Assembly (NCBI RefSeq): GCF_030463535.1
Contig: NC_132893.1
Span: 23,478,782 to 23,542,781, forward strand
Origin: Salminus brasiliensis
Taxonomy: Eukaryota; Chordata; Actinopteri; Characiformes; Bryconidae
Direction of reading: 5' to 3'
DNA: 64,000 nt
The stretch's first letter is position 1, and every line of letters starts with the position of its first letter. This document shows, in pieces, positions 1 to 64,000 of the stretch. The notes beneath the pieces were generated by a model. The model had not been told where the DNA came from and did not search any database. It saw nothing but the letters and a program-made list of their open reading frames with translations. A program made the position numbers and the translations under genes.

Positions 1-299
1 CGAAGAAAAGGTTGGAACATTCTTCAGGCTATTTTAGTATTTAATCTCCCCACGTCCTTCTGAGGAATTCATGCAATCCGGATTAGAGGACGAAATATGT
101 GTAAATGTAGGCACTGTTATATTTTAATATTATTATTTTCATCAACGGCAGTGCTTTACGTCTGTAGTCTGATAACAAAAAAATGTCAATACGGCTGAGT
201 TTCCAGTGCAGTTTTCCATGAAGGCCTGGAAAGTACCAGAAGGATCGATAGGTTTGTGTCTTGCAGGTGCACGAGGCGCTTTCCTGGAATCTGATTGGC

Positions 300-408
300 T
301 CGTGGCTGCTCACGGAGTGCCGGTTAAGCGCGTGCTCCCCGCAGTGCGAGCGGTACACTTCAGAGAGACGGTGCAAACGGAGAGAAGCATCCTGCTGAGA
401 AGCATCAG
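300..408 (+). promoter_or_regulatory. hspa8: hspa8 promoter and non-coding first exon (approximate)
   Basis: Seen: a GC-rich stretch with an inverted CCAAT box (ATTGG near 293), followed by a purine-rich leader that ends in a clean splice donor (CAG|GTAATA) after position 408. The next plausible acceptor is at 2111-2112, six bases before the hspa8 ATG. Known: vertebrate HSPA8 genes have a non-coding first exon and a large first intron before the ATG. The transcription start is not visible, so the left boundary is a guess. GAA triplets near 220-245 recur about every 9-10 bases and could be a weak heat-shock element, but they do not fit the strict consensus. Confidence 0.6.
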
Positions 409-548
409 GTAATATAGCTCTCTTCTGTAGCCATTCTTATATTTATAGCTAGCTCGCTGTGTTTGTGCGGAGCGTTTTTGCAGTTTGGTTAAAACAAACG
501 AAGCTTTTGCAGATTATAGCTACTGATTTTAATAACCTAGGGTTAAGG

Positions 549-785
549 CTGGGTCTCAAATCGCTCCCTGTGCCCTATGTAGTGCACTACGTAGGTCGTA
601 AAAGTACGGCTTCTCCACCATAAAAGTGCAGTAAATGTTAAATAGGGGGTTTTGTAGACGACTGAATCCCAGATATGCTTGTTATGACACATCGTGCTCT
701 TCTTGGGTGCAGAAGTGGTTGTCTCGTGACCTACATAGCTAGTGCACTACGTAGGGGTTAACGATTCATTTGAGACGAAGCCTCC
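549..785. repeat. MITE-like inverted-repeat element in hspa8 intron 1
   Basis: The left arm (about 549-597, containing TAGTGCACTACGTAGG) and the right arm (about 730-785, containing TAGTGCACTACGTAGG and then TTTGAGACGAAGCC) are related in inverted orientation, because TGTAGTGCACTACGTAGG is itself nearly palindromic and the outer ends read GTCTCAAAT and ATTTGAGAC. This is the structure of a non-autonomous DNA transposon. A diverged relative may lie near 23360-23440. The rest of the intron (about 790-2110) shows no gene. A fragment near 1436-1460 resembles the terminus of the element at 21769-21973. Confidence 0.55.
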
Positions 786-2117
786 GTTTGGCTGGATTTG
801 CACGCAGGGAAATCCTGAAAGATCAATTAGGGATGGATAGGATGAAGAAGCAGGAAGGTGAGGATGGATTATAGAGGATAGTTTGTGTGTGAGAGAGTCG
901 TCGGCGGAGCGATACGCGATGCTCCAGTCAACTGCTAACCCAGCGGGGAAGAGGCCGGTCTGGACCCAGCACAGCGGCTGCCGCAGCCCGGCTTTTGTCC
1001 TTCAGATGTGCGGGTGGGGGAGGGGTCATGTTCCGCTCCAGATGGCTGCAGATGAGCCTCATCAAATCGCCTTACGCACATGCGCCAACGTCACCTCTCG
1101 CTTTATTTCCAATCGGGTTAAAGGGTTTATTCTGTGAGCCTGTCGCTACGCGGTGACTGCTTTCATGGGTTAATTGCGATAAACATATGTAATCTCCAGT
1201 GCTATTTACATTTGGGCTCATGTTTTTTTTTTTTATTCTGCTGAAGAATGTTCAGGAAGGCCCAACACTAATTAATATTTCACAGACAAGCCTGCCCTCC
1301 TCCTCCCTGAATGCAGAGTCATCAGAGAACCCTACCATACAGGGGCATTGAATGACGATGGCTCATGCCCTTAGTGAAACACTATATACCTACTGACATT
1401 TTCCAGCCACTCAAAAAATGCATATTGTTGTTGTTGAGAAAAACATGTATCTCCAAAATTATAACAATTATTTTTTGCAAGAAAAAATAATGTGGTCTGT
1501 GTTGATGCGTGTTTTCTTTGAGACACACACAATTGTACAAATGCTGATCTAGGATCTGTTCCTGTCAGTAAGGTCTGTCAGTAAGGTAACACTAGACAAG
1601 ACAGAGATCAGATCCCAGATACTTTAAGAGCCTTTGTGAATATGGACCATAATGAGAATGTTTAGGCCAGAGTAAAGTGACCTGATGATTTTACAGGGTC
1701 TAGTTTCCCGAAAGCATTTGTGTCTTGAACTCTTCTCAACTGGTAAAGAGAGCATTTAGTGAGGTGCTCGCTCAACCACTCGACTTTGGAATTTGTGCTA
1801 AGAGCATTTCCAGAGACCCAACCCAGAAACGTTGTGTTCAATATGAGCGTGTCTCTCCCAGTTAACTCTAGTTAATTTGCTCCAGTTATATTTTTGGCCA
1901 GTCGTGACGACTTCACACATATTATATCAGCTTGTGGTTTAACTCTGACCTTCATAGCAAACCTTTCATTCTTTTCATATGAACTTTGGCTTGCAACATA
2001 CCTGGCATAACATGCTTATATGGTATGACTCAGTATTTCAGTGCTCCAAAGTACACAGTGGAGTCATGTCTAGTCCACCCTTAAAGCATACAACTCAACT
2101 TTCTTTCTCCAGGAACC

Positions 2118-4760
<2,643 letters not shown>

Positions 4761-4774
4761 AGAAATACAGACCT

Positions 4775-4798
4775 AATAAAAATAGTATATTGAATAAA
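4775..4798 (+). terminator. hspa8: hspa8 polyadenylation signals
   Basis: Two AATAAA hexamers (4775-4780 and 4793-4798) lie 15-40 bases after the stop codon, implying a very short 3' UTR. Confidence 0.75.
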
Positions 4799-6223
4799 TG
4801 TGTTGATACCAGTAGGTCTGATCTGTATGCAGTGACAATGACTATTTAACAGATATTTTGTTGAATATAGGACATGCACTTAAAAAAAAAGCAACATAAA
4901 GTATGTGTATGAAGACCCTACACTCTGAGTGACTAACAACTACAATAACACAATAATAAACCACAACTGTTAACTCTGCTTTCCTTTGGTCTCCAGTGTT
5001 TGCATGATTAACCTAAATACATGTTTCTATGCATCATTAGTATTAAAACATTAAATGTCTGGATTCTATAATAGCAGCTTAAACATGTATGAATACAGAC
5101 AAATAGATGTATATGCACATTGCCTTAAAGAGTGGACATAATTAGATATTTATATAGCTTACACAGAATAAAGACAACTAAGAAAAAAAGAATGGCATAT
5201 AATAAAATAATAGCTTAAATGGATGTTATAGCAAAGACATGGCCTCTTCCTATTCCTCCAAACATATTGCTATTTCTTATACCACAGAATGACTTTTGGA
5301 TGCGGTGGTTTTTCCCTGGATTTTCGAGCAAAAGCTCTTATTTAATTTTGTACAGTATACGAATGAGGTTACTTATAAAACAATGAAAATCTAGCAACAC
5401 ATTTCGTTTTTTTCACTTTAAACAGGTGTAGGGCAGAGAGATTCTGGCTACTGGGTGCTGATTGGGCTCTTCTCTACTAACCAATATCGATATGCACATC
5501 AGACAGTGTTACTAAGTCCTTTAACTGGAGTCATTAAGGTGTTTAGAAATCAAACACAGTTGTCTGTATAAAAATGATGAATCATTTACAAATGATAATC
5601 TTGCATGTAAGACCCACATTGACCCATTTATTTGGGAACGCTCGGGGGCTCGAGGGCGCCCTCCAGCGTCTGCAATACACTATCAAGTGTTTCTCCTCAA
5701 TACGACTACAGGTTCTCAGTATCAAAAATTCTCTAAATTAATATTTTTAACAGGTGGCTTCCCCAAGTTTACAGGGAACGCTTTAGTTAAATTGAAAGAA
5801 AATATTTATTAATCCGAGGGGGGGGGGGGGGGGGGGGCGCATTTCGAGGGGAATTGTTCATTAAATCGAGGGACGTTTTAATTATCTAAATATTATTTTC
5901 CTACACTGATGCTTTGGGGGGGAATCGTTAGTTACATGTCTACGTGCATTGCATATCTTCCCAACTGCGAGCCATGGGTATCAGTCGACAGTTTCAGTCA
6001 AGCTCATTTAATTATTGTTTACGAGGTCTGCGGCAGTCCAGGACTTTTATTTTGGCAGCGTCAGCCTCGCCCCGGTAGTGACTGTGCGGTGTCGCGCACA
6101 TGTGATTAGCAAGAAGCTTCTAGTAAAAGCCTGTAGTTTTAGAAACACTGCGTTTACCTTCTGATATTAGATTGGCCTGGATTAAGTTGGAGTAGTTTAT
6201 CACTTTAACAGCTTTGCCGAGCA
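4799..6223. other. Intergenic region hspa8-zpr1, includes a 20-base poly(G) run
   Basis: AT-rich sequence without a supportable gene. The notable feature is an uninterrupted G run at 5818-5837 within a locally GC-rich patch. The zpr1 promoter should lie in about 5900-6223, but no TATA box is evident. Confidence 0.6.
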
Positions 6224-9200
6224 ATGTCAGTGATAGGCGAGGAGCGCGTGCGTGGCGGCCTGTTTAAGGACATTAGCGCAGAAGATGAAGAGACTCAACC
6301 CACTGAAATCGAGAGTTTGTGCATGAACTGTTACGAGAACGTGAGTGAAAGCTGATCTCTCTGCTAGCTGCCACATATGTATTAATAATCATCATTGTAC
6401 ATGCTTGGATGGACTACTCAGCAAACACAAAACAGGGTCACAACGATGCATGCTGTCTCAAAAAGATCTGTCTAACCTCAAAAAGATCTGTCTAACCTCA
6501 AAAAGATCTGTCTAACCTTGTCTATTATGTATGGTTGCCATAAAGGATCATGACTGCCAGTTAAGTTCTATACTAAACATAATTCATGTTTGTGTAAGAT
6601 TACATTTATATGGGGTCTTGAAGTAATTCTCTATTTCATATGAGCTTCTTATATTGTCACAAAATGTTTATATTTGACTGATTTCTTTTTTCTCTCTTCA
6701 GGGAAGCACACGTCTGCTGTTAACCAAAATCCCTTTCTTCAGAGAAATCATCATCAGTTCCTTTACATGTCCTCACTGCCACTGGACCAACACAGAAATA
6801 CAGTCTGCAGGTCGTATTCAAGAGCAGGGCGTCTCCTATACCCTCAACATAAAGTGCAAAGAGGTAATGGTGATATTAGGATTGTCCTGTCTCTCAGCAC
6901 ATAGTCAGAAGTACCTGGACCCCTGTGTCGTATTGCAGGAACATGCTCCATGATGTTTCCTTGGGAATAACATTAGTGTAGAGCAGGTGTTTAGAGCCCC
7001 AGTGACCGCATGGCTGCATGTTTACTCCTGCAGCACTGCAGCAGTGACCTCTTTAACTACAGCTTCATGGTATATAAGATTAAGACTGTATTGCTAGCAT
7101 GATACATCTGACTAGAAAGAGGTCTGTGTTGATTTGTAGTTTAGTTACTGTTGTGTTTTTTTTTTGTGTGTGTGTGTGTACACACCATTTCTAAGCTTTG
7201 TGTGTGTGTTCTCAGGATATGAACCGTGAGGTTGTAAAGACAGACAGTGCCACTACCAGAATCCCAGAGTTAGACTTTGAAATCCCTGCGTTCACACAGA
7301 AGGGCTGTGAGTATTACTGCAGCATGGCAAGCCTGAGTGACTGAACACCAAGGATGCAGTTCTATAAAGCCATTTGGGTTTTAATTTTTGATAATGCACA
7401 GTTACTTTATTATTGAAAGAGGTTTATCATGTTTGTCAAACTTAAGTTGTTTTTACCTATAAACATCTGTGTCAGGTGCTTTCTGTGTCAGAACATGTTC
7501 TGTGTGATTTAGGCAGGTGACAATGCATGACCCACTGTGATTTCTCTGGAAAAATGCCTGCCCTATTCACACAGGGGCCCACTCTGATATTACCTTTGCA
7601 CTCGGGTGCTGGTTGGGGGAGATGGTTCGCACATTTGCGTTCATACATACAATTCCTCCGGGTAGTGTCTGGAAAAGTTCTGTGTTACTTACTGTATGTG
7701 TCTGAAAGGAGCACAGCATGCAGACTCTTTTGTAGCCAGCTTGAATCATTTCTATTCAATTCATTATGGGCAAATCCCATGGATAATTTCCTTTTTTTTT
7801 TTCATTCATTTAGTGGAATTCATTTGTTCATTTATCTGCATCTGTGCGCCAAAGCAATAATAGATCTAACCCTCTCATCACATGCTGTTTCTTATTCCTC
7901 CAAACATACCTTTGATGGTTGTGGTCAACATGTTTCATTATTCCTGCATCAGTACAGCAGTTGATGCAAAATGTTTTGCATACTTTAACTTCTGTGATGC
8001 TGCTAAGATAGGGTCTTCTTCTGTCAGATCATGTTTGTACAAGCAAAGCTGCACAGTAGAACGGTGCAGCACCCATCCTGTGTTTGCTAACTCTTCCTTC
8101 GGGAGCTTTGCTGTCAGAGCGGGATTTGGTTTGCCCACCTCGCCAACAATTAATCATTTCTCTTCAAGTTTTTTTTGTTCTTCCTGATCTTCATTTAGTC
8201 TTAGTTAGTAACATTTCGAAGAGTGTAAACATTCTAAGAGGGCCCTCAAGCACATGCTGATTGCATATTTTTCTATATGTCTTTTGTCAATTACAAAGTA
8301 ACTGTGCATTAACATTTTCAAAAAACATTTTAAATATTTTTCCACCTCAAAAATAGAGAATATATATTATTCACAAACATTTGCATATCAACAAATTATT
8401 TTAAATGCATGTGTTCATTAAGAGTAATAAAGTATGGCTTACTTTAATATCAGAGAGTTACAGTTATCTGTTAATTGAAGCATTTACTTTTTTTCAGCAC
8501 TGTCTACTATTGAGGGGCTTCTCGACCGAGCAGTTGCAGGATTAGAACAAGAGCAACCAATTAGACGAGTAAGTGCTTCTCGCTTTTGTCTAATGTTTTG
8601 TGTCGAGCTATTCAAATCTAAATTGAGATTTTATGTTCTACAGATTTGAGATTGTTTTATTGTACTACTTGAACTACATGTCCAAATGTTTGTGGACACC
8701 CCAATGAATGCATTCAGCTACTTTAATTTACTGCAAATGCACACACAGCTCGTCCAGTCCCTATAGAGCACTGCCAATAGAATGGGTCTAGAGCAGGTGA
8801 ACATAAAACTATTGGCACCTTGCCTAATGCCAGGTGTGACCTAGAGCGGTTTAAAGCCACCCCCAGCATTAAGCAGTGGAACGTTTGGGTTGAGGTAAGG
8901 TGCTGATCATATTACACTAATGCTCTTGTTGCAAAATGCAATCAAATCTTCACAGCAGTGCTCCACAGTTTGGCAGAAAACAATTCCTGTACAATAGACA
9001 GTTATGCCAACTGTTTGGATAAAACAATGAATGAGCAGGTATCCCAATAATGTTGTGCATATAGTGTAAGTAACATTCATTGTGTAGAACTAGATGATCA
9101 GATAATGCAGCGTCTTTGATTGCCAATACCCCAGTTAAAGCTGCTTTTTTCATATTGCTGGGACTTTCCTCATTCTTTGACTTTGTATCACAGGCAACTG

Positions 9201-12089
9201 ATCCAGATGTAGCAGACAAAATAGACCAATTTATTCAGAGACTCAAAAGGTTGAAAGATGTGGAGGAAGAATTCACACTGGTAAAACTACCAATGCTAAA
9301 ACTATTATTTGAATTTGAAGTTCTGGACATTTGTGTTATTCACGTCTACGTGTATGTTAACTTTTTGCTTTTCGTTTTTTTGTGCATCATCACAGATAAT
9401 TGACGATCCGTCAGGGAACAGTTTTATTGAGAATCCGTGTGCACCACAAAAGGACCAAGCACTGTCTGTCTCCCACTACAACCGAACACCTGAGCAAAAT
9501 GCTTCCCTCGGAATAGATGTGAGAATCTCCCAGCTACTTTAAGTTGCTTACACACATGTGCGAATGCATGTGCACACACAGCTTGTCTAGTCCATGTAAA
9601 AAAATTGCTGGCAATAGATTAAGACACTGAAGCAGATAAACATAAACCTATTGGCACCATGCCTAATGCCAGGTGTGGGCTATAGGGGTATAAACGGTGG
9701 AACTGTTCTCTCTGGAATGATGGTGCTCCATCCAATATTTTTGGGATGGGTTGTAGAGTTGGGGGTGAGATGGGGTGGTACTCCTCCAATATCCTGACCT
9801 CACTAACACTTGCTGAATGCGATCTAATCTTCACAGCAATGCTTCACAATCTAGCAGGAAGCCTTCCCTGGACAGTAGAGACTTAAACAAACAAGGCAGA
9901 AAAAAAAACTTGGCCCTAATTTCAGGAAAAAAGAAAGAAAGACTGAGCAGGTGTCCCAATACTTTTGTCCAAATAGCATATGGACAATGACATGACCCAC
10001 AAATGTTCACAATATGATTCCTCAGTGGTGGAGACCTACAGTTTGTAAAACATTGTTTTAGATAATCTGACAGCTGTGCTATGTGGCATTTAACAGGTAT
10101 ATATCGGTTTATTTAATAACAACTATTATTATTGTTATTTATTTTATTTATTTATTATTATTTTATTTGATTTTAATTTCCCTGATATTTAACAAACCTG
10201 GTAAATGCTTCACCCTCTTCACCCTCTCAAGCTTTTCTCCACTTTCTATTTCAGGGCACAGAGCCAGATCCACAGGAAAAGCCTGCCAATGACTTAGAGA
10301 GCATGAGGAATGAAGTACTTGTGTTTGACACCAACTGTCCTGAGTGCAATGCTCCAGCCTCAACAAACATGAAGCTTGTCCGTATCCTTTTATGTCTGAA
10401 AGCACAGCCGATTGTTCTTACTGTAAATGCACAGTCATTTCTGCCTGTGGCATTGCTTTGTATTCTAGGGGACCTTTCATTGCTGCTGGCATGGTTAGAA
10501 GTGTTTCCTTTACTGTTAATCAGAAATCCCACATTTCAAGGAAGTCATTATCATGGCTACCAACTGTGACAGCTGTGGACATCGAACTAACGAGGTCAGA
10601 AATGATATTAGCCTATTATTGTAAAATAAAATAAAATCTCCCAGTGTATTGTAGATCCTATAGCTGCCCAATGGTAAACAACGCCAGCTCTTTTGCCATC
10701 ACTCCAAAGCTAAGCAAGTTTCTTTGTGGTGGGGGGGGGCAGTATATGATCCGTATATGAACTAGGGGAAATTAAAATGTGTAGTATTTCTCAGCACCTT
10801 TAATGTGTTATACAGAAGATGCCTGAATGTATTGTGCATTAAAGTTGTGCCTTTCATTTAACAGGTGAAATCAGGGGGTGCCACAGAGGAGCTGGGAACC
10901 AAAATTACTCTGCATGTTACAGACCCCTCAGACATGTCCAGAGACCTGCTGAAGGTATTCTTCGTTTAGGCTTTTCTTCGTCTTCTCTAAACTGTGGTGG
11001 TTTTGTAAGTGTATTGTTTTGTAAATAACTTCCACAGGAAAGTCAATAGTACATGGACAATTTGTGTGGAAACTGTAATTCTGCTAATGCAGTGACACAA
11101 ATTTCTTATAGTACTATCTTGCTATTGGACCAGATAAGGAATAGACAGCTTAACCTATTTTATTGCTTTCTGCTTGTGTGAATGTAGTAAGTAGTGATGT
11201 TTCCATATGATCATCGCTGGCCACAGTAGTTGAGCATGTGAGTGTCTATCCCTTGCAGGAATACTAGCCAGAATTTTTTTTCCATGTATTTTTAAAAAGG
11301 TCTGAATTATTTCACTATTAGGATGTAAACAAAGTCCTCTGGAGTGTTTAGAGGGAAATGCTGCGTTGTAGAGAACAGTCCTGTTTCAGAAATCTTTGTG
11401 TGTGTGAGACAGTCGGAGACGTGTAGTGTGCTGATCCCGGAGGTCGAGTTTGAGTTGGGTATGGCAGCATTAGGAGGAAAGTTCACCACTCTTGAGGGCC
11501 TTCTGAAGGATATTAAAGAACTGGTGAGTGTCGGCAACGACTTCGTTCTCACTCATTTTTGCATGATTGGAGCTACACCAATCACACTAAGACCTATTGC
11601 AATCCATGGCAATTTCAGGTGGTTATGAAAAACCCGTTCACTTGTGGAGACAGCTCTACCACGGACACATCAGAGAAACTGGAGCAATTTGGGAAGAAGA
11701 TTGACAAGGTATGAAATTTATTGTTCTGTTAACAACCCAAGGTTTGATGACATGTACCCAAGCCTAGTAATCACTGCTAGATCATCAATGATCATCAATC
11801 ATTCTGTGAATCTTCTGAAGATTATGGCAGGAGAAATGGATGTCCACGTTGTCTTGGACGATCCAGCAGGAAACAGTTACCTGCAGGTAAATTCAGTTTA
11901 CATATTCAACTTAAAAATCAGCCTACAAATGTTTGTGGCTAAATACCTGCTTGCTCTCTGTAGAACATTTACGCCCCAGATCCCGACCCCGAGATGAAGA
12001 TTGAGAAGTACACACGGACGTTTGAGCAGAATGAGGACTTAGGACTGAACGACATGAAAACAGAAGGTTACGGAGAGGTCCAGAGTTAG
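6224..12089 (+). CDS. zpr1: Zinc finger protein ZPR1, 13 exons
   Basis: Conserved eukaryotic ZPR1 protein with two C4 zinc fingers. In the family it binds eEF1A and the SMN complex and shuttles between cytoplasm and nucleus. Exons: 6224-6340, 6702-6863, 7216-7306, 8498-8568, 9194-9280, 9396-9518, 10255-10381, 10524-10594, 10865-10954, 11413-11523, 11619-11708, 11821-11886, 11964-12089, giving 443 residues (human 459). The tandem architecture is clear. The first half has the finger CMNCYENG...CPHCHW and the motif [14 protein letters not shown]. The second half has the finger CPECNAPA...[11 protein letters not shown] and [13 protein letters not shown]. The C-terminus is [16 protein letters not shown]. 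Intron 7 (10382-10523) has a U12-type donor. Introns 4 and 6 have been invaded by MITE copies. Confidence 0.96.
6458..6518. repeat. Triplicated 20-bp tandem repeat in zpr1 intron 1
   Basis: Three head-to-tail copies of a 20-bp unit containing AAAAAGATCTGTCTAACC, essentially identical. It lies in intron 1 and has no coding role. Confidence 0.85.
8674..9068 (+). mobile_element. MITE family copy 1 (zpr1 intron 4), near full length
   Basis: About 395 bp. The left end reads CCAAATGTTTGTGGACACCC. The right end reads ATCCCAATAATG...ATATAGTGTA, which is related to the inverted left end. The internal landmarks shared by all copies are GCAAATGCACACACAGC, TTGGCACC.TGCCTAATGCCAGG, and the late block CTCAC/CTAATGCTCTTGTTGC. 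There is no coding capacity, so it is a non-autonomous DNA transposon. Terminal TA dinucleotides suggest a Tc1/mariner-type source, which is an inference. Confidence 0.75.
9527..9985 (+). mobile_element. MITE family copy 2 (zpr1 intron 6)
   Basis: Same family as the element at 8674: CAGCTACTTTAAGTTGC, GCACACACAGCTTGTCTAG, TTGGCACCATGCCTAATGCC, ATGATGGTGCTCCATCCAAT and the right end GTGTCCCAATACTTTTGTCC. Its left terminus appears truncated. Confidence 0.75.
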
Positions 12090-12604
12090 AGGGATAAACT
12101 GCTAAGACGGCCAGACTCTTAGGTTAAAGCTACTGGACTGTTTTTTTTTGTTTGTTTGTTTGTTTGTTTGTTTGTTTTTGTTTGTTTGTTTTTTCAATCA
12201 TTGCAGCTGTGACACGATTATTTACTAAGAAATATACATTTTACATGTATAAACAATGCCAGCATCATACGATAACGGCAGTACCTCCTTGGCCTTTGAG
12301 TTATTGCAAAGTGGTCCAGTTTATCTGCTGATGAACAGCAGGAATTGTTTATAATTTTTTTTTTTTTATGGAGATGTCGCTGACCAGAGCTCTATGATAA
12401 TAAAATACAATGTAACAACCAAGTTGTTATCAAATTGCCATGGATTTATAAAGAACAGGCATGTTATTTAAAAAAAAGTGCTTAATTTGTGATCAGGTTC
12501 ATTAAGTGTGGGTCTGAATGCTAAATGCATTGCTTTTTTTTTTTTTTTTAATTGAATCCATGATTGACTGTATATGTATGTATGCATTTTGATTGTACAA
12601 TAAT

Positions 12605-12610
12605 AATAAA
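12605..12610 (+). terminator. zpr1: Probable zpr1 polyadenylation signal
   Basis: AATAAA about 515 bases after the zpr1 stop codon. An earlier candidate (AATAAAA near 12398) also exists. The 3' UTR contains a GTTT microsatellite at 12147-12190. Confidence 0.5.
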
Positions 12611-12877
12611 AAAACAACTACCTGACCTTACCCATGATTGGTGCAGCCCTTTCAGTTTTGGTTCTGGAGAAATGAAATGACCTACAGTGAATGCTGTAGA
12701 AAGACAGGCCTGCTAACAGACCTGTGTAATTACTCTGTATTACAGCTGAGCTCCGGCCTGACCGTAAACAACAGTCCTCCACTGCTGCTGCTGCGCTGCT
12801 GCTGCGGTATTCCGCGCGGCTCTGAAAGAAGAGACTGATTCACTGCGTGTCTTTGTGCCTTTCTCAGGCGCTCAACA

Positions 12878-12883
12878 TTTATT
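12878..12883 (-). terminator. Possible poly(A) signal for a long H2A transcript
   Basis: TTTATT on the plus strand reads AATAAA on the minus strand, about 460 bases downstream of the H2A stop. It would give the H2A gene a polyadenylated alternative 3' end besides the stem-loop end, as known for H2AX-type genes. Confidence 0.4.
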
Positions 12884-13269
12884 GAAACCAAACGTTAAGA
12901 ACAGCGGGGAGAACAAAACAACACGGTTCAATAGTATAGTCATTAATAACAGGTCGTGACAAAGACGACGGTAACCAGCGTTGGTCCATAAGCTGAGGGG
13001 CGCAGGCTGCCAGATCTTCGCCCCTTTTGTTTTTAGCAGTTTCTAAACGTGTCCCTCGGCCATTTTTACGCCAGTGGTGGTTTTAGCGCCGCCTCGCTTC
13101 GCCTTTTTCATACACAAGGAATCATCCAAGAAACATCAGCAAACAGCAAAACCCAAAAATACTAATAATAAATCAAAGTGTACAAGAAGCTTCGTTTAGT
13201 GAAGTGTTTTTCGTCGCAGAACAAACACAATGCAACGCAGAAGAACAAGAAACACCTTCTCAAAATGGG

Positions 13270-13285
13270 GGCTCCTCACAGAGCC
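13270..13285 (-). terminator. Degenerate histone 3' stem-loop of the H2A gene
   Basis: On the minus strand the sequence is GGCTCTGTGAGGAGCC: a 6-bp stem (one T-G wobble pair) closing a 4-base loop, 54 bases after the stop codon. Stem size, loop size and distance match the replication-dependent histone 3' stem-loop. The loop (GTGA) differs from the usual TTTC-type loop. Three repeats of TCCTCGCTATG-like sequence (13299-13327) lie between the stop and the stem-loop. Confidence 0.65.
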
Positions 13286-13339
13286 GTTATGTCAATGTCC
13301 TCGCTATGTCCTCGCTATGTCCTCGCTCACAGCAGCCGA

Positions 13340-14445
<1,106 letters not shown>

Positions 14446-14957
14446 AAGTGCGAGCACGGAAGATGGACGTGAACGGAAGAGCTGGCTCTGTTTCTGTGGA
14501 GGGGGAGACTGGAGTGATCTACTGGTGGTGGTGGTGGTGGTGGTGGTGGGTCGGTATCGCATGTTGGTCCGGGGATTCTTGTTCGTCTTGCGCAAAAAAC
14601 AGTCCGAAGAGACGTTCTGGACAGTACTGTATCTTCAGTAATTCGCCTGATTTCCTCATTTTCTTTTTGAAGCCTTGGGAATTGCTTTCCTTTCGATTAT
14701 TCTGGCCAAATTTCTGTTGAACGTTTCTGTCTTAATCCAGAACTCATGTTTTTTTTGTTTTTTTTTTTGCATGTGTGATGACCATGTATTTGCAAATGTG
14801 GTGCGTAACCCCCAGGTTATGGGGGTGTTGTGCCTGGGGTGTAAAATAACACAGAAAGCCTCAGAAAACATATGAAATAATTGCTGTGTTGTGCAAATTC
14901 AAGAACAAATCCATGTCTTACTCATAAACATTCACGATGATCTCGTCCAATCAAAGA

Positions 14958-14963
14958 AATAAA
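14958..14963 (+). terminator. Candidate poly(A) signal for H2B
   Basis: AATAAA about 515 bases after the H2B stop. It is the first AATAAA hexamer I noticed in this 3' flank. Confidence 0.45.
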
Positions 14964-15145
14964 CATGTTGGTACATGTTAACACCAGCACCTGTCGTGAC
15001 GTCTGTCGTTATTGTGTTATTAAATGGTAATAATACCTTGTGTAATATGAACCTGTTGGAAAAAAGGGAAAGCACTTGGATGCTTGTGTTCTAGGGTGTC
15101 AGAGAAATCAGGGTAGTTGTGCTAAAGAAAGTGTGATTTGTACGG

Positions 15146-15185
15146 TGTTATTTTCCCCAGGTTGTGTTACTGGGGGAGAATAACA
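15146..15185. other. Near-perfect hairpin downstream of H2B
   Basis: The left arm TGTTATTTTCCCCAG (15146-15160) and the right arm CTGGGGGAGAATAACA (15170-15185) pair with one bulge and one mismatch around a 9-base loop. A weaker related structure (CCCAGGTTATGGG... TAAAATAACACA) lies at about 14810-14856, so this may be a small repeat family. The region 14964-17620 otherwise holds only repeats. Confidence 0.5.
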
Positions 15186-15539
15186 GAGGGGGAAGATTGG
15201 ATCTTGGCTTGGTAACGTATCAAGGCCTCTGCCCCCAGGAGGTGGAAGCTGGCAAGCCATTCAGATTGATGGTATAATATTCCAGGCTCATTATTCCAGG
15301 TTTTCTGTAAACACCAGGCACCCTGAATAGCAATATACAGAAAACAAGAAGTGCTGATCGTTTTGATTATTGATAGTATTTGATTATATTCAGCTAAACT
15401 TTTTAGCAGTTTGAGTAAAAGAAGATCTTTTACACTTGTCTAAGGTCCGGTGTTATACATAATTACTGCATATTCATCCTGAATCATTATCATGCGTGGC
15501 ATGTTTTGTTTTTGTGATTTAACGATGATATACACTGAT

Positions 15540-15740
15540 ATGACACAGATGTGCAAATGCACACAAACAGCTTGTCTAGTCACTGTAGGAAAGCATTTCC
15601 AATACAATGGGGCAGACAAACAGATAAACATGATGCTAGTGGTGCCATGCCTAATGCCAGGTGTAGGCTAAAGGGGTATAAAGCCCCCCAAGCATTCAGC
15701 TGTGGTCCAGAGGAACTGTGTTCTTTGGAACGATGGAGAT
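15540..15740 (+). mobile_element. MITE family copy 3 (partial)
   Basis: The internal part of the family seen at 8674: GACACAGATGTGCAAATGCACACA, CATGCCTAATGCCAGG, GGGGTATAAAGCCCCCC and the TCTTTGGAACGATGG block. Both termini are missing. Confidence 0.7.
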
Positions 15741-16906
15741 CTAGATGAGTTCTGCTTCTATAAAATAATGTTCATTTCATTTATTTACTTACAAATTTGT
15801 ATTTTGTATGAAATTAGCACTTTCAAGTGGACAAGGAGTGGACCTTTCTTCTATTATACATTTAATACATGTGTATCACATATTGATCACGTATTATTAT
15901 AATGGATAATTCCTTACATTGTTTCCAAACAGCATCAGTCACATTCCAGTCGGTGTTGTGACTGGTATTCCCAAACCCCTTTCTCTGCACACGTGCGCTG
16001 AGATGCAAACGTCTGCACACTCAAAGCTCAGCCTTGATGTTATCAGTGCTCCTTTTATCCATAATTATCTCCTGTTACTCTCTGCTGGCCTGCAAATTCC
16101 CCAGCGAGGCCAATTAATATCATTGTTATTTTAATACGCCCTGAGAACCAGCGTCTGTCTTCAAGGGTCGTATAACAAAACCAGGGACAAATTCAAGGAA
16201 TAGAAGTTGGGGAATTTCATACTGTCTATCTGATAGCAACGTCCTGTTCATGAGATGTGTGGTGTAGTTTAATGAGTTTTTTCAGAACATCGCTGAGGAC
16301 AAGGGGTTCAGTTCTTGTGTGGTTTCACTTCATCTGTGTGTAAGAACAGATATCACCCACATTCAAACAAAGGGCTTCACCTTTAAAAGGTTGGACCAAC
16401 AATGATGTTTTCTTGAAGTCCCACGAGAGAGGAACAATAAGATGCATATGATCCCTTCAAAACCAGGAGATGTCTGCCTAGCTCTGGCTCTTCTGTAGTA
16501 TCGATTGACTCTTAATCCACTTTAAGCATCCTGAACAAAGGGTAAAGGGTAGTATGTATTTACCTATGTTGTTATTAGATATCATTAGCTGGATATTGGC
16601 TGTCTATCTGTTATATTATTACATTATATATTATGATATATATACCTATTGTAAGAGTATTAGCTTATTATTGAGTTATTATCACACTTCACATGAATGG
16701 TAACTATGAGAAAACTATGTTAAGAATAAGGAATTGAGGTGTAGGCCAATAACTGTCAGCAGACCTCTATTCTTCACTCATTGTGCATTGATGTCCATAC
16801 AGTTGCTGAACACTAGCATTCATTTGTTATTTATTTATTTTGAATATTATTTATTTGCAAAGAAATAGTATGTACATATATCCACCATCTCCATATCATA
16901 AAACAA

Positions 16907-17324
16907 ACCAAATGTTTGTGGACACCTCTAATGAATGCATTCAGCTACTTTAAGTTGTTCCAATTGCTGACACAGATGTGCAAATGCACACACACCACTT
17001 AGACCCTGTAGAGAAGTACTGCCAAAAGAATATGACATGAACCAATTGGCACCATGCCGAATGCCAAGCATGGGCTAGAGGGGTATACAGCCACCCCCCC
17101 AGCACTGAGCTGTGGAGCAGTGGAACTGTTCTCTGGAATGATGGTGCTCCATCCAATACTTTTGGGATGAGTTGCACCTTTATCACCGAATGCAATCAAA
17201 TCCTCACAGCAATGCTCCAAATTCTTATAGAAAGCTTTCCCTTTCCTAAAAAGTTTTTAATGCCCTTCATTTAGGAAAAAAACAAGAAATGAGCTGGTGT
17301 CCCAATACTTTTGTCTATATAGTG
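16907..17324 (+). mobile_element. MITE family copy 4, near full length
   Basis: It begins CCAAATGTTTGTGGACACC and ends GTGTCCCAATACTTTTGTC...TATAGTGT, with all internal landmarks in order. At about 418 bp it is a good reference copy. Confidence 0.8.
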
Positions 17325-17625
17325 TGTATCCTCTCAGTCATTGTGTAATGTTTTATGCTGTGGTATGAAGTGGTGAAGTAACTGTGAAATAAAGGCATCA
17401 AGCAAATGTTAATGTGTGAACAGAAAACACAAAACCAGCTGTGGTGCCAAAGGAGAAGCCACAAGTAATGCCATCATTACTTGTAAGTGTATCAGACGGG
17501 TAATGCTAGTTGCTGCGGTTGCTTGTCTTGCCCTCCAGGCTTTCTCCTTCTCTCTCATAACCCCTCGTTTTGTTTCTGCTGACCTCTCACACTCTTTCAC
17601 ACATGTTTGGTTGAAAGGAGGCCAG

Positions 17626-17702
17626 TATAAATAGTGAGCGTCATACGAGGAGAAAGTGACAGAGACCCAGACGCAGAGGCAGCGCGAAGACAATCTTACA
17701 AG
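17626..17702 (+). promoter_or_regulatory. TATA promoter and non-coding exon 1 of the ZPLD1-like gene
   Basis: TATAAATA at 17626-17633 is followed by a purine-rich leader ending in a donor (ACAAG|GTAACA) after 17702. The next exon in phase with a translation start begins at 18528. A strong TATA box suggests tissue-restricted rather than housekeeping expression (inference). Confidence 0.6.
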
Positions 17703-18061
17703 GTAACATAGTTAAGATGATTTGATTATTTCCTTGGAACCACCTTTCTGTGAGTGCAGCTTTTTGTGAGCGCAGCTTTCAGTGTAACTCATTTCTTTCA
17801 GCATGCAGTGTATAAGGAATATTGAAAGATCCCATTTATTGATGCCTAATGCTGTAGAGATAGAACATCATAATATATATAATAAAAATAATTATGAAAA
17901 CATGAGACTTTGTATAAAAGTATTATGCTACATACTAATATATAGCTTTATGTAGTCACACCTTTTGTTTGCATGTACGTTGAGGTTTCTTGAATATTAT
18001 AATTATTGTTATTATTGTTATTATTACTATCATTATTATTGTTATTATTGTTGTTGTTGTT

Positions 18062-18255
18062 GTCTAGTCCTTGTCTAATGCCAGGCATAGGCTAGAGGTG
18101 TATAAAGCCCCTCAGCATTGAGCTGTGTAGCAGTGGAACTATGTTCTCTGGAATGATGGTGCTCCATCCAATACTTTTGGGATAAGTTGAGGATAAGGTT
18201 GGGTGGTAATCATCCAACATCCTGATCTCATTAATGCTCCTGTTGCTGGATGCAA
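18062..18255 (+). mobile_element. MITE family copy 5 (partial)
   Basis: Internal part of the same family: CTAATGCCAGGCATAGG, GTATAAAGCCC, ATGATGGTGCTCCATCCAATAC and CTGATCTCATTAATGCTCCTG. It lies in intron 1 of the ZPLD1-like gene. Confidence 0.7.
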
Positions 18256-18356
18256 TCACATCCTCTCAGAAAGGAACAGTAGGAACAGTTTCTCCAACAA
18301 AAACAGGAGAAACTTAAACTCTTTTTTAATAGCTTTGGTTTAGAAGTACATTGAAT

Positions 18357-18357
18357 A

Positions 18358-18441
<84 letters not shown>
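18357..18441. repeat. (AT)n microsatellite
   Basis: About 80 bp of nearly pure AT dinucleotide repeat, about 90 bp before coding exon 1 of the ZPLD1-like gene. Confidence 0.95.
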
Positions 18442-18537
18442 CTTTTAAAGTTTAAATGTTTTCATATATGTAAAAAGAAGTTGAAGGTTATAGTGAGTGT
18501 GTGTGATGTGTGGGATTTCCCCTGCAGCCAGAACACA

Positions 18538-21500
18538 ATGTGGTTGCTTCTCCTCCTGTATCAGCTTGGCCTGATTCTCCACAGCTGTGCCCAGAATCCT
18601 TGTAGCACACACCCTACATTCAGAGAGCCAGGTCAGTCAAAGCATCGGCATACACACTCATCTCCCATCCACTTCTTCTACTTCTCCATCTCCTTCATTC
18701 TTTTCAGCTCACCTTTCATTCCTTTACAAGCTGATAATCACGCCAGGACCACCCCGCAACCTGATGAGTGTGTTTACTTAAAAAAGTATGTATGTGTGCG
18801 TAAGCACGTGTGTGTGACAAATTTGCCTATGGCCATGTGTCCCCTTTGACCGCATGTACTATATTTAACAAAAGCTTTGGGCTTTTAGAGACTTTAGAGT
18901 ATGGTGTGTCTTTTAGTGGATTTTGTTGTGCCATGTTATGCTGTATTATGCAAAAAGTTGTATCATTTCTGTTTATATTTCACAGCCAACTCAGACATCA
19001 CAGTCATTTGTGGCGCACACAGGGTGGATCTGCGCATTCTGCTGTGTCCCATTTACTTTGGTGGCTATAATGAATCGTTGATGGCTCTGAACAGTGTCTT
19101 TAACAAACCAGAATGCATGGGGACTGCTGTGTGGACAGCGGACCCTCCTGTCCTCCGATTTCAATTCCCTATCACTGAGGCGGCCATCAATGCCTGTGCT
19201 ACCAAAATAAAGGTATTAGTGTTTATTCAGATCATGATATGAGCCAACTGAGCAGCAGATCAGAATCTGGTTTAGAATTTTAGAGTATAATTCCTGCAAT
19301 AGCTTAAATAAATATTCTATATTTATTCTATATATAAGTGATCTGAAAATATTGATTGATTGTAACTGTAAAAAACCAGACATGAATAAATGAAAAGTGA
19401 CCCTGAAAATTAAATAATTAAAATAAAAAAGATAAAAGATGCCATAGAATTGATTGACATTGATTAAGTATTTTAAGTCATTATGTAAGTTGTATAAATA
19501 ATAAGTATGTACTTTGGTTGGGGTGACAAATGCTCAGATGTAACGTTTAACCTCAGAATGAAAAAGATTTTTCCTTTTATGGTGAGGTCGTGAGAAAAAA
19601 AATGACTTTGCTGCCATTGGCTGGTTCACAGATCACAGACGCCAAATAGCATAATCTTAATTTAGCCTAGCATATCTTAACATAACAAGAGCAAATTATA
19701 TGTTATTTATTATATATTCCCAAGTTTTGCCAGGTAGTATTGTTGTCTTCTTTGTGTCCCCATTAATGTCTTCTCAGTAAATTGTGCGGCTAGCTGGGTG
19801 AAGAGATTATAGCTGGCAATCTGGGTTAGCTTTTAGCCTAGCACCTATTCACTTCAATGGTTTCCCTGTGGTGCACAGTTGTCCCTCCCTCATCTTACTC
19901 TGTTTGCCCCTTTTCTGGTTAGCATAGCATTAGCTTTTAGCCTTTTTAACCTCGCTTCCATATTCTCCCAAAGTAGCCATTGCATTTAGCCTTGAAAGTG
20001 GGCTGTCACTCGTGGGCTGGATGTATTTAAATGTTTGGGACATTTTTTTAATTAGTCAAGACAGTTATGTAAACGTCCTGAGGTCTTATTTATGCAGATT
20101 CTTTTTCAGTGTAGAGAAAACAGTGTTTGAGGTTTACAGTTTGTCAGTTCTATGTACTGAACTATACAGAAAAATGCAGTTTTCCATTCAGGGCCTCCTG
20201 AATGGTTTTTGCTCTTGTTGAAGTTTAGGTTTACAGCATACTGGCCGTAACCCTTTCACCAACAGATCACCCAGGAGATTGGCTCGGGGCTTTTCTCAGA
20301 CTACTCCAGTGTCCAGTTTGTGAACATCTTGGGAATGGTTACCTCATTGGACCCGGGTGCTGGAATCATCACGTATCACTCTGAAATGCTTTACTTGTTC
20401 TCCTGTCGTTACCCATTGCAGTACCTGGTAAACAACACAGAGACCAGCGTGTGAGTCCTTCTCCAGCATTTGACAAACTGTACTGTATGTTAGAATGATT
20501 CAAAACCAGCTTCTTAATCCCATCAAACTGTCTGTGTTTGGTTGAGCAGATCAGGAGTGAGTCTGGCCATCAATGACAATAATGGCAGCTTCATTAGTAC
20601 ACTAAACATGCGGCTCTTTCAGGTGCATTTTTGTTTCTCTTCATACTGCTTTGTTAAGTTTCTGAGCATGAGCTAATTTTCACTAAAGCCATAGACGGGA
20701 CACAAAAGCAATGTGTTGATATGTGTTCTCTAACCTTCAGGACAACAAATACAAAACTTATCTCCAGATGCCCCCGGCAGGACTCCAACTGAAAACCAGG
20801 ATTTTTGTGGAGGTTCGGGCCACTAACCTCACAACAAGGTGAGTGACACTGAGTGGTGTATTTATTATACATTATTATATGTTAATTAGCAATGTATGCT
20901 AAATATAGGCTGAATTTATGCTTCCTAACATAGCCACTAAGTCTAATCATGATCATGATATCATGATCATGACATCATGATATTTGATGTGTATTAATAT
21001 CTTCATTAGAAGCCCATTTGTAACATTTCTCACAGTGGATTTTTCTTCATCTTTAAACAATAGCTTTCAAATAATTACAGAAACACTGTTACTGGAACCA
21101 AGAAGACATTTCCATTTAATTTCTGTCAAAAGGTTCAATGTCCTGCTGGACCGATGCTATGCCACCACTAGCCCTTTCCCTGTGAACACTACATACTACG
21201 ATCTTTTTGTGGGGTAAATACATCATAAAACGACTATTTGCAAATGTATGAAGTTCATGTTACATTTACTTGCCATCTGTGAAACAAACTCCAACTAATT
21301 TTAAAAAGAACTTTGAGCTGAGCTGTATCGATCCCACTCTACCTCAGGTGTAACCGTGATGGTCAGACTGTGATGGGGGCCAACGGTGAAGGTCAAGAGG
21401 CTCGCTTCTCTTTTGAGGCCTTTCGCTTTGTAGAGCACAAGAATCAGACCATATCCATCTTCTACCTGCATTGTATCACCAGGCTCTGTGACAGTGCCAT

Positions 21501-24006
21501 CTGCAGTTCTCTCCGCCAGGTCAGATAGCCAGCCTCCAATAGAGTTCATAGAGATACTAGCTGTGTCCGCAGGGTCTGTATGAAGTTCCCTTGTGTTCCC
21601 ACTGAGCATGGGGTGTGAGTGAGGGGAGCTGAAAGATAGAAGCTAAATTCCATCTGTGTCCGACACAAATGGTGAATATGGTTGTCTTGTCTTATGTTCT
21701 AGTTTGTCCACTAGGTTTACTATGGTTTGCAGTGTAATCCATTGAAATAAGACTGATAACGCTGCTATCCAATGAAAACCATGTATCTCCATTTTTGTTC
21801 GTTTTAAGTTTTCTCCGTGGTTTGAACCCTGTAGTTTCTCTGTACACTGTGTGAATAGTTCTGGATGAATTGACCAGTAGAAATGCTCTAAATTACTTCA
21901 AATAAACTCAAAAGTTCAAAGTTAAGGATGTTATTGGAAGTCGCCATTTTGGAGATACATGTTTTTCAGTGGACAACGGCAATATACACATCTAACAATA
22001 TCCTGCTGAGAAACATTAGCTAGCTAATAATTGATATTGTGATTCACGTAGAAGGAAAGGTTACTAGCAGATCACAACTTAAGATTGCCTCAAGAAGGTT
22101 TACAGTGGAATTTCTTTTTGAAGTTTGCTAGACTCTGTTCTTCTCTTTTTTGGTTGCTTTTAGTCTAAAATAAAATACCAAAGCTTGAAAATAAGAAGTG
22201 GGAGCAACAAAAGCAAAAGTTATATAGGTGCTGAAAAACATGTGTTACTACCAACTACCAGCTTCTGAGCCTATCTAACGGCCTGTGATGAATGCTTGTT
22301 TTTCTTAGAACTGTACCAAGACTGTGAGGAGAAAGAGGGGGGTGGGGTCCGATCAAGACACCACAGTGAGTGACATGGCCACAGTTAGCTCCGGACCCAT
22401 CATCACCAGAGTGGACAATGGTGACACACTCACTTTTTCTGCTTTTTCAATTCTCTTTAATATATAACTACACTGATCCTCCTTCACCAGAACCTAAAGG
22501 TGAATTCCACCAAGTAATTTCCCCATAGCATTTCCCCATACCTCTTAAAAAGAGCTTTTGTGTTTACTTAAGAAGTACACAAAGTCATTTAGAGTAGTTT
22601 GGAGTAGAAACGCTCCTTTCTAGAGAAATGTGGGATTGTTCGTAACAGTGGTGATAGGAACCAAAAATATTGTACAGCAAAATGTGTCCTCTGCATTTCA
22701 CCCATCTGTGGTAGTGAACAAACACAGAGAGGATAAAGGGCCTTGCTCAAGGGCCCAACAGTGGCAGCTTGTCGAGCCCGGGTATCGAACCCACAACCCA
22801 TCAATAACTGAGAGCTCTAACCACTGCCATATACACATACATGAAGAAGGGACTCACATTAATTTTTTTTTTGACCAGTGGAAAGACAAATGACAACAAC
22901 AGACATACATTGCAACACCTACTCCCAATCGCCACCATAACAAAAAAAAAAACTCAGCTTCTCTATAGTTTAAGATCAAACCACTAATTTAATGTAATGT
23001 AAACATATTTATTACATCTCATAGGACTGACTGACACCAAATTCTCCTTTAAATGTTTTACCTACACATGATATCTTCAAGGAAAACGGCATCCAGTGAT
23101 GGAAAATAAGAGTCTTTTTTACCTTCCCAGGTGCTGAGGCACGGCCTGTTTCAGCAGGTAGGCATCTGCTTTGTAACCTTTACATCATAGGGTTGGGTTA
23201 GAATGAAGGCATTTGTAATAATTCACCAATCTTCACGTATACTGATCTGTAAAAAATGTGAACTACCATTACGGGGACTTTAAAATTCATGTTTCTAATT
23301 TCCTTAATGTACTAAACATAAACACAATATATTAGTAGTCAAAGGCAAAGTTGACTTCAGCTGTGTCTGAAACTGTGCCCTATCCACTACCCCCTATATA
23401 AAGAGCACTATTATAGGGAACAGAATTCAACATGGTAGTGAGCGATTGTGGACACATGGTAATGCGAGTGAGCTGATTGCTAAGTGTGACAGCAGATCGG
23501 TTTGCATAAATAATCTGATGGTCGGCCTTCCTCAGAGAAACTGCATGTGAATAATGGGTATTGTCCTTGTCCTTGTCCGCTTAGTGTACATCGTTTGTAC
23601 TCTATATATTATAGTGCACTTGGGATTATTACAGAACCACCCTGGATTTCAGTTCTGGAACTGGTTTTGTCTTTTTTGGCACTTATTCCAACTTCCAGCT
23701 GAATTTTGTTTATTATATTGTGTAACAACATGGACATCATTTTATTTCACCAATGACTTAGTTCAAAATCTGAATATCAAATTGCAAAGAACACAAGTAA
23801 TTGGTATGATTGAGCTAACCAGTGTTTTTTTCTTTTGCCTTCTGTAAACAGTGAACGATCAGTCCCAAAGGAACGACACAGTGTTTGGTGTGTCAGTAGC
23901 TGTTGGGATGCTTGGTACCCTCTGCATCACCCTGCTGGCAGTTATCGGCTTTCGAATGCACAGGGGCAAGTCTACTAATGCTGCAGAGAGCAGCCTTTTC
24001 CACTGA
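18538..24006 (+). CDS. Zona pellucida-like domain-containing protein 1 (ZPLD1/cupulin)-like, 10 coding exons
   Basis: Secreted or membrane-anchored ZP-domain protein. The ZPLD1 family includes cupulin, an inner-ear cupula matrix component. Coding exons: 18538-18631, 18986-19212, 20266-20450, 20550-20622, 20741-20838, 21133-21213, 21348-21519, 22309-22420, 23131-23157, 23852-24006, giving 407 residues (human ZPLD1 about 415). There is a signal peptide at 1-20 (MWLLLLLYQLGLILHSC) and a ZP module at about 33-315. ZPLD1 hallmarks are YPLQYLVNNT, RATNLTTRFNVLLDRCYATT, FSFEAFRFVEHKNQT and SSGPIITR. A consensus furin site RRKR lies at about 317-320, and one transmembrane segment at about 367-390 precedes a short tail. 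Furin cleavage is the usual maturation step that lets ZP proteins polymerise. Closest to ZPLD1 by memory; which fish paralogue it is I cannot decide. Confidence 0.9.
21769..21973. mobile_element. MITE-like element with terminal inverted repeats (ZPLD1-like intron)
   Basis: The left end CCAATGAAAACCATGTATCTCC and the right end GGAGATACATGTTTTTCAGTGG are inverted relatives, with about 160 bp of non-coding interior. A similar terminus occurs at 1436-1460. Confidence 0.6.
22637..22833 (-). mobile_element. tRNA-derived SINE
   Basis: On the minus strand the head contains an A-box-like GGTTAGAGCTCTC followed at normal tRNA spacing by the B-box GGTTCGATACC. The body then includes GGGCCCTTGAGCAAGGCCC and ATGGGTGAAATGCAGAGGACAC. 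The two internal Pol III promoter boxes identify a tRNA-derived SINE rather than a functional tRNA. Confidence 0.75.
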
Positions 24007-24677
24007 GCAGCCTCAGTCATATGGTCACATGGTCATAAAGGCACAATTCGCTTGTGCCTTCATGGGCATTGCTCTGTTGAACTGCTTGGGGACAGTGGAG
24101 TGAATGCAACTTTAGTATTAATTGTTGGACATTGTTGCTCTTAGAGATTTTATATCCTGAGCAAATGTATACACAATCTCAACCCCAGCTTAGAAGACAT
24201 AAAGGAATGCTATGGTGTTTTTCAATCTAATCTCGGTCACCTTAGATGCCTCATTTGTAGCATACAGTCAATTACTAGGCCTGTACTTTAAAAAGAACAC
24301 AACACTGTTATACTTTTATAATATAAGGAATGGGCTGGTGCTTCAGTCCAAAGCATTTAGAGCAAGGAGATCAGGATTTTAAACTTTATCTACCAGTAAC
24401 TGCACAAGAAATCAAAACATGGGAGACGTGAACGCTGGAAAGGACTGTAACGGCCAAGCAAATAAGTGTGGAGGATAAGTAGTTGATAAAGTGATTTACG
24501 AGCAGTCATTTTTTTGTCCTTTTTGCATGCATTTTTTATATGTTAACAAGAAATGTATAAATGTAGAAATTCTTTTTCACATTTAACCATTGATTATCTG
24601 CTACTGTCACAAATTGTGGTTTTGATTTAGACAATGCATTAAAACCTTTTCTCATCATTCACAGAAACAAAAAAAAC

Positions 24678-24683
24678 AATAAA
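24678..24683 (+). terminator. Candidate poly(A) signal of the ZPLD1-like gene
   Basis: AATAAA about 670 bases after the stop. The converging hyou1 gene appears to end only about 400 bp away. Confidence 0.55.
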
Positions 24684-24749
24684 TATAAATTTTCATTGTT
24701 TTTCTATTAGTCTTGAAGTAGTTCACAAATAATTATACACACACACACA

Positions 24750-24895
24750 CACATATATGGCATTTGTGCTCTTATCCAGAGCAACTGTTTGAATCATGTT
24801 ACACAGGTAGGAAAATGTAAGAGTTAGGAGTCCAAGGAGTCTTACCAGTGTGTGGTGTGCATGCATGGAGTGGGAATTGAACCCCACTATACTGC
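24750..24895 (-). mobile_element. SINE-like interspersed repeat fragment
   Basis: On the minus strand it contains a B-box-like GGTTCAATTCCC and the block GCTCTGGATAAGAGC, which recalls common fish SINEs. The A-box is not recognisable. It lies between two convergent gene ends. Confidence 0.5.
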
Positions 24896-25083
24896 ATCAA
24901 GATCTACTGATAATTGTTTTGATCTGCTGATATTTTCAGTAATATAACCTTATAAAAGAAGGTTAAGTAACTTGTGACTACGTAACGAAACCAATATGGT
25001 TAGATCACATTAGGATGAAAATATGATTTGCAAAGTACAATAAGGTAGGATTACACAACAGGAGAGGTTTTAAAAAAAAGGAC

Positions 25084-25089
25084 TTTATT
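25084..25089 (-). terminator. hyou1: Candidate hyou1 poly(A) signal
   Basis: AATAAA on the minus strand about 830 bases after the hyou1 stop. The 3' UTR contains an A-rich tract (25259-25330, plus strand). Confidence 0.55.
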
Positions 25090-25917
25090 AACAGTTTAGA
25101 AACAAAATATCCCTTTCCCCAGACATTAGATACTCTTTCCCCAACAGACTGGCAACACAAGGACAATGAAAAGATGAAATGAACTGATGAACAGGCGAAG
25201 GAAAGAAGGAATTGTACTTTTTCTTCCTTGTACAGCAAAAGGTGTAGAGAAGGGGGGAGAAAAAAAAAGAAAAAGAAAGAAAAATTCTTGAATGTCAGTG
25301 CAGTCAAAAAAAAAAAAAAAAAAAAAAAAATCCCTAGGAAACCTCTGGCAATACACGTGAATGTCCCCAGTGTCATGTACTTTATCATAAAGAGCATGTG
25401 TGAGGGACTTGGACAGAGTGCAGTCTCACGGTCAGACTGAATACTGAGAAATTGAGCTGTGCCATCTAGATGGTTACAATGTGTCTTAGCCAGTCATTTA
25501 GAAAAATCATCTTGGTAGTTTATCTAACGTCAAATTCCACCATCAATTTAAAGTTGAAATTCTTGACTCCAACAAAAAAAAGGGTTAAAATGTTTGTGAA
25601 GATAATGAAAACATTCCATGGAGTGAGATCATTCCTCTGTGGTTGTTGTAAGAGCCAAACATAAGCATTCATACACATAGAAGGAAGCCAACTGCACACA
25701 TTTCACAGCTAGGTAGAACGAAGCTAGCTCCCTTGGAACTGCCTCTAGACTTCAGTCGGTTTGTATTTAAAATAGAGAACATGATTTACAACCAAAAATG
25801 TTGACATTATCTAAGCCGATCTGATGATATCTGGTTGTGATGCAGGAGGAATAGAAACAGATTTGAACCTTTAACACGGTCAATAAATAGACAACAAAAT
25901 ATGAGGAGTTCCAGTTG

Positions 25918-28900
25918 TTATAATTCATCTGATACATGGTTTTCTGAATTGCTGTTCTCCGACGTTTCTGTAAAAAGACAAAAATAATTATGCAGACATT
26001 CATTTTATAAAGACATGCATTATGTTTTACTACACTTGTTGTCTATTTTCAGTGCACCACTAGACTGATTTTGATCATGGCTAGGCCATCTAAATCAGAT
26101 CCGATCAAAGCCTTTCAGAGTAAGGTCAGAAGCGTGATCAGAAATAAGAAGAGGAATGTCCTATGTCCTAGTGTGTGTGTGTGTGTGTGTGTTTACATAT
26201 TCTTTTTCTATTTATTTATTTATTTTTTGTTTGTTTTTTTCAGCCATCTAGTGAGTATCTAAAGTGACTGGTGTGTAATTACCTGTGCCTTCCGTTTCTT
26301 CTGCTACTTTGTGGTCAGTCTCGGTTTCTTCTTTTTTAATCTCCTCAGTGGGTGGCTCTTCTGCTGGTTTTGCCTCCTCAACTCCCTCTGCAAACATCAC
26401 AAAGCATCAGACTGCACCAATCTTACAGAGAAACTGATGCAACAAACATCACACCTTAACTTAGAGCCACAGACTTCATATTACCTGTCTCATTCTTTGG
26501 AGGAATGATCTTCTCAGAGTCTGTGCTGCTGGTTTTGTTGCTCTCTGTGCTGGTTGAGTTCTTGTCTTTAGGTTTTGGTTTGGGCTTCGGCTTGGCAAAC
26601 TTGGCCTTGTTCAGCAGGTAGTTGACCTCCCGGTCCAAGAGCGAGAGTTTGGCCTCAAGGTCTTTAGAAAGCAGGACCGGTTTCTCTGTAGGGGAGCGTT
26701 TTTCCTGCTCAGCCACAGTCTCATTCTTCCAGTCCTGCAAATTATATTATTATTATTATTATTATTATCATCATCATCAATAATAATCATTATTATTATT
26801 ATTACTACTACAAAAGTTTGACTGTAAAACAAATTCTGATATGATATTACATACCGTAGTTTCATTGATAACTTTCTCTAAGGTCTTCAGTTCAACTTCA
26901 GTAAAAATCTGGTCATCCTCCGGGATCATTTTAGCACTCCTATACAGAAAAAAAAAACATACAAGATCAACAATGTGTACATGACCGAACACCCTGTTCA
27001 TCATTTGAGTCTGACAACATCAAGGATATACAATAAGATATAGGACCTTTGTACCAAAGTTGAGAAAACCCAGAAAAACTCAACTGTACTGCCTGATCAG
27101 GTTGGTGGGGGCATTGTGGACCACACTGTGAATGACTGTGCCCACACTCTTACTCCCCATCACAGAAAGCAATTTTATAATGGAGGTAAAGTTACGGCTT
27201 TGGCTTAAGGCAGAAAAGTGGTAATTAGAACTGGAATATTATTGCTTATGAAACGTTAGCATGCTAGCTATTCCAACTTATAGGATGACAATGGCAAGTG
27301 GGTGAAAAAAGTCTCACATATAGTCGGTCAAATGAAATCCAATGAAAAAAAACAGAATACCAAAAAAGTCTGGGAAGCCTAAGAAAGCGAAACCTGAAAT
27401 CAAACAGCTCCCACAATGGCCTAAAAAAACATTTGATGAAAATCTACAAACTACAGTTTGAGCAGTACTTAAAAGCCAACATTAGGCTAAATCTCACCAT
27501 CTTGTTAGATCTTACTCACTTCAGAAAGATAGTGGAGTGGTTGAGCATGCTGTCAAGCGCTGCTAGCCTGTCTGGCCACTTTTTCCTCTCTTCCACTCGG
27601 AAAAACATGGCTTTACACAGCTTCTTCAACTCCGTCAGTTTCTCCTTCAGTTCTTTGGTGCCTGCTGTGTAGCCCTCATCATCCATCCAAGACGATGCAG
27701 CACTCAACTTTCCAGAAATCTCATCCTTCTCTTCCTCCGTTACCACAGCCAGGTACTCATCCTGGTACAGCTTATCCTGGAAAGGGAGAAGGAGGGCGGT
27801 ACTTTTGAATGTGCGGTCATTACGCTACAGTATCTGTATCACTCACTGCGCTGGGTGGGTGGGTGAAGCAAAAAACACAATAGCGGCTAAAATAGATTAT
27901 ACCTGAGTCTCAAAGATGAATGCCTCCAGGCTGTTCAGGGTCTTCTCCCTCTCGTGTTTCTCCAGATCACGGTCGGTCAGATCCTGCAGCCTGGCAGAGA
28001 AAAGTGTAGAAACATTTTTAATCATTTAGTATCATATTGAGTCTCAACCATGTTCATCTTCCCCACTGTAGTCCTTTTATAGACATCAAATCTCAGACAC
28101 TTACTTCTTTTTGGACGCATCAATGTCTTCTGAACTAGGATCAAGCACATCATTAACCTCCAGCTCCACTCCAATATCGACAGATATTTTGCTCTTCTTC
28201 TGAGGTTTGGTTTTCTTCTCTGCCTCCTTCTCATCCTCTTTTGCACCATTTGTTTTCCCTTCATCAGTCTTTTCTGCCTCCTTTTCTACCTGTTTGATTT
28301 CGACAGTGGTCATGGAGAGATTTGGTATTTGAATTAGATCATCACATTACCATTTCCATATTTAAACATTACATTGTTTCATAAAAGCAGGAGATTTTAC
28401 TTCTCTACTACGACGGATAAGCCACATTTTAAGCAACTGTTAAATACAGACATAGGTACAGAGTGGGATTTAGGTACATTAAATCCTTAAGTACATTAAG
28501 TGATTAAAAATTAGTGTTTTTTTATTAATTTTTTATTATTAAATGTTTGTCAATCCTATCCTGCTGTTAACAAGTTACATTGTTTATTTAAAATGTTCAA
28601 TACATGCTCAAGAAAATGAATTGCTTATTAATATTGATGAACTGTGACATGGTTTTGATTATGATACTGATTTAATTAGTTAAATAACTGTTATGTTTTT
28701 TTTTTATAAATAAGCAGTCATGAGCAATAAAACCCATATAACATGATACAAAATAAGAGGGTTATCTAATTTCTTTTTTTGTTATTAATCTCTGTTTATT
28801 GGTGAAAAGATCAAATAAACTGTCCCATTTAAAATTAGTTAGAATGTTCTGGCAATTATTTGCTGGTTCAAGCTTTTAAAGGTCAACAGTAATAAAATAA

Positions 28901-29523
28901 AAAATACTGTAACCTCACATGGCCTCATCACGTTATTCTACATTCCATTACTATCCAATTCCAAGAGGTGTAAAAGTAAAATGTACAAAGGAAATTTGAG
29001 TAGCCATAAACATAATCATACGTCATTCGAACAAAAGACAGCCTATGTGACGCATTGTATAGTGTTTGGGTTATTGGTGCGCCACATTTAAAGAAAAGGA
29101 GTAAATACTGATTATTCCAGAGTTCTCTCACCTCAGGCTGTTCTTTGTCAGAGCCTTCTCTATCTGGTTTCTTCTCCTCAGTCTGAGATTCTCCTTCGCT
29201 TTTCTCTTCTGTGTCAGGTTTCTCTTTAGTGGACTCTTCTGGCTTCTCCACTGGTTCATCTTGATCTTTGCCAGCTTCGGGAGGCACCTCCTCCTCATCC
29301 TACAACAAAAGCATGACCTTTAGTCACATTGTTAAGTCAACTAACAGCAGACATGTGGAAGGAAAGGACTAGTCTACCTGCACGGGTTCGGTCACATTGG
29401 CAGTGGGCTCTGAGCTCCCACCTCCAAACAGGCTGGAAATTGTATTCCCCAGTTCTTCAAGGAGAGAAAGCATATTGGTCATATATCTCAATGAAATTTG
29501 CAAAAAAGTAAAAGTAATTATCT

Positions 29524-29587
<64 letters not shown>

Positions 29588-29901
29588 CCTTATTTTGTGA
29601 GCAATAAATATACAGGATGTACGGTTATAGTTTCAACCTACTTGTTAGAGTTGATTCTTCCTCTTTCTCCTCTACAGCTGTTTCAAACACAGACTCCACC
29701 TGCAGCAAAAAACCCAAACATTAACTTACATTACAAACATTAACATTAACTTACATTAACAAACATTAATTCCATAAATGTAAGTTTCAACCTTATGTCC
29801 TAGTATTAAACCTTACTAAAAATCCCTTTGCCATTTTTAAATCAAAGTTCTGAAACAGCCTTAAAAAAAAAAAAAAAAAAGACCAAAAAAAAAAAGGAAA
29901 G

Positions 29902-29937
<36 letters not shown>

Positions 29938-32900
29938 AACCCTGTCGAGAATGAGCACACCGCTCTCATCCATGTTGAAATGCGCCTTGATGCCTTTGGA
30001 CTCTGCGTCAGTGTGCTTTTTAAAGCTGTCACCCACTCCAGACAGCTTCACTGTTGTCAGGTTCTGAGAGCCAAACATCCTAAACGAGAAAGTGAGGGTG
30101 AGTGGCCGCGGCACATCCCATTCTGAAAATGCTCAATATTCATTGCTTTGCCATTTTACAGTAAACTACAAAAACCACAACATATTTGGCCCAGAAAGTA
30201 AATAATATGCATTTAAATAAAAACCTCTCAACAAAGGCCAGTCAGCATAAAGAAATCTCATTTTCACTTTTTTTAAGGCTATTCTGCAGTAAAAACTCAC
30301 TTCAGGTCATCCTGGCTGAGGAAGCCCAGATCCCCATAGTTGATGTAAAAAGCAAAGTCGTCAGTGTAACGGTTGAAGGTGATGACTTTGCGCTGGGGGT
30401 AAGGTGCCATTCTCTGGAAGAGAATGCGTTTGTTGTGCTTAATTCCCTTTACACCATCCTCTTCTTCAGTCTCACGACTGAACTCCACCTGAACAGAAGC
30501 GTTCAACAAAAAGGTGTTACCAGAGATGTGCTAGAAATGTGCTGTGGTAAAACAAATGCATTTCTATTTCAGCCTCAATGTGGTTACCCAACGTTTTAAA
30601 GCAAAGGTCTCACCTGTATTGGGAAAACAGCTGCATCTCGGACAAGGAAAGGCTTGACTTTAAACGCTTTACTGAGAGCTGCAGCCTGGTACACTGCACC
30701 CATAGCTGCTGCCTCGTCAGCATTTATATTCTTCCCCAGCTCCTCTCTATAGAGAACAGGACATAAAATAATTTTGAATGTTACCATTAACTAAGGCAGC
30801 AAACAACTTAAGTTATGTCCAATAGGGGAGAAAACAACTTCCGTTGATACAAATACAACTGGTATGTTAATTAGTCAGAGAATGATCCATCACTCAACCC
30901 TTAGAATTAGAAAACAGGCACCAATGGCCTTGAGCACCACCTACTGGACAAAAACTGCAATTAGTAACTAATTGGTTTTCATAAAAAAAAAAAAAGAAAA
31001 GAAGAAAGAAACGAGACGTTGAACCGTTTTCTAAGGAATGATGGTGCTCAAATTAGTATGTTTGGGCTGAGGTAGGGAGGTGATCAAATGGCCCAACCTC
31101 ATTAACACTCTTGTTGTTAAATGCAAATCAAACCCTCTCTATCCGCAGTGTAAAAACACTTAAATATTAAAAAGATGTGTCCTGCGAGTAATGGAGCATA
31201 ACCTACTTTCCCACTGATTTGAGGAGGACTTCCTGAACCCTGGGAACTCGAGTGGCCCCTCCAACCAAAATGACCTGTTCAATCTCATCCTGCAGGACAA
31301 GAATTTTTTGCCTTAAAATACAGTGTCCAAAAGCAACTATTACATGTAAACAGTATTAAGAAGAGCGCTTCTCTTCTCTTTTGGAGTGCCTCACCAAAGA
31401 CATCTCTGAAGAAGTGAGTGCCTGCTGCACTGGCCCAGGCACTCGGTCAAACAGATCAGTACACAGAGCCTCAAACTCTGCACGGGTCACCTTCGCCTTG
31501 AAGTCAATGTCATCCATCAATCCTTCAATCTGAAAGAATAGGACAAGTGTCAACAAACTGCATCTAAATATGGTCCAATCTGGTCAAAATGATCAACAGC
31601 TATAAAAATATAATACAAATACACCAAAGAAACAAATGGCCTTCTATTTTACAATGGGGAAAAACAGCAAGAGGCAGTCAGACATGCCCCAGCATCAACA
31701 GACCATATATTTAGGCATTAAATAAATCACAAATAACTACTTCCCCTAAAAGATGTATAGTGTAAGGATAACCTTAAAGACATGTCTCTTTCAGACTCCC
31801 TCCTTATAGAGATCTTCTGGGTAACCAGGCATCAAAAAAAAAAAAAAAAAAATCAATAAGGTTGTGAGGTGGGTGTTGATTACCTGCCTAATTTAGCTTT
31901 TTCTTACCTGAGCCGTATGTTCAGCGTTGGCACTCAGCACGGTCTTGAGCCTCTGAGCCTCCTTCAGCAGCTTGGCCATGGCACGCACGTTCTCTCTCAC
32001 ATCCTTTTTTGACTTCTTCTGCTCATTAAAGAGTTTGGCCAGGTGATCCCTTAGTCTCAGCTCCATCTCAAATCCTCCAAGTGTCCTATCAAAACTGAGG
32101 ACCAAAAGACAACAAGACATCAATCAAAGCTGTGAACATCTGCCTTCTGCCCACCCTTCATGAGACACCTGTACTGATTAGCCCAACGAGAAGGACTGAC
32201 CCAACACCACGGATCTGCAGCTGAGGTTGGGTGCCTGACTCTTTGGTCTTCACCGTCTGGTAAGTGACTATTGTGGCTGTTGTGCTGCCAGATCCCATGT
32301 CATAGAACATCACATTCTGCGTTGAAGAAGACAAACCGAAATGGATGGAGTTAATACCAGTTCAAGTTCAAGTCAGTATCAAAAATAAATAAATAAATAA
32401 ATAAATAAAGACACCCCCACCCCAACCCCCCACGCACACATTTTGATTTTGGTCAAACCACTGCATTAATATAAAGTACCTGGGCAGTGGAGTTGATATC
32501 TTTCCTCCTGAAGACTCCGTAGTTCAAAGCCACAGCTGTGTTGTCATTAATCAACTGAAGGACCTTCAAACCTGCCATCTGAGCAGCCTGTAGGACTGCC
32601 CTACGTTCTGCCTGGTTAAAAAAGGCTGGGACGGTTATTACTGCATCTTTAATGGGCTGTTCTGTGAAAAAAATAAAGAAAACATTTCAAAAACAATGCC
32701 CTCAACAGGTTACAGATGCATTTTACTAAAGCAGTCAGACCAAAAAAACAAACAAAAAAAAACAGATTTGAATAGTCAAACCTGCAAAATCCTGAGCCAG
32801 ACCAGAAGAGTAGTTCAGAACCATGCCCAAGATTTCCACTGGAGAATACTGCATCTCTCTGAGGCACATAAGAACACAAAAGTCTCAGCTTTTTAATGAA

Positions 32901-33934
32901 TCATGTATGGAAGGAGCCTCATGGGGTCTACAAAGCCTACCATCAACTATTATTATAAACCTACTGATGACTCCTGCTAAAAGGCCCATAAACAGAATAC
33001 TCACTCTGAATATTTGAAATACACAGTCCCTCTCTTCTCATCTTTCTGAATCTGGTGCTCAGGAAAGTGTTTCTGGTACTGTCCAACTTGAGGGTTATCA
33101 GCAGTCTTCCCCAGGAGGTTCTGGATATATCTGTACACCACTTTGGGATTCTTTACAGACTGCAATGATACAATTAGGGCTCATTAAATAATGATTCAAA
33201 AAAAAAAAAAAAAAAAAGAATTTAAAAACACAAAATGATACAGGTAGTGTTCAATGACTCACCACTCCCAAAGCCCCATCTCCAAATAGTCTTTCACTTT
33301 CTTTCAAGCACACAGCTACCGGAGTTTTTCGTCTGGACTCTCTGAAGCACAAAATAGGCAAGAGATTATTCTCTCTGACCTTGGGAGAGAACACCCTCAA
33401 AAAAGTATGTTAAACAGAATAAAAAGCTAAACCTATTAACTAGTTACAATGAACCATATTCATCTGATTCATACTTGTTTAAAGCGATTTCCATTGGCAC
33501 CCCAGGTTTAACTATAGCTATTTTCATCCATTCGCTCCCCAGGTCGACAGACATCACAGCAACCGAAGCTGTTAAATAGAAAAGTGAGTTACATTTAGAA
33601 GACTGAGAGGAAGCAACAACTCAAAAAATATATATATAGCAATGTCAAGTTCATGAAGAAGGATATTGAGGAGGAACTAATGGCCTCCAAACATTTCTTG
33701 AATATTACCCCAAATCATTTCCCAACCACATTCAAGTCCACATTTAAGCTTGTAGAAAAACTCTCTCACATTCATTTACATGTTTTCTATTATTAAACAT
33801 TGAGCTGGTCTATATCCACGGCAAAAAGGGGAGTCTGAATGTCCAGTATTTTCAATGTGTACTTCACCTGTTGGAGAAGGCAGGTGTGCTAAAGCAAGGC
33901 AAAACAGCGCCCATAACGCCAGCTTTTCCCTCAT
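25918..33934 (-). CDS. hyou1: Hypoxia up-regulated protein 1 (HYOU1/ORP150/GRP170), 23 coding exons
   Basis: ER-luminal large HSP70 (GRP170): a chaperone and a nucleotide-exchange factor for BiP. Exons, minus strand from 5': 33934-33868, 33568-33475, 33341-33263, 33159-33005, 32858-32782, 32661-32480, 32316-32201, 32094-31908, 31529-31395, 31289-31207, 30746-30614, 30488-30301, 30079-29941, 29699-29642, 29454-29378, 29299-29132, 28289-28105, 27990-27903, 27776-27520, 26939-26855, 26734-26485, 26387-26283, 25967-25918. All phases close, giving 985 residues (human 999). Signal peptide at 1-23; nucleotide-binding motifs [23 protein letters not shown] and [29 protein letters not shown] in the substrate domain; a Glu/Lys-rich acidic loop; and the helical-domain motif [17 protein letters not shown]. 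The C-terminus is SDEL, an ER-retrieval signal (human NDEL). Exon 17's acceptor (28290) has a weak pyrimidine tract and is the least certain junction. Confidence 0.97.
29527..29582. repeat. (AT)n microsatellite in a hyou1 intron
   Basis: Pure AT dinucleotide repeat of about 56 bp between hyou1 exons 14 and 15. Confidence 0.95.
31013..31140 (+). mobile_element. MITE family copy 6 (3' fragment)
   Basis: Only the late block of the family remains: AGGAATGATGGTGCTCAAAT, GCTGAGGTAGGGAGGTGATCA and CCTCATTAACACTCTTGTTG. It lies in a hyou1 intron. Confidence 0.6.
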
Positions 33935-34998
33935 TGTAACCTGCAAGAGACACAAAAAAAACATTAAACTATGGGGTACGTAATGTATATCATGCAAATA
34001 ACTGTCACTAATTCAGATGTACCAAAGCAAACGGCGTGTGCGTCATCTATTCTGACACCACATAAACTGACCAGTACTAATACAGGGTCACCCTTGTCAT
34101 CTATGACAAGGACAAGTGTTACTGGGCTGGAGAGAGAGCACCTGCTCCAGGTGCCGTCAGGTAAACTCCTTTTTAAACTACAGTCTCTCGTGCATATGGA
34201 AGCCTAAATCACTGAGAGAGTTAAACTTGGGAATAACATGTTAATGACTTGTGACTTCCACTGTCGTGCTCTTTGAACATGAAACGTGTTGCAATGTAGA
34301 CTACATCCTCCTGGCCTGATCCCGCCCACAGATGTGGGATAAAGCTGCAACACACGTGGGCCTCGTTACAATAGGGAACAGCAGGCTAGTATGTTCATGT
34401 GCGTGCATGCATGCATACACATTTCACACAGATGCGTGCTGCTCAAATCACTTAAATACAACCATCAGAATCAGACGTGCAGACTTGTGGCTTATCGTTA
34501 ACTTCTAGGCCTAAAGGGCACATTTAACAGCTTTCTTTAGCAGTGGACCAAACGCAGGCCAAGTGTGGAAACTTCTGGCCTTATTGCTCTTTGTCTAATA
34601 GTGACGTCCACATTGCTGAGGCAGCCTGATCATAATGACTGGGAGCACTAGGGGGGGTGTTATACCACCCTAAACAGCAACCAGACAACACACACGCTAA
34701 AGGCTAGGCTTTATGCTGACCGGTGGTGTTAAAATCGTGAGACTAACGCTCCTTTTTAAGTCTGCATAGTTGATAATGTGGTCGCGAACTGGTGTAAATA
34801 CAGCTAAGGTAACCCTGCTAGCAGTAAGCGCTGTGCTAGCTAGCAGTCTCAGTACGAGAAGGCGCATGCTAACCGCTTACATCCTGTAGCTAACAGCAGC
34901 TTAAGATGCAAACCTGAACAGCAGTTAGCTAAACAGAAGCAACTACACACAAAAGTTACACATCTCAAGCCAAAGCCGAGAAATGACACGAAACTTAC

Positions 34999-35160
34999 CT
35001 TGAAGAGCAGAAGTTTTATATGGGAGCTAAACGACCGGTACAAGTTACTGTTTCTGACAGGTGAACAACAAGAGAGGCTTTAAAAACCTGCAAATTCTCT
35101 CTCAGTAATTTTGAGATTAGTGTCGTTAAAGTGAACCCATGCGCCGACAGCTATTTATGC
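34999..35160 (-). promoter_or_regulatory. hyou1: hyou1 5' UTR exon and core promoter (approximate)
   Basis: On the minus strand a donor (CTTCAAG|GTAAGTTTC; exon end at 34999) precedes a 1.1-kb intron leading to the ATG exon. A TATA-like CATAAATAG lies at about 35151-35159 on the minus strand, placing transcription start near 35120-35130 (inference). Confidence 0.6.
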
Positions 35161-35229
35161 TCACACTACAGAAGCCTTCTCTGTCGCTTTCTTGCAGTCA
35201 CCGGCTTGTTCTGGCCACCGGGCCCTGAA

Positions 35230-35394
35230 CGCGGCGTGATCTCATTGGATCCACACGACGAGCCGCTCCGCAGGCTGAGCGCTGAACCCGGCAGAACGCC
35301 TGCCCCGCCCCTTCAGAGCCAAACAACGTGCTCTGATTGGTCCACGTGCCAGGCACAATGTTCTGCACACACGCGAGTACTTGATTGGTCCACG
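35230..35394 (-). promoter_or_regulatory. hyou1: ER-stress response elements of hyou1 (two ERSE-II, one ERSE-like)
   Basis: Two exact ERSE-II motifs ATTGGTCCACG (consensus ATTGG-N-CCACG) occur at 35336-35346 and 35384-35394. On the minus strand CCAAT-N9-CCGCG at 35230-35248 matches the ERSE consensus CCAAT-N9-CCACG with one change. Known: ERSE and ERSE-II recruit NF-Y with ATF6/XBP1 and drive unfolded-protein-response genes, of which HYOU1 is one. Confidence 0.85.
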
Positions 35395-36260
35395 TTCAAC
35401 AACGTGGGCGTGCTGACGATGATGCAACCAGGCCTTCATCTAATGTTTGTGCGACCATTTGTAGTTCTGAGTGCTGTGCAATTGTAGTTCAACATCTGTT
35501 TATTTAGCAACACAAAGTGCAGAACAATATACAAGTTCAGCGGTTTACAGGGAGTGAAATATTGATCCATTGCATTAGGAATTGTATATATACAAATATA
35601 TACAACGAAATAACGTAGAAATTTTGACGGTATTCAAACACAACAACCAACAATAACAATAGAAAAGTAAATAAACTGTGTTAATATTGTGTAAAGCGGC
35701 GGAGAAAAATATGCATTGAGAAAAAATGGCCCTGTAAACAAGTATGTAGGTAATAAATAGATATAAATATATCAAACGTATGTATTGCTGGGGAAAAATG
35801 AAACAACGAATAAATAGACGATTATACTACATGCAATATAATATAACATTAATGCTAGATTTTATTTATTTATTTTATATATTTGTTAAATATGTACTGT
35901 TTACATTTTGCACTGATGCACATTACACTTTATGTAGCTAGCTAGCTAGTCTTGTGTAGTGCTGTGTTGCTCTTTATTTCACCGTGGTCGTGAAGGAACG
36001 TATTTTAAATTTTTGACTTGTTTGATTTCCATAATTTTTGTAAGAGAATGAAAGAGCATTTTCTAATTTACTTTCTTATTCTATGTGCAAACTTTCACAT
36101 TCACAAAAGCATTAGCAAACGTTTTTTAATAATTTAAATATTTCTAATACATTAAAATAAATCGTTTATTTTGTTATATTTAATAATCTGCTCCTCTGAA
36201 AATAAATAAATTATATAAATATATTGGATAAATCGGATTAAAATAAACGGTGAACTCTGC

Positions 36261-36288
36261 TCACATGACCGGGGTGTCAGTCACATGA
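36261..36288 (+). promoter_or_regulatory. vps11: Paired TCACATGA (M-box/CLEAR-like) motifs upstream of vps11
   Basis: TCACATGA occurs at 36261-36268 and 36281-36288, exactly 20 bp apart and 28-55 bases upstream of the ATG. It is the reverse complement of the M-box core TCATGTGA bound by MITF/TFE factors and a near match to the CLEAR element GTCACGTGAC. Regulation by TFEB/TFE3 is an inference from motif and gene function. Confidence 0.55.
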
Positions 36289-36315
36289 TTTTGTAGAGGC
36301 AGACTCGCAGAGAAA

Positions 36316-39300
36316 ATGGCTGCGTTCTTGCAGTGGAGACGGTTCGTGTTTTTCGATAAAGAAACGGTGAAGGACCCGAATGAGAATGCGAAGAACTTCA
36401 CTCTGCCTCATGGCATATCGGCCTGTGATTCAGGCCGGGGACACATCGTTCTCGGAGATATCCTTACAATGCAGAGCTGCTGTTTGTTGTTGAGGCTAGT
36501 AGCATGTAGCTAGTGGTTATGACACAGTGAGTGTTTATCAGCAAATGTCAGTCTTGTAGTGAATTGAATGATTAACACGTTGCTGTCCGAATATTTTGCA
36601 CGTGATTGGTGAAGTTATATTATTACAATCATATGAAGAAATCTGTGTAGAGACATTTTAGCAAGTCATTAACCTGAACAAGGGATCTGTAGTTTAGCCC
36701 AAGTCCTGTCAGGTGGATGAAGCTGTGAATATTTGATTTGTGATTTCCTTCACTCTTGTTGTGCACATATGGATGGTCAGATTTGGTTTTTAAGTCGCTC
36801 TCTGCAGCTGACCTCCTTCCAGGCCTACAAGCTGCGGGTGACACACCTGTACCAGCTGAAGCAGCACAGCATTCTGGTTTCTGTAGGACAAGACGAGCAT
36901 GGCATTAACCCACTGGTAAGGACTGCTGTTTCGATGGTACAGTATCTGATGATGGTATTATTGAAATGCCTTTTTGTGTGAGACTGGGCCCTCCTTGCTT
37001 CTATTTCAGATACGTGTTTGGTATAGTATATAAACATTTCATCACTGTCATGCAAAAAACCCTGTTTCCAAAATGGCAATTCACAACAGAAAGTCTTAAA
37101 AAAACTCTACCCTGCTTTTGTTGGAGTAACTGCCTTCACTGTCCTCACCTCACTCCCTCCCCAACTCATCCCAAAAGTTTTGGATGATTCACCATAATTC
37201 CAGAGAATACGGTTCCACTGCTTCACAGCTCAATGCTAGAGGGCTTTATACCCCTCTAGCCCATGCCTGGCATTAGGCATGCTGTCAATAGGTTCATGTT
37301 TATTTCCTCCAGAGTCTCCTATTATATTGGTAGTACATACCTACAGGGACTAGACAAGCTGTGTGTGTGCTTTTGCACATATGTGTCAGTAATAGGTTAT
37401 CTTAAAGTACTAAATGCATTCATTAGAAAAAGTGTTTACAAACGTTCTGACATACAGTGTATACAGTCTAAAAGGCACAGTAACACCAAACAGCCTGTTT
37501 ACTTATAATACATACACATATTATACATAGAGGTTGGAAAAGGCATAGAAAATGAGCTACAATTGTTTTTGTTGCATTGAAGCTGAAGACAAAATGGTGA
37601 AACGTTCTGCTGTAAAGAACACTGGCCATCTGTTCTGTGTGTGTTTTATTTGTACACCAGGTTAAGGTATGGAACACGGATAAGAGGGACAGTGGCAGTC
37701 CTCTGTGCACCCGCATATTCCCAGCTATTCCTGGAAACAAACCCACAGAAGTATCCTGTCTTAGTGTACATGAGAACCTGAACTTCATGGCCATAGGTAC
37801 AATCTCTTGCTCTCTTTTTCTGTAAGTCTCTCTGTGTCAGTATTGCAGAATGTTAATGTATGTCAGTATAATCAGTCATTACTATCATATAAGCTGTTTG
37901 AAAGCAAACACTTCGTTCATATTTCTGTAAAATGAATAAAAAAAAAAGAAAAGAAAAACAAGTTACTTTAGTAGTTCATAAAGTCGTGGTCTTTTTTCAG
38001 GCTTTACAGATGGCAGTGTAGTTCTGACTAAAGGCGACATTACCAGAGACAGACACAGTAAAACACTAACTCTCCACGAAGGAAACTGCCCGGTCACTGG
38101 TCTGGCTTTCCGGCAAGCAGGAAAAGTCACACACCTGTTTGTAGCCACTCTTGAGAAAGTGCAGGTATAGTGTAATTATTTTATTATGCCAATGTTTCAG
38201 CATCAACACTTCTCATTTACCAATGATAAATGTAGAGAGAGTGATCTTGTATTCAGTGCTGCCTTTCTTGGTTTATTTTGTTCTTAGTGTTACACATTGT
38301 CAGTTAAAGAGTACCCCCGTTTGGAGCTGGACACACACGGTTGCGCCCTACGCTGTTCTGCCCTCACTGACCCCTCCCAGGACTCTCAGTTCATTGTAGC
38401 AGGAGATGACTGTGTGTATCTGTACCAACCTGATGAAAGGGGGCCTTGCTTTGCCTTTGATGGACATAAGATCCTGGCCCACTGGCACCGGGGCTACTTA
38501 CTGTTGCTTACACGAGACACCAAGTCACCTAACAAGTAAGAGTCTCTCTTATCGTACAACTAAAGTGAAGAGCATGGTGGTCTGCAAGTATGTGACACTT
38601 GCTAGTCTTGCCTGTGAATCTGGTCAAAAATGGACATTCAGTTATTATTCTGTAAATTAAATAGCAAAACATATATACCAATATTTGTTAGGACATGCCA
38701 TGAGACGATAATAGATGCTTTTGCGTGTTCCTCAGAGCCTTAAAGCTGAAGCATCAGTGTTGGATAGAAAACAGTAGCTAGTTCCCCTTATTATAGATAT
38801 AGTAGCTAATTAACTAAATACTTACAACAAATTGTAATTTGCTCTGTATGGTTTTTTTATTGTATGTTTTTAGATATAAGACAGGCATTTAATATACAGG
38901 CATCTAAACATTAGCAGCCTCCTAACATGTCATGTATAATTATTGGGAAAGTCCTTATCACTGACTTATCATTTTTTGATAAAAGTAATAGATTATAGGC
39001 TACTGAAGACAATATGAATAGGAGCAGTAAAAAAAAATCTACCATATTTTCCCCTCTATATCAGATATAACCTGTTATCAGTGTGGTCCCATAAGTAGGA
39101 TCTTCAACAGTTGTATCTGAAAATGACAGACCCCACTACAAACATTCAAAATGCAGTGGTGGATTCTTGGTTTCTTGTTCCTTTGCAAAAAGTTGGAAAT
39201 TGCTATCAAATTTCAAATTCAATTTTAGTCGTGTAATGAAATTAGACTTTGATTGGAAACTTGATTTTTGTCTCTTTCTGTCTCTCCTTATGACTCAGGC

Positions 39301-41097
39301 CTGACTTTGGGAGCAGAGAGACTTCTCCAACAGAAAAACAAGTCTTGACAATTTATGACCTGGACAATAAGTTCATCGCCTATAGTTCACCTTTCGACGA
39401 CATCATAGATGTCCTGGCAGAGTGGGGTTCATTTTACGTTTTGACAAGAGATAAAAAAATGTACATGCTGCAAGAGAAGGACACCCAGACTAAATTAGAG
39501 GTCAGTTCAGCTAGCAGTTATGCTGCTTTACTTGAATTTTGTTGTGTGTGTGTATGTATATATGTATATATATAAATGTCGATTCCATTTGTAATTTTTA
39601 TTGAACAATGTTTTAAGAGAACAATGCATGTGTACTACTGTGCTTCATTAGCAATATATTATACTGCTATTGTTTTTTGTTACTTGTAGATGTTGTTTAA
39701 GAAGAACCTGTTTGTGATGGCAATCAACCTTGCGAAAAGCCAACATCTGGATAATGATGGCCTGTCTGAGATATTCAGACAATATGGAGACCATCTCTAC
39801 ATCAAAGGGGACCACGATGGAGCGATTCAACAGTATATTCGGTAAGAACTCCCATAATCAGGAACTGTCATCAGTTTAATAGGTAATCTGTTCACCTGAT
39901 CACCTGACGTGATCTGATGTGTTTTGTAGAACGATTGGGAAACTTGAACCCTCCTATGTCATTCGTAAGTTCCTGGATGCTCAAAGAATCCACAACCTAA
40001 CGGCGTACCTGCAGGCTCTCCACAGACAGTCTTTGGCCAACGCAGATCACACCACACTGCTGCTCAACTGCTACACTAAACTGAAGGACAGCTCCAAGCT
40101 GGAGGAATTCATTAAGGTTTATTAAGGAATATTTTCATCTTGAGGAATGTTTGTGTGTGAATATTATTTAAATCACTATCTCTAAATGTAGTCTGTTAAA
40201 AAACCTTCTAAAACAATTAAACATCTGTATTAGAGAATTTATTGTAAAATACAGATCAATAATACTCTGTATAGTCTTAATGCATGATCAAGGAAATTAA
40301 AAAATTATTTTACAGCGCAAGGCTTTGAGTTGTACGCTGATCACGGTCTTCATTTCTCTGCCATTTTCAGAGCAGCGAAAGTGAGGTGCATTTTGATGTG
40401 GAGATTGCCATAAAAGTGCTGCGCCAAGCTAGTTATCACAGTCACGCTGTGTTCCTGGCAGAGAAACATTCACACCATGAATGGTATTTGAAAATCCAGC
40501 TGGAGGATTTAAAGGTAAAGGAGTCTTTTTCAAAGCTGTCCTTAGAGCTATGGTGGAGCATACTGTTGAAATAATGCATAAAATTTATATATGATGTGTA
40601 GTTGAGTGGACAATAAAGTAAAATGTATTGATTAAATTAATCATATCTAGTTTTTGATTTAAAAATACAACCTTAAGATTTTAAGTGATTACAATGTAAT
40701 TTCCTCTTTCTTTTACTGCTGAATTCAGAATTACCAGGAGGCGCTACGCTACATTGGGCGGCTGCCATTTGAGCAGGCTGAGACCAATATGAAGCACTAC
40801 GGTAAAACTCTGATGCACCATGTTCCTGAGAGCACCACTGTGCTGCTGAAGAGGCTCTGTACTGATTACCAGCCCAGCCAAGACTCTGCTGACCAAGACA
40901 GTCTTGACAGAATATCAGTGAATAAGGTTTTTGAATTATTTTTTTTAAGTATTGTTCTATTTAGGGCAGCAGCAAATACAGTTATTTGCTATAGATGGAT
41001 GCTAATATGAATGAGTAATTAAATACTCTGAAATCATTGTTTCTCCTTTCAAGCACAAACATATGCCACCAGCTGGATGAAAGTTTAATTGCAGGAC

Positions 41098-41134
<37 letters not shown>

Positions 41135-44100
41135 ACTCTTGTCAGAATTAATGTGTTTTTTATTGGTCTCTGCTTATTCATCCTTTAACCTATGAATATC
41201 CTTTCATTAAGGTTTACACATATGATTGCACATTCCTACTTCTGATGTAATTAGATTAAAGATCTAAATAAATATTGTTGGCTTACACTGCTAGGCCAGT
41301 AAGCATCCTTGATCCATTTGACAGCAACACTGTCATATTTTTGTGATCTGATGATCTTAGAATTACCTTGATTATCTTGAAATGTGTCTTACCATTAGAA
41401 ACAAAGCCTGAAGCAGCAGAACTAATGCAGAGTGCGAAGATGTTAAAGGAATGATTGTTTCTCAGTCTGTCATTTAATTGTATCTCTTTTCCTTAGGCCA
41501 ATTCAGAAGAGTTCATCCCCATCTTTGCGAATAACCCACGAGAGCTACGTGCATTCCTTGAGCACATGATCAAGGTGGAGCCATCATCTCCACAGGGTGT
41601 GTATGATACACTGCTGGAGCTTCGACTGCAGGACTGGGCCCATGAACAGAATCCTGAGGTGAACGCCACACACTAATATTCACTACTTTACAGTAACTAT
41701 CACTATCATTCTGTAGCATATTTAATACTATTAATAATGATTTTCTTTTTATTAAAGTTTGTAAATGTCAAACGTATATAATTACAAAAAATACATGCAT
41801 TTGTTTTTGTCATGCAGAAGAAGAAGGCCCTGCAGGAGGCAGCATTGTCACTGCTGAGAAGAGAGAACACTGTGTTTGATAAAGCTCTGGTGCTCTGCCA
41901 AATGCACAACTTTAAAGAGGGAGTGCTTTACCTCTACGAGAAGGGCAAGCTGTGAGTCTAAGTCTTATCTTAACTTGAGTTATTTACTGTCCATTTACAG
42001 CAATTTCTCAAGTGCAAGGCCATTTAACAAATGCAGTACGATAATCACAACATAGACAGGGAGGAGGAAAAGTTAGTGACTACAGCACTGTAAGATCTGC
42101 CACCCATTGAAGGTAGCACCTTTTTAAGTAACTTAAGAATAAAGACGCTACAAGGGGGGAGGACTACTTTTGGTTCCATTAATGGTGTTTGTGAAAGAAA
42201 AGTGTGAAGAACCTTTTAAATGTTGAAACGGCCTTAACTGCGTGTAAAGGTTCTTCACATTTACTTTAAAAAGTCTGTGATGTTACTTGTAACTTGTATG
42301 TTCTCACTAAGAATAGGAGTAATGTAGGCAGAGTTTTGGAAAACTCTCGCCCCCATGTTTTGAGTGAACTTTTTAGCCAGAGGACTAGTTCGAAAAATTA
42401 CAGAAATCAATATAGGGAAATATGAAGGCATGGAGTTGGGTTTTTTTTATCACTAGTAGTGAGTAATCACTACTCATGACCCTATTGTAAGAACATCTGG
42501 ACACTGTTCTCAGCGCTGTGGTTTCCAATAATTATTTTTGTAGAGCATGAGTGATGCCATTAGTCTGATCTTTTGTGAAGGTACCAGCAGATCATGCACT
42601 ACCACATGCAGAACGAGGAGTACTCTAAGGTGGTGGAGGCGTGCAAGACATATGGTGATCAAGAGGTTTGTCTGTGGGAGCAGGCCCTGGGCTACTTTGC
42701 ACGAAAAGAAGAAGACTGCAAAGCTTACATTAGTGAGGTCCTACAGCATATTGACCAGAATAACCTCATGCCACCACTTCTGGGTATGTTGCAAGCATGT
42801 ACTGGAAAGACATAGAAATCTTTTGCATCATCTTGCGGTTGTCTCACCTTGGTAATCTGTTCTTCACACCTTTAGAGTTGGGTACTTTTTTGTACAGAAA
42901 TGTTGCTGCTGAACATTTGCCCTCTTTAGAAATGCAATGGTGTGCATGCAGTGGTTTGGTAGCCTGGGTAATTTTTTTTTCTAACTGCCGTTACCATGCT
43001 GTTTTACTGCCTCTCTGCTTATATATAATTTTTTGTTATTGTACAGGCTCTGTTTTAAAGTTATTTCAAAGTTATCAAGACCTGCGTTTTAGTAATCCTG
43101 CTACCATCGACACAATACTACTACTAATTACCATTTACTGCCCCAGCCCACCTAAATCAAATCACAGAGGGTCCCATAATCAACTGATAAACTGGGTCAG
43201 TAATGTTGAGTTGAGAAATACTTAAGACTTAAGACTGTGGGCTGCCAATAGCAGGATTTACACTAGTGGTTTCCAACTCTCCTCTTGATGGTTTCGTTGC
43301 CCTGCACATTTTAGTGTCTACCTTGCTTCAAAAACACCTGGTCCAGTTATTCAACTCTTTCTGACTTTGTAGTGAATGTAGTGTTTTAGAGCAGAAAGAC
43401 TTTAAGGCTTATGTTGATCACTACTGAATGTAGTGTTTTAGAGCAGAAAGACTTTAAGGCTTATGTTGATCGTTGCATCCACAGAAGTTTATGAACAATA
43501 TTACTAAATTAAATCTTATTAAATTGTGCAAACCATGCTGCTCATGTGTTATTTTTGTCTTTCATTTTCTGCTACCACATTTAATTTCTAAATTCTACGA
43601 AGTGTTTCTTTACATCATTTTTTATGAATAACTTTGCACCCTGTCCTTTGCAGTGGTGCAGACACTGGCTCACAACTCCACAGCAACACTGTCTGTGATC
43701 AAGGATTACCTGATTAATAAACTGCAGAGGGAGAACCAGCAGATAGAGGAGGATGAGCGGAAGATCCGGCAGTACCGCGAGGAGACTGCACACCTACGCT
43801 CTGAGATCCAGGAGCTCCGTACCAGGTAGCACAGTTGAGAGGTCCTAGAGGGTGTAACATGACAATCAAAAAAGCCTTGTAATAACCTGTAATAACAGCA
43901 AATGAGCACAAAAAAAATTGGCCTAGAAAAGATTTAAGACTTTAAGACATAATGAGGCCAGACGATATGGATAGAAGAATTGGAAGAAGAAAAACACAAA
44001 TATGAAAATGGCAGCCGGCAAAAACAAAACACTGAAAGAAAGCATATATAGCATAAAGAAAGACATTACACATGTCCTTAAATGCTTGTTTGTACTTTGG

Positions 44101-45624
44101 ACAGATTGTAACCTCTTCATTTCCTTATTTGCTTTAATATTGGTTGCCATATTGTACCAAAATCATTTCATCTATCACACAGAATGTGGCTTAATTGTGC
44201 CATATAAAGTACACAGCTGAAATAGCTGATCCATGCTTTTTATTATTACATTTTTACTATTGTAGTATTAGTGACGTAATTCAAAGTACAACAGTACAGA
44301 AGGTTCGTTTTTGATAAAAACCCTGTAGGCACTGCAATCACGTATTCATACCAAACACCTAGATATAAGAATGCGGTCCGCTTTGTATCCTAGCTTTCAG
44401 TATATTACTAACAATCTGAATTTGACAAGTCAGTAATTGTCAGTAAATGTCAGTAGTCAGACATTGCAATGAAAGAAATAAAATGAAATTAATTAATTGT
44501 GCTCTCCAAGATGCCTGAGCATTGCATGCAGTCTGTCCCACCTCAGTATCATTTTGGCTCCCTCTGTTGTTTTATATGGGTTTATTGCAAAGCCATTTCA
44601 TGAGCCTTTCTTCAGCTTTCTTCTCTGTGAACCTCAACTAAACTTCCCCAAATAAAGTGACATAATTCGCAGCACTTGTAGAGAATATGCAGGTTTATTT
44701 TTTATTTTATTTTATTATTTATTTATTTATTTATTTTAAGCCCACTGTGGAAAGTAACATTCTTATAAACCCATTTTCTTCATTTTAATCTTCTTTGTGT
44801 AGAAGTGATTTAGATTAGTGTGTGGGTGTGGGTGTGGGTGTTTTTAATTGTTTGACATTTTTACAAAATGACTATCAAATGTTTCCATTCCTTTTTTTCT
44901 TTTTTTGTTACCCCCACAGTGCAAAGATTTTCCAGAAGACAAAGTGTAGCATGTGTAACAGCCCTCTGGAACTGCCATCAGTGCATTTCCTGTGTGGGCA
45001 CTCTTTCCATCAGCACTGCTTTGAGAGCTATGCTGAGAGTGAAGCTGAGTGCCCCACCTGCACACCAGAGAACAGGAAGGTGAAAGACATGCTGCGAGCA
45101 CAGGACCAGAAACGCGACTTGCACGATCATTTCAACAGACAGGTACGGAAAACAAGGAATCTCCCCATAACCTTAAACCATGCATTACTTTCAACACATA
45201 CAGTAGCTTTACTGGTAATGGCCTTTAAAATTAAACTGCTGGCTGTAAATAGTCAGGTGTGGGTAGAGTTTCTTACACCATTATCATATAGAGGTTTGAG
45301 TACTGTAATGAAGTTATGACTCAAAAAAGTAGCCTAGCAACTAAGAAAATAAATGTAACTATGTACTACTCATTTCTGTTGAAGTTGAATAATGCTTGAA
45401 CTAACTATTGAACCAAAATGCCTGCAGTAATTAACGTGAAACCCTGTCGTTCGCAGTTGAAGAGTTCTAATGACGGTTTCTCAGTGGTGGCGGATTACTT
45501 CGGCCGTGGCGTTTTCAATAAACTCACACTGATAACAGATGCTCCAGGTGGTAAGGCTGGGCCTGGGAGTTTGGAAGCTGATCTACAGAGAGACTTGCTC
45601 ATTCACACCAAGAGAAATGTCTGA
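36316..45624 (+). CDS. vps11: VPS11, core subunit of CORVET/HOPS, 16 exons
   Basis: Vacuolar protein sorting 11, a scaffold subunit shared by the CORVET and HOPS tethering complexes for endosome and lysosome fusion. Exons: 36316-36457, 36767-36915, 37661-37796, 38001-38164, 38288-38535, 39299-39500, 39690-39841, 39930-40116, 40371-40514, 40729-40926 (or -40917), 41497-41658, 41818-41951, 42581-42783, 43654-43825, 44920-45142, 45457-45624; 927 residues (924 with the alternative exon-10 donor), against 941 in human. N-terminal beta-propeller region (MAAFLQWRRFVFFDKE, THLYQLKQH, DTHGCALRCSAL). Clathrin-type helical repeats (DAQRIHNLTAYLQALHRQSL, ILMHH-like LMHHVPE). Coiled coil in exon 14. RING-H2 finger at about 805-845 (KCSMCN...HFLCGHSFHQHC...CPTC). 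Conserved tail FGRGVFNKLTL. Intron 1 (36458-36766) is U12-type AT-AC. Head to head with hyou1, as I recall for human HYOU1-VPS11. Confidence 0.97.
37155..37462 (-). mobile_element. MITE family copy 7 (vps11 intron 2, minus orientation)
   Basis: The family in reverse: CTCATCCCAAAAGTTTTGG, TTTATACCCCTCTAGCCCATGCC, TGCCTGGCATTAGGCATG, ACTAGACAAGCTGTGTG and the terminal GTGTTTACAAACG. Confidence 0.75.
43263..43360. repeat. Interspersed repeat fragment in vps11 intron 13
   Basis: The string with CCTGCACATTTTAGTGTC followed by AACACCTGGTCCAGTTATTCAA resembles a dispersed fish repeat known to me by pattern. No coding capacity. Confidence 0.4.
43373..43471. repeat. 52-bp tandem duplication in vps11 intron 13
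   Basis: Two nearly identical copies of a 52-bp unit starting TGAATGTAGTGTTTTAGAGC. Confidence 0.85.
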
Positions 45625-46156
45625 GAAACAGGTCCTCATCAACATCGTGGTTGTGAAATTCAGAGCTACAGACTGGGTTCAGTTTTTATTGCGCTGAGGA
45701 GTTCATAGTATCATATTCTGTGAGGCCTGATCCTGATTCTCTCCTGCTTGTACTCCTAGGTCAGTGGGCACATTCTTAAAAAATCATATGTGTCCTGCAA
45801 AATGTTCCCATGTCATGAAGAAATATATTGATCCCTGAAAAGCAAGTTAATAGAACATCCCATACAGCTACTTGCAACCTTAACTGCTTTTATATGTCTG
45901 TAAATTAACTGTGAATATAACACATGTATGAATGTTGTCGTGTGCTTTTCTTTTTTTTTTTTTTTTTGCAGTTTGCAATGATCAAGTGCTTGATCTGTGA
46001 TTCAGTGGAAGCGAAATTAGGCAATGAATGAATGTATTTTCAAATTTACAGCATTAATTAATACAAAACATCTATTGGCCTAAATGTGCATATGTCCAAC
46101 ACTATGCCCAGTACCTGCTCTGTAAAATGTCATTGTTACACTAACAACAACATAAT

Positions 46157-46162
46157 AATAAA
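46157..46162 (+). terminator. vps11: Candidate vps11 poly(A) signal
   Basis: AATAAA about 530 bases after the vps11 stop and about 690 bases before the ift46 promoter inverted repeat. Confidence 0.55.
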
Positions 46163-46845
46163 GAACTACAACACAGCAAACAAGAGTATTACTTGTTAAT
46201 CTATGGCTACATTTAGTTTAATAAAAATGCTACAACTGATTAGTTACATGTAACTACATACAGGGCTGTGAGGCTTTGTATGCTTGTATCTGGAAGGAAC
46301 ATTACACGGAGTCTCGGAAGTGTCAAGGTAAAAAACTATATTTAGTGACCTAATTCGTTCCCTTAATGAAATAAATTGTCATGGCTATAGGTCATAGGTA
46401 ATTACATGGGTTTAATATGTTAGATAAAGCAAAATCAGCGCTAACCGGTGTTCTGCCGATTTGTGCTACCCATCGATATGCCCTACTTAGCGGCTCTGCG
46501 CATGCGCTGAACCACAATTTTGAATGTTTTCATGTGTTCCTCGTGATAATTTTTTTTCGTGAGTTTTTCTCAGGTGCATCCTACAATCTGAGCTTACTGG
46601 TAATATTGGTTTGAGTTTTACAAAAATATACATTATTTTTTTAAGTGCCTCAATTACCTGATGTAGATAATGATTTATGCTACCTAAATATCTTTCCTAT
46701 ACTTCTGCTGGTAGCAAGCATTCTCGGATCTAACTCTTTTTAGCATATAGACATAGCCTATCCTAGGATATTAATTCACGCTGGTTCACCTATAAATACA
46801 CACTACGGTAGCATGCTTCGACAAGGTAGCACAAATCGACAGAAC

Positions 46846-47231
46846 ACCGGACCTAAAAACATAGCCACCTTCTGTCGCTCAAACCTCTCCATGTAAGCAG
46901 GCGGTGTTCTGTTACCTTGGAAACCGAAACCGGTTACATTTACAATTCCACATATTGTCGGTAAGAGGTTAATTAAACTAAACTGACTCTTAATATAATT
47001 TGTGTTTGCAACTAAAACATAATTGCCAAGTCTGTGACACCATACAAGACGGTCTCAGATTTCTTTAAAAAGCTCCAGTCGTGCGCCAACCATGGACCAA
47101 TGGTACCAACGCGCCCGTCAGCCGTGATCTCCAGGAGCGTCGCGAGATTCGGTTTCCAGGGTAACAGCACACCGCCTGCTTACATGGAGAGCTTTGAGCG
47201 ACAGAAGGTAGCTAATGTTTTTAGCTCCGGT
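46846..47231. repeat. ift46: Inverted duplication of the ift46 promoter and first exon
   Basis: Arm A (46846-46928), read on the minus strand, matches arm B (47148-47231), read on the plus strand, over about 84 positions with six differences including one indel. Each arm contains an X-box-like 14-mer (GTTTCC-AA/AG-GGTAAC), the string CACCGCCTGCTTACATGGAG with an ATG, eight codons (MERFERQK in arm A, MESFERQK in arm B) and a GT after AAG. Arm B is the ift46 first exon. Arm A is its mirror copy, 219 bp away, pointing toward vps11. Confidence 0.9.
47152..47165 (+). promoter_or_regulatory. ift46: X-box (RFX-type) motif of ift46
   Basis: GTTTCCAGGGTAAC differs at one position from the X-box consensus GTTNCC-AT-GGNAAC. 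It lies 19 bases before the ATG at 47184. X-boxes bound by RFX factors are typical of ciliary genes. The mirror copy (46911-46924) also differs at one position. Confidence 0.7.
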
Positions 47232-49174
47232 TAGCGCAAATATTCACCGCGGCTGACATATTAAAGCCACGTAAATATATATAACGCTGCTCTGCGTTGC
47301 ACTGAGTTCATTCGAGCTGTCTGCGGAGAGAAATAGCTTTAGCTATTCCAACTTTCTTTTAGTTTCATGCTTGATCGGTCAGGCTAACGTTAGCTTGGTA
47401 GCTAGCTAGCTGCATTGACTACATAGCGATTGATATAGCTAGCTAGCTAACGTCTAAGTAAGGTTGCCCAGATTAAAGCCGTTTTGTTAGACTGTTAATA
47501 AATACTTTTTACTTAAGACGTTTCGTTCAGTAGTAGAAGTATCAGTGGGTAGTTTCCTAGCTAGCTAGCACTATATATCTCAACTGTTGTTCTGTTGGAT
47601 CTGGCGTGTCCACTCTGCTGTAATTAAGCATTTTGCAAATTATATCCATGTTAGGATATTAGTTAGTCAATGCTGGGGGCTTTCTAATCGTCACGCATGG
47701 AATTGGGCATGGGGCCAATAGGTTCCAACACGCCAATATGTTTACCTGCTCTAGATAGTCCTATTCTATTGGCAATACTTCGCTACAAGGACTAGACAAG
47801 ATATGTGTGCAGTTGCACATCGCTGACATGGATTAACTGTATGGTTGCACCTGTGTTGTGTTGTTCTCAGACTCAGCTCATAAACAACCAGCCGTTTGAT
47901 GAGACACTGGACATCAACGATTCAGAAGAGGTCGCCAGTTTGTACACACCAACTCCGCGTCAAACAGGTGATGCCCTCGCTGCTTTTTACTCTTTTACAA
48001 CTTTTATACAATGGCTACATTGTCTTGTGATTTCAGTCTTTAGGAACAGGAGCAGACAACAACTAAATACCATGGCCAATAACAGCAGTGACGAATATGA
48101 AGAAGATACCAAGGTAAATGCATCATTTACCATCCCAAACCTCATTAATGCAGGGTGTGAACTTCTGATCTTGTAAATTGCACTGACTTTTTTCACATTT
48201 AATTGCAGAAAAAGAAAGAGCCACCAGCCAGTCCAAGAAGAGCTAGTGATAATAACGAGGAAGAAGAGGAGGAAGACGACGACGACGATGATGATGACGA
48301 CGACTGTGATGAAACTGAATCTGATGAAGATGATGGAGAGCCAGGTTCAGCTCCTGAAGGGTAGGATCTGTGCTGAAGCTTACAGGCACTGTAAACATGA
48401 ATCAGACAGAAAACACATTTTTTAAATGATCTTACTGTTTGGTAATTAGCTATTCTTTAAAGCAATCTAAAAGAAGTGCAACTAACTCTCATATCATCTT
48501 ACAAGTTTACAAAATAGAGAAATAACATTTTATGGCCATAATATCATGGATACAATTCTCAGTGCTTACTGGGACAGACTAATATTAGCTTGCTAGCAAG
48601 CTGCATTGATTGCTTAGCAATTGATCTAAGGTCTAAAAAGGTAATGCAGATTAAAGCTGTTTTATTAGGTGGTTATTGAATACTTTTGACACTTAAGATG
48701 TTTTGTTTGGTTTTTGAAGTATCAATATATACCTCAAATATATATTTTTTGTTTTTTCTCGAATTTCTAAAAGTCAAACATTATTGTTTTAAAAGGAATG
48801 TTTTAAGCTAAATTGTCCAATGTTAAATATCTTTGAAAAAGTATGGCAACACCTAGGAGTGTGCTATGCCCTAAATAAAGGGAAATTCACGAATGAGGCA
48901 GATAATAAAACACTGATTACCTTCTTAAGACCTCATTGATATGCCAGAAACTTATTAGAAGAAAATAATTCAAAATATTTTTTTTATGGCCCTATGAATG
49001 TTGGACAGTAGTAGTAAATTTTACAGGAGAATGTCATGGTATCTGTCCATGAGGTACGGTTTACCCATAAGGTAAGGTTTAGTTCTAACAAATCCCTTAA
49101 CCCAATAGAAATGTGTATAGGGACCTAAAAAGTTAAAAATATTATATATTATATATATACATTATATGTATATA

Positions 49175-49258
<84 letters not shown>

Positions 49259-52200
49259 GTCACTGTATGTCACTCTTACTATGTGCGGGTACAAGAAATA
49301 GATCACCCAGCATCAATATTGAGAAATAATTAATTAAATATTATTTGCAGATTAACTGAATACATACATATAAATACTATACATTTTATGTATTAAAAAT
49401 GCTGACATGAATACAAATAACATTTAGTATCCACTTCCTAGCTTGTGAATATGTGCAGTTCAAGAGTAACCCATCCATAATGTATGAAGACAATTCATCG
49501 AGTTATGTAAGGTGCCATAAGTGTAATTCTTACAAACATGGTTACTACTACTACTTGGTACTTTTATGTGTAAAAGTGGGATGTCATCTCAAAGCGTTTT
49601 CCACTGTGGTTCACACTTATTTGTGGGCGAGCAGCCTAATAAGACAACTAGATTGTCGGTTTTACAGTTCGAACCAGTGGTATGCTAATGAACGCATGAG
49701 AAGAAAGAAAAACGTTGAAAAGATGATAAAGAAGCACAAACAGACATACAGCAGTTTAGATAGGCCTGGTTGATAAACAAATGATTCATATCATAGGTTC
49801 TTAAGGAGGGCAATGTAGTATCTAAAGCTTTTAGAGAAAGATATTGAATAGATTTTTTTTATATTTATTTATTATTTTTGTGCAATAAATAAATAACTTC
49901 AACTCTTATTAAAGGGTTCTGTTTATTTATTAACTAATAACTTACAACACATGTTTTATCTTGTCCAATAAAGATTGGAGTATGTGTAATGTGGCCCATT
50001 ACCTCAAGCGCTGCTACCTCTGTACTACACACTTGATTTAAATATTTATATGTGAAATGCTGAGGTTTCTCTCATAGTGTGTGTGTATTTTCTCACAGAG
50101 CATATGACCCGGCAGATTATGACCATCTTCGTGTTACGGCAGAAATCAAAGAACTTTTCCAGTACATTACACGGTGAGAAGCTTTTGTTTTCGTACACGA
50201 ACCCACACAAACCACTGATACGTCTCACATCTGATTTCTCTCAAATGGAAACACACATGCAAGAAGTTTGTATATCTATGGGTGCTAGTCATTATTATAA
50301 ATGTGAATGTTTTTTGCTTTCAGGTACACACCACAGACTATAGAATTGGACCATAAGCTGAAACCTTTTATTCCTGACTTTATCCCAGCTGTAGGGGACA
50401 TTGATGCTTTCCTTAAAGTGAGTCCAGTCATATTAACTATGCCATGTACCAAGTACCATAAATTTACTTGTATGTGACTGAACACTGTATCAAATTAGTT
50501 TTAACTACAGATGCTTTCTTCTTATATTACACATTTTGTATATTCTGTGTTATCTATGTTTCAAAACATAAAAATTGGAGATTCAAGGCCGTTGTGCAAC
50601 AGCAACAACATATACCTATATTCTGAAATAGACTCACCATTTTAGTACTACAGGAGGAGTACTTCAGCATTTTGAACCATTCATAGCAGGGCAAATCTGA
50701 AAACCTGGAACTTTCCAGTCATGAAAATATCTGGAAAATTAGAAAATTGTTAGAAATCCTGGAAGAGTTGAGCTTTAAAACCAGTGAGCCTCACATTTGA
50801 AAACATTGAAGGATTTACAGAGGGATATGCATTGACTGGAAAATTTGTATGTAGTAGTAGGTGTTGAGTAATACATCCAGTGTATGAAACCAATTGACAT
50901 TAATATGCTTTATTATGCTTGTTGTATGTTGTCATGTATGGAAATCATGGCAGATGTGTTTTTTAAAAAAATAAACTTTAGGCAGTTACAGAGAATGTTC
51001 AGAATAACATAAATACCACATCAGATTTTTTGTTCACCCATTTCTGATGCATGTGGTGTGTGTCCGTGATAATCAGGTTCCACGGCCGGACGGGAAGGCA
51101 GACGGTCTAGGATTGCTGGTTTTGGATGAACCCTGTGCCAAGCAGTCTGATCCTACAGTGCTCTCCCTGTGGCTCTCAGAGAACAGTAAACAGCACAATG
51201 TTGCTGTGAGTATACACACACTCACAGTCTGTCACTTTTGTCTGTGAGTTTGTCCATGGACGTAAAAGAATGGGTCAGCACAAATTTTACCTTTCCTTTA
51301 TTCCAGACTTGATGAACTCCTAATGAATTTCTCTCTGTCCTTTTTAGGAGGTGAAAGTGAAAAGTATTGAGAATCCGCAGAAGAACCCTAAAGCCATAGA
51401 TAACTGGATAGAAAGCATCAGTGAACTTCACCGGTCCAAACCACCAGCTACTGTACACTACACCAGGCAAGAACAAACACAGACCGTGCTTTATTGACCT
51501 CATTCAACGTCATACACTAAAAACTGAAATACACTATACATCCAAATGTTTGTGGACATCCCTTGTACTGAAGGCATTTAGCTACTTTAAGTTGCACCCA
51601 TTGCTGAAACACACACAATGTATGTAACATGTTGGCACCATGCCTAATGCCAAGGGTGGAATGAGCAGGTGTCCCAATACTTCCATATAGTGTATTAATG
51701 CAGTACCCCACTCATGTAAACATCTACACAAAGTGCACTGTTCCATGTATGATCAGGGATAAACACTATGTTCCCTGACCAGGTATGACACACCAACCAA
51801 ATGTTAATGTTTGTTCATGTTTGTCCAGTTAGTGTGCTCTGGTTTTAACTTTGGCACAAGTGGACAGAATTAATGTCCATTATTTAGGTGTCCATTTCTC
51901 TCTTTTAGATCCATGCCAGACATTGATACCCTGATGCAGGAGTGGCCAGCTGAGTTTGAGGAGCTATTGGGCAAGGTTAGTATTAAAATATTGTTTGTTG
52001 AAAGCTTAGAATATTTTGTAGTAGCATTTAAAAGAGTACTTAATTATTTCCTTTCCGAATGTAGGGCCTAATGAACACAAACTTTATAGATTCTTAAAAG
52101 TTGCTGCTGTTTCTGTGTTTTTATAAATAATGCACTTGTATGAATTATGCACTTATATGCACTTAGATAAGACATGCTGTTAATTAACACTAGTGAACAC

Positions 52201-53998
52201 TAGTAAAGTCACTTTTATATAATCAGGCATTCTGAACTGGTTTATTTTGTTGGGTTCCAACTTTTTTAAATGACTGTTTTGCACTTTACAGTGTGTTTAG
52301 TTTTATAATCTGACTTTGTACACACCTTTCTCCTCCTCCCAGGTGAACCTTCCTACGGCAGATATTAACTGTGACTTGGCAGAATACATTGACATAATAT
52401 GTGGTGAGCTGAACTGTCATCTTTTTATTATCGCAAGTGAAGCCTCGTAAGTGAATCTAACTAAATTACTTTCTACAGGTATCCTGGACATCCCTGTGTA
52501 TAAGAGTCGAATCCAGTCTCTCCATGTCTTATTCACACTCTATTCTGAATTCAAAAATTCCCAGGTAATTATTATAAAAGGGACCTCTTTCTTCTGTGTC
52601 TTTTCTATCGTATATTGTTTTTCATGTCTGTTTAAATTTGCTATGTTTGTTTTTATTGAACATGGCTGTAGGGTTCCTCAGAATGTTGCCTTGCCAAAAC
52701 ATCCACTTAGTGGTTAGTCCAGACTGATCTTTATTAGTTTTATTTCACAGATCTTGTTACAGGACTGTTGTTTCTTTGGTGCAGTACGTGTGACTTCTAT
52801 GAACTGAAATACTATAGTTTATCAAAACTAAACAGAGAGCTGATTTATATGCATGTCCAGCTGGTGGCAGCTGTGCATCATTACAGTTGCTAACCAGCTG
52901 TGCACAAGCAGAAAAAGGAAAAGGTCTAGACTGTTACTGCGTACACAAGGATAGAGAGAGAAAAAAAAAAAAAAAAAAACTGAAGCACTGAGAAACGCTA
53001 TAACGTCTTGGTGCATTCGATTCAATAATAACCTACACTTCTCCTTTTTTGCATCACGTTTGGTCTAAAACAGAATCATGAAGCTTCAAAGTAAGAAATG
53101 TGAGCAACACCAGTGGTGCTTGCATAAACAGAACAGACTTAAGCTAAACATTGCAATTAAAATAAAGGCTAAAATTATACACAGTAAAGGAATTTAGGAA
53201 CTAAATGCAAATGACTAAATATGGTGCTGAGATAAAAGTAATGTTTTATTTCTCACAGATATAAACAAGTAGAATGTACATGATTAAAGGAAAGCAGTTA
53301 CTGAGTACCTGTGAACTGTGTTCAGTGAATCTGAAATGGATTTTCCATTCATTTATGTGTGTATAGTGTACTATACACGTCTATAAATATCATGTTAAAG
53401 CAGGTCTTTAATTGTGTTATCTTTTCAAAACAGGTTTGTTAGACAGCTTCTGTGATAATGGTGATCTGTGTGAACTAAATACATTTTTTCTTTTTTTACT
53501 TACTGAAAAAACTTTTCTTATTGGGGCCTATACTAAAGATTTGAAGTAATTTTGCATGAATAAAATGCAGTACAGAAAGTTCTACCTATATTTCTGGAGT
53601 AGCCCATTGTGTGTACCCTTGAGTCAAAAAGATGCTTTGGCATCTTTACAAAGTAGTTTATATGAACTTAAGCAGTCCAAGGTGCTAGTACTGAGACATT
53701 ACACCGCAGGCATACTATAAAGCCACAATAAAATAATGTCACACTTCTATTCTGAACTTAAGGTTAATAGTAGTTATTTGTCAACCTTGACTGTATGCTA
53801 AAAATGTAGATGATAGATCTGCACTATAAGTTAGTTGAAATGCTTAGTTTCCATTGCCATTCATGGGATTACATCACTGAGCATTTCCCCTCTTCTTGTG
53901 TTTAGCACTTTAAGGCGTTGGCAGAGGGCCACAAGTCCAACAGTTCTTCTGCTCCACGCACGGCTACAGCAGAAGCGGAGACACTGACATTAGAGTGA
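47184..53998 (+). CDS. ift46: Intraflagellar transport protein 46 (IFT46), 12 exons
   Basis: IFT-B core subunit needed for cilium assembly and for loading outer dynein arms. Exons: 47184-47207, 47871-47967, 48037-48113, 48209-48360, 50099-50173, 50324-50417, 51077-51205, 51348-51466, 51909-51975, 52343-52403, 52479-52564, 53906-53998; 357 residues in phase. The conserved core starts AYDPADYDHL and runs through KLKPFIPDFIPAVGDIDAFL, LGLLVLDEP, PTVLSLWLSENSKQHN, YTRSMPDIDTLMQEWP and DIPVYKSRIQSLH. An acidic Asp/Glu tract (exon 4) precedes it, as in the family. The start MESFERQK adds about 53 residues upstream of MANNSSDEYEED (ATG at 48072, strong Kozak), which matches the human N-terminus; both starts may be used. 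Intron 8 uses a GC donor (CAG|GCAAGA). Confidence 0.95.
47690..47830 (-). mobile_element. MITE family copy 8 (ift46 intron 1, minus orientation, partial)
   Basis: Reverse of the family: GGGCATGGGGCCAATAGGTT, CCTATTCTATTGGCAATACT and ACTAGACAAGATATGTGTGC. Confidence 0.7.
49141..49256. repeat. (AT)n/(GT)n microsatellite in ift46 intron 4
   Basis: Compound AT-rich dinucleotide repeat with a short GT core. Confidence 0.95.
51530..51694 (+). mobile_element. MITE family copy 9, internally deleted with both termini
   Basis: 165 bp. It starts TACACTATACATCCAAATG and ends GTGTCCCAATACTTCCATATAGTGTA, so both terminal inverted repeats (TACACTATA.) are present while most of the interior is gone. It defines the family ends and lies in ift46 intron 8. 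Confidence 0.8.
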
Positions 53999-54192
53999 TC
54001 TTCCTCTCCAACCACAAGGACCTTTGAAACTGCTCTTAATTTTTTTTAATGCCAGTCCACCCCCAGCACTCCCACAAATGGACCGAAATACTGATTGACT
54101 GTACCTCATAGTTTTCTCACTGCAAACTTTTTTTTTTTTTTTTTTTTTTTTGCATTTCCAAGAGACATAGCCTTAATAACGGCCCAGCATTA

Positions 54193-54390
54193 CCTTTAAA
54201 AATAAAGGTGTTACAAAGGGTTCTTTGAGTGATGCCTTAGAATAACCAATTTTTGTTGCATTAAGAATCATGTTTGTAAAGGTTTAAAGAATATGATATA
54301 AAGATAAAAAGGGCTCTTAATGAAACCAAAAAGTCTTCTTCTGTAGCATTGCCCAAATAACTTTGTAGCACATTTATTTTTAAAAGTGTA
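54193..54390. mobile_element. MITE-like inverted-repeat element in the ift46 3' UTR/flank
   Basis: The left end TTTAAAAATAAAGGTGTTACAAAG and the inverted right end (CTTTGTAGCACATTTATTTTTAAAAGTGTA) pair over about 30 bases around a non-coding interior. If the poly(A) signal at 54597 is used, this lies inside the 3' UTR and could fold. Confidence 0.65.
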
Positions 54391-54596
54391 CTTGGCTGTC
54401 TGGTAGTTGTATTACCTAAGACAATGTATACATGCTTAGCTTTAAAGATTGTTTGTTTTAGTAAGCTATCCCATCCATCTGCTTCGTTTCCCATCGCTGG
54501 TTTACAATAATGCTTTTCACATAAGCCAAGAGACGTTCATCCAGGCTTTCTTTGACGCTGTGCTAAAGGGTAATGTTTTTGTCAGTTACATTTTCA

Positions 54597-54602
54597 AATA
54601 AA
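54597..54602 (+). terminator. ift46: ift46 poly(A) signal
   Basis: AATAAA about 600 bases after the ift46 stop. Confidence 0.6.
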
Positions 54603-54921
54603 GATTTATTTCCTCAGAAACAGCACGACTGTGTCACTTCCTTCATTGTCTGACTCATAAGAGACTTTGTGAAACCACGTGGTGTAGACTAAGCAAGTCT
54701 TTTTCACAGTGTGTGCTTAAACATGTGTAGGTTGCAATCTTCCTCTTACATCAGTGTTCTGCACATGCAGGGACAGTTTCTGTCTTCTGCCTACCCACAG
54801 CAGATTTTAAGGGCGTGATTAGTGATTAATAAGACCTACAGAGATCCTTTAATGATCATTTATGATATGGATTTAGCTAAACAGGACTTAAGACTATAAC
54901 TCATGATTGTCAATTATGACA

Positions 54922-57900
54922 ATGCCAGGAAATCACTTTGTCATTTTGATGCTTCTCCTTTGGCCATTTGTTGGTAAGGATTGTGTTTATACCTTTCTCA
55001 TATCTTATGTAATGGCACATATGTCGCTTTGTTTATATTCTTTAATTTAACACATGCAAATAATGATTAGTAAAGACTGAATTAGACATTTGTAATTGTT
55101 TGCCTAGTATGTATTCAGCTTTATTCATTATGACTTCAATGATCATACTAGTATGTAATTGGTGGTGCATTGTGTAAAATCACTCATTTTTTCTCTCATT
55201 GTAATAATGCACTATAAACACTTTGTTAAGGACCTGTCGCACAGATTATTGAGCAGGAATTATTGCCTAAATTGACATGTTATTAGTCTGTAATTAGTTG
55301 ATTCTTGTGGGTTCTAGATAGTGCCAGATTTAGTATTTATGTTAGTTTATTGCAGCTAAATAAAGCTTTAATAGGTCTCTAAAGTGAGCTCAAACTCGTC
55401 ATTAATTGGATGCAAAACTAATACAAACAAAAAAAATGTCAGTCCGTGTTTCCAGGCACCATAAGGGCCATTACTGACAGGGGCCCTAAAAGATTTATAG
55501 AGTATTTTAAGCTTAATGCATAATGAACAAAACATTTAGAATAGTCTAAAATCAAATCAAATCTACTATACTAATCCAACTTAGTCCTATACACACTATA
55601 CATGCATTATTATACAGGTTTAATATAAACTTTACACAACAATGATTATATTACTATATACAGACACTAAATAAGATGTGAATTCAAGTGTAGTGTGAGT
55701 GGGTCTTTGAACAAAAACATGGCCTTAATAGCCTTTTATTATTTGCTGTACCTTCAAATAAAGTGCTATCATTTCTTTATATTTAATGACAGAAAAACTA
55801 TTCACTGTTCACTATTTATGATGTTGTTTTGCAGGTGGAACGAGTGGTGAGCAGAAAGTGAAGGGTGTGTTACACAGTCAAGTGGAGCTCCACATATGTC
55901 ATGAACATCAACAAAATGCATCAAGAGTGGAATGGGCTAAATACAGAAGTCCAACTTCAAAGCGTCTGTTATATGTGTTTGAAAAAACAAATACTTCATG
56001 CTTTTGCAACTGCTGCCAAAATATTCATTTTGATGTACAGAATATGAGTCTGATTTTGGTCAATCTGACAGCAGAAGATGAAGCTGTTTATGAAAAGAAA
56101 GTAGTGTTTTCCAATCAAACTATAAAGTGTAACATCACGTTATCTTTACTATGTGAGTATGCCTGACTGTAGCACACAGTGTTTGCGTTTTGTTCTGAAA
56201 TGACTGGATTTTTGTTGATTTGCTGGATTGTTGAGAAAGTAGAAGGTGATTAACCTCGGCTGTGTTTTCTGGTTTTAGCTCCTCCAGCTGCATTAAGGAT
56301 AGCTGTGAACACTTCTCGCTACACTCTGACCCTGAGGTGTGAAGTGAGAGGAGAGTTTCTGAACCTGCACTGGTTGCGGGACAGCCTGCCACTGCCAGAT
56401 GACCAGAGAATCAGCCTCAGTGAGAGGAACATGACTGTGCATGTGTCTAACCTGAGCAGATCAGACTGGGGCAGGTACACCTGTCAGGTTTCCAATGCAG
56501 ACGGAACATCAGAGGCACATGTTAACATCTCAGGTCAGAAATGGGGATTTTCTCGTCAGCTGATAAAACACTGATAGACTAAATGCCACTATCAAAATAC
56601 CTTAATCAATATTAAGGACATGTTCATGTGCATGTTTTCTTACACATAAGCCTCGACATGTTTGTCTGTTAGTGACAGAGTAGGCTAATCTTGTATATGT
56701 AACACTTTATGTAAAAGAAAAAAAAATACTAACACTGATCACTGAGTTGTGGATACATTTGATTAAACAGGAAACACCAGGATGGAGCACTTATACTGTA
56801 TTCTTTTTGTTCTAGGTGAAAACACTACACATTGTCAGGACAGCAGTACTGCACATACTATAAATCCCCTGCACATCACCGGATTCGCACTGATCCCCAT
56901 CATACTTTTGTGTGTCATTTTCATTTGCCTCTGCAGATATGGTATGATTCTATTATTCATTAGACACAATAAATATATGCTTGTTTTGTCCAATGGCAAT
57001 ATCAGTGCTTAAAGTGGATAATGACGCTATGATGTAACTTGTGATGTGACAAATTATATGATGATCCTTTTAATCAGTTCTGAGTGTTTTTAAGGTGCTA
57101 TGTATAAGAATATTGACTTAATATTGTTTTTGCTCAAAGCTCAAAGCTTTGCAAATGAAAGTTAAATTAGCATAATCATTGTACTAACGTGATACTGTTT
57201 AGTGGCGATGCTGTCAGTAATGGTGTCAACAGTATAGAACTCTATCTGCTGACCATGAAAGAGTTTCTGACGTGAGCATGATGTTGCAGTTGAGAAAACT
57301 ATTTCTCGCTTGAGACAAGCATTAGCGAAAATGCCTGTTGCACATTCTGTAACGTCAGTATGTTGAGGGGTGACTGACCTGAAAATTGATGTTAAAACAA
57401 TCTTTAACAATCTGTAGATAACTGGTATTAAAACAGAATGCAACAGTTCAGCTTAAATGGTTGAAAGTTTGCTTGAACAAGCAAGTTAAAAGCGCACTCA
57501 TTGATATATAGAGAGACAGATGCATCCACAGTACTTTTACTGTTCTGAAATGAAGCTGTTAACTCAAGCTTAGTACCAGTATGCTTCATTGCCTGTACAT
57601 GTTTCTAAATTGTGGCAGTATTTTTCATAGCTTTGAAACCATCTAACTCCTTAAACAGCTTATGGACTGCCAGCGGGCCGAAGGTGTTATTACAAACTTC
57701 TATTATCAAAAAGAAAGTTAACCAGAACATTCTGTACATTGTTCCCCTTAGCCCACACAGAGTTGGAGTTGACTTATACATGCTCGGTGCTTCTTTAATT
57801 TTGTATGGGGGCTACAAGCCTGATCTTTATGAGTGACATAAATGTTTTGTTATATATTAGCCTCAACTGCAAAACAAAAAAAGCATTCCTCAAACCCGTC

Positions 57901-60253
57901 TTGGCCAACCAAACATATTGTAGGGAGCTTTGGTGGTGAGCTATTCCTTTAAAGAAACACAGAATCAGTTTTAAAATGTAAGCTTACGACTAAATGGCGC
58001 ATGACAATGCTAGGTTTCTAACCGCATGTGATGTATCATTTAACAGGAAGTGTTACTGAATCTATTTTAAAGTTAACACATGATTAATAACAGAATTATT
58101 TTCCCTTTACAATGTTGACAGGCTTCTGTAGAAGAAATTCAGCTAACAGAAGGAAAGGTAATTCTTTCTCATAAAGATTCAGAGCTGTTTCATTTGTAAA
58201 TATTGTTCCTGTCACGCAAAAACCTTGTATCCCATTTTCTCTTTTTCAGTTCTTGATATAATCTGAATCTGGCACTTGTTCTTTACATTGTGTCAACATT
58301 TCACAATAAATAGACCAACAGACAAATTGAATCTTTGAGTCAAATCAACTCATAAGAATTGAGAACTGTAGTGACTGGCCCACGCAAGCTTAAAAACAGC
58401 ACACTCAAAAAATGAGACTCTACTGATGGTTGATTTAATCTTTTTTTCTCATGTTGATGTTTCTCAACATGTCCAGTAACTTAGTCAGCTGTGCTGTTGC
58501 AATAATACACACTAATCTTTTGGGTTTCTTTGTGCAATACATCCTCTTTGAGTAAAACTTCCCTATTGGCTCCTGGGACCATTATTTGCATATTAGAAGT
58601 GTCCTCTCCCATCACTCACCAGCAGTTGCATTGCTTTCCACCCAGGCTACATTCTATTTGGTGTTATATTTTACGTTTTGTTTACCTGCCTGGCCTCAGT
58701 ATTGTAGACTGTAGAAGCACATTACCATTAGCTGTTGCTGAGTGTGAATCACATTTCAGAATCAGAATCTGACTTTATTGGCCAAGTATGCTTACACATA
58801 CAGGGCTCACAGTGCACGATAACTGACATTACAGAAGTAACAAACACATCCAACCCACACACACACGCACAGACACACCTGTAAACTTAACATGTGCAGA
58901 GTTTTATATTTAAAGTAAAGTGCTAAGTGCAGCAGTAAAGAACAGTGCAGACTGGATTCAATAGATATAAATATGGAGAACAGAGGAGTCACTGGTTGAG
59001 ACGGTAGTACAGATTGTTCTAAAACACTATCAGATAAATAAAGTGCAGTACAGAGAAAGAAGAGTGAGAGAACATCTGGATATGATGTATGTATGTAGTA
59101 GACTGTATTCAGAATGTAGTGTTGTAATGTTCAGCTGTTCATGAGTGTGATGGTGATTCAATTAAAGTATTAGGAAATATAATGTTTTATACCTTACAAG
59201 TTAAGTGTTTTCTGGGCTTTGATTATACAGCAAATTGTAAGCACAGATTTTTTTTTCTGTATTTATTTAATACAAATGAATGTGTTTAAGTTGTTTTTAA
59301 CAAATTGAATTAATTCTCTGGTAGGCATTACTTAAATCTTTGGTATCACTTTACTTGGATGGTCAATTATAGATGCCTCATAGATGCTCACCTGACATTC
59401 AGCTTAAATTCAACTGAATATCTGTTCAATGCTCTCTTAACTTTACCCTTGAATCAACCATAAATCCCAACCCTAACCATAAGCTAAACCTTAAATCTAA
59501 CACTAACCTAACCTAAACGGCTATGGTTAAGGTTAGGGTTAGGGTTAGGGTTAGGTGTAGGGTTACATTCAATAGACATTCATTTACATTACATTACATC
59601 TCTTTACAAGAGGTTTTTTATTTTATATTAGTTGAATGTCAAGTGAACATCTATGAGGCATCTACAATGGACCATCCAAATAAAGTGTTACCAAGTATTT
59701 TAAGGAAAGTCACTTGCCTCAAACTCTTTAACACTATCAACTTAGTTTCAACTGAGTTGGAATAAAACCTTTTTACATTGACTTTTCACTGTGATGCTTT
59801 TTTTTTTTAGGTCGGAGAAACGCAAATGGTATCGCAAAGGAAGGTATGAAGACTACACATTTTTCTATACGTCATGTAGGTTATTTAAATTACCCTTTGT
59901 GAAGTACTCTGACTTTGTGTGGCTTTTTACAGAACCGGTATATGATGAGCCCAACCACCCACAGGTAAAAGCACCAACATTTGACATCAGAGGGCAGAAC
60001 CATTTACATTACACATCAGTTTAATTCTCCCCTAGCTAAGAGTATGTCAGTGTTGTGCACACATATTGTCTGTGCTTTTCTGCAGGAACGTGATACTCCA
60101 AGAGTGGCATCTTTACCATATGTCTACACAGATTATATAAAGCCGAAAGCTCAGCGGGCCTCGGATGAAAGGCACCAGGATGAAGAGTCTGGCTACTCCA
60201 CCATTGAAGAAGTCAGAACAACATTGTCTTTTCAGTCCTCCATGAGCCAATAA
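54922..60253 (+). CDS. Two-domain Ig-superfamily transmembrane receptor with cytoplasmic ITIM, 8 exons
   Basis: Exons: 54922-54973, 55835-56152, 56279-56533, 56816-56941, 58122-58157, 59811-59843, 59933-59964, 60086-60253; 339 residues, all phases closing. Signal peptide at 1-18. Ig domain 1 at about 19-123 has a B-strand Cys (HICHEH) and Trp (VEWAKY), but the F-strand reads AVYEKKV without Cys; it also has a Cys cluster, SCFCNCC. Ig domain 2 at about 124-208 is a clean C2-type domain (LRCEV, LHWLRD, SDWGRYTCQVSN). Several N-glycosylation sequons. Transmembrane segment at about 228-248. The tail contains PVYDEP (SH2-type motif) and SGYSTI (ITIM consensus, Tyr at about 321). The one V-like plus one C2 layout recalls the CD2/SLAM and HEPACAM groups; I cannot name the orthologue. 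Immune or adhesion signalling is an inference. Confidence 0.85.
58760..59160. repeat. Interspersed repeat fragment in the Ig-receptor intron 5
   Basis: It starts near CAGAATCTGACTTTATTGGCC, a string I recognise as common in fish genomes at retroelement or SINE-like ends. No ORF is visible. Exact family and boundaries are uncertain. Confidence 0.4.
59342..59692. mobile_element. Palindromic MITE with TTAGGG-like core (Ig-receptor intron 5)
   Basis: The left arm GGTATCACTTTACTTGGATG...GATGCCTCATAGATG and the right arm (inverted GGTAACACTTTATTTGGATG...GATGCCTCATAGATG) match over about 60 bases, giving a 351-bp foldback element. The interior carries CCCTAACC-type repeats on one side and four TTAGGG-like units (59526-59555) on the other, so the core is also palindromic. 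Confidence 0.8.
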
Positions 60254-62858
60254 AGCAGTGGGTCTGTCTGAACAAGATCCTAATGGACATATCCTTGGTA
60301 CAGCTAGTAACTGTAAACTATAGAATTTGGGTTTACTGTAGTCTTGAGTAACCTCCAGATGATTCATTAGCAGTTTTGCAGAAGTGAGGTGAACTCCAAA
60401 GCATGTGATGACATCCTTTCCTTCGAAATGTATTCTATGAATATTGTTTCTGGAAGTTGGTCTTGTGTCTCTCATTTAGTGTTGCTTCAGTACTGATCCA
60501 GAGGCCCTGTACATTATGCACAGTTTAACTTTACACAGTTTACAAAGTACCTAGTTCTGGGCTGCAGTCTGGGTGGCTTCTGCTTTGTGGTAGGAAGCCT
60601 GCCCGCCTCTGATATGTGGAGCCAGGAATGATGACAAGAAAGATGACAAGGCTATAAGGAAGGTGATGGGGTGGTGGAGGGTAGCCACATTTGTCACAGA
60701 AATGTGAACAAGGAAGAGGGGCTTTAGGCATGTTCCTTCTCCCAAAATTTTTATTTATTATGGAGTTATTTCATAACTCCACTTTTTTGCAACTATTAAC
60801 TTTATACAAAATGCTGTGTTTTTGTACAAGTGCTGTTACTGGCTCTGTATTTATTCCTGTGGGGAAGAAGATTTGCGTAGTCATGAGCATGGTGGTGTTT
60901 TTGTGCAAAGGCTTGTAGACTTCTGCTCATCAATGCTTCTTCCAAAATCACAGCTATTATTAGAGACTTTGTTCCCTTTTAATGCAGTATCAGCCAGGAC
61001 TGTTGGGAAGTCTTGACACTAGATGTTGGAATATTGCTGGGATGATTTGATTGCATTTAGCCACAACAGCATTACTGATGTCAGGTACCAATGTTGGATT
61101 AGTAGTTTTGCATTACAGCCCATTCAAGAGGTATTGCTGTTGATCTTTATACCCAATACTAGACTTTTGGGCATTAAGGAATCTGAATTCGCTAAGTAGA
61201 AATGGTGTCTGGGTACTATGTTAGACGGCCATGTTCAGTAAAGGACTCAGTTTTATAGGTTAGTGGTTTTTAGGAACACAGAGTAGTGGTGGTAGTGGTT
61301 TAAGCATCACCTGACATTAATTTATTATTGTTATTGGGGTCAGAAAAGAAAAATGATTGTATCGCTATACCACTGAAAGGTGGTTGTGCCAGTTATGCCT
61401 AACAGTTTTGCTAATATCACAGAAACAGTGAAAATGCAGCTGTTCTGTTTGATAATCATTTGCTACAGATTAAACACTATTGTTTGTTGTAGTAAATTTT
61501 CTAGATGTCTCATATGTCTTTACACTGAGAACTTTGCTGTATTGTTACTATGAAAACATTTGATGTCAATTAAAAGAGAAAAAAAGAAAATACATTTTCC
61601 CCTTTCCTTTTTTATTTTATTTTTAGAGACGTACTACGGTTGACAGATAACTGGTACTTTTTTTAGACTTCATTGCCATTAACACATTGATAGTCAATTG
61701 ATATTATGTATCACACATTTTAAATATATATATATATAAACATGTAAATTGTAATATTAGAAAACTTCTAATAATAATAACGTGTGAATCCATTTACATC
61801 CCATACGCGCAGCATATATTTATAAAGTATCAATGGTAGGTTATGATTTTTTGTTGTTGTGTCCCATAATTCTAACAACTCACGTCATGTCAGCTGAAGT
61901 CATGTTCAACCAGAAGTCTTAAAAATAAAAATAAAATGTCTTTAGTGAAATTGTGACATTGACTGATAAAGTTACATTGAAAGTACTCACCTTTTCCCTC
62001 AAATTATACAAAGGAAGTAAATAATTTATTTAAAACGATCTAGAAAATTGATTTGATATTTGCTCGAGTTCTTCTGACATTAGCACAAATTATAGTAACC
62101 ACATTTTGTGGAAATGCTCATTTGCTACCTGGCTGCTGAATTTAGCACTGTGTTTCGAAGGTGTGAATGTGTATGTTAGTACAGCTGAGAAAAGTATGTT
62201 GGCCTTGTTGTCCATGTTAGTTGCCTGTTGTGTACATGGTGAGCTACTGTGTAATCAAAGAGTTGACCTATAAAGGTTTATTCTGATTCTTGTGAACCAA
62301 CATCAACACAACACACCCAGTGCGAAACAAACCGATTTTTGTTCCTGTTATTTTTTTAAATGGATTAATGCATTAGGCATTCCTTAGATTTAATGTTGAA
62401 ACAGATATCAGTGTAAAATGGCACCAGGGCTATATGGCATCCCTATAATATAGCAACATAGTATCTTATCCTATTGTAAACTGTCTTGAATTTACTGGAA
62501 GATTCTTATAGGGATCCTGTGGAAAGGTCTACAGTATTATTGACCTTTAGGAGTATACCCTGGGGATTCTTCATGACATTAGTTTAGAATGTTTTTCCTT
62601 CTTCAGACTAGACACTAGATCTGATGCTGTGCTAACGACAATGTTTTCTCCGTCGTTACCACATATAAAGATTACGTTCCTGTATTTGTTTAAGAGTCAG
62701 TGACACGTGGTTTCTTTCTTTGTCTGCTGAAACCACATGTTGAAATGCATGTAGTAAACCGAGTGCTTCACAGCATGTTCATAAACATGTACTGTATGTA
62801 GACAGAGTGCTGTGATCTCCTCCTCTTTACCTGCTGCGAGTGATGGAGGGTTCAGTTC

Positions 62859-62906
<48 letters not shown>

Positions 62907-64000
62907 AGACGCTACAAAAAGAAAAAATGATTCAGTTGATTCAGCTGTTGTCGTGAATTGGTTCAAATTGCTGTAATGATCGCCCCCACCTCAGGCTTCA
63001 GTTTGTAGAACCGATTCTTCGAACAGTTCAACTTCAAAGAATCAAATGTCCAATGCAAACTCAAACAAAATTTGATTCAATTGATTTAATTGGAGGATGA
63101 AGGTCCTGTAATGTAAAATCTATTAATTTGGTAAAACATTGCAGGTTTCTTTCTTTTAAACCAACCAATAAGACACTCCAAAAATGATCCTGAATAATTA
63201 ACATGTACCTTAAAGTCCCCTTAATATAAGTACAATAACAATACAGTTACACAATGCATACAATATTAATAATTACAATAATTAACAAATTAAATGCTCT
63301 GCTACAGCTGCAAGAGAACAGCATCTCAGCCACTCTTATACCACCACTGTCAAACTTTCATCCACTCCATTTGACCACTAGATGTTAAAACACTCTTCTC
63401 TGATCTACTAATGGGCAGTCGTTCATTGTACTACATAATGCCTGATGTGGCTCAGGTTTGAGCCGAATCAACACTGCTACCTCAACAGGGTTAAAATTAA
63501 GCTTTAATGACACTATTATAAACAACATCACTCCTTTTGGCACATTTGGGAAGCAGGCAGGGATGAGGAGGACGTACAGGGTAATGTTTTATTAAAAAAA
63601 TAATACCATGAATTAATAAAAAAAACAAATAACACAAAAGCAGGAAAAAAACAACTCAAAACAAGCTAGAGATACTAAACTGACTGGAGACCAAACGTGA
63701 AGGCCCTGAGAAACACAAGACATGTATTCACTAACCAGAATCACAGGAAACAAAAGTACTACATACACACTGTAACAAATGAGGAACACCTGAGAAGAGT
63801 TAATGAAGGGGCAGGGCTATAATGGAGAACACCTGAGAGACAAATGACACGGTGGGGACAAAGGCGGAGACTAGGGAGGAGGCAGGACAACAGAAGAAGA
63901 GCCATGTGCTGAGGTGCACCAGGCAAAAGGGACCAGGAAGAAAAAACACAAGGGCAAGACAAAGACACCTGTTACACATTTAAAGCTGAGAGTACACAAT
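60254..64000. other. 3' flank of the Ig receptor; no gene supported
   Basis: Probable 3' UTR at first (candidate poly(A) signal ATTAAA near 61570). There is a (GT)n microsatellite at 62862-62903. From about 63540 to the end, sequence such as GAGGAACACCTGAGAAG repeated with variation (63780 and 63822) looks like an interspersed repeat. I see no spliced coding pattern on either strand. Confidence 0.55.

What the first reader, a model, noticed from the sequence alone, without database searches (positions are those of the whole stretch)
46846..47231. Mirror-image duplication of the ift46 promoter and first exon
Two arms of 83 and 84 bp, about 93% identical, lie inverted 219 bp apart. Each carries an X-box-like motif, an ATG, eight codons of the ift46 N-terminus and a splice donor. 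The mirror copy would drive transcription on the minus strand across the vps11 3' end, producing an antisense transcript, or would let the DNA/RNA form a hairpin. The coding part (MERFERQK versus MESFERQK) and the GT after AAG are preserved, so the copy is recent or constrained. Inverted duplication of a ciliary promoter plus coding exon is unusual.
Basis: seen in the sequence. Interest (0 to 1): 0.7.

Follow-up and report, generated by a model that had tools for sequence, protein, structure and literature searches.

The report
Old mirror copy of ift46 start
The start of a cilia gene, including a likely docking site for the regulators that switch cilia genes on, has been copied in mirror image just upstream of itself; the copy looks old, has since been struck by a small jumping element, and most likely only adds a second docking site.

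Summary
The inverted repeat is real and very unlikely to be an artefact. Arms 46846-46928 (-) and 47148-47231 (+), 92.9% identical, hold an X-box, an ATG, eight ift46 codons and a GT donor. Closing that site extends the homology to about 138 bp per arm.

The arms have two histories: 5 of 89 columns differ inside, 16 of 47 outside; the step (47231-47244) lies at the element's insertion point, not the exon edge. So the duplication looks old, its inner part later homogenised by arm-to-arm conversion, or else held by selection. A published zebrafish primer shares codon 3 with the mirror copy, not the gene.

Both X-boxes are intact, the only two strict hits in 64 kb, but CCAAT and TCGCGAGA lie beside the gene's arm only. 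Best reading: a template-switch inverted duplication that left a second RFX site, the antisense exon being a by-product. Antisense transcription is untested; the genome search did not complete.

The parts
47148..47285 (+). Arm B: the gene's own arm (X-box, 5' UTR, ift46 exon 1, donor, start of intron 1)
46851..46928 (-). Arm A, inner part: mirror copy of X-box, 5' UTR, exon 1, donor and the first 18 nt of the intron
46391..46448 (-). Arm A, outer part, displaced by the nested element; exact for CCGGTTAGCGC (46438-46448), then a poorly matching stretch, then 33 nt at 79%
   Evidence: 0 of 2000 shuffles reach the 33-nt score; 20 of 59460 random pairs reach it, 2 of them near the same diagonal
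46449..46846 (.). Nested 398-bp element with 22-bp terminal inverted repeats (21 of 22 identical), starting TGT and ending ACA
46445..46448 (.). CCGG target-site duplication, left copy; arm B has a single CCGG at 47227-47230 (the empty site)
46847..46850 (.). CCGG target-site duplication, right copy
46911..46924 (+). X-box of arm A, GTTACCTTGGAAAC
47152..47165 (-). X-box of arm B, GTTACCCTGGAAAC
47184..47207 (+). ift46 coding exon 1, MESFERQK, donor GT at 47208
   Evidence: would join in phase to TQLINNQPFDE after the AG at about 47870 (read by eye)
46869..46892 (-). Mirror coding stretch MERFERQK, donor GT (minus strand) at 46867-46868
46929..47147 (.). Spacer; its right part 47061-47147 is CpG-rich (57% GC, 9 CpG) with CCAAT (47097-47101) and TCGCGAGA (47140-47147)
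45412..45624 (+). Open frame holding the last vps11 coding exon; its stop codon ends at 45624

Best explanation
About 138 bp around the ift46 start (X-box, 5' UTR, first coding exon, start of intron 1) was copied in inverted orientation about 220 bp upstream by a replication template switch or fold-back repair event. A 398-bp element that looks like a non-autonomous DNA transposon later landed on a CCGG in the mirror copy. The inner 89 bp were then homogenised at least once by arm-to-arm conversion, the tract stopping at the element, while the outer part kept diverging. The working effect, if any, is a second X-box about 240 bp upstream of the gene's own; an X-box is an imperfect inverted repeat, so inversion should not spoil it. 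The mirrored ATG, codons and donor are passengers. Shown: the structure, duplication before element, two divergence classes. Inferred: template switching, conversion, RFX binding.
For: Inverted arms. Empty-site alignment across the nested element and significance of the outer part. Change point at 47237, 2-lnL interval 47231-47244, 3 of 5000 permutations as good; the exon edge 47207 is 4.1 lnL worse. Two strict X-boxes in 64 kb, one per arm. Literature, passages only: template switching between inverted-repeat arms homogenises them in yeast (PMC8604942); great-ape short-range template switches reach 128 nt, median 12 (PMC7954356); human X-boxes of proven RFX targets are best found within 500 bp either side of the TSS (PMC5838959); C. 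elegans ciliary genes often have one or more X-boxes (PMC2873420); the Drosophila IFT46 homologue CG15161 is a dRFX target (PMC2375033); a zebrafish 2.4-kb ift46 upstream fragment with two putative RFX2 sites drives expression in ciliated cells (PMC10285392).
Against: The outer part is short; with only the clean 33 nt counted the contrast is weaker (5 of 89 against 7 of 33, p = 0.017). A break within 7 nt of the insertion point has roughly a one-in-eight chance on its own (my estimate, no call). The yeast study looked only at spacers up to 70 bp and arms of 7-16 bp. The degenerate X-box consensus is common, and an X-box upstream of an ATG did not predict RFX control in flies (PMC2375033). In Xenopus, Ift46 was in the FoxJ1 set only, not the Rfx2 set (PMC3889689). 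No expression or binding data and no other genome were seen.
Confidence: 0.5

Rival explanations
1. The same old inverted duplication, but the inner 89 bp are alike because selection held both copies (a true bipartite RFX promoter), with no conversion.
For: All 12 core X-box positions unchanged (chance 0.007 to 0.057 at the outer rates); five of five inner CpGs are kept in both arms while three of three outer ones are absent from arm A, two of those in the poorly aligned stretch; the 400-base window 46801-47200 has a CpG o/e of 1.02 against a window median of 0.32.
Against: The inner part of arm A on its own has only 3 CpGs and an o/e of 0.73; the high value comes mainly from the spacer. The conserved stretch runs evenly through UTR, codons and 24 nt of intron that an X-box function does not need; the best break is 30 nt beyond the exon end.
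Confidence: 0.25
2. The mirror copy is a working divergent promoter and first exon that makes an antisense spliced transcript across the vps11 3' end.
For: X-box, ATG, eight codons and donor all intact on the minus strand.
Against: The CpG-rich part with CCAAT and TCGCGAGA lies about 130-220 bp away, beside arm B only; the nested element begins 20 nt past the mirror donor GT (46846 against 46867-46868); apart from a stretch of an interspersed repeat (47690-47829) no other inverted match of the ift46 region was found in the window at E 1e-5, which could miss short exons; the mirror frame 46803-47054 has no Pfam match up to E = 1.
Confidence: 0.12
3. The repeat acts as RNA: a transcript through both arms folds into a long hairpin and feeds small RNAs or blocks translation.
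For: A transcript of 46840-47240 would fold at -188.6 kcal/mol, z -16.7, 0 of 100 shuffles as good.
Against: A plus-strand transcript would have to start left of arm A; three AATAAA signals that could end vps11 lie before it, at 46157, 46220 and 46370; no Rfam family at gathering scores.
Confidence: 0.04
4. Assembly or library artefact (fold-back chimera).
For: Fold-back chimeras are a known artefact (recalled); no reads were available to check.
Against: The arms differ by 6% inside and 21-34% outside, have an indel, and one alone holds an element with a target duplication.
Confidence: 0.01

Closest known systems
Inverted copies made by short-range replication template switching / fold-back repair (PMC7954356, passages; PMC10622511, search listing only)
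   Same: Local inverted copy of nearby DNA, net gain of sequence
   Different: About 138 bp, slightly above the 128-nt maximum of the great-ape gold-standard set; looks old and diverged; carries a promoter part and a coding exon
Arm homogenisation of inverted repeats by template switching or gene conversion (PMC8604942, passages; PMC1803023, abstract and Discussion)
   Same: Inverted arms that stay alike; in the nematode case at gene starts
   Different: No phylogeny here to show concerted change; one gene with a partial first exon, not a pair of whole paralogues
Ciliary promoters with X-boxes bound by RFX factors (PMC2375033, PMC5838959, passages)
   Same: GTTACC-NN-GGAAAC close to the ATG of an IFT-B gene
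   Different: Two copies flanking the presumed core promoter, one made by inverted duplication
Ginger1-type DNA transposons (PMC2836005, passages)
   Same: 4-bp CCGG target duplication; ends begin TGT
   Different: Fifth base is C, not a purine (TGTNR); terminal repeats 22 bp, not about 40-270; 398 bp, too short for the 2.6-7 kb autonomous elements

Membership tests
RFX-bound X-box promoter | Match to the degenerate consensus RYYNYY N1-3 RRNRAC (PMC2375033) | tested here: met
   GTTACC TT GGAAAC and GTTACC CT GGAAAC; the consensus alone is not predictive
RFX-bound X-box promoter | RFX binding and RFX-dependent expression | not testable with these tools
   no binding or expression data for this species
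Template-switch inverted duplication | Local inverted copy of nearby sequence | tested here: met
Template-switch inverted duplication | Ancestral state without the copy in a relative | not tested
   The genome search 'own' unanswered 14 times; no relative's genome was reachable
Arm-to-arm conversion | Concerted change in both arms against an outgroup | tested here: inconclusive
   Only 20 bases of zebrafish: T-T at bases 11-12 in both arms against C-C in zebrafish; codon 3 G shared by arm A and zebrafish, C in arm B
Ginger1 transposon | CCGG or CCGT target duplication | tested here: met
   CCGG on both sides, single CCGG in arm B
Ginger1 transposon | TGTNR ends | tested here: not met
   TGTTC
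Ginger1 transposon | Terminal repeats of about 40-270 bp | tested here: not met
   22 bp
Divergent promoter with antisense first exon | Minus-strand transcription from arm A | not testable with these tools
   no RNA data

The most novel reading that the evidence does not exclude
A ciliary promoter that has carried a mirrored X-box and first exon over long times, kept in step by arm-to-arm conversion, so that the RFX sites flank the core promoter and fire both ways; the two putative RFX2 sites reported upstream of zebrafish ift46 could be the same ancient pair.
Probability: 0.1. Interest if true: 0.55.

Novelty: new member of a known kind. Interest (0 to 1): 0.3.

Why it matters
It is a compact case of how a promoter can gain a second copy of a key regulator site in one step through an inverted duplication. 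An inserted element marks the order of events, and the split in arm identity lets conversion and selection be told apart once relatives are aligned. If the pair is shared across fishes it would be a natural test of whether paired X-boxes strengthen ciliary promoters.

Tried and rejected
Artefact: set aside (diverged arms, one-sided element). Foldback transposon made of the arms themselves: set aside, because BLAST of 46400-47300 against the window found only itself, the two arms and the nested element's ends (E up to 0.01), and the element's own ends lie elsewhere. Known RNA: no Rfam match at gathering scores in 45600-48000. Protein from the mirror frame: no Pfam match. Copies of the nested element: only its own two ends in the window at up to 3 mismatches; none in viral contigs (one exact 22-mer, right-end version) or genome contigs (both versions); those are virus and prokaryote collections, so this says little. 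IS481EU elements (PMC10045372, passages) also have TGT...ACA ends and may have 4-bp duplications, but are reported from parabasalids; not pursued. The zebrafish forward primer (23 of its bases) has no match at up to 3 mismatches. A looser X-box pattern gives one further hit at 45329 in the window. Literature: no paper on an inverted duplication at ift46 was seen in searches (open-access library; listings only). Only search 64 named ift46 together with inverted repeats, by an any-two-of-four rule: 1,420 papers, 10 listed, none of the 10 with ift46.

My own error: one search printed the arm-B outer sequence one base late (TAGCGC for TTAGCGC), so its anchored score of 16 (0 of 300 shuffles) is unreliable; the local test in the same call tolerates the shift, and searches use the right start.

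Full report
What is there. The inverted repeat named in the finding is real: 46846-46928 pairs with 47148-47231 inverted, 92.86% over 84 columns with one gap, 219 nt between the arms. Its local score of 136 was not reached in 2942 random inverted 400-base pairs from the same window (best 78). In the repeat finder it is the second longest of 94 inverted pairs of at least 28 nt within 3 kb, 25 of which were shown. The gene names hold: a 184-aa stretch spliced by eye from downstream exons matches IFT46 (PF12317, 1.5e-91; PDB 8bd7_D, 3.1e-63), exons 1-2 faintly resemble the N-terminus of that solved IFT46 chain (E = 0.45), and 45412-45624 holds the VPS11 C-terminus.

A missed element. Between the mirror arm and the rest of its homology lies a 398-bp stretch, 46449-46846, with 22-bp terminal inverted repeats (21 of 22 identical) and a CCGG on each side. 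Arm B has a single CCGG at the matching place, so it is the empty site. The end sequence occurs only at these two places in the window, up to 3 mismatches. CCGG duplications and TGT starts recall Ginger1 elements (PMC2836005, passages), but the TGTNR rule and the repeat length are not met, so I do not file it there.

The full duplication. With the element closed, homology continues: CCGGTTAGCGC is exact, and a collinear 33-nt block is 79% identical. That block's score was reached in 0 of 2000 shuffles and in 20 of 59460 random pairs of real window sequence, most of them simple or interspersed repeats, 2 of the 59460 within 3 of the same diagonal. Each arm is thus about 138 bp: 47148-47285, and 46391-46448 plus 46851-46928.

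Two divergence classes. Of 136 aligned columns 21 differ: 5 of 89 up to 47237 and 16 of 47 beyond; gap columns are not counted. The best change point is 47237 (2-lnL interval 47231-47244); 3 of 5000 permutations did as well. The exon end at 47207 is 4.1 lnL worse. Part of the outer stretch (about 47238-47252) aligns poorly; counting only the clean 33-nt block the contrast is 5 of 89 against 7 of 33, p = 0.017. The step lies at the insertion point of the nested element. The simplest account is an old duplication whose inner arms were later homogenised, with the element as a barrier. Selection on both copies is the main rival; it explains the intact X-boxes and kept CpGs but not the even identity through UTR, codons and intron. 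Template switching between inverted arms is known to homogenise them in yeast (PMC8604942, passages), and maintenance of inverted arms at gene starts has been argued in nematodes (PMC1803023, abstract and Discussion).

Which copy keeps the older state. A published zebrafish ift46 reverse primer over the start codon (PMC10285392, passages) matches arm A with 2 mismatches and arm B with 3 over 20 bases. The extra one is codon 3: AGG in zebrafish and arm A, AGC in the gene. So the gene, not the mirror copy, has probably changed there. This is one site.

What it may do. The two X-boxes are the only strict GTTRCCNNRGNAAC hits in 64 kb; a looser pattern adds one at 45329. The 400-base window 46801-47200 has a CpG o/e of 1.02 (window median 0.32), but arm A's inner part alone has 0.73 with 3 CpGs. 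The CpG-rich core with CCAAT and TCGCGAGA (reading these as NF-Y and BANP-type sites is recalled) is beside arm B only. A second RFX site some 240 bp upstream is the most economical function. For an RFX role: the Drosophila IFT46 homologue CG15161 is listed as a dRFX target (PMC2375033, passages), and a zebrafish 2.4-kb ift46 fragment reported to hold two putative RFX2 sites drives expression in ciliated tissues, with some ectopic muscle expression (PMC10285392). The positions of those two sites are in a figure that I could not see, so a shared origin is only a lead. Against it: Xenopus Ift46 was in the FoxJ1 set and not the Rfx2 set (PMC3889689, passages). An antisense transcript is possible but untested. 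A hairpin RNA is possible only in a transcript through both arms.

Limits. No relative's genome could be seen; the search of the source genome was unanswered in 14 attempts. Age, spread, copy number of the element and any transcription are therefore open.

Noticed in passing
46498-46507: The nested element carries a perfect GCGCATGCGC palindrome, the shape of an NRF1 site (motif recalled), about 690 bp upstream of the ift46 ATG.
   Followed up: no
47368-47544 and 48563-48724: Direct repeat, 71% over 179 columns, downstream of ift46 exon 1; rich in TAGCTAGC.
   Followed up: no
8682-9067, 9544-9839, 15541-15739, 16908-17325, 18069-18272, 37143-37446, 47667-47829: A family of related interspersed repeats in both orientations, about 66-86% alike.
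   Followed up: no
59334-59700: Another inverted repeat, 93-nt arms at 80%, spacer 181 nt, the longest listed in the window.
   Followed up: no
546-783: Inverted repeat of 51-nt arms at 73%, spacer 136 nt, that looks like a small transposable element.
   Followed up: no
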